From the NCBI RefSeq assembly GCF_014224355.1, contig NZ_VNWP01000009.1:62001-126000 (forward strand): DNA of 64,000 bases, given 5' to 3'. Every line of letters begins with the position of its first letter. Positions within the stretch are counted from its first letter, which is position 1. The notes below the pieces were generated by a model. The model had not been told where the DNA came from. It did not search any database and saw only the letters and a list, made by a program, of their open reading frames with translations. Of this stretch, positions 1 through 64,000 are shown in pieces. Position numbers and translations under genes: made by a program. The stretch is from Synechococcus sp. BSA11S. Its GTDB lineage: Bacteria > Cyanobacteriota > Cyanobacteriia > PCC-6307 > Cyanobiaceae.

Positions 1-727
1 CCCGCAGCAGATGCAGGAGGAGCCCCGGGTCGATCGAGCCGCTGCGCGTGGCCATCACCAGGCCCTCCAGTGGCGTGTAGCCCATGGTGGTGGCCACACT
101 GCGGCCGCCTTTGATCGCACAGAGGGAGCAGCCGGCACCGAGATGGCAGCTGATCAGGCGCAACGGTCCGGTCGGCTTGCCCGGGGCAGCCGCCCAGCGA
201 CGGCTGATGGTTTCACTCACATGCTCGTGGTTGAGACCATGGAAACCGAAGCGGCGCAGTCCCCTGGCCCTCCAGGCCAGGGGCAGGGCATAGGTCCTGG
301 CCTCCGGCGGCAGGGTGCGGTGAAACCCTGTGTCGAAACAGGCCCACTGAGGGAGCTGGGGCCGCCAGTGACTCAGCCAGCGCATCAGGGTCAGGGCCGG
401 ACCGTTGTGCAGCGGCGCCAGGCTGATCAGATCCTCGAGGGTGTCGAGCACCGCGGGAGTCAAGGGTGTGGGAGTGGTGAAGTGTTCGCCGCCATGGACA
501 ACCCGGTGGGCCGCCAGCAGCGGATCCCCATCCCACGCGCGCCAGGCGGCGGGCAACCAGGAGTCGAGCACCGGCTCCATGGCTCCGGAGGACGGCTGCC
601 AGCTGCGCTGTTCCCTCCACAGGCAGCGGCCATCAGCAGCAAACAGCCCCGCCTTGAGGGTGGAACTGCCCGCATTCAGCACCAGCACCGACCCTGCAGT
701 GGACACGGGGGAAGCCAGAGGGTCCAT
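1..727 (-). CDS. ackA: acetate kinase, C-terminus outside window
   Basis: Acetate kinase interconverts acetyl phosphate + ADP and acetate + ATP in the cytoplasm. The first 242 codons are present; the gene leaves the window at base 1. Reading from the ATG at 727, the N-terminus contains the ASKHA phosphate-1 motif VLNAGSSTLK, then AHRVVHGGE, ACFDTGFH, RRFGFHGLNHE and the SCHLGAGCSLCAI motif, all typical of AckA. The start lies 2 bases after the phosphoketolase stop, so the pair is almost certainly one operon: phosphoketolase makes acetyl phosphate and this enzyme harvests ATP from it. The catalytic histidine and phosphate-loop motifs that fall inside the window look intact. Confidence 0.93.
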   Translation of the reverse strand, partial: MDPLASPVSTAGSVLVLNAGSSTLKAGLFAADGRCLWREQRSWQPSSGAMEPVLDSWLPAAWRAWDGDPLLAAHRVVHGGEHFTTPTPLTPAVLDTLEDLISLAPLHNGPALTLMRWLSHWRPQLPQWACFDTGFHRTLPPEARTYALPLAWRARGLRRFGFHGLNHEHVSETISRRWAAAPGKPTGPLRLISCHLGAGCSLCAIKGGRSVATTMGYTPLEGLVMATRSGSIDPGLLLHLLR

Positions 728-729
728 TC

Positions 730-3117
730 CTAGAGCGGGCTGGGCAACGACCAGCGCCACTCGGTCACATCAGGGGAATCCATCCCGTGGGTGTGGGCGT
801 AGTTGCGGTGGACGAGGATCGCCTCCTTCATTCGCTCCTTGACGTGGGCGGCGCGGGAGCCGAGGCCTGGCACCCGGTCGATCACATCGATCACCAGGTT
901 GAAGCGATCGATCTGGTTGTTCATCGCCAGCTCCAGCGGTGTGTTGATGTTGCCTTTCTCCTTGTAGCCGCGCACGTGGATGTTGTGGTGGTTGGTGCGG
1001 CGGTAGGTGAGCCGGTGAATCAGCCAGGGATAGCCGTGGAAATTGAAGATCACAGGCTTGTCGGTGGTGAACAGGCTGTCGAAATCCCGATCCGAGAGAC
1101 CATGGGGATGCTCGCTCGGCTGGGTCAGAGCAAACAGCTTGACCACATTGAGCACACGGATTTTGAGCTGGGGAATCTCCCTCCGCAGGATCTCCACCGC
1201 CGCCAGAACTTCCTTGGTGGGGATATCACCGGCACAGGCCATCACCACATCAGGGTCATCTGCCTCGGTGCCGCAGTCGTCGTTGCTGGCCCAGTCCCAG
1301 AGGCCGATGCCCTTGGCCACATGGCTGCGGGCCTCCTCGAGGGTGAGGTACTGGAGATGCTTCTGCTTGTCGGAAACGATGATGTTGCATACATTCGTTT
1401 CCACCATGGCCTCCTCAGCCACCGCCAGCAGGCAGTTGGCGTCGGCCGGCAGGTAGACCCTCACCACCTCACCGCTCTTGTTGCCGGCGAGGTCGATGAA
1501 GCCGGGGTCCTGGTGGGTGAAGCCGTTGTGATCCTGCCGCCAGACGGTGGAGGAGATCAGGCAGTTCCAGGGCGCGATCGGCGCGCGCCAGGTGGCATGC
1601 AGGTTGCAGGATTCCAACCACTTGGCGTGCTGGTTGAACATCGAGGCGATCACGTGGGCGAAGGCCTCGTAGGTGTGGAAGAAGCCGTAGCGACCGGTAA
1701 GCAGATAACCCTCCATCATTCCCACCAGGGTGTGCTCGGAGAGCATCTCCACCACCCGGCCTTCGCGGGCCAGTTCGCTGCCATTGAGGTCTTCAGGGAG
1801 GAACTCCTCCATCCAGACCTTCTTGCTGACCTCATAGATGGCCTGCAGCCGGTTGGAGGCGGTTTCATCGGGGCCGAACACCCGCAGGGAGTCGGGATTG
1901 CGCACGATGGTGTCGCGCAGCAGAGCGCCCAGGGGTGCGGTGTTCTCGTGCTCACTCTGGCCTGGCCGCTCGACATGAACGGCATGGGCCTCGATCGGCG
2001 CCATCCGGAGGCTTCGGCGCAGGCTGCCCCCATTGGCGTGGGGGCTGGAGCCCATCCGTCGCAAGCCCGTTGGAGAGAGGGCCTGCAACTCGGGCCTGAG
2101 GGTGCCCCCGGCGTCGAAAAGCTCCTCCGGGCGGTAGCTGCGCAGCCAGGCCTCGAGCATGGTCAGTTGCTGGGGATCCTTGTTCGGTGCCGGCAGGGGC
2201 ACCTGGTGGGCCCGCCAGAAGTTCTCCAGCTTCTTGCCGTTCAGCTCCTTGGGACCGGTCCAGCCCTTGGGGGAGCGCAGCACGATCATCGGCCAGGCCG
2301 GCCGCACGGCCTCACCGCTTTCCCTGCACTCCCGGCGCACCCGCTGGATGGCACTGACCGCCTGGTCCATGGCCTCGGCCATGGCGCGGTGCATCGCCAT
2401 CGGCTCGCTCCCCTCCACCAGGATCGGATCCCAGCCGTAGCCGCGCATCAGGTTCACCAGCTCCTCGGAGGGGATACGAGCCAGCAAGGTGGGGTTGGCG
2501 ATCTTGTAGCCGTTGAGATGCAGCACCGGCAGCACCGCACCGTCGCTGATCGGATTGAGGAACTTGTTGATGTGCCAGGAGGTGGCCAGGGGGCCGGTTT
2601 CGGCCTCGCCATCGCCCACGCAGGCCAGGGCGATCAGTTCGGGATTGTCGAAGACAGCGCCGCAGGCATGGGAGAGCACGTAGCCGAGCTCGCCGCCCTC
2701 ATGGATCGAGCCCGGGGTTTCCGGGGTGCAGTGGGAGCCGATGTGGCCGGGGAAGGAGAACTGCTTGAAAAAGCGCTGCATCCCGCCGGCGTCCTGCGAC
2801 TTGTCGGGATACACCTCGCTGTAGCTGCCATCGAGGTAGGTGGGGCCGAGTACGCCGGGAGCTCCATGCCCAGGCCCTGAGAGGTAGATCATCTCGAGGT
2901 CGTGCTGTCGGATCACCCGATTGGCATGGGCCCAGATGAAGGCCTGTCCAGGACTGGATCCCCAGTGCCCCAGCAGACGGGCCTTGATGTGTTCGGGACG
3001 GAGCGGCTCCGCCAGCAATGGATTCTCTCGCAGGTAGATCATCCCCACCGCCAGGTAGTTGGCAGCTCGCCACCACGCGTCAAGGAGATGGAGATCCAGC
3101 TCTCGGTCACCAGCCAT
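730..3117 (-). CDS. xfp: fructose-6-phosphate/xylulose-5-phosphate phosphoketolase
   Basis: A thiamine-diphosphate enzyme that cleaves xylulose-5-P (and often fructose-6-P) to acetyl phosphate plus glyceraldehyde-3-P or erythrose-4-P. The 795-aa length is normal for the family. Signature segments are GPGHGAPG near residue 83, [18 protein letters not shown] (the ThDP/Mg motif), the [15 protein letters not shown] stretch and, in the C-terminal half, [13 protein letters not shown]. The ATG at 3117 is followed at once by the family N-terminus ([18 protein letters not shown]). It is first in a two-gene operon with acetate kinase. Whether it prefers xylulose-5-P or fructose-6-P cannot be told from sequence. 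Product call is secure. Confidence 0.97.
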
Positions 3118-3500
3118 GGGTCCTGGTCCTTGCCGTTCCCCTAGACGGTCTCACGTTGGTGGAGCTCTGCCAACGGCGCGTGTAGCCCTCCTGACAGCGC
3201 CGTCGTTGCAGCACGATCGCACCGATTTTCTCTGGAAACCCTGCGGTGGAAACCAAGCCAGCCTCCAAGGCTCAGTCGCGCCTCGCCCCACAAAAGGTCG
3301 TCACTCCCAGCCGAAGCGCAGCAGGGCCGAGCGGAAAGCCGGAGGTGGGCTCTCTGACGGCCTGATCGCAACGGGCCCACCGCTGGAGCCGGGAGGGTGT
3401 CGCCCTGTAACGAACCCCAACCCCCCGTAACGAAACCCCAGAGACCTTCAGATCCGCGCAAAAAGGCTCCCTACGGTGCGCCTCAGTCGTCCCCTCCCCT
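3118..3500. other. 383-bp intergenic region upstream of xfp and the 52-aa protein
   Basis: No convincing coding sequence. The region separates the divergent xfp (minus) and a small membrane-protein gene (plus) and should carry both promoters. The only structured element I see is a direct repeat of GTAACGAA at 3407-3414 and 3427-3434, described separately. The rest is C-rich non-coding sequence. Confidence 0.6.
3407..3434. promoter_or_regulatory. two direct GTAACGAA repeats spaced exactly 20 bp
   Basis: GTAACGAA occurs at 3407-3414 and again at 3427-3434, each followed by a C-rich run. The 20-bp period equals two helical turns, so a dimeric regulator could bind both on one face. On the opposite strand the cores read GTTACAG and GTTACGG, which resemble half-sites of the cyanobacterial HLR1 (RpaB) box, although the canonical spacing is 10 bp. 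The repeat ends 66 bp before the start of the small membrane protein. A regulatory role is inferred. Confidence 0.4.
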
Positions 3501-3659
3501 GTGGATCGCCCCTCCGCCGCCACCCAGATCGTCGTCGCCTGCCTCGGGGCCGGCGTTGTCACCAGCTTTGCGGTGGCCCAGGGACAGAACCCCCTCACCG
3601 CCCTCGGCATCACCCTCTTCTCGGCCGTGGCAGCGGTGATGGTGGGCCAGGTGCTCTGA
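3501..3659 (+). CDS. 52-aa small membrane protein, hypothetical
   Basis: Begins with GTG at 3501 and ends with TGA at 3657-3659. The product starts with VDRPSAATQ and then holds two short hydrophobic stretches (roughly residues 10-26 and 32-52) separated by AQGQNP, giving a likely two-helix hairpin membrane protein. It is followed 38 bp later by a strong rho-independent terminator, which supports transcription. It resembles tiny conserved hypothetical membrane proteins of marine Synechococcus, but I recognise no function. The GTG start is the only reasonable one in frame after an upstream stop-rich stretch. Too short for most gene finders to be certain. Confidence 0.6.
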   Translation: MDRPSAATQIVVACLGAGVVTSFAVAQGQNPLTALGITLFSAVAAVMVGQVL

Positions 3660-3696
3660 CAGGCACAGATTTCGTCACAGCACCAAGCATTCAATA

Positions 3697-3725
3697 GCCC
3701 GCTCGGAACTCCGGGCGGGCTTCAC
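3697..3725 (+). terminator. rho-independent terminator after the 52-aa gene
   Basis: GCCCGCTCGG (3697-3706) pairs with CCGGGCGGGC (3711-3720) as a 10-bp stem with one G-U pair and an AACT loop, followed by TTCAC. The U-run is short, but the hairpin is strong and well placed, 38 bp after the stop codon. Confidence 0.7.
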
Positions 3726-4043
3726 AGTGGGATGGGGCAAACCATCCTCCCGGCCTGCTGAGGCCATCGCCGTTGGTGTCGAGTTGCTTAAGCCGCTCCG
3801 TGAGGAGTCAGTCAGCCCCAGACCCGTCGATGGAAAACATCGTGGCAATCGCTGCAACCCGTTTCCATCCGCTCCTGACGAATCTGCAATAACGAATCTG
3901 CAATCTGGAGTGGCCATTTTCGGCCCATGAACCGACCACAGAGGCAAGCGTGAGAATCGCAGCAGTCCACCGATTCAGAAACAGTTCATTCGCGCAGAAT
4001 CTGTTCAGCCAGGCAGGCGGCCTGCGCCAGGGACTACTCCCCT
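3726..4043. other. 318-bp region without recognised gene, with a tandem 13-bp repeat
   Basis: No plausible protein-coding frame on either strand; the open frames present have no recognisable domain or hydrophobic pattern and one runs across the terminator. The notable element is ACGAATCTGCAAT at 3878-3890 repeated at 3892-3904 with a single base between copies. The region precedes a possible secreted-protein gene and may hold its promoter. Confidence 0.5.
3878..3904. repeat. tandem direct repeat of ACGAATCTGCAAT (2 copies, 14-bp period)
   Basis: Two perfect 13-bp copies at 3878-3890 and 3892-3904, separated by one A, followed by another partial GCAATCTGG. It could be a small replication-slippage duplication or a binding site array; nothing in the sequence separates the two. 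Confidence 0.7.
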
Positions 4044-4328
4044 ATGGTAAAGGATCTCCGCAGGTTGATCATGCGGCTCCCCAGAGCTCGATGTCTGAAC
4101 TTGCTGTTTAGTCTCATGGTCAGCATCCTTCTGCTTGGGTCGATGGATCTCAGCTTCGGTCAACAGATTGAGGGAGGAGCCCCATTCTTAAATGACTCCG
4201 GCTCATCAACTTTGCCTCCAGAAAGCACGGAGGAACTGCAGGAATCAATGCCGGAGTTGCAGCTCTTTCCACCTCAGAACCCTTCCCAGGCTCTGCCTTC
4301 TCTCGGTGAAGACCTTGGGTCTCCTTAG
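4044..4328 (+). CDS. possible secreted small protein, hypothetical
   Basis: Open frame of 94 codons with ATG at 4044 and an alternative ATG at 4071. Starting from 4071 the product has a clear signal-peptide shape: basic MRLPRARC, then a hydrophobic core (LLFSLMVSILLLG) and a small-residue region before QQIEGG. The mature part (about 60 residues) is rich in Ser, Pro, Glu and Leu, with no domain I know. Base composition is a little lower in GC than neighbouring genes. Shortly downstream another frame (4436-4543) encodes a protein-like tail, so the gene may be broken by a frameshift. No function is assigned. Confidence 0.4.
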   Translation: MVKDLRRLIMRLPRARCLNLLFSLMVSILLLGSMDLSFGQQIEGGAPFLNDSGSSTLPPESTEELQESMPELQLFPPQNPSQALPSLGEDLGSP

Positions 4329-4630
4329 CTCTGAGAACAAGACCCCTCGGCCTCTGCTTCGTGCAGGGTGCTTGATCCACGCTCAGCTGTTCAGGACTCT
4401 CACACTCAAGGACATCATTGTGTTCACTGCGGCAAGACAATGCGGGCGCGGAAGATGCCCAGAGCGACTGGCGCAACGACATCAACGCAGAACTTCTGCT
4501 GCGGCAGTTGATCAGCCAGATGGGACCCCTGGCAGTGAGCTGACTGATCACGCGTCCTGTTCCGGCTGCGATGCTTTCAGCCCATCACCTCCGACCTGTG
4601 ACGAGCGACCACAATCCAGCCCGGCAGGCC
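4329..4630. pseudogene. possible decayed tail of the preceding small gene
   Basis: Between the small secreted frame and the PLP enzyme lies about 300 bp without an intact gene. Bases 4436-4543, in a frame shifted relative to the upstream gene, encode 35 residues that look like real protein (acidic start DNAGAEDAQSDW, then an amphipathic segment with LLLRQLISQM) ending at a TGA, but there is no good start and an in-frame stop sits at about 4373. This fits a frameshifted or decayed C-terminus, although chance cannot be excluded. Confidence 0.25.
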
Positions 4631-5833
4631 ATGACCCCAGCGCAGTTGCGGGATCTGATGCCCGCCCTGGCCAACAAGACCTACTTCAACTACGGCGGCC
4701 AGGGGCCGCTCCCCACACCATCCCTTGAGGCGATCACCGCCAGCTGGCGGCGCATCCAGGAGCTGGGTCCCTTCACCGGCGACATCTGGCCCTGGCTGGA
4801 GCGGGAGGTGGGCAGCCTTCGCGGAACCCTGGCCGCGCTCTGCGGCGTGCCCCCCCAGCGGCTGGCCCTCACTGAGAACGTCACCAGCGGCTGCGTGCTG
4901 CCGCTCTGGGGCCTGCCCTGGCAGGCGGGCGATCAACTGCTGATCAGCGACGCCGAACATCCGGGGGTGGTGGCCGCCTGCCGGGAGCTGGCGCGCCGCG
5001 AAGGGCTCACGATTGCCGCCCTGGCGGTGAAGGATCTTCGCCACGGCCCTGAAGCCACCGCAACGGCCGTGCTCCAGTCGCTGGAGGCGGGCCTCACGCC
5101 CCGCACCCGCCTCGTGGTGCTCTCGCACCTGCTCTGGAACACCGGTCAGCTGATGCCGATCAAGGCCGTGGCCCAGCGGCTGGGCGAGCACCCACGCCAT
5201 CCGTGGTTGCTGGTGGATGCGGCCCAGTCGGTGGGAAGCCTGGCGCTGGCGGAAGCCGGAGCGGGGGGCGCGGCCGCGCTGGCCGACATCTATGCCTTCA
5301 CCGGCCACAAGTGGTGCTGCGGGCCGGAGGGGCTGGGGGGCGTGGCCCTCTCCGAACGGATGCTGACGGACTCCCAACCCACCATGGGCGGCTGGAGAAG
5401 CCTGGCCAGCGAAACCGACGGGGCCAGTGCCTGGCATGGCGATGCCCGCCGCTTCGAGGTGGCCACCTCCTGCGCCCCCCTGCTGGCGGGGTTGCGCACC
5501 TCCCTCGAGCTGCTGGAAGCTGTGGCTCCCGCACCGCAGCGGCTGGAGCTGATTCAGCAACGCAGCCACAGCCTCTGGCGGGGCCTCCGCCGCCTGCCGG
5601 GCATCCGCCCCCTGCTGGAGGAGCCCCCGCCGGCGGGGCTGGTGAGCTTCGTGGTGGACGGGATGGAACCGGGGGATCTGGTTCGCCGGCTGGGGCAGCA
5701 GGGGATCTGGCTGCGCACCCTCGACGACCCCCATTGCCTGCGGGCCTGCACCCACATCACCACCAGTGAGCAGGACCTGGAGAGGTTGCTGGAGGTCCTT
5801 GCCGAGCTCACCGCACCCTGCCGGGAGAGCTGA
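4631..5833 (+). CDS. PLP-dependent class V aminotransferase-fold enzyme, cysteine/cystine C-S lyase-like
   Basis: Fold-type I PLP enzyme of the NifS/class V group, 400 aa from the ATG at 4631. The opening (MPALANKTYFNYGGQGPLP) closely resembles the cyanobacterial L-cysteine/cystine C-S-lyase C-DES. Other motifs are NVTSGCVLPLWGL, SDAEHPGVVAA, the conserved VDAAQSVG with the PLP-contacting Asp, and FTGHKWCCGPEG, whose Lys (codon 5309-5311) should bind PLP. There is no NifS-type Cys loop near the C-terminus, which argues against a canonical cysteine desulfurase. An in-frame ATG at 4571 would add 20 unlikely residues. It converges with the aquaporin gene, stops 4 bp apart. Substrate is inferred from similarity. 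Confidence 0.8.
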   Translation: MTPAQLRDLMPALANKTYFNYGGQGPLPTPSLEAITASWRRIQELGPFTGDIWPWLEREVGSLRGTLAALCGVPPQRLALTENVTSGCVLPLWGLPWQAGDQLLISDAEHPGVVAACRELARREGLTIAALAVKDLRHGPEATATAVLQSLEAGLTPRTRLVVLSHLLWNTGQLMPIKAVAQRLGEHPRHPWLLVDAAQSVGSLALAEAGAGGAAALADIYAFTGHKWCCGPEGLGGVALSERMLTDSQPTMGGWRSLASETDGASAWHGDARRFEVATSCAPLLAGLRTSLELLEAVAPAPQRLELIQQRSHSLWRGLRRLPGIRPLLEEPPPAGLVSFVVDGMEPGDLVRRLGQQGIWLRTLDDPHCLRACTHITTSEQDLERLLEVLAELTAPCRES

Positions 5834-5837
5834 TCAC

Positions 5838-6578
5838 TCAGTCGCTGGGACCTTCCAGAAGGTGACGCTGAACCCAGCCAGCCAGCAGGGCACCGGCGAT
5901 CGGAGCCAGCCAGAACAGCCAGAGCTGACCCACGGCATCGCCACCCACCCAGAAGGCCACGCCGGTGCTGCGCGCCGGATTCACCGAGGTGTTGGTGACA
6001 GGGATGCTGATCAGGTGGATCAGCGCCAGGCTCAGGCCGATCGGCACGCCGGCCAGGTCCTTGATCGCATCTTTGTGGGTCGCGCCCAGGATCACCAGGA
6101 GGAAGATGAAGGTGAGCACCACCTCGATGATCAGCGCCGGCAGCAGGCCATACCCCCCGGGGGAGTGGGCACCGAAGCCATTGGTGGCCAGGGGGTTGCT
6201 GCCGGTGAGTTCGAAGCCGGGCCGGCCGCTGGCGATGCCGAGCAGCAGACCACCGGCGATCAGACCGCCCAGCACCTGGGCGCCGATGTAAGGGAGCAGC
6301 TGCGAGCCCGGATGGCGACCGCCGGCCCAGAGGCCGAAGGTGACGGCCGGATTGATATGGCAACCGGAGATGTGGCCGATGGCGTAGGCCATGGTCAGCA
6401 CGGTGAGGCCGAAGGCCAGCGAGACCCCGAGGAAACCGAGACCGAGGGGATTGGCTCCGGCCTGGTCATAGGGGAAGGCGGCGGCGAGAACGGCACTGCC
6501 GCAGCCACCGAACACCAGCCAGAACGTACCGATCAACTCGGCGAGGAATTTCCTCGACATGGGCACGGGAGAAGACAT
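5838..6578 (-). CDS. aqpZ: aquaporin Z-type water channel
   Basis: MIP-family channel of 246 aa with six membrane helices and both pore half-helices: HINPAVT (NPA at about residues 76-78) and SVNPARST near residue 200. The selectivity-filter positions match a strict water channel: Phe in LAFGLTVL, His in LALIHLIS, Thr in VTNTS and Arg after the second NPA. The ATG at 6578 or the one at 6560 ([11 protein letters not shown]) could be the start; the latter matches the usual AqpZ N-terminus. It is transcribed in the same direction as murE, about 100 bp downstream of it. Role: osmotic water movement across the plasma membrane. Confidence 0.95.
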
Positions 6579-6681
6579 GGAACGGTGGGTTGATGAACCG
6601 GACGGGGCAAACGTACTGGCCCGGGGGCGTTCCGGCAGCGTGTTCCCTCAGACATCAACGTCCCTGTCACTGCAGCCCGGC

Positions 6682-8208
6682 TCAGCCCACCCTTGAGCGA
6701 AGGGCCTTTTCCGCCTCCTCACGGTCATCGAAGTGGATCTTGGTGGTGCCGAGGATCTGGTAGTCCTCGTGGCCCTTGCCGGCGATCAGAAGGAGATCAC
6801 TGGGGTTGGCCGCAGCAACGGCCGCGGCGATCGCTTTGGCCCGGTCCGCCTCCACCATCAGGTCGGTGCCGGCCGGAATGCCGGCCACCACGTCGTCGAG
6901 AATGCGCTGGGGATCTTCGGTGCGGGGGTTGTCGGAGGTCACCACCACCCGGTCCGCCAGGCGCGCGGCGATCGCGGCCATCTGGGGACGCTTGCCCCGG
7001 TCGCGGTCACCGCCGCAGCCGAACACGCAGACCAGCTGGCCCTCGGCAAAGGGACGGCAGGCCGCCAGGGCATTTTCAAGACCATCGGGGGTGTGGGCAT
7101 AGTCGACCAAGACCGCCGGGAGGTCAGCCGTCTGGGGCAGCACCACCCGCTCCATCCGGCCGGGCACACCCCGGAAACTGGGGATCGCCTCCAGCAACTT
7201 CTCGAGGGGCAGGCCCTGCTGCTGCAGCACCCCTACAGCCTGAAGCAGGTTCATCAGGTTGAAGCGGCCCACCAGGGGGGATCGGAACGCTCCGCGCCCC
7301 AGGGGTGTGATCAGCGTGCCGCTCACCCCATCGGGGGCGAAGACCAGATCCTCCAGCCGCAGCTCGGCCGGGGCTGAGGCCTCCGATCCGGAATCCGCCG
7401 CGGCCAGGGAACTGCGCCAGAGCCTCTCCCCCAGCGGCTCCGCGAGGCGCTCGGCCAGCCGCGCCCCCCAGGGGTCGTCCACGTTCACCACAGCCGTGCC
7501 ATCGAGCCGCTCAGGGGAGAACAGCCCGGCCTTGGCCTCGAAGTAGGCCTCCATCGAGGGGTGGTAGTCGAGGTGGTCCTGGGTGAGGTTGGTGAACACC
7601 GCTCCGGCGAAGTGGCAGCCAGCCACCCGTCGCTGATCGAGGGCGTGGGAGCTCACCTCCATCGCCGCCAGCCGGGCACCGGCCGCCACCGCCTTGGCCA
7701 GCTGCTCCTGCAGCACATCGGCAAAGGCAGTGGTGTGCGACGCCGTGACGCTGTGCCCCGGCCAGCGGTTGGTCAGCGTGCCGAACAGCGCCGTGGGCTG
7801 GCCGCAGCCGGCGCTCAGATGCTCGATCAGGAAGGTGGTGGTGGTCTTGCCGTTGGTGCCCGTGACTCCGATCAGCCCCAGGCAACGGCTGGGCTCCTGC
7901 CAGAACGAGGCCGCCAGGCGACCGGCCCATTCCGCCAGTGGTTCCTCCAGCACCAGCACCGGATCAGCCTGCCCAGGGGGACACTGGGCCGCAGCCGCGG
8001 GCCCGATCACCGCCGCCGCGGCTCCCCGCTCCAGGGCCATGGGCCAGAAGGTCCCCCCATCCACCTGCCCGCCGGGCATCCCGATGAACAGGGTGCCGGC
8101 GGCAATGTGGCGGGAATCACAGCTCAGGCCGGTGACAACGGCATCGGCCAGCTGGGCGGGGACCGCCACAGCGCAGTCCTGCAGAAGGGAATGGAGCAGC
8201 TGGGACAT
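6682..8208 (-). CDS. murE: UDP-N-acetylmuramoyl-L-alanyl-D-glutamate--2,6-diaminopimelate ligase
   Basis: Cytoplasmic Mur ligase that adds the third stem-peptide residue to UDP-MurNAc-L-Ala-D-Glu using ATP. At 508 aa it is the usual length. It has the N-terminal substrate domain, the ATP loop [13 protein letters not shown], the central LTQDHLDYH motif, [12 protein letters not shown] and the DNPRTEDP motif in the C-terminal domain, which marks specificity for meso-diaminopimelate rather than lysine. This agrees with dapB elsewhere in the window, which makes the DAP precursor. It lies downstream of yidD and the glutaredoxin-like gene on the same strand, with a 51-bp gap, so co-transcription is plausible. 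Confidence 0.97.
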
Positions 8209-8259
8209 GGAGGAGGTCAGCTCCAGGAACGGGAGCCGGCGCTATGGAGTTGGGCAGTT

Positions 8260-8565
8260 TTAAGTGCTCTGAGGCGGGGCGGGCAGCTCCGCCAGACACT
8301 TCCGCAGCCAGCGCTGCAGACGATCACCCGCCAGCCGCGGCGCGACCCGGGGCAACAGCCGCGGTTGTCCATCCCGCAGCACCGCCAGCAGAGGCACCTC
8401 CAGCCCGTAGCGGGCCTGGAGCTCCGGATCGTGATCCACATTCACCACATCCAGTGGCGGAGGGGGCACCAGCGCCCGGAGACGCTCCTCGAGCCCCTCG
8501 CAGAGACAGCAGCCATCGCGGCTGTAGAGCAGCAGAGCCGGCAGGGGGGGCACAGGACTGTTCAC
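8260..8565 (-). CDS. glutaredoxin-like protein (DUF836 type)
   Basis: A 101-aa thioredoxin-fold protein with the motif [16 protein letters not shown]; the CxxC pair (CCLC) is where glutaredoxins hold their redox cysteines. It continues with [23 protein letters not shown], containing the cis-proline segment (VP) of the fold. The start is taken as GTG at 8565 because this overlaps the TGA of yidD as GTGA, giving translational coupling; an in-frame ATG further upstream (8583) would lie inside yidD. The family is widespread in cyanobacteria, but the physiological partner is unknown. Likely a small cytoplasmic disulfide/glutathione oxidoreductase. Confidence 0.82.
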
Positions 8566-8828
8566 TCGGGCACCGGATCGCAACCGCAGGGGGTGAAGGG
8601 GTGGCAGCGCAGCAGGCGCCTGAGGGTGAGCCAGCCACCTCGCCAGGGGCCATGGCGCTGGATCGCCTCGAGGCCATAGGCGCTGCAGCTGGGAATGAAG
8701 CGGCAGCGGGGACCCAGCAGCGGCGAGAGCCAGCTGCGATAGGCGGCGATCAGAGCGAGCAGGGCCAGCTGGAGGGCGCGGCTGAGGCTGGAGAAGCCAA
8801 CGGATAGGATCGACAACTGGCGTTGCAC
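8562..8828 (-). CDS. yidD: membrane protein insertion efficiency factor YidD
   Basis: Small protein of the YidD family (about 88 aa with the start used here) that helps YidC-dependent membrane insertion at the inner face of the membrane. The characteristic pattern is a hydrophobic/amphipathic N-terminal segment ([17 protein letters not shown]), then the cysteine-containing core [15 protein letters not shown], a [13 protein letters not shown] segment and the C-terminal PCGCDPVP. There is no ATG; the in-frame GTG codons at 8826-8828 and 8829-8831 or a TTG slightly downstream are candidate starts, so the N-terminus is uncertain. The gene is divergent from rpsD and very close to it, and its stop overlaps the start of the glutaredoxin-like gene. 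Confidence 0.88.
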
Positions 8829-8927
8829 CACCGGATGCCTGGAGGATGCCTCCAGCATGCTCCCCGGAAGGACCGGCCCACGGCCGCCCTGAGCTTCGTT
8901 CCAGCCCCGTCCTTTGTTGTTGTCTGC

Positions 8928-9536
8928 ATGTCTCGCTACCGCGGTCCTCGCCTGAGGGTGACGCGGCGCTTGGGAGACCTCCCCGGTCTCACCCGTAAGT
9001 CCGCCAAGCGGTCTTATCCACCCGGTCAGCACGGCCAAGCCCGTCGCAAGCGCTCCGAATACGCCATCCGCCTCGAAGAAAAGCAGAAGCTTCGCTTCAA
9101 TTACGGCATCTCCGAGCGCCAGCTCGTGCGCTACGTGAAGAAAGCGCGCGCCCAGGAGGGTTCCACCGGAACCAACCTGCTGAAGCTGCTGGAGAACCGC
9201 CTCGACAACATCTGCTTCCGCCTCGGTTTCGGCCCCACGGTGCCCGGCGCCCGCCAGCTGGTGAACCACGGCCACATCACCGTCAATGGCCGCGTGGTCG
9301 ATGTGCCCAGCTACCAGTGCCGCCCCGGCGATGTGATTGTCGTGCGGGAACGCAAGGCCAGCCGTCAGCTGGCTGAAGGAAACCTGGAGTTTCCAGGTCT
9401 GGCCAACATCCCCCCCAACCTCGAACTCGACAAGAACAAGCTCACCGCCAAGGTGACCGGTCGGATCGAGCGCGAATGGGTGGCCCTCGAGATCAACGAA
9501 CTGCTGGTGGTGGAGTTCTACAGCCGCAAGGTCTGA
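8928..9536 (+). CDS. rpsD: 30S ribosomal protein S4
   Basis: Primary 16S rRNA-binding protein that nucleates 30S assembly. From the ATG at 8928 the product is 202 aa with the normal bacterial/plastid S4 start [16 protein letters not shown], then [19 protein letters not shown], the [11 protein letters not shown] segment and the S4 RNA-binding domain ([22 protein letters not shown]). The N-terminal zinc-type cysteines found in some S4 forms are absent, as is usual for cyanobacteria and plastids. Earlier in-frame starts would add about 35 residues without family support. A good terminator follows at 9627-9650, so it is probably transcribed alone. Confidence 0.98.
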
Positions 9537-9626
9537 GTTCACGCCTTCCCCAGGCGATGGGCCAGGCCCGGCCTCAAGCCTCCCCCGAATGGCTTCCCCC
9601 CGCATCGAGCCTCCACCCAGCGTGCA

Positions 9627-9650
9627 GGCCCCATGCGGGGGCTTTTTCGT
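9627..9650 (+). terminator. rho-independent terminator of rpsD
   Basis: AGGCCCC pairs with GGGGCTT around the short loop ATGCG, followed by TTT. It lies about 90 bp after the rpsD stop in a region without genes. Confidence 0.75.
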
Positions 9651-9718
9651 GGCCGGTGTCACCGGATCGCCCGTTCAACGGCACCGGGCTTCGCCGAAGG
9701 AGGTGCACCCACCTGGGC

Positions 9719-10603
9719 TCAGGCTCCGATCAGAGCCTCCAGGGCTGCCGTCACGTCGGCCTGGCGCATCAGTGCCTCACCCACCAGCACCGCATCGGCG
9801 CCTGCACCCATCACCCGGTCGAGATCATCCCGGCTGGTCAGCCCCGATTCGCTCACAAGCAGCGCTCCCCGCTCCCGCAGGCGCTGGCCGTAGCGGGCCA
9901 TCAGCGCCTCGGTGGTGGCCAGATCGGTGTGGAAGCTGGTCAGATCGCGGTTGTTGATCCCGATCAGATCCACACCCGCCAGCGCCAGAGCCCGCTCCAT
10001 CTCGGGGGCGTCATGCACCTCCAGCAACACCGCCAGCCCCAGGGCGTGGGCCACCTTGAGCAGGTAGATGAGGTCCTGGTCGGAGAGGATCGCGGCGATC
10101 AGCAGGGCGGCATCAGCCCCTGCGGCGCGGGCCTGATAGAGCTGGTAAGGGGTGAGGATGAAGTCCTTGCAGAGCAGGGGAATGTCCACGGCCTGCCGCA
10201 CCTCCACCAACACCTCGAAGCCCCCCTGGAAGAAGGCCTTGTCGGTCAGCACCGACAGGCAGCTCGCCCCTCCGGCCTGGTAGCCGCGGGCGATGGCCAC
10301 GGGGTCGAAGGCTTCTCGGATCACGCCCTTGCTCGGGCTGGCCTTCTTCACCTCGGCGATCACAGCCGGTTTGCGGCAGCTGGCACGCAGGGCGGCCACG
10401 AAGTCTCGGCAGGGGGGAAGATCGGCCACCTGCCGCTTGAGCTTCTCGAGGGGCACACGCTCGCGCGAGGCTGTCACCTCCCGGTCCTTCTCCCAGACGA
10501 TCTCCTCGAGGATGTGGCGCGGGGCCGCCTCCTCATGGGGGATGCCGTATTGCAGGTGGGCCACCCGCACGGGGGGATTGGGCGGGCGACGACGGATCTC
10601 CAA
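9719..10603 (-). CDS. trpC: indole-3-glycerol-phosphate synthase
   Basis: TIM-barrel enzyme of tryptophan biosynthesis that cyclises carboxyphenylaminodeoxyribulose-5-P to indole-3-glycerol phosphate. Signature pieces are [15 protein letters not shown] (the catalytic Lys region), [26 protein letters not shown] (catalytic Lys), [21 protein letters not shown] and [12 protein letters not shown]. The start is set at TTG 10603 because the following residues ([18 protein letters not shown]) match the typical picocyanobacterial N-terminus; there is no ATG nearby and the longer open frame upstream lacks family character. The product is 294 aa. It follows lpdA on the same strand with a 76-bp gap. Confidence 0.95.
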
Positions 10604-10679
10604 GGACTGGCGAAAGCGGAAGCGGGACTTCGATCGTAGGAGCGCTGAGCCCGCCCCTTCCGACGGTGACGTTCTCTCC

Positions 10680-12128
10680 TCAGGCCAGGGCCCCGGCCGC
10701 CTGCTTGTAGGCCACTTCCACCACTTCACTCAGGGTGGGGTGGGTGTGCACCTCGCTGGCCAGCTCACGCACGCTCTGGCGGCGGGCCACGGCATTGGCG
10801 ATCTCCTGGATCAGGTCGGCGGCATGCAGACCGTAGATGTGGGCGCCCAGCACCTCACCGCTGGAGCGGTTGAACAAGAGTTTCATCAGGCCGTCGCTTT
10901 CCAGTTCCGCCAGCGCCTTGGAGTTGGCTTTGAAGTAGCTGCGCACGAGACCCAGCTCAAAGCCCTCGGCGGCAGCCTGCTCCCTGGCCTCAGCTTCGCT
11001 CAGCCCCACCGAGCTGATCTCGGGGTGGGTGAAGGTGGCCGCCGGAATCGAGCGGTAATCGATCAGGCGCTGATGGCCCAGGATGTTATCCACGGCCACG
11101 CCCCCCTGGGCGGCGGCAGTGTGAGCCAGCATCATCTTTCCGGTCACATCGCCCACAGCCCAGAGGTGCGGCACCGGGTTGCCATCCACCAGCACGCGCA
11201 TGGCCTCATCCACCGGAATGAAGCCGCGGTTGGTGGTCACACCGACGCTCTGGAGATTGAGATCCCTGCTCACGGGCACCCGGCCGGTGGCGACCAGCAC
11301 CGCATCCACCTCCAGGGTCTCCACCGGCTCCCGAGTGGCCATCTCCACCAGCTCGATCCGCACCGGTGATCCCGGGGTCACCGTCTTGGCCAGCACCCCG
11401 GAGCGGGCATCGATGTCGCGGCCGTCGATCAACTTGCGGGCTGCGATCTTGGCGATGTCGGGATCGAAGGTGGGCATCACCCGATCGAGCGCTTCGATCA
11501 TCGTGACCTCACAGCCGAGGGCCGTGTAGACGTCGGCGAATTCCAGGCCGATGTACCCACTGCCGATGATCGCGATCCAACGGGGCAGCCACTCGAGGCT
11601 GATGGCCTCGTCGCTGGTGAAGACCGTGCGGCCGTCGGTTTCGATCCCGGGGGGCACGAAGGGATCGGAGCCTGTGGCGAGGATCACATCCCGGGCGGAA
11701 TACACCCGCTCGATGCCGCCAGCTTCCCGCACCGCCACCCGCTGGGATCCCTCCAGCCGGCCCTTGCCCCGCAGGATCGTGGCGCCCGCGCGCTCCAGCG
11801 TCTTGGTGAGGTTGGTGCGGATCGTGGTCACCAGCTGGTTGGCGTGGTCGGCGATCTTCTGGCGCTCGAAGCGCACCGGAGCCGCATGGATGCCGAAGCC
11901 CCTCAGGTGCTCAGCATCTGCCAGCTCCCGCACCCGGCCGCTGGCGGCCAGCAGGGCCTTGGAGGGCACGCAGCCACGGTTGACGCAGGTGCCGCCCATG
12001 TCGCGCGATTCCACGATCGCCGTGCGCAGGCCATGGTCGGCAGCATGCTTGGCGGCGTCGAAGCCGCCATAACCGGCACCGATCACGATCAGATCGAAAT
12101 CAAAGTTGGCTGCACTGGCGTCGCTCAC
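10680..12128 (-). CDS. lpdA: dihydrolipoamide dehydrogenase (E3)
   Basis: FAD-containing pyridine nucleotide-disulfide oxidoreductase that reoxidises dihydrolipoamide in the pyruvate dehydrogenase and glycine-cleavage complexes. Its 482 residues begin with the FAD dinucleotide fold ([15 protein letters not shown]) and the redox-active disulfide [16 protein letters not shown] (Cys48/Cys53). The NAD-binding fold ([15 protein letters not shown]) and the C-terminal dimer interface with the active-site His ([11 protein letters not shown] and HTHPTLSEV) are present. The start is GTG at 12128, overlapping the TGA of the upstream methyltransferase gene as GTGA, so translation is probably coupled. The Gly-Tyr-Gly-Gly variant of the FAD motif is typical for cyanobacterial E3. 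Confidence 0.96.
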
Positions 12129-13003
12129 CTGGGCTGCTGCGGTTGTTGTCCCGCATTCTCCCCCGTCAGCTGACGCCAGCGCTCCAGCAGCAGCGGCGCC
12201 GCGGCCACCGCCACATTCAGGGATTCCACCGCCCCGCTGTGGGGGATGGTGACCTGATGGCTGCTGGCCGCCAGCAACTCCGGGGCCAGCCCGGAGCCCT
12301 CGTTGCCGAGCAGCAGCACCGTGGGGCGGGTCCAGTCGAACTGCCAGTAGGGCATCCCGCCGGCCACCACCGAGGCCACCACCTGGGCACCCGCCGAGCG
12401 GGCGGCTTCCAGGTGAGGCAGCAACTGCTCGAGCCGGCGGCAGGGCAGCGCCAGGGCAGCGCCGGCGGAGGCACGCAGCACCTTGGGCTGCCAGGGATCA
12501 GCCCCCTCCGCCAGCCAGAGCTCCTCCACGCCCGCCGCCAGGGCGGTGCGCATCAAGGTGCCGAGGTTGCCGGGGTCCTGGAGGCGATCGAGCGCGAGCA
12601 CGAAATCGCAGCGAGGGCGGGGCGTCGGCTCCGGCCACGGCAACGTGAGCACCACCCCATCAGGGTGGGCGGTGGTGGCCACCGCCTCCAGCACCGGCCC
12701 TGAGACGGGCTGCAGCACCGCCAGAGCCCCCGGATGGGCCACCAGCAGTGGCCGGTGGCGCTCGATCCAGCTGGGACTGGCCAGCAGTTGCCGGGGCTGC
12801 AGGCCCAGACGCAGGGCTTCTTCAAGCAGATGGGTTCCCTCCAGCAGCAGCAGCCCCTGGTCCCGGCGGCCACGGGGCTGTTGCAGGGCGCGAAAGCGTG
12901 CCACCAGGGGATTGCGGCGGCTGGTGATCAGGCCTGGAGCCGGCGAGAGCGGGGCCTCAACGGACGCTCCGCTGGGCTCAGAACGTCTGTCGGCGGCGCA
13001 CAT
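12125..13003 (-). CDS. TrmH/SpoU-family RNA 2'-O-methyltransferase
   Basis: SPOUT-class methyltransferase of 292 aa. The N-terminal substrate-binding part carries ITSRRNPLVARFRAL and LLLEGTHLLEEAL, typical of the RlmB/TrmH-like group. All three SpoU motifs follow: LQDPGNLGTLMRTALAAG (motif 1 with the conserved Asn), VLLLGNEGSGLAPELL (motif 2) and IPHSGAVESLNVAVA (motif 3), which together build the knotted SAM pocket. It most likely 2'-O-methylates a ribosomal RNA nucleotide, but which site cannot be told. Its first bases overlap the upstream 82-aa gene by 26 bp and its stop overlaps lpdA, so the three appear to form one operon with trpC. Confidence 0.88.
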   Translation of the reverse strand: MCAADRRSEPSGASVEAPLSPAPGLITSRRNPLVARFRALQQPRGRRDQGLLLLEGTHLLEEALRLGLQPRQLLASPSWIERHRPLLVAHPGALAVLQPVSGPVLEAVATTAHPDGVVLTLPWPEPTPRPRCDFVLALDRLQDPGNLGTLMRTALAAGVEELWLAEGADPWQPKVLRASAGAALALPCRRLEQLLPHLEAARSAGAQVVASVVAGGMPYWQFDWTRPTVLLLGNEGSGLAPELLAASSHQVTIPHSGAVESLNVAVAAAPLLLERWRQLTGENAGQQPQQPR

Positions 13004-13226
13004 GCATCGGATCCTTGATCAGAACACCGGACTCCTCCAGATCGATGCCGCGTATCGAGGCCACCTCTCCCTCGATGCCCTCACTGCTGAGGTTCTCCAC
13101 CAGACGACCCATCACGATGTCTTCGATGGTGGATTCATCCATGCCATCGGGGGTAAGACTCTCGAGAAACTTGCCAATTTTCTTGGCGACGACCTCAGAG
13201 GAGTTCGTGATCTTGATGACAATCAT
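12978..13226 (-). CDS. 82-aa small protein, hypothetical
   Basis: A small, mostly acidic cytoplasmic protein starting MIVIKITNSSEVVAKK and containing GKFLESLTPDGMDESTIEDIV and RGIDLEESGVLIKD. It has no membrane segment and no domain I can name. Coding is supported by its low-shadow sequence character (balanced charged and hydrophobic residues), a clear ATG and its position as first gene of the methyltransferase-lpdA-trpC cluster, overlapping the next gene by 26 bp. It looks like a conserved picocyanobacterial protein, possibly a regulator or chaperone, but that is a guess. Confidence 0.7.
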   Translation of the reverse strand: MIVIKITNSSEVVAKKIGKFLESLTPDGMDESTIEDIVMGRLVENLSSEGIEGEVASIRGIDLEESGVLIKDPMHVRRRQTF

Positions 13227-13300
13227 TGGTGAGGCGCCACCACGGTTGAGAGCACTGCCCCGGCAAGGGGCGTGAAGGGAGGGCGTGGGCTAAAGAAAAA

Positions 13301-13384
13301 TGCGGATGGGGAGACTTGAACTCCCACGACATTGCTGCCACTAGTACCTGAAACTAGCGCGTCTACCAATTCCGCCACATCCGC
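13301..13384 (-). tRNA. tRNA-Leu (anticodon CAG)
   Basis: Reading the minus strand, acceptor GCGGATG pairs with CATCCGC and the discriminator is A. The anticodon stem CTAGT/ACTAG holds the 7-base loop TTCAGGT, giving CAG, which reads CUG leucine codons. A long variable arm and a T-arm with TTCAAGT are present, as expected for a class II tRNA (84 nt). CCA is not encoded. A T-rich run follows the 3' end and may act in termination. Confidence 0.96.
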
Positions 13385-13569
13385 TGGCGTGCCGCCGAAG
13401 CGACCGTGGAACCTTAAATCACGGAGGGGCGCACCGACCAGCGCAAGACCCCTGCAGAGGCAACGGTCGGGCAGACTTGCTACCAACCATGACAGTTCCT
13501 CGGGCGGACGCCTAGACGGTCGCCGGCTTGGTTGTCAAGATTCCGGGACCAAAAGTCGGACCGAACGCC

Positions 13570-14871
13570 ATGACCCTGACCGTCGCTCCGACACCCACCG
13601 CCGTGCTCGCTCCTCAGCTGGAGATCAGTGGTGGCCGTCGGTTGTCCGGCGAAGTTCGGGTCAGTGGGGCCAAGAATTCCGCCCTGGTGCTGATGGCGGC
13701 CTGCCTGCTCAGCCGCGACACCCTTCGCCTGAGCAACGTCCCCCCCCTCACCGACATCGCCGCGATGGGCGAGATCCTCGCCGCCCTCGGTGTGCAGGTC
13801 CGCCGAGGGCTCGACTGGGTGGAGCTCGACGCCAGCCACCTGAGCCAGTCGACTCCTCCCTACGAGCTGGTCAACAGCCTCAGGGCCAGCTTCTTCTGCA
13901 TCGGCCCCCTGTTGGCACGCATGGGCATCGCCAAGGTGCCTCTGCCCGGTGGCTGCCAGATCGGCTCACGGCCGGTCAGTGAGCATGTCAAGGGCCTCAA
14001 GACCCTCGGAGCCCAGGTCAGCATCGAGCATGGAGTGGTCTCGGCGGCGGTGCCGGGCCGCAGTCAGCGTCTCAGCGGCGGTCGCATTCACCTGGAATGC
14101 CCGAGTGTCGGCGCTACCGAAACCCTGATGATGGCCGCCGCCCTGGCCGAGAGTGAAACGGTGATCGAGAACGCTGCCCTTGAGCCTGAGGTGGTGGATC
14201 TGGCCGGCCTCCTCAATGCCATGGGGGGGAGGGTCCGCGGTGCTGGCACCCCCACAATCGTGATTGATGGCGTGGATCGCCTGCACGGGGCCGATTACGC
14301 CGTGATCCCTGACCGCATCGAAGCCGGCACCTTCCTGCTGGCTGCCGCCATCACCCGCTCGGCCCTGAGGGTCACCCCTGTGATTCCCGATCATCTCGGC
14401 GCCGTGCTCACCAAACTGGTTGATGCCGGCTGCGAGCTGATTCCCGACGGCGAGGGCATGACGCTGCGCGCCGAGCACATCCACGCTGTCGACCTGCGCA
14501 CCCAACCCTTCCCAGGCTTTCCCACCGACCTGCAGGCCCCGTTCATGAGCGTGCTGGCCACGGCCCGGGGCACCAGCATGGTGGTGGAAAACATCTTCGA
14601 AAACCGTCTGCAGCACGTGGCTGAACTCCAACGGATGGGCGCCGACATCCGCATGCAGGGGAACACCGCCCTGGTGGAGGGAGTGGCCAGCCTCAGCGGT
14701 GCTCCTGTGCAGGGCACCGACCTCCGTGCCTCGGCGGCGATGGTTCTGGCGGGACTGGCCGCCGATGGCATCACCAACGTCCGCGGTCTGGAGTTCCTCG
14801 ACCGTGGTTACGCCGATTTCGAAGGCAAGCTCAACCGCGTCGGCGCTTCGATCCGGCGCGTCGAGCCCTGA
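13570..14871 (+). CDS. murA: UDP-N-acetylglucosamine 1-carboxyvinyltransferase
   Basis: Catalyses the first committed step of peptidoglycan synthesis, transfer of enolpyruvate from PEP to UDP-GlcNAc. From the ATG at 13570 it is 433 aa, the usual size. Motifs are the N-terminal [16 protein letters not shown], the active-site loop [14 protein letters not shown] with the fosfomycin-target Cys, [28 protein letters not shown] and [13 protein letters not shown]. An ATG-less extension from 13528 is possible but adds only weak residues. The gene is flanked by two tRNA-Leu genes. The Cys is the usual one, so fosfomycin sensitivity would be expected. Confidence 0.97.
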
Positions 14872-14901
14872 AAGCTCCTCCCCACGTAAAGTCGCGGTCG
14901 C

Positions 14902-14983
14902 GGGAGCGTGCCGGAATTGGTAGACGGACTCGACTCAAAATCGAGCGCCCTCGGGCATGTGGGTTCAAGTCCCACCGCTCCCA
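14902..14983 (+). tRNA. tRNA-Leu (anticodon CAA)
   Basis: Acceptor GGGAGCG pairs with CGCTCCC and the discriminator is A. The anticodon stem CTCGA/TCGAG encloses the loop CTCAAAA, giving anticodon CAA for UUG codons. A long variable arm follows and the T-arm is GTGGG-TTCAAGT-CCCAC. Length is 82 nt; CCA is not encoded. It lies between murA and argD. Confidence 0.96.
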
Positions 14984-15030
14984 TCAACCTGGCTCACCCC
15001 AGTCTGTCAGCCCTGAAATCCCAACCGCCC

Positions 15031-16245
15031 GTGGCACCCAGCTCAGCCTCGGCGGTGATGGACACCTACGCCCGGCTCCCTCTCGAGCTGGTCAGGGGCC
15101 GCGGGGTGTGGGTGTGGGATCAGCAGGGTCGGCGATATCTCGATTGCGTGGCCGGCATCGCCACCTGCACTCTCGGCCATAGTGATCGGGTCATGCGCCT
15201 GGCCCTGGGCAGGCAGTTGAGGCGCCTGCAGCATGTTTCCAATCTCTATCGGATTCCTGAGCAGGAGGAACTGGCCCGCTGGATCGTGGGGCGCAGCTGC
15301 GCCGATCGGGTCTTCTTCTGCAATTCCGGCGCCGAAGCCAACGAAGCGGCCATCAAGCTGGCCCGCAAGCATGGCCACCAGGTGCGGGGGATCGAGCGCC
15401 CGCTGATCCTCACCGCTCAGGCCAGTTTCCATGGCCGTACCCTCGCGGCGGTGAGCGCCACCGGCCAGCCCAAGTACCACCAGGGCTTCGAGCCGATGGT
15501 GGAAGGGTTCCACTTCTTCCCTTACAACGACACCGCCGCTTTCGAAGCCCTGCTGAGTCGCAGCGAGGCCGACGGTCCCCGGGTGGCGGCCGTGATCCTG
15601 GAGCCCCTCCAGGGGGAGGGGGGCGTCAATCCTGGAGATCCGGCCTTCTTCCAGCGGGTGCGCCAGCTGTGCGATCAACACAGCATCCTGCTGATCTTCG
15701 ACGAGGTCCAGATCGGAATGGGCCGCAGCGGCTGCCTCTGGGGCTACGAGAAGCTGGGCGTCGAGCCCGATGCCTTCACCACAGCCAAGGGACTGGGCGG
15801 AGGCTTCCCGATCGGGGCCCTGGCGGTGAAGCAGGCCTTCGATCATTTCCGTCCAGGCGACCACGCCAGCACCTTCGGGGGCAACCCCCTGGCCTGCCGC
15901 GCCGCCCTCACCGTGGCCCAGGAACTGGAGCGGCGTCTGCTGGTGCCCCACGTGCAGCGCATGGGCGAGCTGCTGCAACAGCTGCTCGCGGAGCTGGTGA
16001 GCCGCCACCCCCAGTTGCTCGAAGGAGTACGCGGCTGGGGGCTGCTCCAGGGACTGGTGCTGCGCCCGGAGGCTCCCACCGCCCCCCAGATCGTGCAGTC
16101 AGCCATTGAAGTGGGCTTGCGGGTGGTGCCCGCCGGTCCAAGGGTGGTACGGCTGGTACCGCCCCTGGTGATTCAGCCCCGCCAGTTGCGGCAGGCGGTG
16201 GCGCTGCTGGAGCAAGCCCTGCTGGCGATCAGCGCGGGCACCTGA
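15031..16245 (+). CDS. argD: acetylornithine aminotransferase
   Basis: Class III PLP aminotransferase that converts N-acetylglutamate semialdehyde to N-acetylornithine in arginine biosynthesis. Present are FFCNSGAEANEAAIKLARKHG, HGRTLAAVSATGQ, the PLP-contacting LLIFDEVQIGMGRSG and the catalytic lysine motif TTAKGLGGGFPIGA, followed by HASTFGGNPLACRAA. GTG at 15031 (404 aa) is used as start because most homologues have residues before the conserved VMDTYAR segment; ATG at 15058 would give 395 aa. Reading the frame further upstream would run into the tRNA-Leu. DNA before the gene is short, so it may be transcribed with the tRNA region. Confidence 0.94.
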   Translation: MAPSSASAVMDTYARLPLELVRGRGVWVWDQQGRRYLDCVAGIATCTLGHSDRVMRLALGRQLRRLQHVSNLYRIPEQEELARWIVGRSCADRVFFCNSGAEANEAAIKLARKHGHQVRGIERPLILTAQASFHGRTLAAVSATGQPKYHQGFEPMVEGFHFFPYNDTAAFEALLSRSEADGPRVAAVILEPLQGEGGVNPGDPAFFQRVRQLCDQHSILLIFDEVQIGMGRSGCLWGYEKLGVEPDAFTTAKGLGGGFPIGALAVKQAFDHFRPGDHASTFGGNPLACRAALTVAQELERRLLVPHVQRMGELLQQLLAELVSRHPQLLEGVRGWGLLQGLVLRPEAPTAPQIVQSAIEVGLRVVPAGPRVVRLVPPLVIQPRQLRQAVALLEQALLAISAGT

Positions 16246-16276
16246 ATCGAGGCGGCCACTGACTGCCTTCAATCCG

Positions 16277-17572
16277 GTGCCAGCCATCGATACGTTCGCC
16301 GACCTGATCGAGCCCTTCAGCCGCCGCGGTGTGGACCTGGGCCTGGAGAGGATGCGCAGCGCCCTGGCGGAGCTGGGCCATCCCGAGCGCCGCTTCCCGG
16401 CCGTGCAGGTGGCGGGCACCAATGGCAAGGGATCGATCTGCACCCTGGTGCACGCAGCCCTGCTGGCCAGTGGCCTGCGCGCCGGGCTCTACACCTCTCC
16501 CCACCTGGTGAGCTGGTGCGAGCGGATCCAGCTGGGGGACGGACCGATCGACGCCCAGGAGCTGCGCCGGCTGCTGAGCGACCTGCAGCCCCTGGCCCGG
16601 CGCCACGATCTCACCCCCTTCGAGCTGGTGACCCTGGCGGCCTTCCAGGCCTTCGCCGAGGCAGGCCTCGATCTGGTGGTGCTGGAGGTGGGCCTGGGGG
16701 GACGACTGGATGCCACCACCGTCCATCCCGAGCGCCAGGTGCTGGGATTCGCCGCGATCGGCATGGACCACTCCGAAGTGCTCGGCTCCACCATCGCGGC
16801 CATCGCCGCCGAGAAAGCGGGGATCTTCACCCCGGGCAGCCTGGCGGTGAGTGGACCCCAGCAACCGGAAGCCGCGGCGGTGCTGCACCAGCGCGCCCTG
16901 GAAAGCTGCAGCGACTTGCACTGGGTGGAACCCCTGGCCATGGCCGAAGGGGATCTGGTGGCAGGCCAGCTGCGCTGGCGCAGCGGCCTGCCCGGCCTGG
17001 TGCAGCGGCACAACGCCGCGGTGGCTCTCGGCCTGGTGCGTGCCCTGCGCCAGCGGGGCTGGAGGATCCCCGATCAGGCCATCGTTGAGGGTTTTGAGCG
17101 GGCCCGCTGGCCGGCGCGGCTGCAACGGGTGCGCTGGCAGGGACAGCCCCTGCTGCTGGATGGGGCCCACAACCTGCCGGCCGCGGAAGCCTTGCGGCAG
17201 GAACTGGATCAGGGCGGTGCCGCTCAAGGCGGACGGTGCTGGCTGCTGGGGGTTCTGGCAAACAAACCAGCGCCTGAGATGCTCCGGGCCCTGCTGGCTG
17301 CAAGCGATCGGGCCTGGCTGGTGCCAGTGCCGGAGCACCCTTGCTGGTCGCTCGAGCCGCTGCTGGAGGCGGCACCCGAGCTGACGGGCCGTCTGAGAGC
17401 GAGCCCCTCTGTGGCTGAGGGCCTTGCGGCCGCAACCACCGGCGCTGGAGGCCAGACGGTGGTCGTGGCTGGATCGCTCTATCTGATCGGGGCCCTGATC
17501 AGATCGGGCACGTTGCAGGATCCGCAGCGATCCGGGGGAGAGTGGAGAGAGAACCCCACGGCAGCGCCATGA
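16277..17572 (+). CDS. folC: dihydrofolate synthase/folylpolyglutamate synthase
   Basis: Mur-ligase-fold enzyme that joins glutamate to dihydropteroate and extends polyglutamate tails on folates. The 431-aa product starts at GTG 16277, 31 bp after argD, and shows the P-loop VQVAGTNGKGSICTLVHAAL, YTSPHLVSWCERIQLG, the VVLEVGLGGRLDATT metal-binding region and LLDGAHNLPAAEAL in the C-terminal domain. It pairs functionally with folP (61105-62025), which makes the dihydropteroate substrate. Its TGA overlaps the ATG of the pentapeptide gene as ATGA. Whether it has one or both activities cannot be told; bacteria with one folC usually have both. Confidence 0.93.
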   Translation: MPAIDTFADLIEPFSRRGVDLGLERMRSALAELGHPERRFPAVQVAGTNGKGSICTLVHAALLASGLRAGLYTSPHLVSWCERIQLGDGPIDAQELRRLLSDLQPLARRHDLTPFELVTLAAFQAFAEAGLDLVVLEVGLGGRLDATTVHPERQVLGFAAIGMDHSEVLGSTIAAIAAEKAGIFTPGSLAVSGPQQPEAAAVLHQRALESCSDLHWVEPLAMAEGDLVAGQLRWRSGLPGLVQRHNAAVALGLVRALRQRGWRIPDQAIVEGFERARWPARLQRVRWQGQPLLLDGAHNLPAAEALRQELDQGGAAQGGRCWLLGVLANKPAPEMLRALLAASDRAWLVPVPEHPCWSLEPLLEAAPELTGRLRASPSVAEGLAAATTGAGGQTVVVAGSLYLIGALIRSGTLQDPQRSGGEWRENPTAAP

Positions 17573-18165
17573 CCCCCGCCACGCGCTCGAACCAGCCCCA
17601 TGGGGCGGACCACCGGCGCGGCTGGCCCGGGGTCCTGCCCTTGCTGGTGGCGCTGGGGCTGCTGGTCACCGCGCTGCTGGCAGGACCCTGGAGCCCCCCC
17701 GCCCTGGCCCTCGACACCAGCACAGGAGTGGGATTACAGGATCGCGCCCTGTTCCAGGACCGGGTCGATTTCACCCTCACCAACCAGGACGGCAAGGATT
17801 TCAGCGGACAGCAGCTGGCCAACACCTCCTTCGCCGGAGTGATGGCCCGTGATGCCGATTTCAGTGGGGCCGACCTCCACGGATCGATCCTCACCCAGGC
17901 CGCCTTCCTGCGCTCCGATTTCAGTGGCGCCGACCTCTCCGATGCCCTGATGGACCGGGCCGACTTCAGCGGCACCAACCTGAGCGGAGCCCTGCTGAGG
18001 GGCGTGATCGCGGCTGGCAGCAGCTTCAGTGGTGCCGTGATCGATGGCGCCGACTTCAGCGACGCCCTGCTTGATCGCTCCGATCAGCGTGCACTCTGTC
18101 TGCGGGCCAAGGGGACCCATCCGCTCACGGGGGTGAGCACCCGCCTCAGCCTCGACTGCGCGTAG
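17569..18165 (+). CDS. thylakoid-lumen/periplasmic pentapeptide-repeat protein
   Basis: 198-aa secreted protein. After a basic N-terminus with many Arg and Pro, a hydrophobic core (LLVALGLLVTALLAG) ends at PPALALD, a good signal-peptidase site, so the mature protein should enter the thylakoid lumen or periplasm. The mature part is built of pentapeptide A(D/N)LXX/DFSGA repeats from about residue 85 to 170 (DFSGADL, DFSGADLSDALM, DFSGTNLSGALL and others), predicted to form a right-handed beta helix. It ends with two cysteines (ALCLRA and SLDCA) that could form a disulfide. It starts at ATG 17569 overlapping the folC stop. Partner unknown. Confidence 0.85.
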   Translation: MTPATRSNQPHGADHRRGWPGVLPLLVALGLLVTALLAGPWSPPALALDTSTGVGLQDRALFQDRVDFTLTNQDGKDFSGQQLANTSFAGVMARDADFSGADLHGSILTQAAFLRSDFSGADLSDALMDRADFSGTNLSGALLRGVIAAGSSFSGAVIDGADFSDALLDRSDQRALCLRAKGTHPLTGVSTRLSLDCA

Positions 18166-19648
18166 GCCGCCCGCTCCAACCCCGCAACTTGCCGGGATTG
18201 AGCAGGCCGGCCGGGTCGTAGGCCCGCTTGGCCGCCACCTGGTCCGCGTCGATCACCCCCAGACCCCCGTCCTCCACCGTGAACACGTGGGGGTTGAACA
18301 GGAAGGCCCCCAGCTGCCGCGCCTGCTCCATCAGCTCCAGCAGTGCCTCGGTGCCGCGCCAGCGCACCAGGGGGAGAGCAGCCAGCCGCTGGCTGCCCTG
18401 CTGACGCACGGCCTCAAGGTGCCAGAGCAGATCATCCCCCCAGCGCTGCTTGAGGGCTTCGAGCGCCGGGGCCTCCGGCTGGGGGAGGAGCATCTGCAGA
18501 TAGGTCCAGCTGGGGTCGTGGGCCCGCATGTGCAGGGTGGTGTGGTTCCAGCAGAGTTCCCGCAGTGGCAGGCCGCGGCTCCCCTGCTCCGGCGCGCTCC
18601 AGACCAGCCGTCCCCCCATGGAATCCAGCAGCGTCTCCAGGGGTGGCAGAGCGTCGGGTGCCGCCAGCAGCAGCAGACGATGCCCCTCGGCCTGGGGACA
18701 GACGGCAGGCACCGGGTCTGAACCACCCTGCTGAGGCTGACCGTGTCCCCCTGGGCAGGGCAGACGTCGCGCCACGGCCTCCTCCAGCAGGCAGAGGCTG
18801 TTCAGGAGCAGAGCCGTGGTGGGCAGGGTACGGATCGCCGCCAGTGCCGCCGTCCAGCTGCTGAAGTCGACCACCAGCTGGTGCCAGGGCACCGCAGCGG
18901 CCGTGGCCACGGTCACGGCCGTGAGGATGCCGTTGCTGCCGTAGGAATGGTTGAGAGGAGCGCTGGCCCTGGCATCGAGCTGCAGCAGCCGGGGCTCCGG
19001 CTCCATCGTCACCACCTCAAGTCCGAGAAGATGGCCGGGGTCCCGCAGAAAGCCCCAGCGCACCGAGCCGATGCCGCCGGATCCGCCGGCGATGAAGCCC
19101 CCCAGGCTGGCGCTGCGACGGGTGCTGGGGGTGAGTCGCAGTTCCCGCCCATGGAGAGCCAGCTGCTGGTCCAGGTCGGCCAGGAGGCAACCCGCCTCGG
19201 CGGTCAGCACTCCGCTGACGGGATCCACCTGCCGCACCCGATCGAGGCCGCTCAGGTCGAGCACCATCCCCCCGGCGAGGGGGACGCACTGGCCGTAGTT
19301 GCCGGTGCCGCTTCCCCGCACCGTCAGCGGCACCCCATGGCGGGCGCAGGCTCCCGCCACCCGTCGCACCTGCTCAAGGCTGCTGGCCTTGACCACCAGC
19401 TGGGCCAGCTTGTCGCGCAGCAGAGGCGTCAGCACGGGGGAGTAGGTGAAGAAATCCCGAGAGAGTCGCTCCAGTTCAGGGCCCGGGAGAACCAGGCTCA
19501 GGCCTTCACCGGCTGTCGACTCGGCCAACTCGCTGAGCTCAGTCACCAGCGCCTTCAGCTGGGCATCCGTGGGGGCCGCGGGCAGATCCCCGGGCAGCTG
19601 GGTGGCGACGGCCTGAGCAGGGGTCCCCAGGGCTGGATCAAGCGGCAC
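18146..19648 (-). CDS. FAD-linked oxidase (PCMH/VAO family), substrate unknown
   Basis: About 500 aa with a vanillyl-alcohol-oxidase-type FAD domain: VVKASSLEQVRRVAGACARHGVPLTVRGSGTG begins the PCMH fold, followed by GGMVLDLSGLDRVRQVDPVSG and the flavin-loop SLGGFIAGGSGGIGSVRWG. It continues into a long substrate domain ending in GVIDADQVAAKRAYDPAGLLNPGKL, characteristic of glycolate-oxidase GlcD-like enzymes. GTG at 19648 is taken as start since upstream codons have no family character. It ends 20 bp inside the pentapeptide gene (18146-18165, tail to tail). It sits immediately downstream of a CodA-like amidohydrolase on the same strand, suggesting a shared but unidentified catabolic role. 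Not a clear GlcD orthologue. Confidence 0.8.
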   Translation of the reverse strand: MPLDPALGTPAQAVATQLPGDLPAAPTDAQLKALVTELSELAESTAGEGLSLVLPGPELERLSRDFFTYSPVLTPLLRDKLAQLVVKASSLEQVRRVAGACARHGVPLTVRGSGTGNYGQCVPLAGGMVLDLSGLDRVRQVDPVSGVLTAEAGCLLADLDQQLALHGRELRLTPSTRRSASLGGFIAGGSGGIGSVRWGFLRDPGHLLGLEVVTMEPEPRLLQLDARASAPLNHSYGSNGILTAVTVATAAAVPWHQLVVDFSSWTAALAAIRTLPTTALLLNSLCLLEEAVARRLPCPGGHGQPQQGGSDPVPAVCPQAEGHRLLLLAAPDALPPLETLLDSMGGRLVWSAPEQGSRGLPLRELCWNHTTLHMRAHDPSWTYLQMLLPQPEAPALEALKQRWGDDLLWHLEAVRQQGSQRLAALPLVRWRGTEALLELMEQARQLGAFLFNPHVFTVEDGGLGVIDADQVAAKRAYDPAGLLNPGKLRGWSGRPTRSRG

Positions 19649-19697
19649 AGCGGTGGTTGTGACGAACGGCAGGCAGGGGGTCGCCCTGTCTCCCTGT

Positions 19698-21017
19698 CTA
19701 CTCAGCCCCGCTGGCCGAAGCCGGGGCCAGCTTTTCCAGCAACGTTGCCAGTTCCGGCGGCGCCGGTGCGGGCAGCCAGTGCCCGGCGCGAAGGACCCGC
19801 CGCTGGGGAGAGCGGGCCAGCAGATCACTCCAGCTGCCGGCGGCGAGCACCACCAGATCCGCCGGCGAGCCGGGGCGCAGCACCCCGTCCCACTCCAGAC
19901 CCATCAAGCGGGAGGCGGCCGTGGTGAAGGGGGCCAGCCCCTGCCGTTGCCAGGGGGCCAGGTGCGCCGCCGGAAGGGAGAAGCGCAGCAGTTCCAGCGG
20001 GTCGAAATCCCCACCCGGATGCCAGGGATCCTGAACGTTGTCACCACCCACCGCCACCGTCACCCCGGCACGCTGCAGCTGCCGGATCGGCGCCATGGGC
20101 CGCCTGGCCGGGGTGTCTTCGCCTTGGTGCCCCAGCAGCCAGAGGTTGGTGGGGGGCAGGGCCACCACGGTCAGGGCGGCTTCCGCCATGGCCTCAGCCA
20201 GCTGGCTCAGGCGAGGGGGGCTGAGCTGCGACATCGAGCAGCTGTGGCTGCAGGTGATCGGCACACCGATGCGGTGCTGCCGCGCCAGCTTCGCCACCAG
20301 GGACACCCCTGCCCCACCGCCATCGCCGCTTTCATCGACGTGCAGATCGACCGGTACTCCCAGGCTGTCGGCCAGCTTCAGCAAGGCCAGGAGTCCCCTG
20401 CCATCGTCGCCGCTGGGGGCCAGGGGGGCGCCCAGCACGCCCCCCAGCAACACCGTTCCCCGCGGGGCGCGGCTGACCAGGCGCCGGGCCAGGGCCGCAC
20501 CAGCGACGGTCCCCCAGTGCCGCACCGGTACCAGGGCCACCAGTTGCAGCGCCAGCCGGGACATCCAGCGGCCCTGCAACTGCAGCAACCCCTCCCATCC
20601 AGGCTCGGCTCCGGGACCAAGGCTGTCGATGTGGCTGCGTATGGCCCGCAATCCGTGGCGCCAGGCCCGCTCCAGGGCTCTCTCGCCCCGCTCCATCACC
20701 TGCTCGACGCTGCGCTCCTGGTGCTCGTCCTGGTTGGCCGCCAGGGCCCCCTGCATCGTGCCGGAGAGGTTGGGGTGGCGCTCCCAGCTGAAGGCCTTGT
20801 CGAGGTGGGCATGGGGCTCCACCAGGGGGGTGAGTGCCAGCGGCAGCAGCTCCCCGGCAGCCTGGGGGTGGGCTTCGATCGCCGTGATCCGTCCGTTCTG
20901 ATGGCGCAGGCGCACGGCCAGCAGACCGCCGGCATCCGCCGGGGGGAGATGGTGGCAGCTGGGGTCGATCAGGCCACGGGGCAGCAGCAGCGGCGGCAGG
21001 GACCCGGCCGCGCTCAC
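19698..21017 (-). CDS. cytosine deaminase-like (CodA family) amidohydrolase
   Basis: Metal-dependent amidohydrolase of 439 aa. The ligand set of CodA-like enzymes is visible in order: EPHAHLDKAF (HxH plus Lys region), IRSHIDS, VDLHVDES (the general-base Glu is replaced by the DES context of this clade), ITCSHSCSM (His) and VGGDNVQDPWHPGG (the conserved Asp). The start chosen is GTG 21017, which overlaps the stop of the upstream DUF4359 gene. The product resembles cytosine deaminase, but many members act on other amides or cyclic ureides, so the substrate is unknown. It is followed after 49 bp by the FAD-linked oxidase, a likely co-expressed partner. Confidence 0.8.
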   Translation of the reverse strand: MSAAGSLPPLLLPRGLIDPSCHHLPPADAGGLLAVRLRHQNGRITAIEAHPQAAGELLPLALTPLVEPHAHLDKAFSWERHPNLSGTMQGALAANQDEHQERSVEQVMERGERALERAWRHGLRAIRSHIDSLGPGAEPGWEGLLQLQGRWMSRLALQLVALVPVRHWGTVAGAALARRLVSRAPRGTVLLGGVLGAPLAPSGDDGRGLLALLKLADSLGVPVDLHVDESGDGGGAGVSLVAKLARQHRIGVPITCSHSCSMSQLSPPRLSQLAEAMAEAALTVVALPPTNLWLLGHQGEDTPARRPMAPIRQLQRAGVTVAVGGDNVQDPWHPGGDFDPLELLRFSLPAAHLAPWQRQGLAPFTTAASRLMGLEWDGVLRPGSPADLVVLAAGSWSDLLARSPQRRVLRAGHWLPAPAPPELATLLEKLAPASASGAE

Positions 21018-21463
21018 CACGGCCCGCCATCAGCGGAGGCACTCTCGGAATCGTTGTCGCTGGAGGTGCTCAGGATCCTGAACCGGCCCGCGGCAGCCAG
21101 GGTGAGCACGCGGTAAAGGGGAAGCTCCAGGAACGGCAACACCGAAGGACCACCGATCTGGGTGCGGTAGAGGCTGAACAGTCCGAGGTTCCGCCGCTGG
21201 GTGTTGCGCAGGGCCAGGCGCCCCAGCACCTTGCTCTGGCTGCGGATCAGGTCCGGGCAATTCTGGATCGCCAGCTTCAGGGGCATCGGCAGGCGATTGG
21301 TGCAGACCTCCTCCACAGCCAGCTCCGCCAGCTGGTCACCGGCGAAACTCTCGAACTCCTCGGGTCCAGGGTTGGTGAAGGCCAGGGCCATCCCGGTGAC
21401 CCCTGTGCCCACGGCCAGAGCGGTGCACCAGCGGGCGAGGCGAAGCGAGGGGGCAGGCCGCAA
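21014..21463 (-). CDS. DUF4359 family protein
   Basis: 149-aa protein with an N-terminal signal/anchor (LARWCTALAVGTGVTGMALA) followed immediately by FTNPGPEEFESFAGDQLAEL, the segment typical of cyanobacterial DUF4359 proteins, then EEVCTNRLPM and a second cysteine at IQNCPDLI. The start appears to be TTG at 21463; no ATG lies in frame near it. It is exported or membrane-anchored and of unknown function. The last bases overlap the CodA-like amidohydrolase gene, so both probably share an mRNA. The C-terminal tail (SSDNDSESASADGG) is low-complexity and acidic. Confidence 0.75.
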   Translation of the reverse strand: MRPAPSLRLARWCTALAVGTGVTGMALAFTNPGPEEFESFAGDQLAELAVEEVCTNRLPMPLKLAIQNCPDLIRSQSKVLGRLALRNTQRRNLGLFSLYRTQIGGPSVLPFLELPLYRVLTLAAAGRFRILSTSSDNDSESASADGGPW

Positions 21464-21504
21464 GGAGAGAGTGCAGGGCTGGTTGATACATTGGCAAAGA
21501 CCAC

Positions 21505-21578
21505 GGCGGGCGTAGCCAAGTGGTTAAGGCAGCGGCTTGTGGCGCCGCCATTCGGGGGTTCGAGTCCCCTCGCTCGCC
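21505..21578 (+). tRNA. tRNA-His (anticodon GTG)
   Basis: Acceptor GCGGGCG (from 21506) pairs with CGCTCGC with one G-U pair; position -1 G (21505) and discriminator C (21578) give the encoded extra pair typical of tRNA-His. The anticodon stem GCGGC/GCCGC holds loop TTGTGGC with anticodon GTG. The T-arm contains TTCGAGT. On the opposite strand the dgcN-like gene ends inside this tRNA (stop at 21524-21526). Confidence 0.96.
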
Positions 21579-22639
21579 CTCAATGAGGCCAGCAGCCAAT
21601 CGGCTGCTGGTTCATTCCTCACCGGATCCGCACAGGGCAATCCCAGCGCGTCACCGATCTCGGCACAGGCCTGCTCAGCCCTGGCTTCAGACAATCCGGC
21701 GGTGTTCAGGGCCACGGCGCTCACCCTGGGTGGAGACCCTCCACCGGGCCGGCCAAGGGCCGCCACACCCTCCAGCACCTTGATCAACTCTTCCAGGGGA
21801 GGCAGCAGCACCCGTGGGTGCTTGTTGACGTGACTCTGGCCGGCCCGGTGGACCAGCAGCAGGGCGGTGGGCTGGCTGCCTCGGATCAGGGGCAGGGTGG
21901 CGGTGGATCCTGGGTGGCAGAGGGAACCCTGGCCTTCCACGAGGAACAGGCTGTCCCCCGTACAGGCTGGCTCTGCCGCCGCCTCCAGCAGCGCCCGCTC
22001 CACCGCACCCGCGGCATAGTCGACACGGACGGCATCGAGGGGGACACCCCTGCCGCTGATCAGGATGCCGGCCTGGCCGGTGCCCACGAAACGGCCATCC
22101 AGGCCAGCCCGCCTGGCGGCTGCAGTGAGCTCCAGACAGGCGCTCATCTTGCCCACGGCCATGTCGGTACCCACAGCCAGCACCCGCTGGCCGGGAAGAT
22201 CGGAGGCCAGGGCCGCGGCCACCTCCAGGCCAGGGGGCTCATGGCGCAGATCCCAGATCCACTGGCCGGGCCCCCGCAGGGCGGCCAGGTCCGGGTCAGA
22301 GCCCAGGGGGGTGTGCAGACCACTGGCCAGGTGCAGCCCCGCCCGCAGGGCCGCCTCCAGATCGGCCTTCAGCTCCGGCGGCAACTGCCCCCCGGATGGG
22401 GCCAGCCCCACCACCGCCACCGCCGGCCGGTAGGCCAGGGCCGCCCTGAGGTCGGCGACGATCGGCACCGCCCTGGCGATGCCGGTGATGGCCTCCAGGT
22501 CAGCACCGGCATGGGCCGGATCCACCACGGCCACCACCGGGCCCTGCCGGTAGCGCAGCATCGCCAGGCCCGTCTTGCCCGCGAGGTTGTCGAGGCCGCC
22601 ATGGAGCAGCAGCACCACGGGTGCATCGGCGGTCAGCAC
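21524..22639 (-). CDS. dgcN: DUF1611 protein, DgcN-like (D-glutamate N-acetyltransferase candidate)
   Basis: 371-aa protein of the DUF1611/DgcN family, with a P-loop-like segment VLAVGTDMAVGKMSACLEL, FVGTGQAGILISGRG, FLVEGQGSLCHPG and SHVNKHPRVLL. DgcN characterised in marine bacteria acetylates D-glutamate and works with DgcA, an enolase-superfamily racemase; here the partner gene lies directly upstream and overlaps by 7 bp (dgcA stop 22633, this GTG start 22639). The C-terminal codons run antisense into tRNA-His, ending 55 bp inside it, and the end of the protein (residues about 355-371) lacks family character. The function is inferred from the pair; Walker-type residues are intact. Confidence 0.8.
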   Translation of the reverse strand: MLTADAPVVLLLHGGLDNLAGKTGLAMLRYRQGPVVAVVDPAHAGADLEAITGIARAVPIVADLRAALAYRPAVAVVGLAPSGGQLPPELKADLEAALRAGLHLASGLHTPLGSDPDLAALRGPGQWIWDLRHEPPGLEVAAALASDLPGQRVLAVGTDMAVGKMSACLELTAAARRAGLDGRFVGTGQAGILISGRGVPLDAVRVDYAAGAVERALLEAAAEPACTGDSLFLVEGQGSLCHPGSTATLPLIRGSQPTALLLVHRAGQSHVNKHPRVLLPPLEELIKVLEGVAALGRPGGGSPPRVSAVALNTAGLSEARAEQACAEIGDALGLPCADPVRNEPAADWLLASLRASEGTRTPEWRRHKPLP

Positions 22640-23757
22640 GGGACGCAGGCCGTGGCAGGGTCGGGCCGCTCGATCACCCCCAGGCCGGATCGCGTGGAGG
22701 GCTGCACCCGGTCACCGTGGAGCGCGGGGCCCTCGAAGGGGTCGTCGATCAAGTTGAGATGGCTGTCGAGGTCGGGCCAGCGCACCAGCGGCAGCAACTG
22801 GGAGGCGGCGCCATTGAGCAGGGCGCTGTCGGAGTAGCAGCCAAGCATCAGATCGAGTCCCAGACGCCGGGCGGTCCGGGCCATCAGCAGGGCCTCACTG
22901 AGGCCACCACTCTTGAGCAGCTTGATGTTCACGGCGTCCACATGGGGTGCCAGCCGCAGCAGGTCGGCCAGGTTCCAGCAGCTCTCATCGGCCACCAGGG
23001 GAATCGGACAGCTGAGGTCGAGGGCCTCAAAGCTGGCCGCATCGGCCTCGGGGTCGAGCTGGGCAGGGAGTGGCTGCTCCACCAGCACCACCCCCTGGTC
23101 CGCCAGCCAGGGGATCAGCTCCTGCGCCGTGGCCAGGTCCCAGCCGCCATTGGCATCCACCTGCAGCTCACTGGCCTGGCTGGCGGCCTGCTCCCGCAGT
23201 CGCCTCCCCACAGCCAGCACCAGGGCACGGTCATGGCCTGGGCCGTCCGGGCTGCCCAGCTTCAGCTTCACCCGACTGGGCCAACAGCCGAGCCGCTCGC
23301 GCCAGCCCTCCAGCCTGGCGAGCACCTGCTCCACCGTGCCCAGACCAAGGGTGACGCTGGTGGGGACGCAGGCCGAACGATCCAGACCCCAGAGACGCCA
23401 GAGCGGCTGGCCCAGCTTCTGCCCCCACCAGTCGTGAAGGGCCAGATCGATGGCGCAGCGGGCAGGGGGCGAGAGCGGTGCCAGCCAGGCCTCGAGGGCC
23501 TGAAACGCCGGCAGCTCGGAGGCGAGGGCCAGACCCTCGGCTGAGCCGAAGCGCGGAAGGACGGCCTCCAGTTCCTTCGCCACCGCCTCAGCGGCATAGG
23601 CCCGGTGACCGGTCTCGAAGCCGCCGGTTTCACCCCGCCCCACCAGGCCCTCATGCTCCAGTTCGAGCACCAACCGCCGCACCGAGCCAGTGCTGCCCCG
23701 GCTGATCGCCAGGGGCACCGCCTTGTTGAGCACAATCCAGCGAAGGTTTGTTTGCAT
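22633..23757 (-). CDS. dgcA: dipeptide epimerase / N-acyl-glutamate racemase DgcA-like (enolase superfamily)
   Basis: Muconate-lactonizing subgroup enzyme of 374 aa, annotated in most genomes as L-Ala-D/L-Glu epimerase. Catalytic features are present: the KxK motif in SRVKLKLGS, metal ligands in [15 protein letters not shown] and ADESCWN, and the second lysine in [12 protein letters not shown] at 23757 is preferred because it begins [16 protein letters not shown] and lies in the left arm of a 40-bp palindrome that also holds the miaB start. It forms an operon with the dgcN-like gene; a dgcN/dgcA pair can turn D-glutamate into N-acetyl-L-glutamate, whereas a lone epimerase would recycle murein peptides. 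Which applies here needs biochemistry. Confidence 0.85.
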
Positions 23758-23794
23758 CCCCCAAGTTTCGGCCATGGTCGAAACTTGGGGGATG
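23755..23794. repeat. 40-bp palindrome holding both start codons of dgcA and miaB
   Basis: CATCCCCCAAGTTTCG (23755-23770) is matched by its exact reverse complement at 23779-23794; the 8-base centre GCCATGGT is itself nearly self-complementary, so the whole 40 bp is a palindrome with one mismatched pair. The left arm begins with CAT, the complement of the dgcA ATG, and the right arm ends with the miaB ATG. Thus both genes start at the outer ends of the same symmetric element and each mRNA could place its start codon at a hairpin base. A shared operator, a mobile palindromic repeat or a start-codon-blocking structure are all possible. Confidence 0.85.
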
Positions 23795-25216
23795 AATGCG
23801 ACCACCACCAAGGCGAGTGCCCCAGCGGCTGCCCCACAACGGCAGCAGCAGCGCGGCAGCTACTGGATCACCACCTTCGGCTGCCAGATGAACAAGGCCG
23901 ATTCCGAGCGGATGGCCGGCATCCTCGAAGGCATGGGCTTTCAGCCCGCAAGCGATGAACACACTGCCGACCTGGTGCTCTACAACACCTGCACCATCCG
24001 CGACAACGCTGAGCAGAAGGTCTACAGCTACCTGGGCCGCCAGGCCCGGCGCAAACGGACCAACCCCCACCTGACCCTGGTGGTGGCGGGCTGCGTGGCC
24101 CAGCAGGAGGGGGAGTCGCTGCTGCGGCGGGTGCCCGAACTCGACCTGGTGATGGGTCCCCAGCACGCCAACCGGCTGGATGTGCTCCTGACTCAGGTGG
24201 AGAACGGCCAGCAGGTGGTGGCCACCGGCGAGCACCACATCCTCGAGGACATCACCACCGCCCGCCGCGATTCCCAGGTGTGCGCCTGGGTCAACGTGAT
24301 CTACGGCTGCAATGAGCGCTGCACCTACTGCGTGGTGCCTTCGGTGCGCGGCGCCGAACAGAGCCGCCTGCCCCAGGCGATCCGCCTGGAGATGGAGGGG
24401 CTGGCCGCCCGTGGCTTCAAGGAGATCACCCTGCTGGGGCAGAACATCGATGCCTACGGCCGTGACCTGCCCGGCATCACCCCCGAGGGCCGCCGCCAGC
24501 ACACCCTCACCGACCTGCTCCACCAGGTCCATGACGTGGAGGGGATCGAGCGGATCCGCTTCGCCACCAGCCATCCCCGCTACTTCACCGAGCGTCTGAT
24601 CGACGCCTGCGCCGAGTTGGCGAAGGTGTGCGAGCACTTTCACATCCCCTTCCAGAGCGGCGATGACGCCGTGCTCAAGGCCATGGCGCGTGGCTACACG
24701 GTGGAGCGCTACCGCCGCATCCTCGAGCGGATCCGCCACCGCATGCCGGACGCGGCGATCAGCGCCGATGTGATCGTGGCTTTTCCGGGCGAAACCGACG
24801 TCCAGTTCCGCCGCACCCTGACGTTGATCGAGGAGATCGGCTTCGACCAGGTGAACACCGCCGCCTACTCGCCGCGGCCGGGCACCCCCGCCGCCGACTG
24901 GCCCGATCAGCTCAGCGAGGCGGTCAAGGTGGAGCGCCTGCAGGAGCTCAATGCCCTGGTGGAGCGCACGGCCCGCGAGCGCAGCGCCCGCTATCTGGGG
25001 CGCACCGAGCAGGTGCTGGTGGAGGGCAGCAACCCCCGGGACCCCAGCCAGCGGATGGGCCGCACCCGCACCAACCGGCTCACCTTCTTCCCGGCCAGCG
25101 GGCCTGCCCAGCATCCAGGGGGGGTTGGGGGTCGCCCCAGCCAACCGGGTGATCTGGTGAACGTGAGCATCGAACAGGTGCGCGCCTTCTCCCTCACCGG
25201 CGTGCCGATCAGCTGA
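23792..25216 (+). CDS. miaB: tRNA-2-methylthio-N6-dimethylallyladenosine synthase
   Basis: Radical-SAM methylthiotransferase that converts i6A37 to ms2i6A37 in tRNAs. It has the UPF0004 domain ([28 protein letters not shown] and [10 protein letters not shown], with three cluster-binding Cys), the radical-SAM motif [16 protein letters not shown] (CxxxCxxC), a [15 protein letters not shown] segment and a C-terminal TRAM domain ([10 protein letters not shown] to [15 protein letters not shown]). The ATG at 23792 gives 474 aa and is in frame with the conserved start [10 protein letters not shown]; longer frames enter dgcA. The start codon is the last triplet of a long palindrome, an unusual arrangement that leaves no spaced Shine-Dalgarno sequence outside it. 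Confidence 0.96.
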
Positions 25217-25266
25217 GATGAGCTGTCGCTGATACGTTTGGCGCCGACTCGGTCTCTGCCGCACCC

Positions 25267-26385
25267 ATGCCCAGCTCCCCCCGCTGCGTTGGCCTGGTGT
25301 TCGGGGGAGCTTCCGATGAGCATCCGGTCTCGATCCGCTCAGCGATCACCGTTCTTGGTGGCCTGAGGCAGGGGGCCAACCTGAAGCGCTATAAGGTGCG
25401 CCCGTTTTACATCGACCGCCGCGGCCGCTGGTGGGGCCCCGAGTTGGCCGAGGACGTCCTGGCCAGCGGCGAGCCAGCCCAGGACGCGCAACTGGCGGCG
25501 GCTGGCCACCAGCCCCTGGAGAACACCGGCTTCCGCGGGCTTCCCCCCGAGGCCGCGGGCGTGGCGGTCTGGTTTCCGGTGCTGCACGGGCCCAACGGCG
25601 AGGACGGCACCATCCAGGGGCTGTTCACCCTGATGCAGGAGCCCTTTGTGGGCTCCGGCGTACTCGGTTCAGCCCTGGGCATGGACAAACAGGCGATGAA
25701 GGCGGCCTTCGCCGCCGCAGGTCTGCCCCAGGTCCCCTACGCAGCGGTGCAGGCGCAGGAACTCGAGCAAGACACCGAGGGACTGCTGCAGCGGTTGGAG
25801 CAGGATCTGGGCTATCCCTGCTTCGTCAAGCCGGCCAACATGGGCTCCTCCGTGGGAATCAGCAAGGCCAGTGACCGCGCCTCCCTGCGGCAGGGGCTTG
25901 AGCTGGCCGCCTCCCTGGACCCGAGGCTGGTGGTGGAGCAAGGGGTGACGGCCCGGGAACTGGAGTGCGCCGTGCTGGGTCAGTCGGCCGGGGGCTGTGG
26001 CGGACTGAAGGCCTCGGTGGTGGGGGAGATTCGCTTCTCCGCCGACTGGTACGACTACGAGACGAAATACACCGCTGGCCTCAGCTCCACCGTGATTCCC
26101 GCCGACCTGCCGCCGAGTGTCAGCGAGGACCTCCGTGCGATGGCCCTGCGGGCCTGTGCCGCCGTGGCGGCACAGGGGCTGGCCCGGGTGGATTTCTTCT
26201 ACGACGAAGCGGCGCAGCAGTTGTGGTTGAACGAGATCAACACCCTGCCCGGCTTCACCAACCAGAGCATGTACCCGATGCTGTGGGAGGCCAGCGGAGT
26301 GCCATTGGAGGATCTCGTGCATCAGCTGGTGGAGAGCGCGGGAGAATGGGACGGTGGATCATCTGAGGAGGACCTGGCGGAATGA
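25267..26385 (+). CDS. ddl: D-alanine--D-alanine ligase
   Basis: ATP-grasp ligase making the D-Ala-D-Ala dipeptide for the peptidoglycan stem. The 372-aa product shows [16 protein letters not shown] at the N-terminus, [29 protein letters not shown] (ATP-grasp substrate loop), [18 protein letters not shown] and the metal site [23 protein letters not shown]. The length and the Tyr-type omega loop (YDYETKY) fit a D-Ala-D-Ala rather than a D-Ala-D-Lac ligase. It is followed by two genes each overlapping by 4 bp (ATGA), leading to ftsQ and close to ftsZ, so it is the first gene of a wall/division operon. Confidence 0.96.
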
Positions 26386-26792
26386 GTCACGGCTTGCTCT
26401 GGCTGCCCCTGCTGGTGGTCTTCGTGCTGCTCACGGCCCTCGGCTGGCTTGAGCGGCGCCGTCAACGGCTCTTCCGCGACTGGGCGGCGGGATCGGAACT
26501 CTCGAAACTCGATGGCTGCGGTGCGGCACGGCTCGCCGACGGTGTCCTGACCTGGAGCACCTTCGAGGCCGGCACCCTCAAACCCCAGGGATCGTTCGTG
26601 ATCAGCAAGCTCGAACTGCTGGAGCTGATGTCTCTGGGTTCCGGAGACGCTCCCCTCACCGAGGAAAGCCAGGGCAGCTGCCGGGTTCGGCTGGTGGGCG
26701 GTGGTCAGCAGAACGATGTGCCGTTCTCCGATGCCGAACGGGCCCGGCGCTGGATGGATGAGCTGATGGCCCGATCCCGTTGTGAGCTATGA
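26382..26792 (+). CDS. membrane-anchored protein between ddl and ftsQ, hypothetical
   Basis: 136 aa with one N-terminal membrane helix ([17 protein letters not shown]) followed by ERRRQRLF, so the remainder should be cytoplasmic. The soluble part holds [26 protein letters not shown] and a C-terminal region with [14 protein letters not shown]. It has ATGA overlaps with both the ddl stop and the ftsQ start, a strong sign of coupled translation and possibly a role in septal wall synthesis. I do not recognise a domain; similar small proteins occur at this position in related picocyanobacteria as far as I know. Confidence 0.75.
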
Positions 26793-27628
26793 GTTCGGCC
26801 CCCCAGGCACCAGGGGTGGAGCGTCGGCGGCAACTGCGTCTGCAGCGCCGTCAGGAACGCCTGCGCAACGTCTGGAGGCTGCTGGTCTTTTCGGCGGCCG
26901 CCGCTGGGCTTGGGTACGGACTGCTGCGCCAGGGTTGGACTCTCTCCAGCCCATCCCAGGTGGAGATCAGCGGCAGCGAGCGGGTGAGCCGCGAGCAGGC
27001 GATCGCCGCCGCCGAGCTGCGCTTCCCCTTGCCCCTGCTGAACCTCGACCCCCGTCTGGTGCGCTCTGAGCTGCTGGAGGCGCTGCCGGTGGAGCAGGTG
27101 GCCGTGCAGCGACTGATCCTTCCCCCCCGTCTTCGCATCGAGCTGGTGGACCGCAAGGTGGTGGCACGGGCCGAGCGACGCACGGCCAAGGGTCCCGAAC
27201 AGGGCTATATCGACCGGCTGGGGCACTGGATCAGCAGCAGCCAGCAGGCCATGGGATCCGGCGCTACCCAGCCGGAAACGACCATCCGGGTGCAGGGATG
27301 GCAGGACCGTTTCAGAGCCACCCTGGTGGAGGTCATGGAGCGCCGCGACGACCTGGGCAGCCCGCTCAAGCTGATTCGCTTCGAGCCCGACGGCACCCTC
27401 TGGCTGACCACCGCCACCCTGGGGGAGGTGAAGCTCGGTGAGCCCGACGGCGAGCTCAACCGTCGCCTCGATGTGTTGCGTTATCTGTCCGGTGAACTGC
27501 CCAAGCGGGTCAAGGGCCAGACCCTACGCTCCATCGACCTGAGCGACCCGGACCAACCCGAACTGGGGCTCCCTGCACCACCAGCAGGTTCGACCCCGGC
27601 GAAACCACCCGGACAAGGGGTGGATTGA
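26789..27628 (+). CDS. ftsQ: cell division protein FtsQ
   Basis: Bitopic divisome protein of 279 aa with a short cytoplasmic tail, one membrane helix (about residues 30-46, WRLLVFSAAAAGLGYGLL) and a periplasmic POTRA domain, seen as SQVEISGSERVSREQAIAAAELR and SELLEALPVEQVAVQRLILPPRLRIELVDRKVVARA. The beta domain follows (VQGWQDRFRATLVEV to TLRSIDLSDPDQ). FtsQ links FtsB/FtsL with the septal synthases. Cyanobacterial FtsQ sequences are divergent, so the call rests on topology, the POTRA pattern and the place between ddl and ftsZ. It overlaps the preceding gene by 4 bp and ends 120 bp before ftsZ. Confidence 0.85.
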   Translation: MSSAPQAPGVERRRQLRLQRRQERLRNVWRLLVFSAAAAGLGYGLLRQGWTLSSPSQVEISGSERVSREQAIAAAELRFPLPLLNLDPRLVRSELLEALPVEQVAVQRLILPPRLRIELVDRKVVARAERRTAKGPEQGYIDRLGHWISSSQQAMGSGATQPETTIRVQGWQDRFRATLVEVMERRDDLGSPLKLIRFEPDGTLWLTTATLGEVKLGEPDGELNRRLDVLRYLSGELPKRVKGQTLRSIDLSDPDQPELGLPAPPAGSTPAKPPGQGVD

Positions 27629-27748
27629 CCCACGAAGGCTCGCTGATCTCAGGTTGAGCCGCAAACCCTCACAGGACCATTGCGAGAAAAACGATTTCAC
27701 GCAAAAGTGCCGCATCGCACAGGTTTTTTCCAGCCCGCCGCCGACATA

Positions 27749-28948
27749 ATGCTGCCCGAGATGAGTGTCAACGGTTCCCTGGGCGACCACCCCGACTCAG
27801 GCCAGCACCCCATCCCATCTGACGCCTTACTCGGAACACCATTGACCTCCTCGCCCTCCAGCAACGGCATCGTTCCCAGCCAGAGCGCCAGGATTGAAGT
27901 GATCGGCGTGGGGGGCGGAGGCAGCAACGCGGTCAACCGAATGATCGCCTCCGATCTGGAGGGGGTCGGCTACAGGGTGCTGAACACCGATGCCCAGGCT
28001 CTGCTCCAGTCGGCCGCCCAGCGACGGGTTCAACTCGGCCAGAAACTCACCCGAGGCCTCGGGGCGGGCGGCAACCCGGTGATCGGTCAGAAGGCGGCCG
28101 AAGAATCACGCAACGAACTGCAGGAAGCCCTTGAAGGGGCTGATCTGGTTTTCATCGCCGCCGGCATGGGCGGTGGCACGGGCACAGGAGCCGCTCCGAT
28201 CCTCGCGGAAGTGGCCAAGGAATGCGGTGCCCTCACCGTGGGCATCGTCACCAAGCCCTTCGGCTTCGAGGGTCGCAAGCGCATGAAACAGGCCGAGGAG
28301 GGCATCGCCCGTCTGGCTGAGCATGTCGACACCCTGATCGTGATCCCCAATGACCGCCTGCGCGATGCCATCTCGGGCGCACCGTTGCAGGAAGCCTTCC
28401 GAGCCGCTGACGACGTGCTGCGTCAGGGCGTCAAGGGCATCAGCGACATGATCACCCGGCCTGGGCTGGTCAACGTCGACTTCGCCGACGTGCGCTCGGT
28501 GATGACCCTGGCGGGCACAGCCCTGCTGGGCATCGGAGTCGGCTCCGGCCGCTCAAGGGCCATTGAGGCCGCCCAGGCCGCCATCAGCAGCCCCTTGCTG
28601 GAAGCCGCACGGATCGATGGGGCCAAGGGCTGCGTGATCAACATCAGCGGCGGCAGGGACATGACCCTCGAGGACATGACCACCGCCTCCGAAGTGATCT
28701 ACGACGTGGTGGATCCCGACGCCAACATCATCGTGGGGGCCGTGGTCGACGAGAAGCTCGAAGGCGAGATCCACGTGACTGTGATCGCCACCGGCTTCGA
28801 GGCGGGCAGCACCTACCGCACCGAACGGCCCCGGGAGCGTTTCGCCGCCAGCCCCCAGCTCACCCACACCGAGGAAGAGGTGGACCAGCGCGGCGCCAAG
28901 ATCCCTCCCTTCCTGCTCAACCGACAGAGCCGCTCAACCGACAGCTGA
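27749..28948 (+). CDS. ftsZ: cell division GTPase FtsZ
   Basis: Tubulin-like GTPase that forms the Z-ring. It shows [15 protein letters not shown], the tubulin signature [41 protein letters not shown]-type T6/T7 segments ([12 protein letters not shown]) and the synergy loop [11 protein letters not shown]. The conserved C-terminal peptide appears as [14 protein letters not shown] at 27749 (399 aa) or ATG at 27761 both leave a short Ser/Pro-rich N-terminal extension of about 45 residues, common in cyanobacteria. The upstream non-ATG extension to 27680 is not supported. The gene follows ftsQ after a 120-bp gap, likely with its own promoter. Confidence 0.97.
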
Positions 28949-28965
28949 TCTTTTGAATAAGGAGT

Positions 28966-28982
28966 GGGCTCACGCCCCTTTT
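28966..28982. terminator. weak hairpin between convergent ftsZ and SRP RNA
   Basis: GGGC (28966-28969), loop TCAC, GCCC (28974-28977), then TTTT (28979-28982). It lies just after ftsZ on the plus strand; the other strand ends a transcript of the SRP RNA. A 9-bp direct repeat, CTTTTGAAT, flanks it (28950-28958 and 28978-28986). The short stem makes this uncertain. Confidence 0.4.
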
Positions 28983-28995
28983 GAATCAAGAGGGT

Positions 28996-29089
28996 GACCC
29001 GGAGTCCACGCCTGCCAAGAGCATCCCGTGTGGCTGCTCCCTTCCGGTCCTGACCAGATTTGGGCGTCCGGGCCGCGTGGGTCCGAGTC
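28996..29089 (-). ncRNA. ffs: signal recognition particle RNA (4.5S-type)
   Basis: On the minus strand the conserved SRP domain IV tetraloop helix is readable: GGTCAGGACCGGAAGGGAGCAGCC, the hallmark of bacterial 4.5S-type RNA, here split as GGTCAGG / CCGGAAGG / GAGCAGCC. The outer helix pairs GGAGTCCACGC (29001-29011 on the plus strand) with GCGTGGGTCC (29075-29084), with one bulge, giving a hairpin RNA of about 95 nt. Ends are approximate. The RNA binds Ffh for cotranslational targeting to the membrane. It converges with ftsZ and is divergent from panB. Confidence 0.9.
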
Positions 29090-29129
29090 GAGATGATGGT
29101 AGCAATGCAAGCCCGAGAGGTTCCCGCCT

Positions 29130-29972
29130 GTGCCCCTGAGACCCGGTGATCTGGTGACCCGCAAGCAGGCCGGGCGACCGATCCTGATCCTCACCGCCTG
29201 GGATGCACTCTCGGCGGCGCTGGTGGAGGAGGCCGGTGCCGAGGTGGTGCTGGTGGGCGACTCACTGGCCATGGTGGTGCTCGGCCACGCCACCACCCTG
29301 CCGGTCACCCTGGCGGAGATGATCGGCCACACCCAGGCGGTGGCGCGGGGTCTGCGCCGGCCTGTGGCCCAGCAACCGCTGCTGATCTGCGATCTGCCCT
29401 TCCTCAGCTACCAGTGCGGCAGCGATCAGGCAGTGGCCGCCGCCGGCCGGGTGCTCAAGGAAAGCGGCGCCGCCGCCGTGAAGCTGGAGGGTGGTGAGCC
29501 GGAAACCGTGGCCGTGGTCGACCGGCTGGTGCGCAGCGGGATTCCGGTGATGGGACACCTCGGCCTGACACCCCAGTCGGTGCATCAGCTGGGCTACCGC
29601 CGCCAGGCCCGGGATCCGATCAGCCAGGAGCGGCTGCGGCTCCAGGCCAGGGATCTGGAGGCCGCCGGCTGCTTTGCCCTGGTGCTGGAGCACGTGCCGG
29701 ACGATCTTGCCGGCAGTCTGCGGCGGCAGCTGACCATCCCGGTGATCGGGATCGGTGCGGGCGATGACTGCGATGGCCAGGTGCGGGTCACGGCGGATCT
29801 GCTCGGCCTGACCCCGAGCCAGCCTCCGTTCAGCCCTCCGCTGCTGGCCGGGCGCGAGCTCTGCGTGGACGCCCTCAGGGGCTGGCTGCAGGCAACGGCT
29901 CAGCCATGGCCTGCTCGGGCCGCTGACGGGCTTCCCACCAGGCCAGCAGCTCCCGCAGCACCGCATTGCTGA
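29130..29972 (+). CDS. panB: 3-methyl-2-oxobutanoate hydroxymethyltransferase
   Basis: Pantothenate/CoA pathway enzyme that adds a one-carbon group from methylene-THF to 2-oxoisovalerate. The 280-aa product shows [75 protein letters not shown]-like (here QLGYRRQ) and IPVIGIGAG. The start is GTG at 29130; there is no ATG that keeps the conserved start. The last about 30 residues are Pro/Ala-rich and lie in the 98-bp tail-to-tail overlap with hemW, so the true C-terminus is unusual or dispensable. Confidence 0.93.
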
Positions 29973-31095
29973 GGGCCAGTCCTTCAGGATCCGCCAGTCG
30001 CCAGCGCTGGCCTTCCACCAGCAGCAGGCCCCGCTGCCGCATGGGGGCCATCCAGCGCTTCAGGGAGGCACGATCGGCCGCACTCAGGCCAGCCGCTTCG
30101 GCCAGTTGGTGGAGGTTGACCCCTTCGCGCCGGCGCAGACCCACGATCAGCCACTCATCAAAGGGCGGCTCCCCGGCTGGCGGGCTGGCCCCCTTCGTCT
30201 GCAACCAGGCCGCATAGGCCTCGCGCGTTCGGGGCCGTGCCTGACGCTGGCCATAGGGGGCCGAGGTGGCCCCCAGCCCGAACCCCCACCAGCCGCCGCC
30301 ACTCCAGTAGACGCGGTTGTGACGGGAGGCATGCCCTGGCAGCGCGTAGTTGGAGATCTCATAGCGTCCGTAGCCGGCGCCCCGCAGCAGCTCCCCGGTG
30401 AGGTCCATCAGGTCGGCACCCAGATCGGGGTCCGGCAGGGGCAGCTGGCCGCGCCGCTGCAAACGCTCGAAAACGGTGCCGGGCTCCACGATCAGGTCGT
30501 AGACCGACAGATGGGGTGGCTCCAGGGCAAGCGCCTGCTGCAGCTGCTGCCGCCAGTGGGGGAGGTCCTGCTCCGGCAGTCCCTGGATCAGATCGAGGCT
30601 CCAGCTGCTGAGGGCACCGCTGGCACGGGCCTGGCGCAGCCAGCCGGCGGCCTGGAGCAGGTGCCCGCGGCGATGGCGGCGGCCCAGGCGCTCGAGCACG
30701 CCGTCATCGAAGCTCTGCCCCCCCAGGCTCACCCGGTTGATTCCCGCCGCCAGCATCCCGTCCAGCCTGAGTCGATCGAAGCTGGCCGGATCCATCTCCA
30801 GGGTGATCTCTGCCCCGGGAACCAGGCCGAATCTCTGCCGCAGGCCGTCGAGCAGCTGCCCCAGCTGCCTGGGGGTGAGCAGTGAGGGGGTACCACCGCC
30901 GATGTAGACGGTGGAGAGCGGTGCGGGGCTGGCAGAGGCCGCGATCTCGGCCTGCAGCAGGGGCAGGTAGGCGGCGATCGAGGCGGAGTGGGCACCGTCG
31001 GCGTGGTCCCCCAGCGGCACCACCGCGAAGTCGCAGTAGTAGCAACGGCGGTGGCAGAAGGGGATATGGAGGTAGGCGGCGCGGGGTGCGTTCAC
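29875..31095 (-). CDS. hemW: radical SAM heme chaperone HemW-like (coproporphyrinogen III oxidase-like)
   Basis: 406-aa radical-SAM protein beginning [16 protein letters not shown], with the CxxxCxxC 4Fe-4S motif, then [49 protein letters not shown] and the HemN/HemW C-terminal domain ([32 protein letters not shown]). The GTG at 31095 starts the conserved segment; the frame upstream crosses the PIN-gene region and has no family sense. This short type lacks the substrate arm of true HemN, so it is more likely the HemW heme chaperone than an anaerobic coproporphyrinogen oxidase. Its 3' end overlaps panB by 98 bp. Confidence 0.85.
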
Positions 31096-31237
31096 AACCG
31101 GGAAATGGCGGTGGACGCGCTCACCGTCAGGATTCGCGACATGTCCGTAGGCAAATGTACGGGTACCTTTCCCGGTCAAATGGAGCGGGATCGGCCATGC
31201 TGCGGTTTCCCGGCCCTGGGCAGCCCACAACAGGCAC

Positions 31238-32350
31238 ATGGTGGACCCGCTCATCCTGCTGCTGTTCCTGATCTCCGGCGCGGCCACCGGCTGGCTGGGG
31301 GTGGATCTGCTGCCGGAGGACCTGCTGATCGAGGTGACGAACCTGGAGGGTCTGCGCTGGGTTCTGGGCGGTTTCGGGGCCTTCTTCGGGTTGCTGGCGG
31401 GCTTCTTCTTCCAGCTGCTGCGGCGCCGCCTGATGCGCCAGGTGCGCTCGATGCCCACCGATCTGCTGGTGAGCCGGGCCGTGGGCCTGATCCTCGGGCT
31501 GCTGGTGGCCAACCTGCTGCTGGCACCGATCCTGCTGTTGCCGCTGCCCTGGGAGGTGATCTTCGTCAAGCCGCTCGCGGCAGTGCTGAGCAACGTGTTC
31601 TTCGGAGTCCTGGGCTACAACCTCGCCGAGGTGCATGGCCGCACGCTGCTGCGGCTGTTCAACCCTTCGAGCACCGAGGCCCTGCTGGTGGCCGACGGGG
31701 TGCTGCAACCAGCCACAGCCAAGATCCTCGACACCAGCGTGATCATCGACGGACGGATCCGTGGGCTGCTGGAGTCGGGGCTGCTGGAGGGCCAGGTGAT
31801 CGTGGCCCAGGCGGTGATCGATGAGCTTCAGCAGCTGGCGGATTCGGCCAATGCCGAGAAGAGGGGCAAGGGCCGGCGCGGCCTGAACCTGCTGGCCGCC
31901 CTGCGCGAGACCTACGGCCGGCGCCTGGTGGTGAACAGCACCCGCTACGAGGGCAACGGGGCCGACGACAAGCTGCTGAAGCTCACGGCCGACACCGGCG
32001 GCACCCTGCTCACGGCCGACTACAACCTGGCCAAGGTGGCCGAGGTGCAGGATCTCCGGGTGATGAACCTCAGCGCGCTGGTGATCGCCCTGCGGCCCGA
32101 GGTTCAGCCCGGTGATGCCCTGCAGCTCAAGATCGTGCGCGAGGGCAAGGAGGCCGACCAGGGGGTGGGCTATCTGGAGGACGGCACCATGGTGGTGGTG
32201 GAATCCGCCCGGGCCCGCATCGGCCAGCGTCTGCCGGTGACCGTGACCGGTGCGCTTCAGACCCCGGCAGGGCGCATGGTCTTCGCCCGATGCGACCAGG
32301 AAGGGCCGAAACAGCCCGCCCCGGTCCGGCAGCCGACGGGCCCCCGCTAG
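31238..32350 (+). CDS. membrane PIN/TRAM-domain protein (YacL-like)
   Basis: 370 aa with about four N-terminal membrane helices (PLILLLFLISGAATGWLG, VLGGFGAFFGLLAGFF, AVGLILGLLVANLLLAPILLL, VLSNVFFGVLGYNLA), then a PIN nuclease domain (KILDTSVIIDGRI with the metal Asp, AVIDELQQLADS, GADDKLLKLTADTGGTLLTADYNLAKVA) and a C-terminal TRAM domain (IVREGKEADQGVGYLEDGTMVVVE). The arrangement matches the YacL group of putative membrane ribonucleases. ATG at 31238 is the only good start. Shortly after it, clpR begins. The physiological RNA target is unknown. Confidence 0.88.
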   Translation: MVDPLILLLFLISGAATGWLGVDLLPEDLLIEVTNLEGLRWVLGGFGAFFGLLAGFFFQLLRRRLMRQVRSMPTDLLVSRAVGLILGLLVANLLLAPILLLPLPWEVIFVKPLAAVLSNVFFGVLGYNLAEVHGRTLLRLFNPSSTEALLVADGVLQPATAKILDTSVIIDGRIRGLLESGLLEGQVIVAQAVIDELQQLADSANAEKRGKGRRGLNLLAALRETYGRRLVVNSTRYEGNGADDKLLKLTADTGGTLLTADYNLAKVAEVQDLRVMNLSALVIALRPEVQPGDALQLKIVREGKEADQGVGYLEDGTMVVVESARARIGQRLPVTVTGALQTPAGRMVFARCDQEGPKQPAPVRQPTGPR

Positions 32351-32382
32351 GCTCACCTGCAGGCCCTGTAGAGCGTTTCCAG

Positions 32383-33057
32383 ATGTCGGTGTCGGCCCCT
32401 TACTACGGCGATTCCGCCGTGATGCGCACACCGCCGCCCGATCTCCCTTCACTGCTGCTGAAGGAGCGGATCGTATATCTCGGCCTTCCTCTGTTCTCCG
32501 ACGACGATGCCAAGCGTCAGATGGGGATCGATGTGACCGAGCTGATCATTGCCCAGCTTCTCTATCTCGAGTTCGACAATCCCGAGAAACCGATCTTTTT
32601 CTACATCAATTCCACAGGCACCAGCTGGTATTCGGGCGACGCCATCGGCTTTGAAACCGAGGCCTTCGCCATCTGCGACACCATCCGCTATGTGAAGCCC
32701 CCGGTGCACACGATCTGCATCGGTCAGGCCATGGGCACCGCCGCGATGATTCTCTCGGCGGGCGCCAAGGGTCACCGGGCAGCCCTGCCCCATGCCTCGA
32801 TCGTGCTGCACCAGCCCCGCTCCGGAGCCCGCGGCCAGGCCAGCGACATCCAGATCCGGGCCCAGGAAGTGCTGCACAACAAGCGCGTGATGCTCGAGAT
32901 GCTCTCCCAGAACACCGGCCGCAGCGTGGAACAGCTCTCCAGTGACTCCGATCGCATGACCTACCTCACCCCGCGGGAGGCCCTGGAATACGGCCTGATC
33001 GACCGGATCCTCACCAGCCAGAAGCCTCTGCCGGTGCCGCTGGCCGGCTCGGTATGA
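32383..33057 (+). CDS. clpR: ClpR, inactive ClpP-like subunit
   Basis: 224-aa ClpP-family protein that lacks a complete catalytic triad. Where active ClpP has ASMG (as in the next gene), this protein reads QAMGTAAM, so the nucleophilic Ser is replaced by Gly in the alignment; the His in ALPHASIVLHQPRSG is still there. It matches cyanobacterial ClpR, which forms a mixed heptameric ring with ClpP3 and modulates proteolysis with ClpC. ATG at 32383 gives the usual start MSVSAPYYG. clpR and clpP3 (83 bp downstream) form the classical bicistronic operon. Confidence 0.93.
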   Translation: MSVSAPYYGDSAVMRTPPPDLPSLLLKERIVYLGLPLFSDDDAKRQMGIDVTELIIAQLLYLEFDNPEKPIFFYINSTGTSWYSGDAIGFETEAFAICDTIRYVKPPVHTICIGQAMGTAAMILSAGAKGHRAALPHASIVLHQPRSGARGQASDIQIRAQEVLHNKRVMLEMLSQNTGRSVEQLSSDSDRMTYLTPREALEYGLIDRILTSQKPLPVPLAGSV

Positions 33058-33140
33058 GCCTGATCCGCTGAGCTCGCTGATCAGAGCAAGCCCCCCGCTC
33101 GCCCTTCACTCCTTCACCACCCAGTTCCGCACCCACAGCC

Positions 33141-33743
33141 ATGCCCATCGGCACCCCCAGCGTTCCCTACCGCCTGCCCGGCAGCCAGTACGAGCGCTGG
33201 GTCGACATCTACACCCGTCTCGGCGTGGAGCGGATCCTCTTCCTCGGCCAGGAGGTGAATGACGGCATCGCCAACAGCCTGGTGGCCCAGATGCTGTACC
33301 TCGATTCCGAAGACAGCAGCAAGCCGATCTACCTCTACATCAATTCCCCGGGAGGGTCGGTCACCGCCGGACTGGCGATCTACGACACGATCCAGTACGT
33401 GAAATCCGACGTGGTGACCATCTGCGTGGGTCTGGCGGCCAGCATGGGCGCCTTCCTGCTGGCGGCGGGCACCAAGGGCAAACGGCTGGCCCTGCCCCAT
33501 GCACGGATCATGATCCACCAGCCTCTGGGCGGCACCAGTCAGCGCCAGGCCAGCGACATCGAGATCGAAGCCCGCGAAATCCTGCGCATCAAGGACATGC
33601 TCAACCAGAGCCTGGCCGAAATGTGTGACCAGAGCCTCGAGAAGGTGACCAAGGACACCGACCGCGACTACTTCCTCAGTGCGGCGGAGGCCAAGGATTA
33701 CGGCCTGATCGATCGGGTGATCGCCCACCCCAGCGAGGCCTGA
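33141..33743 (+). CDS. clpP3: ATP-dependent Clp protease proteolytic subunit ClpP3-like
   Basis: 200-aa serine protease subunit with a full triad: Ser in [11 protein letters not shown], His in [14 protein letters not shown] and Asp in [11 protein letters not shown]. The [19 protein letters not shown] segment forms the oligomer contacts. It is the second gene of the clpR-clpP3 operon and its product should assemble with ClpR into the mixed core that works with ClpC in stress and photosystem turnover. The ATG at 33141 is preceded by no strong Shine-Dalgarno sequence. ilvC begins 50 bp downstream. Confidence 0.95.
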
Positions 33744-33793
33744 TCCGCCGGGCGCGACCGTAAAGTCGCTGTTTGCCCTGCCCGATTCGCCGG

Positions 33794-34789
33794 ATGGCCC
33801 AGCTCTTCTACGACTCCGATGCCGATCTGAGCCTGCTCGATGGCAAAACGGTGGCCATCATCGGCTACGGCTCCCAGGGCCACGCCCACGCCCTCAACCT
33901 CAAGGACAGCGGCGTGAACGTGGTGGTGGGCCTGTACGCGGGCAGCCGCTCCGCTGAGAAAGCCAGGGCCGATGGCCTCGAGGTGCTGAGCGTGGCGGAG
34001 GCCGCCGAGCGCGCCGACTGGATCATGGTGCTGCTGCCCGATGAAACCCAGAAGGCCGTCTACGACGCCGAGATCGCACCGCACCTCAAGCCCGGCAAGG
34101 TGCTGAGCTTCGCCCATGGCTTCAACATCCGCTTCGAGCTGATCAAGCCCCCCGCTGATGTGGATGTGGTGATGATCGCCCCCAAGGGCCCCGGGCACAC
34201 CGTGCGCTGGGAATACCAAAACGGCCAGGGGGTGCCGGCCCTCTTCGCCATCCACCAGGACGCCAGCGGCCATGCCCGCGCCCTGGCGATGGCCTACGCG
34301 AAGGCCATCGGCGGCACCCGTGCCGGCATCCTCGAAACCAACTTCAAAGAGGAAACCGAAACCGACCTCTTCGGGGAGCAGGCCGTTCTCTGCGGCGGCC
34401 TCTCCGAACTGGTGAAGGCCGGCTTTGAGACCCTGGTGGATGCGGGCTACCAGCCCGAGCTCGCCTACTTCGAATGCCTGCACGAAGTGAAGTTGATCGT
34501 GGATCTGATGGTGAAGGGCGGCCTCACCGCCATGCGCGATTCGATCTCCAACACCGCCGAGTACGGCGACTACGTGAGCGGCCCGCGCCTGATCACCGCC
34601 GACACCAAGGCAGAGATGAAGCGCATCCTCGCCGACATCCAGGACGGTACCTTCGCCCGCAATTTCGTGGCCGAATGCGAGGCCGGCAAGCCGGAGATGA
34701 CCAAGGCCCGCAACCGTGACGCGGCCCACCCCGTCGAGCAGGTGGGCGTGGGCCTGCGCTCCATGTTCAGCTGGCTGAAGGCCTCCTGA
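33794..34789 (+). CDS. ilvC: ketol-acid reductoisomerase
   Basis: NADPH-dependent enzyme of valine, leucine and isoleucine synthesis, class I short form of 331 aa from the ATG at 33794. The dinucleotide fold reads [21 protein letters not shown]; the Arg/Ser pair after VGLYAGSRS prefers NADPH. Mg ligands lie in [26 protein letters not shown], followed by [12 protein letters not shown] and [11 protein letters not shown] 7-residue longer form (start 33773) is less likely. It is co-directional with the clp genes and precedes an integral membrane protein gene. Confidence 0.97.
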
Positions 34790-34839
34790 ACCGGGATCAC
34801 CCCGGCGGCCGCAGCGCAGGCTCCAGGCCGAATCTGCCT

Positions 34840-35916
34840 GTGCTGGCCTGGGGCAGTGCGCAGGCCAGCACCAGCCTCACCCTGGCCGCTGCCGCCTGGA
34901 TGGTGAGCGGCCTGAGCCCTTCACCTCTGCTGAACAGCCTGCTGCCGGCCCTGGTCACCCTGCCGGCCCTGCTCCCTCTGATCCGCCGGCCCCTGAGCGG
35001 GGTGATCGTGCAATTGCTGGCGCTGCTGGTGCTGCTGGGCCTCGGCACCAGCGCGGCCGCGGGCGTCGAAGGCCAGGAGCGCGCCACTGAGGTGCTGCTG
35101 GCCATGGCGTCGGTGCTGGCGGTCGCGGTGGGAACCCAGATGACGGCGCTGCCCCTTCAGCGGACCCTTCTGGCCCTTCATCAACGGCCCATGGGCCAGG
35201 TGCGGCGTGCCGGTGAAATTGGCATGCTGATCGGCCATGGGCTCGCGGCGCTGCTGTTCCCCATAGGCCGGGCGCTCCTTCAGTTCAGCCAGGCCATGGT
35301 GCTGCTGCTGCCGGTGCTGCCACTGGCCCGCCAGGCCCGGGGTGAAGGCCTGCGCGAGGCACCTGGAGCAGAAACCCCGCCTGCTCGGGTGGCTTTCAGC
35401 TGGCGCTGCGCCTTGCAGGGGCTGCTGTTCGGCGGGCTGTTCGGGCTACTGCCCCTATGGGTGCGCCAGGTGGAAGCCGGCACCTGCCTGGATTTCGGCC
35501 TTGTGCTGGCCGCCTATGGGCTGGGACGCAGCCTGGGCGGAGACTTGGGCCTGGGTTGGTTGAAAGGGGCCTGGCGGCTCGGCGGACCACGCCATGAAGG
35601 AGCCGGCTGCTACCTGGCGATGGCCCTGCTGCTGGGGGCAACCCGCTGGCTGCCGGGCTGGGGATCGCTGCTGCTGTTCGTTCCGCTGGGTGGTCTTGCC
35701 CAGGCCAGCGACCTGGCCCAGGTGAGGGGCCTGCCTCAGCCGAGCGATGAGCCTCTGCGCTGGCTGACCCTGGCTCGTTCAGGGGCCATTGGCGGCCTGA
35801 TCGGCAGCCTGGCCATGGGGCTGATGGCCCAGCTGCTCGGCCTGCCCCTGGCCTTCCCCCTTCAGATCGGGCTGTTCGTGGGGGCGGCCCTGGTGCTGCC
35901 CCCACGACCATCGTGA
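34840..35916 (+). CDS. multi-pass membrane protein, MFS-like, hypothetical
   Basis: 358 aa, nearly all hydrophobic, with about 10-12 predicted membrane helices separated by short loops rich in Arg and Gly (for example LALHQRPMGQVRRAGEIG and LGRSLGGDLGLGW). The overall look is of a transporter of the MFS class, but the usual RxGRR motifs are absent. It starts at GTG 34840 and its TGA overlaps the GTG start of cobD (GTGA), so both are cotranslated. No substrate can be predicted; linkage with cobD hints at a role near cobalamin or vitamins, an inference only. Confidence 0.7.
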   Translation: MLAWGSAQASTSLTLAAAAWMVSGLSPSPLLNSLLPALVTLPALLPLIRRPLSGVIVQLLALLVLLGLGTSAAAGVEGQERATEVLLAMASVLAVAVGTQMTALPLQRTLLALHQRPMGQVRRAGEIGMLIGHGLAALLFPIGRALLQFSQAMVLLLPVLPLARQARGEGLREAPGAETPPARVAFSWRCALQGLLFGGLFGLLPLWVRQVEAGTCLDFGLVLAAYGLGRSLGGDLGLGWLKGAWRLGGPRHEGAGCYLAMALLLGATRWLPGWGSLLLFVPLGGLAQASDLAQVRGLPQPSDEPLRWLTLARSGAIGGLIGSLAMGLMAQLLGLPLAFPLQIGLFVGAALVLPPRPS

Positions 35917-37010
35917 TCACGCTGGTGGGGCCGATCCAGCTCTGGCTGCTGGTGCTGCTGGCCTGTGGACTGGATCGCCTGGTGGGGGATCCGATCAGCT
36001 GGCCCCATCCTGTTCAGGCGATGGGCTGGGCGATCCAGCATCTGCGCGGCATCGGGGAGTGCTGGGCCGGAGATCATCCCCGCCGCTTGCACCTGGCGGG
36101 ACTGGGCCTCACCGCCCTGGTGGTGGGGGGCAGCAGCCTGGCGGGCTGGGCCATCGAGCAACTGGCGCTCGGATCTTCTTCGCTCCTGCCCCTGCCCGCC
36201 TGGGTGGTCTGGGCAGGGCTGCCGGCCCTGCTCGTGGCCATGGCCAGCGCCCTGGCCGCCGGCAGCCTGGAGAAGGCCGTGCGGGGGGTGCTGGCTCCGA
36301 TCAGCAGGCCGGGGCTCTCCGATGGCGTGGAGCCTGGGGATCCCGAGGGGCTGGAGGAGGCTCGCCGCCGCCTGGCCTGGATCGTGGGTCGTGATGTGGA
36401 GGGACTCAGCCGGGCGGAGCTGTTGCGCGGGGCGGCCGAAACCGCGGCGGAGAATGCCGTGGATGGGCTGTTCGGGCCGCTGTTCTGGATGCTGGCCGGC
36501 GCTGGCCTCTGGACGGCCCTGGGGGTGGGAACGGGAGCTCCGGGTCCCCTGAGCCTGGCCTGGATGTACAAAGCCTCCAGCACCCTCGACTCAATGCTCG
36601 GCTACCGCCTGGGCCGCCTGCGCTGGCTGGGCACCGCCGGGGCCCGCCTGGATGACCTGCTCACCTGGCTGCCCTGCCGGCTGGTGGCGTTCTCACTTCC
36701 GCTCGCCGCTGGCCAGCCTGGGCGCTGCCTCCAGCTGGGACGGCTGGCCCTGCGGCAGGGCCAGGCCGATCCATCCCCCAACGCCGGGGTGTCGCAGGCG
36801 GCCTTTGCCCAGGCGGCCCGGATCCAGCTTGGGGGCCTGAACCACTACGGCGGCGTGGCCAGAGCCAAACCGATCCTCGGCCAGGGCTACCCAACCGCCG
36901 GGCCCGCAGCCGTGGCCCTCATTCTGAGCTTGGTGGGCCGGCTCGAGGCTCTCTGGCTGGCCATGGCCCTGCCCCTGCTGCTGGGGGTGAGCCGTCTGCT
37001 CAGCGGTTGA
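35913..37010 (+). CDS. cobD: adenosylcobinamide-phosphate synthase CbiB/CobD
   Basis: Integral membrane enzyme that attaches aminopropanol (or its phosphate) to adenosylcobyric acid in cobalamin synthesis. The 365-aa product begins with a hydrophobic helix and LDRLVGDPISWPHPVQAMG, followed by the family segments LAWIVGRDVEGLSRAELLRGAAETAAENAVDGLFGPLFW and LAWMYKASSTLDSMLGYR, both diagnostic. Later, QLGGLNHYGGVARAKPILG is seen. The start is GTG at 35913 in a 4-bp overlap with the membrane-protein gene. In many cyanobacteria the product makes pseudocobalamin. Confidence 0.93.
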   Translation: MITLVGPIQLWLLVLLACGLDRLVGDPISWPHPVQAMGWAIQHLRGIGECWAGDHPRRLHLAGLGLTALVVGGSSLAGWAIEQLALGSSSLLPLPAWVVWAGLPALLVAMASALAAGSLEKAVRGVLAPISRPGLSDGVEPGDPEGLEEARRRLAWIVGRDVEGLSRAELLRGAAETAAENAVDGLFGPLFWMLAGAGLWTALGVGTGAPGPLSLAWMYKASSTLDSMLGYRLGRLRWLGTAGARLDDLLTWLPCRLVAFSLPLAAGQPGRCLQLGRLALRQGQADPSPNAGVSQAAFAQAARIQLGGLNHYGGVARAKPILGQGYPTAGPAAVALILSLVGRLEALWLAMALPLLLGVSRLLSG

Positions 37011-37020
37011 GACCAGCTGA

Positions 37021-37779
37021 TCAGTAGGCGCCGCGATCACGCGGGTAGAGGATCACCCCCACCGTGCGCAGGATGATCGCCAGATCCAGCAGGACGGTGC
37101 GGCGGCGCGCGTAGGCGATGTCGAGCTTGACCCGGGCGTCGTAGCTGAGGTTGTTGCGCCCGGAGACCTGCCAGAGTCCCGTGAGCCCAGGCCGCACCGC
37201 CAGCACCTCATCCATCTGACGGCCATAGCGCTCCAGTTCGTCCCAGACGATCGGCCGCGGCCCGACCAGGCTCATCTGACCCTTGAGCACGTTGATGAAC
37301 TGGGGCAGCTCATCGAGACTGGAACGGCGCAGGAAACTGCCGATCGGTGTGATTCGGGGATCTGCTTTGAGCTTGAAGTCTTTGTTGAACTCCGCCTTGA
37401 GTTCGGGCGACTGCTCAAGCAGGGCCTTGAGGATGCGGTCGGCGTCCTTGCGCATCGTGCGGAACTTGATGCAGCCGAAGCCCTTGTAGCCCCTGCCGAT
37501 GCGGCGCTGCACGTAGAACACCGGCCCGGGCGAGCTGAGTTTGACCAGAACGGCCAGCAGCAGGAACAGGGGGCTGCCGAGGGTGAGCACCGCCAGGGAA
37601 AACACGATGTCACCGCTGCGCTTGAACACGCGGGATCGTTTCGACTGCGCCCGGATCAGATGTTCGGCCGTGGGCACCGCGGGGGTCATCGAATCAGCGA
37701 CCGGGAGCGGAGGAACCAGGTGCAGGGGCCTGGGTAAGGGGCCGGCGATGTCAAAGGTGCTGAGCGACGATCCGGACAT
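37021..37779 (-). CDS. initiating sugar transferase (WcaJ/WbaP-type polyprenyl-phosphate glycosyl-1-phosphate transferase)
   Basis: 252-aa bacterial sugar transferase domain protein. After a Ser/Pro-rich start there is one membrane re-entrant helix (RSGDIVFSLAVLTLGSPLFLLLAVLVKLSSPGP) followed by RRIGRGYKGFGCIKFRTM, DPRITPIGSFLRRSSLDELPQFINVLKGQMSLVGPRP and GLTGLWQVSGRNNL, all signature segments of this family. It transfers a hexose-1-phosphate onto undecaprenyl phosphate, starting capsule/exopolysaccharide repeat synthesis. The gene is convergent with cobD (10 bp apart) and lies after a GT4 glycosyltransferase gene on the same strand, which probably extends the repeat. Confidence 0.9.
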   Translation of the reverse strand: MSGSSLSTFDIAGPLPRPLHLVPPLPVADSMTPAVPTAEHLIRAQSKRSRVFKRSGDIVFSLAVLTLGSPLFLLLAVLVKLSSPGPVFYVQRRIGRGYKGFGCIKFRTMRKDADRILKALLEQSPELKAEFNKDFKLKADPRITPIGSFLRRSSLDELPQFINVLKGQMSLVGPRPIVWDELERYGRQMDEVLAVRPGLTGLWQVSGRNNLSYDARVKLDIAYARRRTVLLDLAIILRTVGVILYPRDRGAY

Positions 37780-37824
37780 CAGCGCCCCCAGAGATGCGCG
37801 AACTCTAAAAATCGAAAGGTCAAC

Positions 37825-39036
37825 TCACCAGCCGGTGCGGTCACTCACCCCAGAGGCACAGCGCCGCAACCGTCGCTGATGTCCCTGCCAGCGACGCTCG
37901 AGAACCCCCTGCAGGCGCTGGCGGAAGCGCTCCGGAGAGAAGCGCTCGGCCCACTGCCGCTGACCCTCCGCAGGCAGTCGGTGCCACAACTGTCCCTGCT
38001 CGAAATGCTCCAGCGCCCGCACAAGGGACGCGACACTCTGCTGCTCGAACAGCAGGCCGGTGGGCTGGGGCACGTCGGCCGCCAGGCAACGGACCGTGTC
38101 AAGCAGCCCTCCCTGACCCAGGCCGATCACCGGAGCTCCCGCAGCCATGGCCTCCACCGGGGCGATGCCGAAATCCTCCAGACCGGCGTAGAGGTAGGCA
38201 CGGCAGCGGCCCATCAGATCCGTGACCCGCTCCGGAGTGCAGGCCCCCAGCAGCGTCACGGTGGGTCCGGCAAGGGCCTGCAGGCGGGCCCGCTCCGGCC
38301 CGTCGCCCACCACCAGCAGGCGCAGCCCCAGGCGGTTGCAGGCCTCGATCACCAGGTCCACCCGCTTGTAGGGCACCAGCCGGCACAGGGAGAGGTAGAA
38401 ATCCTCCCGGGGCAGATCCCAGCGGAACCGGTCCACCGCCACCGGCGGATGCACCACCTGACTGGGGCGGCGCCAGCAGCGCCAGATTCTTCGTGCCGTG
38501 AAGCGGGAGTTGGCCAGAAGATGGTCGACGCGGGCGCTGCTGCTCACGTCCCACTGGCGCAGCTGATGCAGCTGCCAGCGCACCCACGGCCCGAGGGGTC
38601 CGCGGGCGATGGCGGAACCGGCCAGGTAGGCGTGCATCTGATCCCAGGCGTAGCGGACCGGGGTGTGCACATAGCTGATGTGCAGCTGGTCGGGCCCGGT
38701 GAGCACACCCTTGGCCACCAGGTGGTTGCTGCTCAGCACCAGGGGAAAGCCGGCCAGATCCAGCTGCTCGATCGCCAGGGGCAGCAGGGGCAGATACTGC
38801 TGCACATGGCTCACGCCCCAGGGCAGGTGCTGGATGAAGCTGGTCTGGATGCGTCGGCCCTGCAGCCAGCTGCCCGGTCGGGCGCTCTCGCCATCCACCA
38901 GGGCGAAGAGAGCGGCGGCGGGGCGTCCGGCGGCAAGCCACCGGTCGATCTCCTTCACCACCAGTTCGGCTCCCCCGACGGAGCGGGGCGTGAACCACTC
39001 ATGGACGAGGGCGATCCGGCCGGGGAGTCCTGACAT
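37825..39036 (-). CDS. GT4-family glycosyltransferase
   Basis: 403-aa cytoplasmic glycosyltransferase with GT-B fold: N-terminal IALVHEWFTPRSVGGAELVVKEI, ISYVHTPVRYAWDQ, ANSRFTARRI and then the donor-binding domain LCRLVPYKRVDLVIEACNRLG, LLVVGDGPERARLQAL, and YAGLEDFGIAPVEAMAAGAPVIGLGQGGLLDTV, which contains the EX7E-like signature (EDFGIAPVEAMA). The donor sugar is unknown. It lies upstream of the initiating sugar transferase with a 45-bp gap, suggesting a small polysaccharide module. A Trp/Arg-rich tail ends the protein. Confidence 0.9.
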   Translation of the reverse strand: MSGLPGRIALVHEWFTPRSVGGAELVVKEIDRWLAAGRPAAALFALVDGESARPGSWLQGRRIQTSFIQHLPWGVSHVQQYLPLLPLAIEQLDLAGFPLVLSSNHLVAKGVLTGPDQLHISYVHTPVRYAWDQMHAYLAGSAIARGPLGPWVRWQLHQLRQWDVSSSARVDHLLANSRFTARRIWRCWRRPSQVVHPPVAVDRFRWDLPREDFYLSLCRLVPYKRVDLVIEACNRLGLRLLVVGDGPERARLQALAGPTVTLLGACTPERVTDLMGRCRAYLYAGLEDFGIAPVEAMAAGAPVIGLGQGGLLDTVRCLAADVPQPTGLLFEQQSVASLVRALEHFEQGQLWHRLPAEGQRQWAERFSPERFRQRLQGVLERRWQGHQRRLRRCASGVSDRTGW

Positions 39037-39139
39037 GCCGGCACCGTAGGGCCCGTGCCGGCGCGATCACATCACGAAAACTCTCAGCTGATTGCGTCGC
39101 CAGGCCTGGATCCGGATGCTGAACGGAGCCCAGCCCGCC

Positions 39140-39382
39140 ATGCCAATCCGCGACCTGCTCGAAGACGCCCTCGAGGAACCCTCGATCGGGCTCACCCCAT
39201 GCTTCAGCTGGCATGCCACCCCGGTGGGAATCGCCGCTCTCTGGCGTGCTGGAGCGGCACCCTCGACCCCCCCCTTCGAAGCCGCCCTCAAGGAAGGCCT
39301 CGACGTCGGCCTTGATCTGAGCCGTGAGGAACGGGAGTTCCACCAGTTGCGCATGGGCCTGGTGCTGCTGTTCCACTCCTGA
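39140..39382 (+). CDS. 80-aa small protein, hypothetical
   Basis: From ATG at 39140 the product starts MPIRDLLEDALEEPSIGLTPCF and contains WRAGAAPSTPPFEAALKEGLDVGLDLSREEREFHQL. It is cytoplasmic, mildly acidic and without a known domain. An in-frame ATG at 39116 would also be possible. It is divergent from the GT4 gene and 14 bp before a small membrane protein gene on the same strand. The charged, balanced sequence suggests a real gene, but evidence is weak. Confidence 0.55.
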   Translation: MPIRDLLEDALEEPSIGLTPCFSWHATPVGIAALWRAGAAPSTPPFEAALKEGLDVGLDLSREEREFHQLRMGLVLLFHS

Positions 39383-39396
39383 GGATCCCCAGCCCG

Positions 39397-39651
39397 ATGA
39401 CCGAAACCGGCGAGGACACCTCCCAAGCCCCGGGAGCGGTGTCGATCTGGCAACTGAAGCCCTGGTGGTGCCAGCCCTGGTCGATCCTGCTGACGGGGGT
39501 GCTCCTGATCGCGGGCAGCTGGCTCTGGCTGAGGCTCTGGTGGCTTAGCGTTCCGCTCGCCGTCGGGGTGTCGCTTTGGTGGTGGCTGTTCCTGGTGCTG
39601 ATGCCCCGTCAGGCGGCGGCGCTGGTATCAGGACCGGATGACATCGGTTGA
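39397..39651 (+). CDS. 84-aa two-helix membrane protein, conserved-looking cyanobacterial
   Basis: Tryptophan-rich protein with an N-terminal soluble tail and the segment SIWQLKPWWCQPWSILLTG, then two membrane helices (WSILLTGVLLIAGSWLWLRL and LSVPLAVGVSLWWWLFLVLMP). The WxxKPWWCQPWSI start is one I associate with a small cyanobacterial membrane-protein family (DUF6737-like), function unknown. It starts 14 bp after the 80-aa gene and its stop sits in an 8-bp perfect hairpin. Confidence 0.7.
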   Translation: MTETGEDTSQAPGAVSIWQLKPWWCQPWSILLTGVLLIAGSWLWLRLWWLSVPLAVGVSLWWWLFLVLMPRQAAALVSGPDDIG

Positions 39652-39663
39652 AATGCAACCGAT
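39643..39663 (+). terminator. hairpin overlapping the stop codon of the 84-aa gene
   Basis: ATCGGTTG (39643-39650) pairs perfectly with CAACCGAT (39656-39663) around AAATG. The TGA stop lies in the left arm. There is no U-run, so it may terminate poorly or stabilise the 3' end. Confidence 0.4.
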
Positions 39664-39689
39664 CCAACAGCGTCAACGCCAGCCTTTCC

Positions 39690-39707
39690 GTTAAAGCTCG
39701 TTACAGC
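39690..39707 (+). promoter_or_regulatory. HLR1-like direct repeat upstream of the 69-aa gene
   Basis: GTTAAAGC-TC-GTTACAGC is a direct repeat with 10-bp period, close to the cyanobacterial HLR1 box, whose half-sites are G/TTTACA(T/A)(T/A) two bases apart and which binds RpaB. The second half-site matches GTTACA exactly; the first has one mismatch. It lies 51 bp before the ATG at 39758. Binding is inferred, not shown. Confidence 0.45.
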
Positions 39708-39757
39708 ACGATTCAGAGGATTGACTTCACCCCGTTCTTTCCACTCCAGGAGTCTCC

Positions 39758-39967
39758 ATGAGTTACGAACCCGGTACCAGTGAATGCCGGTTGTTGATCG
39801 ACAGCAAGGCCCAGATCGAAGGGGTCCTGGCCAACCTCGCCAAGCTCGAGAACACCGATCACATCCGCATGCAGCTGCTGGCGGTCTACAACCAGCTGGA
39901 GGGTCTGCACGACCTCAGGCGGACCAAGCCAGTGGGCGCGATCCCCGGCAGGGATGAAAGCGCCTGA
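39758..39967 (+). CDS. 69-aa small cytoplasmic protein, hypothetical
   Basis: Starts MSYEPGTSECRLLIDSKAQIEG and continues with VLANLAKLENTDHIRMQLLAVYNQLEGLHDLRR, which suggests two amphipathic helices with Leu heptads. There is an upstream HLR1-like box and a purine-rich CCAGGAG Shine-Dalgarno candidate at 39746-39752. I do not recognise the family, though similar small proteins are common in picocyanobacteria. It overlaps by 53 bp, tail to tail, with a minus-strand hypothetical gene. Confidence 0.7.
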   Translation: MSYEPGTSECRLLIDSKAQIEGVLANLAKLENTDHIRMQLLAVYNQLEGLHDLRRTKPVGAIPGRDESA

Positions 39968-40319
39968 GAAACCCGTCCAGCTCGATCGGTCCACAGCGCC
40001 GTCGCCATCCCTGCTGAGCAATCGGATGCCTCCAGGCCGTGATCCGCAACGGCCAGCTCCCCTGGGCCCGGTGGACGATCAGATACCGGTAGCGGCAATC
40101 GCGGCGAAAGTCCGGCGAGCCCAGGGGTTCAGCCCCCGGATGGCAGCGCAGGAAACCAGCCACCAAGCCCCCGGGGCCGGCACCATCGTCCTGGCAGGCC
40201 TCGAGGGCAGCGCCCAGGCGGAGCGCTGCACCTGCTGGATCACCCTGGCGAGGGAGGTAGAGATGAAGGGGTCCCCAGCCGGGAAAGCCCAGAAAGGAAT
40301 ACACCGCGGGGATGTCCAT
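39915..40319 (-). CDS. 134-aa hypothetical protein
   Basis: Minus-strand frame starting MDIPAVYSFLGFPGWGPLHLYLPRQGDP, with SPDFRRDCRYRYLIVHRAQG and CGPIELDGFLRRFHPC later. The N-terminus is protein-like with an ordered hydrophobic pattern, and no membrane segment follows. It faces a divergent exported-protein gene about 30 bp away and overlaps the 69-aa gene tail to tail by 53 bp. No known domain; a shadow frame cannot be fully excluded. Confidence 0.5.
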   Translation of the reverse strand: MDIPAVYSFLGFPGWGPLHLYLPRQGDPAGAALRLGAALEACQDDGAGPGGLVAGFLRCHPGAEPLGSPDFRRDCRYRYLIVHRAQGSWPLRITAWRHPIAQQGWRRRCGPIELDGFLRRFHPCRGSRPLAWSA

Positions 40320-40349
40320 GGCAACGGCTCGAGAGGGTCCGCTTCTTCA

Positions 40350-40820
40350 GTGCCCCTGGTGTCCCATCGTTCGCTGGGGGGCAGTTCCCTGCCAGGGGTC
40401 CTGCTGCTGGCCCTGCTGGCTGGTGCCGGGGTGGCTCTGGCCCAGCAGCGCAGTGGCGATCCGCTCGCGCTGGCCACCCTGCTGCGCGTGGGTCAGCCGA
40501 TCCTCGAGAGTGACCGCCGACTGCTCCAGCTCGGCTGGCGGCCCTCTCCCGCCAGCGCCCCCGCGGCTCTTGACCGGGAGCGCTCCGGCAGCACCCTGGC
40601 CAGCCTCAGTGGCTGCTCCGGCACTGGAGCGGGTTTCTGCCGCTTCGACTACCGGCGGGGCCGGGCCAGACTGGCGGTGATCACCGTGCCCTCGCCGGCG
40701 GGGCACTCCGGCGGGCCGATTGTGCTGCGCTGGGTGGATGACATCAGCGGGCGCCGTTGGGGTCTCTGTCAGAGCGACACCTCTGAGCAGCTGATCCCCT
40801 GCAAGGGCCTGGGGCCCTAG
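40350..40820 (+). CDS. exported hypothetical protein
   Basis: With GTG at 40350 the 156-aa product begins with a signal-peptide pattern (SHRSLGGSSLPGVLLLALLAGAGVALAQQ), cleaved near ALA-QQ. The mature protein holds a central region ERSGSTLASLSGCSGTGAGFCRFDYRRGRARLAVITVP and a C-terminal part with HSGGPIVLRWVDDISGRRWGLC and LIPCKGLGP. Four cysteines could form disulfides after export. No family recognised. The second GTG at 40359 is an alternative start. Confidence 0.6.
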   Translation: MPLVSHRSLGGSSLPGVLLLALLAGAGVALAQQRSGDPLALATLLRVGQPILESDRRLLQLGWRPSPASAPAALDRERSGSTLASLSGCSGTGAGFCRFDYRRGRARLAVITVPSPAGHSGGPIVLRWVDDISGRRWGLCQSDTSEQLIPCKGLGP

Positions 40821-40880
40821 CCCGCAGCCGGCGCAGGGACCCGGAGCCGATAAGTTTGGGCAGCTGCCGCTGCAGGGCCG

Positions 40881-40991
40881 ATGGGTCTGGAGAACAAGCA
40901 ACGCCCTCCCTGGCTGAACTGGGTGTTCCTGCTGATCTTTCTCTGGAGCAGCTGGCAGCTGGCGGGCTTCTGGTTCGATCGGCTGAACTGA
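40881..40991 (+). CDS. 36-aa single-helix membrane microprotein
   Basis: ATG at 40881 to TGA at 40989-40991. The product begins MGLENKQRPP and has one membrane helix (WLNWVFLLIFLWSSWQLAGFW) rich in Trp, ending FDRLN. It has the size and shape of small photosynthetic-complex subunits, but I do not recognise it as PetM, PetN, Psb or another named one. It lies 60 bp after an exported-protein gene. It is real only if the pattern is conserved in relatives. Confidence 0.5.
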   Translation: MGLENKQRPPWLNWVFLLIFLWSSWQLAGFWFDRLN

Positions 40992-41042
40992 ACCGTCCCC
41001 GAGGGACTCAGGGCTTGAGCCGATCAGTGGTCAACGGACTGG

Positions 41043-41405
41043 TCACTGCTCCTCGAGGGACTGCTTCAGGCGCGAGAGCAGCGTTCTGCGGGCGACTGCC
41101 GGCGGCAGTCCCTGGTCGCTGGCCTCAGCCACCCAGTCTCTGGCCGCCTGGATGAGGGCCTCCAGGCCAGGAGCTCCGGATCGCAGGGCCTGAAAGGTCG
41201 CCATCAGATCCTGATCCATGGCCTGGGAGGGATCGCTGCAGACGATGTACTGCCGACCGTCGCAGCCGGTGTAGAGCAGGCTTCCCTCAGGACCACGCAG
41301 GGGGGCCGTGGCCGGAACAGTCAGGGAAGTCTCCGGTTCATCCCCGGAACGGGAGGGCTGGGAGGAGTCAGGGCCAAGGGCCGAATCATCGTCGGAGCGG
41401 GGCAT
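41043..41405 (-). CDS. 120-aa hypothetical protein
   Basis: Acidic, Ser/Pro/Asp-rich N-terminus (PRSDDDSALGPDSSQPS), then an ordered part LRGPEGSLLYTGCDGRQYIVCSDPSQAMDQDLMATFQAL and a helical tail WVAEASDQGLPPAVARRTLLSRLKQSLEE. No known domain. It lies 36 bp downstream of PPK2 on the same strand, which suggests co-transcription, though functional linkage is not implied. The ATG at 41405 is the only reasonable start. Confidence 0.65.
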   Translation of the reverse strand: MPRSDDDSALGPDSSQPSRSGDEPETSLTVPATAPLRGPEGSLLYTGCDGRQYIVCSDPSQAMDQDLMATFQALRSGAPGLEALIQAARDWVAEASDQGLPPAVARRTLLSRLKQSLEEQ

Positions 41406-41441
41406 GGCAAGGCGGCGATGGAGCGGGAGGGGTTGAGACGC

Positions 41442-42464
41442 TCAGGAATAGGCGTTGGGGACGAAGAACTGCTCATTCATGGGGGGCCGCTGGTAATCAC
41501 CGACGGTCTTGCGCGGTGGCAGTTCGATGGGAGCAGGCGTCATGTCTTCGTAGGGGATCTTCGAGAGAAGATGGCGAATGCAATTGAGGCGGGCCCTGCG
41601 CTTGTCATCGGCCTCAACGGTGAACCAGGGGGCCTCCGGGATGTTGGTGTGGGCAAACATCTGGTCCTTCGCCTTGGAAAACTCCACCCAGCGGTCGCGT
41701 GATTCGAGATCCATCGGTGACAGTTTCCAGCGGCGGGCGGGATCATCCAGCCGGGAGCGGAAACGGGCCTCCTGCTCCTCGTCGCTGACCGAGAACCAGT
41801 ACTTGAGAAGAACGATGCCGGAGCGGACCAGCATGCGCTCGAACTGGGGAGCCGATTGCATGAATTCCTCCACCTGAGGTTCGCTGCAGAAGCCCATCAC
41901 CCGCTCCACGCCGGCCCGGTTGTACCAACTGCGATCGAAGATCACGATCTCACCGGCAGCCGGGAAATGCTCGACGTAGCGCTGGAAATACCACTGGGTG
42001 CGCTGCTGGTCAGAGGGGGTTCCCAGGGCCACCACATTGCAGCCCCTGGGGTTGAGAGGTTCGGTGATGCGCTTGATGGCTCCTCCCTTGCCGGCGGCAT
42101 CGCGGCCTTCGAAAAGGATGACCAGACGAAAGCCCACATGCTTCACCCAGTACTGCATCTTCACCAGCTCGACCTGGAGTTTCTCCAGTTCTTTCTCGTA
42201 GAACTTGCGGCTGAGCTTGGCTGACTTTTCCTCGGGTGGGGCACCCAGATCATCCTCCTGCTCCCCAGCCAGATAGGAGGGGTGATAGCGATCATTCAGG
42301 CCGTTGGGAGGGTAAGGGGAAGGGGCGCCTGCGAGGCCAGCCAGAGCGGAATCGCCGTGGCGAGCACCCTTGGTTCCTGTCTTGGCACCACCGTGCTTTC
42401 CGGATCTGGCCTTCTTGGCCTGGCCGCCAGCCTTGTCCTTCCCTTTGGCTTTGCCTTTGCCCAT
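41442..42464 (-). CDS. ppk2: polyphosphate kinase 2
   Basis: PPK2-family kinase of 340 aa using inorganic polyphosphate and nucleoside diphosphate. It has the Walker A segment LVILFEGRDAAGKGGAIKRI, the LNPRGCNVVALGTPS region, GEIVIFDRSWYNRAGVERVMGF (Walker B plus lid) and WKLSPMDLESRDRW. The N-terminus has a Lys/Gly-rich tail of about 38 residues (MGKGKAKGKDKAGG) not present in all relatives; it could bind anionic polyphosphate. ATG at 42464. Direction (polyP-using or -making) and nucleotide preference cannot be decided from the sequence. Confidence 0.94.
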   Translation of the reverse strand: MGKGKAKGKDKAGGQAKKARSGKHGGAKTGTKGARHGDSALAGLAGAPSPYPPNGLNDRYHPSYLAGEQEDDLGAPPEEKSAKLSRKFYEKELEKLQVELVKMQYWVKHVGFRLVILFEGRDAAGKGGAIKRITEPLNPRGCNVVALGTPSDQQRTQWYFQRYVEHFPAAGEIVIFDRSWYNRAGVERVMGFCSEPQVEEFMQSAPQFERMLVRSGIVLLKYWFSVSDEEQEARFRSRLDDPARRWKLSPMDLESRDRWVEFSKAKDQMFAHTNIPEAPWFTVEADDKRRARLNCIRHLLSKIPYEDMTPAPIELPPRKTVGDYQRPPMNEQFFVPNAYS

Positions 42465-42537
42465 CCCGCTCAGCCCCGTCTCACCTGACTATCCATCCTG
42501 TCTAGAGGGATCAGCCTTGAGAGACTGTGGGTTCAGC

Positions 42538-43896
42538 TCAGATTGTTGAGGCCCTGACACGATCCTCACTGAGGGAATGGCCGCTCAGGCTGACGCAGAA
42601 CTGCCCCGGCACCGGCTCGGGTGAGAGATCCACCAGGGGCTGATCCCCCAGCCGCAGCTCTCCGCCGTGGGTGCGGGCCACCCGCTGGGCGATCGCCAGA
42701 CCGAGCCCGCAGTGGCCATGGCCACTGCGGGCTTCATCGAGCCTCTGGAAGGGCATCAGTGCCTGGGTGCGTTGCTCCTCGGCGATCCCCTGGCCCTGGT
42801 CCCACACCTGCAGCTCAAAGCCATCCTTCTGCCAGGCCCGCAGCACCAACCGCACGGGCGGCTGGCCGTAACTGAGGGCATTGTCGATCAGATTGGCGAC
42901 GGCACGGCCCAGGGTGATCGGCTGAACCGTGGCGGTGACAGGAGCCAGATCCAGCTCGACGGGCTGTCCGTCGTAGCGGGCCGCCAGCTCCGCCAGCAGC
43001 TCCGCCAGCGGCACCTGCACCGCTGCCTCCCCGCCACCGCCGCCGGCGAAAAGCAGAAACTGGCCGGTGATGCGCTCGAGGTCGTCGAGATCGGCCCCCG
43101 CCCGGGCGCTGGCGGCCCCATCCCCCAGCATCGACAAGCGCAGCCTCAGGCGGGTGAGCGGGGTTTTGAGGTCATGGGCAATGCCGGCCAGCATGGTGGC
43201 GCGCTCCCGCTCGCTGTCCTCCAGGCGCTGGAGCATGGCGTTGAAGCGCTGCGCCAGCCGCCGCACCTCGGGGGCGCCCCGCTGGGGCATCGGCTCCGGC
43301 TTTGCCTCGAGGCCCACCCGTGCCAGGGCGCGCTCCAGCTGCTGCAGCGGCCGCTGCACCTCCAGCAGCAGAAACAGGGCCCCCGCCATCACACTTCCGC
43401 TGGCCAGCGACAGGGTGACCAGCAATGGATCCGGCGGCCAGCCGAAGCGCGGACGAATGGCGGCATAGAGCCAGACCGGCTCCAGGGGGGAGGCCAGCTC
43501 GATCCAGACACCACGGGCGGCGCCGTGGTTCGGCACCACCTCGGGGCAACGGGGCAGCCGGCGGCAGAGCTCCAGCTGCAACTGGTCAGCCTGGCGATCC
43601 AGGCGCCGATCGTGCCCGTGGCCGAGAAGCCCCCACCGCCTGGGACGGCGCGGCGGCCGCCCCACCCCCAGCTGCAGGCCGCTGAGCTGGGAGACGGTGG
43701 CCGGTGGGAAACGTTCCAGCGCCAGTTCCGAGAGCCTCAGGTTGAGGGCCACCTGCGGGCCCATCTGGGCGATCTGGAGCTGGCCGATTCTGGTGCCGAG
43801 CAGAGCCTGGAGCAGCACCAGGCTGAGGGCCCATCCCCCCAGGAAGAACACCCCGAGACGCAACGACAGGGCTGCGGAGCGAATCGAGGGGGCCAT
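42538..43896 (-). CDS. sensor histidine kinase (EnvZ/OmpR-partner type)
   Basis: 452-aa membrane kinase. Two membrane helices (about residues 15-33 and 165-185) frame a periplasmic domain of about 130 residues containing MGPQVALNLRLSEL; a HAMP-like region follows, then the H-box ML AGIAHDLKTPLTRL with the phospho-His, and the ATPase domain (VANLIDNALSYGQ N-box, VWDQGQGIAEEQ G1 box, GHCGLGLAIAQRVARTHGGE G2 box). Its ATG is 3 bp after the response-regulator stop, so the two form an operon. The signal sensed is unknown. Confidence 0.93.
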   Translation of the reverse strand: MAPSIRSAALSLRLGVFFLGGWALSLVLLQALLGTRIGQLQIAQMGPQVALNLRLSELALERFPPATVSQLSGLQLGVGRPPRRPRRWGLLGHGHDRRLDRQADQLQLELCRRLPRCPEVVPNHGAARGVWIELASPLEPVWLYAAIRPRFGWPPDPLLVTLSLASGSVMAGALFLLLEVQRPLQQLERALARVGLEAKPEPMPQRGAPEVRRLAQRFNAMLQRLEDSERERATMLAGIAHDLKTPLTRLRLRLSMLGDGAASARAGADLDDLERITGQFLLFAGGGGGEAAVQVPLAELLAELAARYDGQPVELDLAPVTATVQPITLGRAVANLIDNALSYGQPPVRLVLRAWQKDGFELQVWDQGQGIAEEQRTQALMPFQRLDEARSGHGHCGLGLAIAQRVARTHGGELRLGDQPLVDLSPEPVPGQFCVSLSGHSLSEDRVRASTI

Positions 43897-43899
43897 CGC

Positions 43900-44625
43900 T
43901 CAGCGGTTGCGGGGCTGGCCATCGGGCACGAACACGTAGCCATAGCCCCAGACCGTCTGGAGGTAGCGCGGACGGCTGGGATCGGGCTCCACCAGCCGCC
44001 TCACCCGTGAGACCTGCACATCCATGCTGCGGGTGTCGGTGTCGCTGGCGGGGCCGCGGGCCAGCTCAATCAGCCGCTCCCGCGAGAGGGGACGGTGAGG
44101 ATGCTGCACGAAGGCGGCGAGCAGGCTGAATTCACCGCTGGTGATCATCACGGGCTGATTCTGCCGCTCCAGGGTGCGCGCCGAGAGATCCAGCACGTTG
44201 TCGCCGAAGCGGATCAGCTCGCCATCGGCGAGTGGAGTGCCGGCCGGCAGGGTGCCGCGGCGGCGCAGCACCGCCTCAATGCGGGCCATCAGCTCCCGGG
44301 GAAGGAAGGGCTTGGCCAGGTAGTCATCGGCTCCCTGCTCCAGGCCGATGATCCGGTCGACCGCCTCGCCGCGGGCCGTGAGCATCACCACGGGCAGATC
44401 GTCGCTGGCATCACGCAGGCGGCGCAGCAGGGTGAGACCGTCATCACCGGGCAGCATCAGATCCAGCACCACCAGATCGGGGCGCTGGAATTCCAGGCGG
44501 GCCATCAGCTGGCGTCCATCGGTGAGGCAGCGCACCTCATAGCCCTGGTCGGTGAGGTAAGTCCCCAGCAACTGGCGCAGTTCCGGGTCGTCATCGACAA
44601 CCCAGATCGTGTGGGTTCGGCTCAA
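43900..44625 (-). CDS. OmpR/PhoB-family response regulator
   Basis: 241-aa regulator with a receiver domain (Asp11/Asp12 acidic pair; phospho-acceptor Asp55 in LVVLDLMLPG; Lys in YLAKPFLPRELMAR) and a winged-helix DNA-binding domain (LTSGEFSLLAAFVQHPHRPLSRERLIELARG, QVSRVRRLVEPDPSRPRYLQTVWGYGYVF). The start is TTG at 44625, directly before SRTHTIWVVDDDPEL. It is cotranscribed with the sensor kinase. It resembles OmpR in the output domain, but target genes are unknown; the divergent EF-hand lipoprotein gene is the nearest candidate. Confidence 0.93.
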   Translation of the reverse strand: MSRTHTIWVVDDDPELRQLLGTYLTDQGYEVRCLTDGRQLMARLEFQRPDLVVLDLMLPGDDGLTLLRRLRDASDDLPVVMLTARGEAVDRIIGLEQGADDYLAKPFLPRELMARIEAVLRRRGTLPAGTPLADGELIRFGDNVLDLSARTLERQNQPVMITSGEFSLLAAFVQHPHRPLSRERLIELARGPASDTDTRSMDVQVSRVRRLVEPDPSRPRYLQTVWGYGYVFVPDGQPRNR

Positions 44626-44806
44626 GGCGGGGGCCGCAGCTGCGCCGACTGTATGGAGACAGACCGCCTGCGCCCAGGCCCCTCACCAGAACGGCCCTTG
44701 CCAAAGGTGACTGCCCGGCCCTGCAGACAGGTCCGGTCATGCCTTGCCCCCTGGATCCGTCCCCGGTCCGTCCCTGGGGCGCGTGAGCGTCCATAAGGTG
44801 AACACC

Positions 44807-45310
44807 ATGGCGCTCCCCATTCCCTCCAGATCCGTCGCCGGCCCCCTGGCTGGTTCCGGCCCGAGGTGGTGGCCGGTGGTCCTGGCCGCTCTGCTGCTGG
44901 CCTGTTCAGGGCCAGGGTTGGCCGAGGAGACACAGACCCTGCAGCGCTACCAGCAACGGATGCAGGCCTGGTTCGAGCGCCTGGACCGCAACCGGGACGG
45001 CAGGCTGACCCCCCGGGAAAGTCAGGGACAGCCCTTTCTGGAAACCAATTTCCAGCGGCTCGACAGGCGCGGGCGCGGCTATCTGCTGCCCACCGATCTG
45101 CCCCCCCGTCAGAAGGTCTTCCTTGGAGTGCGGGTGCGCACGGTGTTCGCCAGGGCCGACCGCAACGGTGACGGCCAGCTCAGCCGCCAGGAGGCGCGTT
45201 CCTTCCCCTGGCTCAACCGCCGCTTCCTGGAGATCGACCTGAATCGCGATGGGGCCGTCAGCCTCCAGGAGCTGTGGGAGTCACGGCGGGCCCTGGCCCC
45301 ACGCCCCTGA
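44807..45310 (+). CDS. EF-hand calcium-binding lipoprotein-like protein
   Basis: 167-aa exported protein. Its N-terminus has a hydrophobic stretch ending ALLLACSGPG, a possible lipobox (LLAC), so it may be lipid-anchored in the membrane; a signal-peptidase I site is an alternative. The mature part has three or four EF-hand loops: DRNRDGRLTPRE, a degenerate DRRGRGYLLPTD, DRNGDGQLSRQE and DLNRDGAVSLQE, spaced about 35 residues apart. Calcium binding is likely for the intact loops. It is divergent from the response regulator and converges with a minus-strand membrane protein 2 bp away. Confidence 0.82.
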   Translation: MALPIPSRSVAGPLAGSGPRWWPVVLAALLLACSGPGLAEETQTLQRYQQRMQAWFERLDRNRDGRLTPRESQGQPFLETNFQRLDRRGRGYLLPTDLPPRQKVFLGVRVRTVFARADRNGDGQLSRQEARSFPWLNRRFLEIDLNRDGAVSLQELWESRRALAPRP

Positions 45311-45312
45311 GA

Positions 45313-45762
45313 TCAACGCTCGGGGCGATCCGGTGGCTGGATGCGCACCACCGACCAGATCAGTCGCGCCAGTCCTGCCGGCAGCGCCAGCAGCTGGCCC
45401 AGGCCGGGGATCGCCAGGCGCAACAGTCGGTACACCCCGTTGATCAGCAACAGCAGCGCTGCGATGGCCAGGCCAAGCACCAGCAGCACAGCGAGCGACT
45501 GAAGCAGTCCCACCATCAGGCTGATCAGCCCGAGTCCGATCTGACTCAGCCCCTGGATCAAGGTGCTGATCACCTTGCTGATCACCAACAGAGAATCCAA
45601 CTGGCTGGGCAGCTGCATCAGCAGCAGCAGCGCAGCAGCCCCCAACCCCCCATTCAGCAGAGCCATTCCCCCCTCGCGCCAGGCTGCTCGCTCGCGACGC
45701 TGGCGGGAGAAGACCTTCCGGGGTGAGGTGCTCTTGCGGCCGTGATCTGGCAGAGGGTTCAT
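45313..45762 (-). CDS. membrane protein with two to four helices, hypothetical
   Basis: 149 aa beginning with a basic segment (NPLPDHGRKSTSPRKVFSRQRRE) followed by hydrophobic stretches GGLGAAALLLLMQLPSQL, VISKVISTLIQGLSQIGLGLISLMVGLLQSLAVLLVLGLAIAALLLL and a final PGLGQLLALPAGLARLIWSVV. The middle resembles an amphipathic/membrane bundle of colicin or holin-like type but I recognise no family. ATG at 45762 preferred over GTG at 45765. Stop lies 2 bp from the convergent EF-hand gene stop. Confidence 0.6.
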   Translation of the reverse strand: MNPLPDHGRKSTSPRKVFSRQRRERAAWREGGMALLNGGLGAAALLLLMQLPSQLDSLLVISKVISTLIQGLSQIGLGLISLMVGLLQSLAVLLVLGLAIAALLLLINGVYRLLRLAIPGLGQLLALPAGLARLIWSVVRIQPPDRPER

Positions 45763-45780
45763 CACATGGGCGGCAAGCTC

Positions 45781-46023
45781 TCACTCGAGCGTGTAGCCGG
45801 CACCACGCATCCAGCGCTCGAATTCGATCAGCACCAGTTCATTGGGGCAATCCACCAGGCTGAGGCCCGCCACGGTGCAATCCCCCTGGCCGCCGTGGTG
45901 GAGGGAGAGATGAAAATCCTTGCCGCTGAGGCCACACACCTCGGGATCACTGCGCACGACCACATCCAGGGAGGCCCCAAGGCGATTCACCCGTCGTCGC
46001 AGCTCTGACCAGCTGGTGGTCAT
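45781..46023 (-). CDS. 80-aa hypothetical protein
   Basis: Starting with ATG 46023 the product reads MTTSWSELRRRVNRLGASLDV and contains SGKDFHLSLHHGGQGDCTV, VDCPNELVLIEFERWMRGAG. Two cysteines and no membrane helix. A longer form from 46050 adds nine weak residues. No family identified. Located just upstream (in transcription) of the 149-aa membrane protein; together they may be a small operon. Confidence 0.6.
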   Translation of the reverse strand: MTTSWSELRRRVNRLGASLDVVVRSDPEVCGLSGKDFHLSLHHGGQGDCTVAGLSLVDCPNELVLIEFERWMRGAGYTLE

Positions 46024-46105
46024 GGGTTCGTCGTCAGAGGGATCCACCACGCCAGGGTCGCACCTTAGGAGTGTGGCCGCAGCGTCCCGTTCGTCAATGG
46101 AGGGT

Positions 46106-46747
46106 TCACCGAGGGGGTGGGGAGAGCGGGGTGGTGGGCGTGGCCTCCGGGCTGGCCGCTGGTGGGGCCGTTCGCCGTGGGAGCGGCACCATCAGGCCAA
46201 GAGCGGTGGTGATGGCCAGGGCAGCCAGGCCGGCGGCCGGGGCAGCCAGGCGCTGACGCAGGGGGACGCGCTCCAGGATCTCCCGGCGCTGGAGGGGCCG
46301 ATCGGGGGGTAAATCAAACCCAAGCCGAACGCGGGGGTCAAGGCGGAGCTGATCCAGGCAGCGCACGAGGTCGGCCAGCTCGGCATCGTCGAAGCTGAGC
46401 TCCAGGGGCTGGGTGTCGGGCTGGCTGCTGTGCAGGCGCAGGCGATGGGCCGGGCGGTTCCGGATCCCAGGCTTGGCCGCGGGGATCGGCTCCATCTGCA
46501 CCGGGTCGGTGGCCGCCCCCATCGGCCTTGGCACCGAGCTCACCAGGTGGCGCGCATAGGGCAGCACAGCGGTCATCAGCGCCTGAAGATGGTCGCGCTT
46601 GCCTTCAAGGGTGGGATGGCCAGCCAGATCCAGCTCCCAGGCCGAGAGGATGCCGATCACATCCTGGCCATGGCCGGCGGAGAGATCGGGCAACCCGTCG
46701 ATGCGCAGGCGGCAGCTGGTCTGTTCGTAGCGGTGGCTCAGTTTCAT
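46106..46747 (-). CDS. DUF4335 family protein
   Basis: 213-aa protein of a cyanobacterium-specific family. It begins [21 protein letters not shown], the DUF4335 start pattern, and contains [15 protein letters not shown] and a C-terminal membrane helix ([21 protein letters not shown]) followed by a Pro/Ala/Thr-rich tail. Its ATG overlaps the TGA of the DUF3038 gene (ATGA), so both are translationally coupled, an arrangement typical of cyanobacteria. Role unknown; a C-terminally anchored cytoplasmic protein is expected. Confidence 0.82.
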
Positions 46748-47325
46748 GCCGCGGCATCCATCAGGCTGGCCTTGAGGCGATCGAAGCCCCCCCGGCCGGA
46801 GCCGAGGGCCAGGCCCTGCACCAGCTGGCGCTGCAGGCGGGGCCCTTCCTGGGGATCCAGCAACTTCTGCACGCCACCGCGACGGGGGTTGAGGCGCTCG
46901 CGCACCAGTTCATCGAGCCTGGAGCGGAACAACTGCCAGCGCTGCTGGGTGACCGGTTCCGGCTCGGCGGCCGAGAGCAGCTGGCGCAGCATCGGATAGA
47001 GCCGCTCGGCCATGGCACAGAGCAGGCTGATCAGAGCATCGGTTTCCGCTTCACTGAGCACACCCCGGCGGCAGGCCAGCCGCAGCGGGTTGTAGCAGCG
47101 CCGCTTCCACAACTCCACCCGGTTGGGGAAGAGGGATCCGAAGCCGAGCTGGCTGGCCATCCAGACCATGGCTTCGCCGCCGTTGAGATCGAGGGCCTCG
47201 ACGCTGAGCAGCATCAGGTCGAGCCGCTCCAGCCCCCGACGGGAGAGGCGGGCCGCCGGGCTGCTCGGGAGGGGTTGATCCTCGACGGCTGCCTCGGCTG
47301 GTGCAGTGATCGTGACGTCGGCCAT
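46744..47325 (-). CDS. DUF3038 family protein
   Basis: 193-aa cyanobacterial DUF3038 protein: after a variable N-terminus come [49 protein letters not shown] and a helical region [21 protein letters not shown], ending with [14 protein letters not shown]. It is always found next to DUF4335 in cyanobacteria as far as I know, here with a 4-bp overlap. No catalytic residues evident. Divergent from apt, whose ATG is 52 bp away. Function unknown, possibly related to photosynthetic cell physiology. Confidence 0.83.
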
Positions 47326-47376
47326 GGCTGCGATGATGCCAGCGCCCGCGCCGATCCGTCACCCGATCGCTTCTTC

Positions 47377-47934
47377 ATGGCCCTGAGCACCGCATCCCTC
47401 GAGTTGGGCGAGCCGATTGATCTGCGGGGGCTGGTCAGGGATGTGCCCGATTTCCCCAAGCCCGGCATCCTCTTTCGGGACCTCACGCCACTGATGCGCG
47501 ACCCCCGCGGCTGGAAGGAGGTGGTGCGCCTGCTGGCGGGGGTCTGCGATCGGCTGCGGCCCGACCTGATCGTGGGCATCGAGTCCAGGGGGTTCATCGT
47601 GGGGACAGCCCTGGCCACGGCGGTGGAGATCGGCTTCGTACCCGTGCGCAAGCCCGGCAAGCTGCCCGGTCAGGTGCGTGCCGTCGACTACGCCCTGGAA
47701 TACGGGCAGGATCGCCTCGAGATCCAACATGACGCCCTCGCGGACGGGCCTCGGGTGCTGATCGTCGACGACCTGCTGGCCACGGGCGGCACTGCCGCGG
47801 CCTGCGCCCAGCTCGTCGCCGATGCCGGCGGCGAACTCTGCGGCTATGGCTTCGTGGCCGAACTGGCTGAACTCGGTGGTCGCGCGCGCCTGCCGGGGCA
47901 GCAGCCTGTGGAATCCCTGATTGTCTACGCCTAA
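47377..47934 (+). CDS. apt: adenine phosphoribosyltransferase
   Basis: Purine-salvage enzyme converting adenine + PRPP to AMP. ATG at 47377 yields 185 aa. The sequence shows [67 protein letters not shown] and the PRPP-binding loop [21 protein letters not shown]. Longer frames upstream run antisense over the DUF3038/DUF4335 genes and are spurious. Convergent with the DUF2949 gene. Confidence 0.97.
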
Positions 47935-47956
47935 GTGAACACGTTTCGGGATGCGC

Positions 47957-48169
47957 TCAGGTCTGCTGGTCCTGCCAGGCCAGCACCTGATCGAACTGAT
48001 CGAGGCTGATCAGCCCGAAGCGCCAGAGGATCACCGGGAGTGGTGCCTGCTCCTGATCGGCCTGGCGGATCCCCAGAGCCAGGGCGTTCTCACTCAGGCC
48101 CTGCTCATGGCGGAGGTAGCGCACCAGGGCGGAGGAGGGAATCGGCTGGGGGGAAGTGCTGATCACCAT
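47957..48169 (-). CDS. DUF2949 family protein
   Basis: 70-aa cyanobacterial small protein: ALVRYLRHEQGLSENALALGIRQADQEQAPLPVILWRFGLISLDQFDQVLAW is the DUF2949 pattern almost end to end. Soluble, helical, function unknown. Short N-terminal tail of 14 residues. It follows the UbiH-like gene on the same strand with a 48-bp gap. Confidence 0.82.
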   Translation of the reverse strand: MVISTSPQPIPSSALVRYLRHEQGLSENALALGIRQADQEQAPLPVILWRFGLISLDQFDQVLAWQDQQT

Positions 48170-48217
48170 CGGATCACCGGGGCGGTCGAGCCCACGGGGG
48201 CCTGAGCAGGGCGGCCC

Positions 48218-49465
48218 TCACTCTGACCAGCGGGCCGTGAGCCGGCAAGGGCCGAGGGTCATGGCCTTCAGACTGAGACGCCTCAGGGCGCGGGAGCGCC
48301 CCATCAGGCCCAGGGCCAGCCGGCGGAGTGTCAGCAGCAGCGGCTGACGGTTGGAGAAGAGTCGCACCAGCAGATCGGTGCTGATCAGGGTCAGCAGCAC
48401 ATCGGCCCAGCGGCGGCGGGCATAGGCTCCCGCCACGGCCGCCCGGGGCAGCCGCCCCACAGCCGCCAGCCGGGCCTGCCGCTGCAGTTGCTCCACATCC
48501 CGCCAGCAGAGGTTCATGCCCTGGCCGCCCACGGGATGGCAGCGATGGGCCGCTTCCCCCACCAGGACCAGGGAGCCGCGGTGGAAGTGGTGGGCGAGCT
48601 CGAGGGCCACCGGGAAGACCCGGGGGGTGTCGAGCAGGGCCTCGGGCTGGAGGGCTTCGGGAAGCACGGCGGCCAGCTGATCGAGGAAGGCCACGGGATC
48701 GAGGGCTTCCAGCCGGCGCAGTCGCGCGGCTGGAGCACTCCAGACCAGCTGAGCGGTGCCGTCGCCAAGGGGCAGGACGGCGAAGGGACCCTCGCGGCGG
48801 AACAGCTCCCAGGCCTGATCGGGAGCCGAGCCCCGCAGGCGCACCTGGGCCGTGAGACAGCCCTGCCCATAGGGAAGACTCCAGCGGCGGATTCCGACGG
48901 ACTCCCGGGTGGGGGATCCGCTGCCATCGGCGGCGACCACCAGATCGAGTGGATGGAGTGAGTCAGCGTCGGGCGATTCCGCCTGTTGGACTCCGCCGGC
49001 GCCCAGGTGCAGGCTGACGGCGGGGTGGCCCCGGAGTCGCTCCAGCAGCACGTCGATCAGAGGCTGATGCTGAAGGATCCAGCCCACAGCCTGGGCCTGC
49101 TCAGGAGCCTCGGGACCAGGGCCCAGCTCAGCCAGGCCGAAGCCGATCGAGTAACCCGCCTCCAGATCGCAGAGCCGAAGCGAGCGAAAGGGAACGAGAG
49201 CGTTGACCAGCTCCCCCCAGAGCCCCAGACGCTGCAGAAGCAGGCGGCTCGAGTGACTGAGGGCATAGGCACGGCTGCGGGCCCGCAGCTGGAGATCGCT
49301 GAGCGGATCCACCAGCGACACCAGCCAGCCCACCTCAGCCAGGGCCAGAGCAGCGAGGGCGCCGGTGGGACCAGCGCCCAGCACCCGGGCCCTGGGCGCG
49401 GTCGCCGGAATGGATGCCTGCAGGGAGGGAGAAGCCAGCACAGCGGCCGGCGAGAGGGCGCTCAT
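48218..49465 (-). CDS. UbiH/Coq6-type FAD-dependent monooxygenase
   Basis: 415-aa flavoprotein monooxygenase of the UbiH/UbiF group. It has the FAD GAGPTGALAALALAEVGWLVSLVDP start, the ARSRAYALSHSSRLLLQRLGLW motif of quinone hydroxylases, the DG motif in VVAADGSGSPTRESVG and the second FAD motif LVLVGEAAHRCHPVGGQGMNLCWRD. The ATG at 49465 is used; the frame upstream enters the hli terminator. Cyanobacteria make plastoquinone rather than ubiquinone, so the substrate may be a plastoquinone precursor or another quinone; exact ring position is unknown. Confidence 0.87.
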   Translation of the reverse strand: MSALSPAAVLASPSLQASIPATAPRARVLGAGPTGALAALALAEVGWLVSLVDPLSDLQLRARSRAYALSHSSRLLLQRLGLWGELVNALVPFRSLRLCDLEAGYSIGFGLAELGPGPEAPEQAQAVGWILQHQPLIDVLLERLRGHPAVSLHLGAGGVQQAESPDADSLHPLDLVVAADGSGSPTRESVGIRRWSLPYGQGCLTAQVRLRGSAPDQAWELFRREGPFAVLPLGDGTAQLVWSAPAARLRRLEALDPVAFLDQLAAVLPEALQPEALLDTPRVFPVALELAHHFHRGSLVLVGEAAHRCHPVGGQGMNLCWRDVEQLQRQARLAAVGRLPRAAVAGAYARRRWADVLLTLISTDLLVRLFSNRQPLLLTLRRLALGLMGRSRALRRLSLKAMTLGPCRLTARWSE

Positions 49466-49482
49466 GGAATCGGCAAGCGGCC

Positions 49483-49515
49483 AAAAAAAAGCCGCAGCAG
49501 AAAGTCTGCTGCGGC
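49483..49515 (-). terminator. strong rho-independent terminator of the hli gene
   Basis: On the minus strand GCCGCAGCAGA (plus 49505-49515 as its complement) pairs with the 11-bp arm 49491-49501 around a 3-base loop, followed by eight T (plus AAAAAAAA 49483-49490). It lies 26 bp after the hli stop. Confidence 0.9.
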
Positions 49516-49541
49516 AGGAGGGGAGACTGCGCGGTTTGGGC

Positions 49542-49814
49542 TCAGCCGATGCCGAGCAGCCCGCGGGTGAAGGCCTCACCACCCAGGGCGAATTCAGTGG
49601 CCAGCAGCGCGATGAAACCCAGCATGGCCATGCGGCCATTCAGCTTCTCGGCACGCTCATGGAAGCCCCAGCCGCTCTCGGCGCTCACCACTTCCATGCG
49701 GGGTTCGGTGGCGAAGGCATTGAGGCGACCGCCGTCTTCGGTGGTGACGGTGGCGCCGCGGATGGTGGCGCGCTCGCTGGCGCTCACAGGAGCGGTGGTG
49801 GTGGCTTGGGCCAT
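49542..49814 (-). CDS. hli: high-light-inducible protein (Hlip/SCP)
   Basis: 90-aa single-helix chlorophyll-binding-like protein of the LHC superfamily. It ends with [34 protein letters not shown], the ExxNGRxAMLGF signature plus one membrane helix. ATG at 49814 follows a TTACATT-type promoter. The N-terminus of about 50 residues is longer than in the shortest Hlips. Such proteins protect photosystem II assembly and bind chlorophyll/carotenoid in high light. It is a single gene with its own terminator. Confidence 0.95.
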
Positions 49815-49838
49815 GGGGTTCCTCGTGTCGATGGATTG

Positions 49839-49866
49839 AATGTAACACATTGTTGCGGAACGTAAA
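49839..49866 (-). promoter_or_regulatory. promoter of hli with HLR1-like half-sites
   Basis: On the minus strand TTTACG and TACATT (16-bp spacing) form a sigma-70-like promoter, and the same bases include GTTACATT (plus 49839-49846) and TTTACGTT (plus 49859-49866), two HLR1-like half-sites 20 bp apart. The first is a perfect half-site. High-light induction through RpaB is plausible, but spacing differs from the normal 10-bp period. Confidence 0.55.
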
Positions 49867-49904
49867 CGATCGCCAGCGCCTCACCCCGATTTTCAGCGCA
49901 CCGC

Positions 49905-50549
49905 TCAGCGCAGCCGACGCAGGCAGAGCTCCTCGAAGGCGGGTCGCAGAAGGTAGGGGTAGTCGCCCACCCAGGCTTTGAGCTGAGGGATCCAGGCATC
50001 GCTGAGGGCTCCGATCCGAGCGAAATCCGGCCGCTCGCTCAGCACAAGACAGCGCACGACCATGCCGCGACGGATCGCCTGGTGCTTTTTCTCCATCGGG
50101 AAGCGCACGGACCCGAGGTAGCCATCCTCGTCCTCCAGCTCCAGCGACACCCAGGTGCGCCTGTTCTCCACCAGCTCCAGACGACCCCGGCTGTCGGCCT
50201 GCTCCTGACGCCCTTCCACCAGCTCCCGGGTGATGAGATCGGCGATCCGCCCTTCGAACAGAGCCCCCTTGGGGTAGCGGCGCAGGGTGGCGTTGCGACG
50301 GCCGGCCTCCAGGATTGGCCCCCAGAGCACATAAAGCAGGAACACGAAACCCGCCACCAGCCAGACCGGCCCGAAGCGGTAGGAAAACCGACTCTGGGCG
50401 ATCAGCAGGGAAAGCACCCCACCGATCACCGAGATCAGCACCCGCTGCAGGACCTTCTGCGGGCCGCCACTGCAGAAGCTGAACTGGGGACCGCTGGCCA
50501 CGGCTGGGATCAGCCGCTGCAGTTCGCCTTCCTTCAGGGGGATCAGCAT
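49905..50549 (-). CDS. 214-aa cyanobacterial membrane protein, function unknown
   Basis: Two membrane helices near residues 35-50 and 60-80 (VLISVIGGVLSLLIAQ and VWLVAGFVFLLYVLWGP), then a soluble C-terminal part of about 130 residues containing YPKGALFEGRIADLITRELVEG, TWVSLELEDEDGYLGSVRFPMEKKHQAIRRG and LVLSERPDFARIGALSDAWIPQLKAWVGDYPYLLRPAFEELCLRRL. Relatives in cyanobacteria are sometimes mislabelled as phosphate transporter permease; nothing here suggests transport. It lies 25 bp after dapB on the same strand, a likely operon. Confidence 0.75.
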   Translation of the reverse strand: MLIPLKEGELQRLIPAVASGPQFSFCSGGPQKVLQRVLISVIGGVLSLLIAQSRFSYRFGPVWLVAGFVFLLYVLWGPILEAGRRNATLRRYPKGALFEGRIADLITRELVEGRQEQADSRGRLELVENRRTWVSLELEDEDGYLGSVRFPMEKKHQAIRRGMVVRCLVLSERPDFARIGALSDAWIPQLKAWVGDYPYLLRPAFEELCLRRLR

Positions 50550-50574
50550 CGCCCCGTTCCGCGCACGGCTGGCC

Positions 50575-51432
50575 TCACAACAGCCGCTCCAGGCCGTAGA
50601 TCAGACCATCGAGCCGGCGCACCCTGCGCAGGGTCAGCAGCACGCCTGGCATGTAGGCGGAGCGCTCGATCGTGTCGTGGCGGAGGGTGTAAGTCTCACC
50701 TGGGGAGCCGAACATCACCTCCTGATGGGCCACCAGACCGGGGAGCCGGACGGAATGGAGCCGCAGGCCACTCTCCCGCTGGCCGCCTCGGCAGCCAGCC
50801 AGGGTTTCGTGCTCCTCCACCTGGGGGGCGTTGAAGGTCTTGCCGAGCTCCTCGATCAGCTCGGCGGTCTTGATGCAGGTGCCGCTGGGGGCATCGGCCT
50901 TGCGGTTGTGGTGCAGTTCCGTGAGCTCGGCGAAGTCGTAGAAGCGTGCGGCGGCGGCGGCGGCCTGCTGCAGCAGCACCATCCCCACCGAGAAATTCGG
51001 AATCACGGCACCGCCGACGCCGGCCTTGCCGGAGAACACGGCCAGGTCGGCCAGCTGCTTCGGGTTCAGGCCGGTGGTGCCGATCACCGGATGCACCCCG
51101 TAGGCGATCGCGGCGCGGGTGTGCTCATAGACCACTGAGGGGTGGGTGAAGTCCACCAGCACCGCCCCGGCCCCTGGGCCATCACCACGCACCGCCTGGC
51201 TGGCCTGGCAGAGGCAGCCCTCGAAGTCGGCGGTGATCGCCACCTCCAGCTCCCCGAGGCCCAGTTCCAGCCCCACATCGGCCCCCTCCATGCCGGGAGT
51301 GGTGTCGATCGCGCCGAGCAGGCGGCAATCTTCAGCCGTGGTCACGGCCTTGACCACCTCGGCCCCCATGCGGCCCAGGGCGCCGGCCACCACCACCGGG
51401 ATCGGACCTGGGATCACATCGGGGGGGGGCAT
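50575..51432 (-). CDS. dapB: 4-hydroxy-tetrahydrodipicolinate reductase
   Basis: NAD(P)H-dependent enzyme of the lysine/diaminopimelate pathway, 285 aa. The fold starts [18 protein letters not shown], then [15 protein letters not shown] and [10 protein letters not shown], the active-site [20 protein letters not shown] with catalytic His pair and Lys, and [15 protein letters not shown] at the end. It supplies meso-DAP for MurE (6682-8208). ATG at 51432 sits 141 bp from the divergent chlH start. Confidence 0.97.
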
Positions 51433-51573
51433 GGGCCAGGCGTGAACGGTGCGTGGGGGAGCCTATGGCGGCCATTCCGGCCCCGGCGAAGCGCCTGTAA
51501 CGCCTTGGGGCGCAAAGTCGCGTGCCTGGGGGAGCTTTCGTAGGCTCCTTCACATTGCTCAACTCCAGCGCCG

Positions 51574-54500
51574 ATGTTCACGCAGGTCCGCTCCGCCAAC
51601 CGCCGGGTCAGCCCTGGCAACGGCGAGGCCCCCGCCGGCAGTGAGGGTCGGGCCGTGATGCGCGCGGTCTACGTGGTGCTCGAGCCCCAGTACCAGAACG
51701 CCCTCACCCAGGCCGCCACCAGTCTCAACGCCACCAACCCTGCCCTGGCGGTGGACCTGAGCGGCTACCTGATCGAGGAACTGCGCGATCCGGAGAACTA
51801 CGCCGCCTTCTGCGCCGATGTGGCCGAAGCGGATGTGTTCATCGCCTCGCTGATCTTCATCGAAGACCTGGCCCAGAAGGTGGTGGAGGCGGTGGCGCCC
51901 CACCGCGATCACCTCAAGGCCGCCGTGGTGTTCCCCTCCATGCCCGAGGTGATGCGGCTCAACAAACTGGGCACGTTTTCGATGGCCCAGCTGGGCCAGA
52001 GCAAGAGCGCCATCGCCAGCTTCATGAAGAAGCGCAAAGAGGCGAATGGCGCCGGCTTCCAGGACGCGATGTTGAAGCTGCTCAACACCCTGCCCACGGT
52101 TCTCAAGTATCTGCCGGTGGAGAAGGCGCAGGACGCCCGCTCCTTCATGCTCAGCTTCCAGTACTGGCTGGGGGGAACGCCGGACAACCTGCGCAATTTC
52201 CTGTTGATGCTGGCCGACAAGTACGTGTTCCCCCGGGGCGACACGGGCCGGCCAACGCTGGAGGTGGCCGAACCCGTGGTGTTCCCGGATCTGGGCCTCT
52301 GGCACCCCCTGGCGCCGGGGATGTTCGAAGACCTCAAGGAATACCTCAACTGGAATGCCAGCCGCGCTGACCTGAGCGAGAAGGCCAAGAGCGGTCCTGT
52401 GATCGGCCTGGTGCTGCAGCGCAGCCACATCGTGACCGGCGATGAGGCCCATTACGTGGCCGTGATCCAGGAGCTGGAATACCGCGGAGCCACCGTGATC
52501 CCGGTGTTCTGCGGTGGGCTCGATTTCTCCAAGCCCGTGAAGGCCTTCTTCTACGACCCGCTCAATCCCGAGCAGCCGATCGTGGATGGGGTGGTGAGTC
52601 TCACCGGCTTCGCCCTGATCGGTGGGCCGGCCCGCCAGGACCATCCCCGCGCCATCGAAGCGCTCTCACGCCTGAACAGGCCTTACATGGTGGCCCTGCC
52701 ACTGGTGTTCCAGACCACCCAGGAGTGGGAGGAGAGCGACCTGGGTCTGCACCCGGTGCAGGTGGCCCTGCAGATCGCCATTCCCGAACTCGACGGCGCC
52801 ATCGAGCCGATCGTGCTCAGCGGCCGCGACGATGCCACCGGCAAGGCCCACACCCTGCAGGACCGGGTGGAGGCCATCGCCGAGCGGGTGATCCGCTGGG
52901 CCTCGCTGCGCACCAAGCCCCGCCTCGAGAAGAAGCTGGCGATCACGGTGTTCAGCTTCCCTCCCGACAAGGGCAACGTGGGCACCGCCGCCTACCTGGA
53001 TGTGTTCGGCTCCATCCACCGGGTGCTGGAGGAGATGAAGCATCAGGGCTACGACGTGCAGAACCTGCCGAGGGATTCCAAGGGCCTGATGGAGGCGGTG
53101 ATCAACGATCCCGAGGCACTGCAGGGTGCACCTGAGCTGGCGATCGCCCACCGCATGAGCGTGGAGGAGTACGAGCGGCTCACCCCCTATTCCGAGCGCC
53201 TGGAGGAGAACTGGGGCAAGCCCCCCGGCAACCTCAACTCCGACGGCACCAACCTCCTGATCTACGGCCGCCACTTCGGCAACGTGTTCGTGGGGGTGCA
53301 GCCCACCTTCGGCTACGAAGGTGATCCGATGCGGCTGCTCTACTCCCGCAGCGCCAGCCCCCACCACGGCTTCGCCGCCTACTACACCTACCTGGAGAAG
53401 GTGTGGGGCGCCGACGCGGTTCTGCACTTCGGCACCCATGGCTCGCTGGAGTTCATGCCCGGCAAGCAGATGGGCATGAGCGAAACCTGCTATCCCGATT
53501 CCCTGATCGGCGCCCTGCCGAACCTCTACTACTACGCCGCCAACAATCCCTCGGAGGCCACGATCGCCAAGCGCCGGGGCTATGCCGCCACGATCAGCTA
53601 CCTCACCCCACCGGCAGAGAATGCAGGGCTCTACAAGGGACTGAAGGAACTGGGCGAGCTGGTGGGCTCCTACCAGCAGCTGCGCGAGAGCAGCCGCGGC
53701 GTGCAGATCGTCAACGCGATCGTCGAAACAGCCCGCCAGTGCAACCTCGACAAGGATGTGACCCTGCCGGAGGTGGATGCCGGTGAGCTCGACCTCGACG
53801 GCCGCGACGGCGTGGTGGGGGCGCTCTACAGCCAGCTCATGGAGATCGAGAGCCGGCTGCTGCCCTGCGGCCTGCACACGATCGGCAAGCCCCCCACCGC
53901 CGAGGAGGCGATCGCCACCCTGGTGAACATCGCCGCCCTGGAGCGGGAAGAAGAGGGCTACCGCAGCCTGCCGGCTCTGCTGGCGGAGAGCCTGGGCCGC
54001 ACGATCGATGACGTGTACCGGGGCAACGACGCCGGGGTGCTGGCCGATGTGGAACTGAACCAGAGGATCACCGAGGCCTCCCGCGGGGCGGTGGCCTCGA
54101 TGGTTCGCTCGGTGACGGGCAGCGATGGACGGGTGAATCTGAAGGGCCGCTTCGGCTGGTTCTTCGCCCTGCTGGAGCGCTTCGGCTATGAGCGGCCCAG
54201 CCCCTGGCTGGCCGCCTGCCGCGCGGCCGGTTTCCCTGCGGTGGAGCCCACCGAGCTCGACAGGCTCTTCGGCTACCTGCGTTTCTGCCTCGAGCAGATC
54301 TGCGCCGACATGGAAATGGAGAGCCTGCTGCGTGCCCTCGATGGCGAATACGTGATCCCAGGCCCCGGTGGTGATCCGATCCGCAACCCGGGCGTGCTGC
54401 CCAGCGGCAAGAACATCCATGCTCTCGATCCCCAGGCCATCCCCACCCGCGCCGCCATCGCCGCCGCCAAGGTGGTGGTGGACCGGTTGATCGAGCGCCA

Positions 54501-55596
54501 GAAGGCAGAGCAGGGCAGCTGGCCGGAAACGATCGCCTGCGTGCTCTGGGGCACCGACAACATCAAGACCTACGGCGAATCCCTGGCCCAGATTCTCTGG
54601 TTCATCGGTGTTCGGCCCGTGCCCGATTCCCTTGGCCGGGTGAACAAGCTGGAGCTGATCTCGCTCGAAGAGCTGGGACGCCCTCGCATCGATGTGGTGG
54701 TCAATTGCTCCGGGGTGTTCCGCGACCTGTTCATCAACCAGATGGGCCTGATCGATCAGGGCGTGAAGATGGCCGCTGAGGCCGATGAGCCCCTGGAGCT
54801 GAACTTCGTGCGCAAGCACTCCCAGGAGCAGGCCACGGCCCAGGGCATCAGCCTGCGCGAGGCGGCCACCCGTGTGTTCTCCAATGCCAGCGGCAGCTAT
54901 TCATCGAATGTGAACCTGGCGGTGGAGAACAGCACCTGGGAAGAGGAGGGCGAACTGCAGGAGATGTACCTGTCCCGGAAAACCTTTGCCTTCAATGCCG
55001 ACAACCCCGGCGAGATGAACCAGAGCCGTGAGGTGTTCGAGTCGGCGATGAAAACCGCCGATGTCACGTTCCAGAACCTGGATTCAGCCGAAATCTCGCT
55101 CACCGACGTGAGCCACTACTTCGATTCCGACCCCACCAAGCTGATCCAGAACCTGCGCGACGACGGAAAAGCTCCGTCGAGCTACATCGCCGATACCACT
55201 ACCGCCAACGCCCAGGTGCGTTCATTGAGCGAAACAATTCGGCTGGATTCACGCACCAAGCTGCTCAACCCCAAGTGGTACGAGGGCATGCTCAATTCAG
55301 GCTATGAAGGGGTGCGCGAGGTGGCCAAACGCCTCAACTTCACCCTGGGCTGGAGCGCCACCAGCGGCGCTGTGGACAACTTCGTGTATGAGGAGGCCAA
55401 CGACACCTTCATCAACGATCCGGAGATGCGAAAGCGGCTGATGGAGCTCAACCCCCACAGCTTCCGCCGCATCGTGGGCACCCTGCTGGAAGTGAACGGC
55501 AGGGGGTACTGGGACACCAGCGAGGAGAACATCGCCCAGCTGCAGGAGCTCTACCAGGAGATCGAAGACCGCATCGAGGGCGTCACAGTTCCCTGA
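51574..55596 (+). CDS. chlH: magnesium chelatase subunit H
   Basis: Large catalytic subunit of the Mg-chelatase (ChlH-ChlI-ChlD), which inserts Mg2+ into protoporphyrin IX at the first step of chlorophyll synthesis. The 1340-aa length fits ChlH. Recognisable segments include the N-terminal [121 protein letters not shown] and the end [18 protein letters not shown]. It is the cyanobacterial type (not BchH or CobN). The gene is transcribed away from dapB; no neighbouring chl genes lie in the window. Confidence 0.98.
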
Positions 55597-55600
55597 ACGG

Positions 55601-56554
55601 CTACGGCCAGTCGATCACCGGACCAGCCGGCACCACACCAGAGGGATTGATGGTGGGGTGACTCTGGTAGTAGTGCCCCTTGATGTGCTGCATGTTCACG
55701 GTCTCAGCCACCCCTGGGAAGCGGTAGAGCTCGCGCACGTAGCGCCAGAGGTTGGGGTAATCAACAATGCGACGCAGGTTGCACTTGAAATGGCCCACAT
55801 ACACCGGATCGAAGCGCACCAGGGTGGTGAACAGCCTCCAGTCGGCTTCGGTGAGGCGGCCTCCGAGCAGGTAAGGCTGATCCGCCAGCCGCTGCTCCAG
55901 CAGGTCGAGAGTGGCAAACAGTGGCTGGATGGCCTCGTCGTAGGCCTCCTGGCTGGTGGCAAAGCCGCAGCGGTATACGCCGTTGTTCACCGTGTCGTAG
56001 ATCAGTTGATTGAGCTGATCAATCTCATCCCAGAGATCCTCGGGGTAGTAGTCGCCAGGGGCAGCGCTGAGGCCATCGAAGGCGCTGTTGAACATGCGAA
56101 TGATTTCTGAGGATTCGTTGTTCACGATCTGCCCGGTCTCCTTGTCCCAGAGCACCGGCACCGTGACACGACCGCTGTAACTGGAATCGGAGTTGGTATA
56201 GATGGTGTGCAGCACAGCGGCGTGGTGAATCGGGTCAGCGATCACTCCATCGCCAGCCTCAAAGGTCCAGCCCTGCTCAGCCATGTGCCAATGCACCACC
56301 GAGTGCGAGATCATCGGGGCCAGGCCCTTGATGCTGCGGAAGATGGCCGTGCGGTGGGCCCAGGGGCAGGCGTGGGAGATGTAGAGGTGGTAGCGACCCG
56401 CTTCGGCGCGGAATCCCCCCTGGCCGCTGGGACCGGGTCGGCCGTCCGGCGTCACCCAGTGGCGGAACTGCGAGGCGGAGCGGATGAACCGTCCACCACT
56501 GCTGCTGGTGTCGTACCACTGGTCGTGCCAGACCCCATCAATCAGCAGTCCCAC
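55601..56554 (-). CDS. glutathionyl-hydroquinone reductase-like (Xi-class GST)
   Basis: 317-aa protein with a thioredoxin-like GST domain. The active-site motif HACPWAHRTAIFRSIKGL has the Cys typical of Xi-class glutathionyl-hydroquinone reductases (YqjG/ECM4), followed by VPVLWDKETGQIVNNESSEIIRMF, the GSH-binding loop, and the C-terminal helical domain (YDTVNNGVYRCGFATSQEAYDEA, LGGRLTEADWRLFTTLVRFDPVY). Start GTG at 56554 retains the conserved DGVWHDQWYDTSSSGGRF; a longer frame runs into the divergent nitroreductase gene. It reduces glutathionyl-hydroquinones or similar redox substrates. Confidence 0.9.
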   Translation of the reverse strand: MGLLIDGVWHDQWYDTSSSGGRFIRSASQFRHWVTPDGRPGPSGQGGFRAEAGRYHLYISHACPWAHRTAIFRSIKGLAPMISHSVVHWHMAEQGWTFEAGDGVIADPIHHAAVLHTIYTNSDSSYSGRVTVPVLWDKETGQIVNNESSEIIRMFNSAFDGLSAAPGDYYPEDLWDEIDQLNQLIYDTVNNGVYRCGFATSQEAYDEAIQPLFATLDLLEQRLADQPYLLGGRLTEADWRLFTTLVRFDPVYVGHFKCNLRRIVDYPNLWRYVRELYRFPGVAETVNMQHIKGHYYQSHPTINPSGVVPAGPVIDWP

Positions 56555-56633
56555 GCCTGAACCCCAAAGGCGCCCACCGTAACCAGCGCGTGCCGGTAGG
56601 GTCGGCGCCAAGAGCCCCTGGCACTCCCATTTC

Positions 56634-57239
56634 ATGGACGTGATCGACGCCATCTATGCCCGGCGGGCGGTGAAGCACTTCGACCCCAGCCATCGCCTCA
56701 CGGCAGAGGAGGAGCGGCAGCTGCTGGAGGCCACCATCCAGGCGCCCACCAGCTTCAACATTCAGCACTGGCGGTTTGTGATCCTGCGTGATCCGGCCCT
56801 GCGGTCCACGATCCGCAAGGACTACGGCAACGACCAGGCCCAGATCACCGACGCCTCCCTGCTGGTGCTGTTCACCGCCGACATCAAGGCCTGGAGCAAG
56901 CAACCGGAGCGCTACTGGGCGAAGGCCCCCCAGCCGGTGGCAGAGCTGCTGGTGGGCTGGATGGGCCCTTTTCATCAGGGCAGGGAGTGGCTGCAACGCG
57001 ATGAGGCCCAGCGCTCGATCGGCCTGGCCATGCAGACCCTGATGCTCGCGGCCACCGGCATGGGCTATCAGAGCTGCCCGATGATCGGCTTCGAGATCGA
57101 GAAGCTGGCCGAGTTGATCCGCCTGCCCGAGGATCACGTGATGGGGCCGATGGTGGCGATCGGCAAGGGTACGCAGGACCCCTGGCCCAAACCGGGCCAG
57201 CTGGAGCTGGACGAGCTGGTGGTCGAGAACGGCTTCTGA
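56634..57239 (+). CDS. nitroreductase-family FMN oxidoreductase
   Basis: 201-aa FMN-dependent enzyme of the nitroreductase family. DAIYARRAVKHFDPSHRLT starts the FMN site, followed by ATIQAPTSFNIQHWRFV (FMN phosphate contact), DASLLVLFTADIKAW and LMLAATGMGYQSCPMIGFEIEKL with MGPMVAIGKG at the end. Substrate is unknown; flavin, nitro compounds or quinones are possible. Divergent from the GST-type reductase 79 bp away, which also acts on redox-active aromatics, so the two may share a detoxification role. Confidence 0.9.
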   Translation: MDVIDAIYARRAVKHFDPSHRLTAEEERQLLEATIQAPTSFNIQHWRFVILRDPALRSTIRKDYGNDQAQITDASLLVLFTADIKAWSKQPERYWAKAPQPVAELLVGWMGPFHQGREWLQRDEAQRSIGLAMQTLMLAATGMGYQSCPMIGFEIEKLAELIRLPEDHVMGPMVAIGKGTQDPWPKPGQLELDELVVENGF

Positions 57240-60784
<3,545 letters not shown>

Positions 60785-60821
60785 TCAACAACCGGTGATC
60801 CACAAAGGCTGAAGTCCGACT

Positions 60822-61028
60822 TCAGTCCAGCACCAGCAACCACCCCAGGCGCCGGTTCACCCCGGCCAACAGAAACGCCACGCCGAGGCCGAAGGAGAAG
60901 AAACCGCCAAAACCCAGCACCGCACCGGAGCCCACCATCACCTGGTTGGCGAACAGAAAGATCCCTGAGGCAAACAGTGCCCCACCCAGCAGGAACATCA
61001 CGAAGTCCTGAGCCGGCTTGCGATCCAT
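60822..61028 (-). CDS. 68-aa two-helix membrane protein, hypothetical
   Basis: MDRKPAQDFVMFLLGGALFASGIFLFANQVMVGSGAVLGFGGFF has two hydrophobic helices with glycine patches, then VAFLLAGVNRRLGWLLVLD. The Gly-rich second helix resembles small membrane subunits but no family is recognised. Converges with the nitrilase-like gene (stops 37 bp apart). ATG at 61028. Confidence 0.65.
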   Translation of the reverse strand: MDRKPAQDFVMFLLGGALFASGIFLFANQVMVGSGAVLGFGGFFSFGLGVAFLLAGVNRRLGWLLVLD

Positions 61029-61104
61029 GGGTCGCTCTGCAGTCCTGGGAGGCTAATTCGCCTGCATCCGTGTGGGGCAGGGGGAATCCAGGCACCGGAT
61101 GACT

Positions 61105-62025
61105 TCAGGCACGATTGCGGCTTCCAGAGCAAAGTCCAGGTCCGGGCACACCACGGATTCCATCCACCATCCGGGCCGTCTGCACGATCGGCCCCACGTC
61201 ATGAACGCGCAGGACATCGGCGCCGGCCTCGATCGCCAGGGCGCAGACGGCGGCGGTACCCCACAACCGTGAGCGAGGGCTGGGCTGGTTGAGCACCGCT
61301 CCGATGAAGCGTTTGCGGGAAGGCCCCACCAGCAGGGGAAAGCCCTGCTGCCGCAACACGGCCAGCCCCCGGAGCAGGGAGAGGTTGTGCTCGGTGGTTT
61401 TGGCGAAACCCAGGCCCGGATCCCAGATCAACTGCGAGGCCGAAACGCCGGCCGCCAGGGCGGTGTCGGTGGCGCGGAACAAGTCCTCCCGCACCTCGGC
61501 CACCACATCGGTGTAGGTGGCCAGATCATCCATGCTGCGGCTGTCGCCGCGGCTGTGCATCAGCACGTAAGGGCAGCCGAACTCAGCTACCACCGAGAGG
61601 ATCTCGGGATCCCGGCGTCCCGCGCTCACATCATTGATCCAGTGGGCTCCTGCCGCCAGAGCAGCTGCCGCCACCGGCGCACGAAAGGTGTCGATCGAGA
61701 CCCGGAGGCCACCAGCATCGGAGCAGGCGGAGCGGATCAGGGCCAGGGCCGGCAGCACCCGCGCCAGCTCCTCCTCAGCATCGATCTCCGTTGCGCCCGG
61801 CCGGGTGCTCTGGCCGCCGAGATCCAGCAGATCCGCCCCCTGGCGGAGCATCCGACGGGCCTGGCGCAGCGCCGCGTCGGGGCGCTCAAAGCGACCACCA
61901 TCACTGAAGGAATCGGGCGTGACATTGATCACGCCCATCACGTAGGTGCGCGCACCCCAGATCAGGCCCTGCTCAGGCGGGTCCGGGCAGCTCGGTGAGC
62001 TCGATGATGATCTGCTGGAGGTCAT
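61105..62025 (-). CDS. folP: dihydropteroate synthase
   Basis: Folate pathway TIM-barrel enzyme joining pterin pyrophosphate and p-aminobenzoate. The 306-aa product contains VMGVINVTPDSFSDGG, LLDLGGQSTRPGA, VSIDTFRAPVAA, WINDVSAG, YVLMHSRGDSRSM, LIWDPGLGFAKTTEHN and FPLLVGPSRKRFIG. ATG at 62025 gives a Ser-rich N-terminal tail of about 20 residues before the conserved domain; it lies inside the Nif11-like gene by 53 bp. The sulfonamide-target site is intact. Functionally linked to FolC. Confidence 0.96.
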   Translation of the reverse strand: MTSSRSSSSSPSCPDPPEQGLIWGARTYVMGVINVTPDSFSDGGRFERPDAALRQARRMLRQGADLLDLGGQSTRPGATEIDAEEELARVLPALALIRSACSDAGGLRVSIDTFRAPVAAAALAAGAHWINDVSAGRRDPEILSVVAEFGCPYVLMHSRGDSRSMDDLATYTDVVAEVREDLFRATDTALAAGVSASQLIWDPGLGFAKTTEHNLSLLRGLAVLRQQGFPLLVGPSRKRFIGAVLNQPSPRSRLWGTAAVCALAIEAGADVLRVHDVGPIVQTARMVDGIRGVPGPGLCSGSRNRA

Positions 62026-62245
62026 GGTCAGCGCAGGGGCTGGGGCGGGTCTCGAGCGCGAGTTGAAGCAGACGCATCCGGTGACGGATCTGCCCCAGCT
62101 CATGGCTCCGGAGCGCGAAGCCAAGATCATGGGCAGAGGCGATCAGCTGCTCATCGGTGCCATCCTCAAGCCGTTGCCGCAACACCGGGTCCTGCTCCAG
62201 ACGATGCATCAGAGCATCCACCGCTGAGTCGGGGTCTGATCCCAT
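61973..62245 (-). CDS. Nif11-like domain protein overlapping folP
   Basis: 90-aa protein. The segment VDALMHRLEQDPVLRQRLEDGTDEQLIASAHDLGFALRSHELGQI follows the Nif11 pattern (short helix, D-P-x-L-R, L-x-x-A-x-D-x-G-F). ATG at 62245; a TTG 21 bp upstream is also possible. Nif11-like proteins include leader peptides of RiPP precursors (with a GG or GA cleavage site) and other small cyanobacterial proteins. No Gly-Gly site precedes a core peptide here, so a RiPP precursor is not supported. The gene overlaps folP by 53 bp and is probably cotranscribed. Confidence 0.7.
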   Translation of the reverse strand: MGSDPDSAVDALMHRLEQDPVLRQRLEDGTDEQLIASAHDLGFALRSHELGQIRHRMRLLQLALETRPSPCADHDLQQIIIELTELPGPA

Positions 62246-62383
62246 GGCATCCGGGCTGGCTGCCAAGAACGTACTGCGATCCTCGCCGAATCAGGCTGCG
62301 CTGGTTCCTTGGCGTGGAAGGAGCTGGGGGCTCCATGGGAAAATGACGCGGTCAGCGGCCTTCCGGGCCGATGGCAGACCCCT

Positions 62384-62468
62384 GGAGGGGTGGTCGAGTG
62401 GTTGATGGCTCCGGTCTTGAAAACCGGCGAAGGGAAACCTTCCGCGGGTTCGAATCCCGCCCCCTCCG
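62384..62468 (+). tRNA. tRNA-Ser (anticodon TGA)
   Basis: Acceptor GGAGGGG pairs with CCCCTCC and discriminator G at 62468. The anticodon stem CCGGT/ACCGG with loop CTTGAAA gives TGA for UCA codons. A long variable arm and the T-arm GCGGG-TTCGAAT-CCCGC are present (85 nt). CCA is not encoded. The 3' end coincides with a sharp drop in GC, as expected for an element integrated at the tRNA. Confidence 0.96.
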
Positions 62469-63463
62469 TTGATAACTCAGGAAAACCTGAGACGTCGGGA
62501 TGCTGCCAAGAGAAGGGAAGCATGGAAATATTACAGGAAAACTTCCCTTGGAAAAGGACTAAATGGCATTAGATGAACTTATCCCAGGGTCAACAACAGT
62601 TCATCGCTGCAGCCCCGTGGTGGCTCATACGTTGTTGAGTCCAGCCAAGGGAGCCGAGACGCTTGACTCTCAGTCCCTTAAGTTCTTGGGCCTATAACGG
62701 GCAAGAGCAGCAAAATAACCGCCCATGCCAAAAGGCAGACTTGGTCATGATGTTGAAAAGCTTGATTGCTGCCTGAGGGGTCATTGACCTGACCTTTTAG
62801 CCTATGTGATTCCAAACAGTGCCAGCCACGAGCGTGCCAAGCGAGTTACATTGCGTGACAAGTCTCAGACAAGACTTGTGACAGAACTGAACCTGTCTTT
62901 GCAGGGTTTTCACATTATGAGACCCCACCGAGACGGGAGAACCTGTAATTTTACCGGCGATAGAATCGCGCCGCCCCACATCGTCTACTGCCCATATCTC
63001 AAGAACCAGTCAAAGCAGGCACGTTGCTTGGACTTGCTTGATAGGCCTGTTTTTAGCCACTGCTTGATCAAGTGTTACACCGGTCAGAACACGATGCCCA
63101 TCGATAAGGGTATTGGCGCCCATTACCAGAACACCAAGGAATACATGCTCAGCCTGCCAATCACATGATTCTATGTCGCGGGCAAGGCTTTGCTCCCACT
63201 CATACTTGAACTTAACAATGGAGTTGCCCATGATTCTATGTCACAAGAAGAGGATAAAGCGGTATCAAGTCGCCTTCGGTCTTAAAGGATGCCACAGTTC
63301 AATAAACTGGCAGAAGCATGAATGCATTAGTTCTGTTTTTTTTGGTGAATACAGATTACTTAGTCCAGTTAGTGCAGTGCGCACCGAGTCGACCAGTTTT
63401 GTTATAGGGTAAGGGAGCCCTCTAGGCGTGGGCTGCGCCCCGATCTCTACGACCTAGACACAG
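62469..63463. other. low-GC region without recognisable gene, probable edge of an integrated element
   Basis: About 1 kb with visibly lower GC than the rest and no convincing gene. Several frames of 60-120 codons are open (for example 62806-63168 plus and 63010-63231 minus), but their products show no domain, start context or consistent codon use, and they overlap each other. A hairpin CTCAGG-AAAA-CCTGAG (62476-62491) follows the tRNA. CATGATTCTATGTC is directly repeated at 63164-63177 and 63229-63242. I saw no integrase. It may be a decayed IS or prophage fragment. Confidence 0.55.
63164..63242. repeat. 14-bp direct repeat CATGATTCTATGTC, 65 bp apart
   Basis: Perfect copies at 63164-63177 and 63229-63242. 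It lies in the low-GC stretch after tRNA-Ser. Could reflect a small duplication or old insertion footprint. Confidence 0.6.
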
Positions 63464-63493
63464 AAACGGCCCCCATTTCTGGGAGCCGTTTTT
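63464..63493 (+). terminator. strong rho-independent terminator before the primase gene
   Basis: AAACGGCCCCCA (63464-63475) pairs with TGGGAGCCGTTT (63480-63491), one mismatch, 4-base loop TTTC, followed by TTTT. It ends some plus-strand transcript upstream of the primase gene, though no matching gene is visible; a small RNA is possible. Confidence 0.75.
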
Positions 63494-63574
63494 GCCAGCC
63501 GAGACTGACCTGTTTTCGCTCACAGGATTTTAACTCGGCAGGAGGAAGGAGGGCCACCCCTCGCGCTATTCCCC

Positions 63575-64000
63575 ATGAAATCCGCTACAAGCGGCAAGGT
63601 CGGGCTCACGCCTCAACTCGCTGCACTCCGCCAATTTGACCTCGTACCGGTCAACGGCTACAAAGTTCCAGTCCACCCGAACCCGGCAGAACCGGCGATG
63701 GGATGGCAATACAGATATTACGACCCTGAGCAGATTGCCGACATGACATCGGCACAGGTCAGAGCAATTGGCATCCATTGTGAACGCAAAGACCTCTATG
63801 TAGTTGATCTGGACGGAAAGGCCGCCGTTGACTATGTAAAGGGAGAGGGCTGCGATCCCCTAGGTCCTGATATTGGCTGGAGGATTTATCGGGTTGACGA
63901 TAAAGGTGACACCGTGGTTTTTCGGTGGAAGATCCCCTTCATCCTCACGCCCGAGCAACAAGACCTCCTAGGCAGGACCAAATTCAGCCTCTCATTGATT
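63575..64000 (+). CDS. bifunctional DNA primase/polymerase N-terminal-like protein, truncated by window end
   Basis: 142 codons run off the end. The product begins MKSATSGKVGLTPQLAALRQFDLVPVNGYKVPVHP and contains GWQYRYYDPEQIADM, AIGIHCERKDLYVVDLDGKAAVDYVK, with the D-x-D motif (DLDG), an arrangement typical of the PrimPol-like domain found in prophages and other mobile elements. Base composition is lower in GC than the chromosome. ATG at 63575 follows GGAGGAAGGAGG at 63541-63552, somewhat distant. Role: replication of the element. Confirmation needs the rest of the gene. Confidence 0.6.
   Translation, partial: MKSATSGKVGLTPQLAALRQFDLVPVNGYKVPVHPNPAEPAMGWQYRYYDPEQIADMTSAQVRAIGIHCERKDLYVVDLDGKAAVDYVKGEGCDPLGPDIGWRIYRVDDKGDTVVFRWKIPFILTPEQQDLLGRTKFSLSLI

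Follow-up and report, generated by a model that had tools for sequence, protein, structure and literature searches.

The left junction at tRNA-Ser(UGA)

What interrupts the chromosome of Synechococcus sp. BSA11S at a serine tRNA gene, and how does that gene stay complete at the edge of an insertion? The stretch analysed here (the window, 64,000 nucleotides) is G000:C42:62001-126000, on a contig that runs to 128346. A sequence-only reading had proposed that a tRNA-Ser(UGA) gene near the right end of the window marks the edge of a low-GC integrated element, and that the tRNA itself remains whole. An intact tRNA-Ser(UGA) is called at 62383..62469 on the plus strand by both ARAGORN and Rfam (Rfam match at 62384-62468, 55.2 bits), and it lies within a 92-b direct repeat (62379..62470, plus strand) that comprises the whole tRNA gene with a few flanking bases and whose partner lies at the element's other end. 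The proposed fall in base composition beyond the gene was observed as well: GC is 0.676 across 1-62382 and 0.509 across 62471-64000, and the minimum among 6,086 overlapping 1,530-b stretches on the 5′ side of the tRNA is 0.600.

The first part of the low-GC region (62471..63574, assigned no strand, GC 0.499) contains no recognised gene, in line with the gap of about 1 kb noted earlier; over this ~1.1 kb, ORFs of at least 50 aa reach 120 aa at most, and the sole ORF scanned there (73 aa) has no Pfam match. In the Rfam scan the gathering score was reached by the tRNA and by no other family, no promoter-like site was found in a scan of 62300-64000, and the 1.1-kb stretch yielded nothing further when scanned for repeats, Rfam families, promoters and terminators. 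The terminal 300 bases on this side (62471..62770, no strand), which start with GATAACTCAGG, are 85.2% identical in DNA to another genome of the genus, G004, over 263 b. A short stretch conserved in G004 at 62996-63245 resembles a remnant of a minus-strand protein gene and contains the 73-aa ORF (63010-63231).

The PrimPol-like gene of the DxD type that had been recognised at the end of the window is indeed present. The window holds its first 142 codons (63575..64000, plus strand), and the reading frame stops beyond the window at L005:5942, giving a protein of 788 aa with matches to Prim-Pol (PF09250, E=5.7e-10) and DUF3987 (PF13148, E=4.3e-36). The DxD motif occupies residues 78-80 (window position 63806), a histidine is located where we would expect motif II, and a P-loop-like sequence, GQSGQKKTP, recurs in similar form in many relatives. 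PrimPol-DUF3987 relatives are located within approximately 2 to 4 kb of relatives of the recombinase described below in G069, G182, G151 and G261, and weakly in G199; a PrimPol search of phages returned one weak record. About 270 b past the gene, C42 enters a repeat that recurs at the ends of contigs C33 and C4; a version 98% alike lies inside C13, next to a 310-aa ORF that we take to be an IS481-type transposase.

A second complete tRNA gene beside a recombinase

The 92 b at 62379-62470 recur without mismatch at G000:C7:2708-2799, where ARAGORN calls a second complete tRNA-Ser(UGA); the two other serine tRNAs of G000 that were matched are 75-77% alike. The order on C7 is an Mrr-type endonuclease gene, a divergent recombinase gene (int, 338 aa), approximately 60 b of spacer, the tRNA and the chromosomal genes, GHL10 first, so that int faces the 5′ end of the tRNA and is divergent from it. 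The earlier expectation of an integrase and a second tRNA copy past the window therefore held in part: both exist, on another contig of the same genome, but the tyrosine recombinase is at the far end and divergent from the tRNA 5′ end, and the copy is a whole tRNA gene, not a second 3′ end alone as had been envisaged.

Contig overlaps in this assembly are frequently exactly 127 b, which exceeds the 92-b repeat, and each tRNA copy should therefore be truly assembled. C7 starts within a repeat different from the one that ends C42; since both contigs stop in repeats, the two ends are linked by synteny only, and we infer that they belong to one element. Small low-GC contigs were considered as filler for the gap and rejected as unplaceable, their ends running into shared repeats. 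In the readable part of the element, ~6.6 kb with a GC content of 0.543 on the left and 0.511 on the right, three long ORFs and one smaller ORF were scanned; the long ones are PrimPol-DUF3987, the Mrr-type endonuclease and the recombinase, none of which is a virion, packaging, relaxase or secretion gene.

The best explanation, to which we assign a probability of roughly 0.65, is an integrative element inserted in tRNA-Ser(UGA) whose attP would be a whole tRNA gene, leaving both junctions complete. With its two ends assembled and its middle missing, the element reads as loosely tycheposon-like, and it may be a prophage, a satellite, an ICE or a tycheposon.

Distribution of the insertion within the genus

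The survey of the genus covered nine genomes, G000 among them. Comparison with relatives that lack the insertion, as had been suggested, showed an empty site in five of the eight congeners (G001, G002, G003, G005 and G006), in which the folP-side flank is followed by one tRNA with GHL10 adjacent; neither flank was found in G008. Together with the recombinase and the second tRNA copy, these empty sites bear out the view that the tRNA gene is the edge of an inserted element. In G004, the two ends of the G000 element lie on separate contigs, each with a complete tRNA, the whole-tRNA repeat measuring 91 b there and 92 b in G000, and the copy is decayed, int and PrimPol being interrupted. The evidence base is thus one genome with apparently intact element genes and one decayed copy.

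G007 carries an unrelated element of ~10.6 kb between tRNA-Ser(UGA) and GHL10 (L127:2726-13300, G007:C41), which encodes an integrase of 413 aa that has standard Pfam domains, an AlpA-like protein and an AAA-domain helicase of 844 aa whose C-terminus has an endonuclease-like match. At the far end of this G007 element, 13 b match the 3′ end of the tRNA.

In a tree of folP and GHL10, G000 groups with G001 and G003, both of which have the empty site, and G004 groups with G007 (support 100/99 and 100/100). DNA identity between G000 and G004 is 91.8% for int across 790 b, rising to 97.4% in the 230 b next to the tRNA; for folP it is 78.8% and for GHL10 86.3%. Because the two genomes fall in different clades and int is closer than the flanking genes, the two insertions look independent. 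An old presence followed by several losses and later exchange would be the alternative, and the comparison favours two insertions; the PrimPol genes, at 66% protein identity, speak against a single recently shared element.

The same comparison bears on the possibility that the locus is composite, with two elements stacked at one tRNA, the PrimPol end stemming from one and the int-tRNA end from the other, and the whole copy not derived from one attP. The middle is unassembled, identity between G000 and G004 is uneven along the element (int, the left 263 b and PrimPol, the last at 74.6% in DNA), and the same tRNA gene receives another element in G007. Yet the paired ends occur in both G000 and G004, which lie apart in the chromosomal tree, so that stacking would be needed twice, and stacking by itself gives no tRNA 5′ half. 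We consider this arrangement unlikely.

The recombinase family

Residues R216, K236, R291, H315 and Y324, which we take to be the catalytic residues of a tyrosine recombinase, are invariant in 10/10 aligned rows of the int family, and all ten int-family sequences match the integrase family PHROG_1. The Pfam model Phage_integrase (PF00589) is matched by int with E=0.036, below its curated cut-off, and none of the ten relatives reaches E 0.01 against Pfam; searches by sequence in the PDB and in NCBIfam found no match to int. For a relative that is 35% identical, the predicted structure has a mean pLDDT of 83.2 and a pTM of 0.52, and all 13 PDB matches of this model in Foldseek at E<=0.001 are tyrosine recombinases; integrases of lambda, P2, XerH and integrons are among them, and the TM-scores are modest (0.27 to 0.44 by query length).

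At least one related recombinase is present in 377 of 400 genomes of the family. Among 399 order-level genomes, 12 have an int match at E<=1e-45, and G004 alone exceeds 43%. In a tree of 31 rows, the G000 int forms a long branch beside the group associated with tRNA-Met, -Leu, -Arg and -Ser, with a support of 87 and a placement flagged as unsure. Relatives in phages comprise three Cyanophage PSS2 records at 27%; in viral contigs, none was confirmed with the single-protein query, and the int profile (query A1) returned 44 loci. A recombinase 36-39% identical is widespread in the family (for example G000:C34:82549-83583, and L073, L153, L154, L156, L157 and L159-L162), and 10/10 scanned loci of this tier are without a tRNA in the stretch scanned.

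Whether int acts at all at this site is the issue in a further alternative, namely that a plasmid replicated by its PrimPol-DUF3987 protein and carrying tRNA-Ser by chance recombined homologously with the chromosome across the 92 b, int being incidental. DUF3987 proteins related to the 788-aa protein are found on 36 plasmid records, most of those listed being cyanobacterial, and none of the 36 covers 80% of the query at a single place; if a plasmid bore the full tRNA, one crossover within it would also yield exactly two complete copies. Against this, int lies ~60 b from the tRNA in both G000 and G004, the catalytic residues are kept throughout the aligned relatives, and 92 b is short for homologous recombination, and we regard the plasmid origin as improbable.

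Orientation of the recombinase at related islands

A tRNA was found within 800 b of the recombinase at 39 of 168 int loci. At 33 of the 39, the tRNA comes first, in the direction of int, which is the polarity opposite to that in G000; these do not amount to 33 independent islands, since several are the same record from two collections. The tRNA follows the int stop codon at two loci, and the divergent layout is found at four (G000, G004 and the phage contigs L314 and L315). The two phage contigs have a tRNA-Val opposite int and at first resembled G000 in polarity, but they do not differ from each other over 12,437 b and also contain the 3′ piece of a second tRNA (tRNA-Arg as read by eye), and were therefore rejected as further instances. 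The complete tRNA-Val of L314 (L314:995-1260) is odd, and the 3′ piece lies between it and int.

A tRNA-Ser(UGA) pattern was matched in 98 of the 400 family genomes, at two or more places in seven; the pattern was unmatched in 302 genomes, and the counts are therefore no census. The idea that whole-tRNA duplication is common was not borne out, as two complete copies occur among these seven in G000 and G004 only. The second copies in G158 and G189 are 3′ fragments from the anticodon arm on, and that in G069 is a similar 3′ fragment whose variable arm differs. The second places in G124 and G243 were read as contig overlaps and set aside: in G124 the flanks on both sides are the same as far as the sequence extends, and in G243 the downstream flank is the same and the second place lies at a contig edge.

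An island of ~28 kb at tRNA-Pro(UGG) in G264 (G264:C1:1707471-1735930; L202, L201) has a second copy that consists of a 45-b 3′ part of the tRNA at the far end, and PrimPol-DUF3987 is encoded close to that end. At the tRNA-Met, -Leu and -Arg islands of G069, G182, G031, G096, G204, G199, G151 and G006, no convincing second copy was found within 18 to 40 kb each, the best match being 16 b in G096 (E 0.14).

The predominance of the 3′-type layout among related int loci and the 3′ fragments in G158, G189 and G264 would suit an ordinary 3′-type island whose right end was later rearranged, gaining the 5′ half of the tRNA together with an inverted segment that holds int. Against this, int is on the 5′ side of the tRNA in both genomes with near-identical ~60-b spacers, and the rearrangement must predate both insertions; this is the least probable of the explanations considered.

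Proposed mechanism of integration

Under the favoured reading, an integrative element with a whole-tRNA attP, the excised circle would carry one complete tRNA-Ser gene between the divergent int gene and the PrimPol arm, and the PrimPol-DUF3987 protein would replicate it. Strand exchange by Int would take place within the two tRNA sequences, that of attP and that of the chromosome, perhaps at the anticodon stem-loop; because all the tRNA copies are identical, the crossover point is unreadable and has to be inferred. An exchange anywhere within the tRNA would generate two hybrid yet complete tRNAs, the left one with the native promoter and 5′ part joined to the 3′ part of the element, and the right one with the 5′ part of the element joined to the native 3′ part.

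Since int faces the 5′ end of the tRNA, insertion would separate the copy beside int from the native promoter, and this cost makes the benefit of carrying a whole gene evident: the promoter-side copy would be left complete as well. Tentatively, and with somewhat less than even confidence, we suggest that an entire-tRNA attP combined with this uncommon polarity represents a further solution to the problem of integrating into a needed tRNA gene, in which the lost int-side promoter is harmless.

Comparison with known integrative systems

Tycheposons, described in part in PMC10872708, are picocyanobacterial elements with a tRNA border and a tyrosine recombinase unlike the common Pfam integrases. 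The empty and filled sites likewise indicate insertion at a tRNA in a picocyanobacterium by an element with a tyrosine recombinase, whereas the G000 element has a whole-tRNA border with int at the far end, and the likeness is one of description only.

In the Islander scheme (PMC4383910), an island consists of a tRNA and a fragment, hits inside full-length tRNA genes are rejected, integrases are recognised via PF00589, and 5′ fragments, that is, integration on the 5′ side, are found in 159 of 3,919 islands. Such islands are like the present element in having a tyrosine recombinase, a tRNA target and a direct repeat of tRNA at both ends; a tyrosine recombinase is present inside the G000 element as judged by residues, PHROG_1 and the fold of a relative, though it falls below the PF00589 cut-off, and in place of a complete tRNA and a fragment both copies are full and identical.

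In tRNA-dependent lysogeny (PMC10865867), attP and attB have ~10 b in common, integration does not rebuild the target tRNA, and the phage carries its own tRNA at another place. The G000 element is alike in supplying a complete tRNA of the target's isotype, but it differs in that the carried tRNA is the 92-b junction repeat and both copies are complete. The PrimPol-PV1 group (PMC5862659) includes primase-polymerases in integrated elements, many at tRNA genes, some of them fused to putative helicase domains including DUF3987; it is defined there by a flange arginine, and the likeness of the G000 element concerns domains and integration context only. The PICMI satellite (PMC10803314) encodes an integrase, AlpA, a DUF3987/DUF5906 primase and Fis, and sits in the fis gene, whereas the target here is a tRNA gene.

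A literature search for whole-tRNA att sites, which took in few subscription papers, found no precedent, a review of archaeal tyrosine recombinases included, and absence from print is not claimed; one example found followed the usual pattern of a tRNA and a portion of it, and the search also led to tRNA-dependent lysogeny. The G000 element overlaps tycheposons, Islander-type islands, tRNA-dependent lysogeny and the PrimPol-bearing integrated elements, with a full match shown for none.

Implications for the detection of tRNA-borne elements

Mobile elements in tRNA genes are commonly detected by the broken tRNA piece that they leave behind. That two complete and identical copies flank the present element, and not the usual fragment, suggests an unusual way of entering an important gene without breaking it, and provides a concrete case in which a promoter-side insertion into a tRNA would be made harmless. 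If this is true, elements with two whole tRNAs would escape island finders based on fragments or on PF00589, and could be under-counted because they leave no fragment and have an int family below the usual Pfam model; they would also spread extra whole tRNA genes, raising the tRNA gene copy number.

Accessory features of the element

The Mrr-type endonuclease on C7 (Mrr_cat, PF04471, E=3.6e-24) has PADLOC matches both to restriction enzymes of type IV and to the Mrr portion of ZorD, and is probably defence cargo. The repeats in which C42 and C7 stop point to insertion sequences within the element, and perhaps to its decay. Immediately upstream of the int-side tRNA, a 9-b unit (TAAACTCCC-like) is present in two copies in G000, the second of them imperfect, and in three copies in G004; it could be a candidate binding site of the integrase or part of a promoter, and the int-tRNA spacers of the two genomes differ by one such unit and two substitutions.
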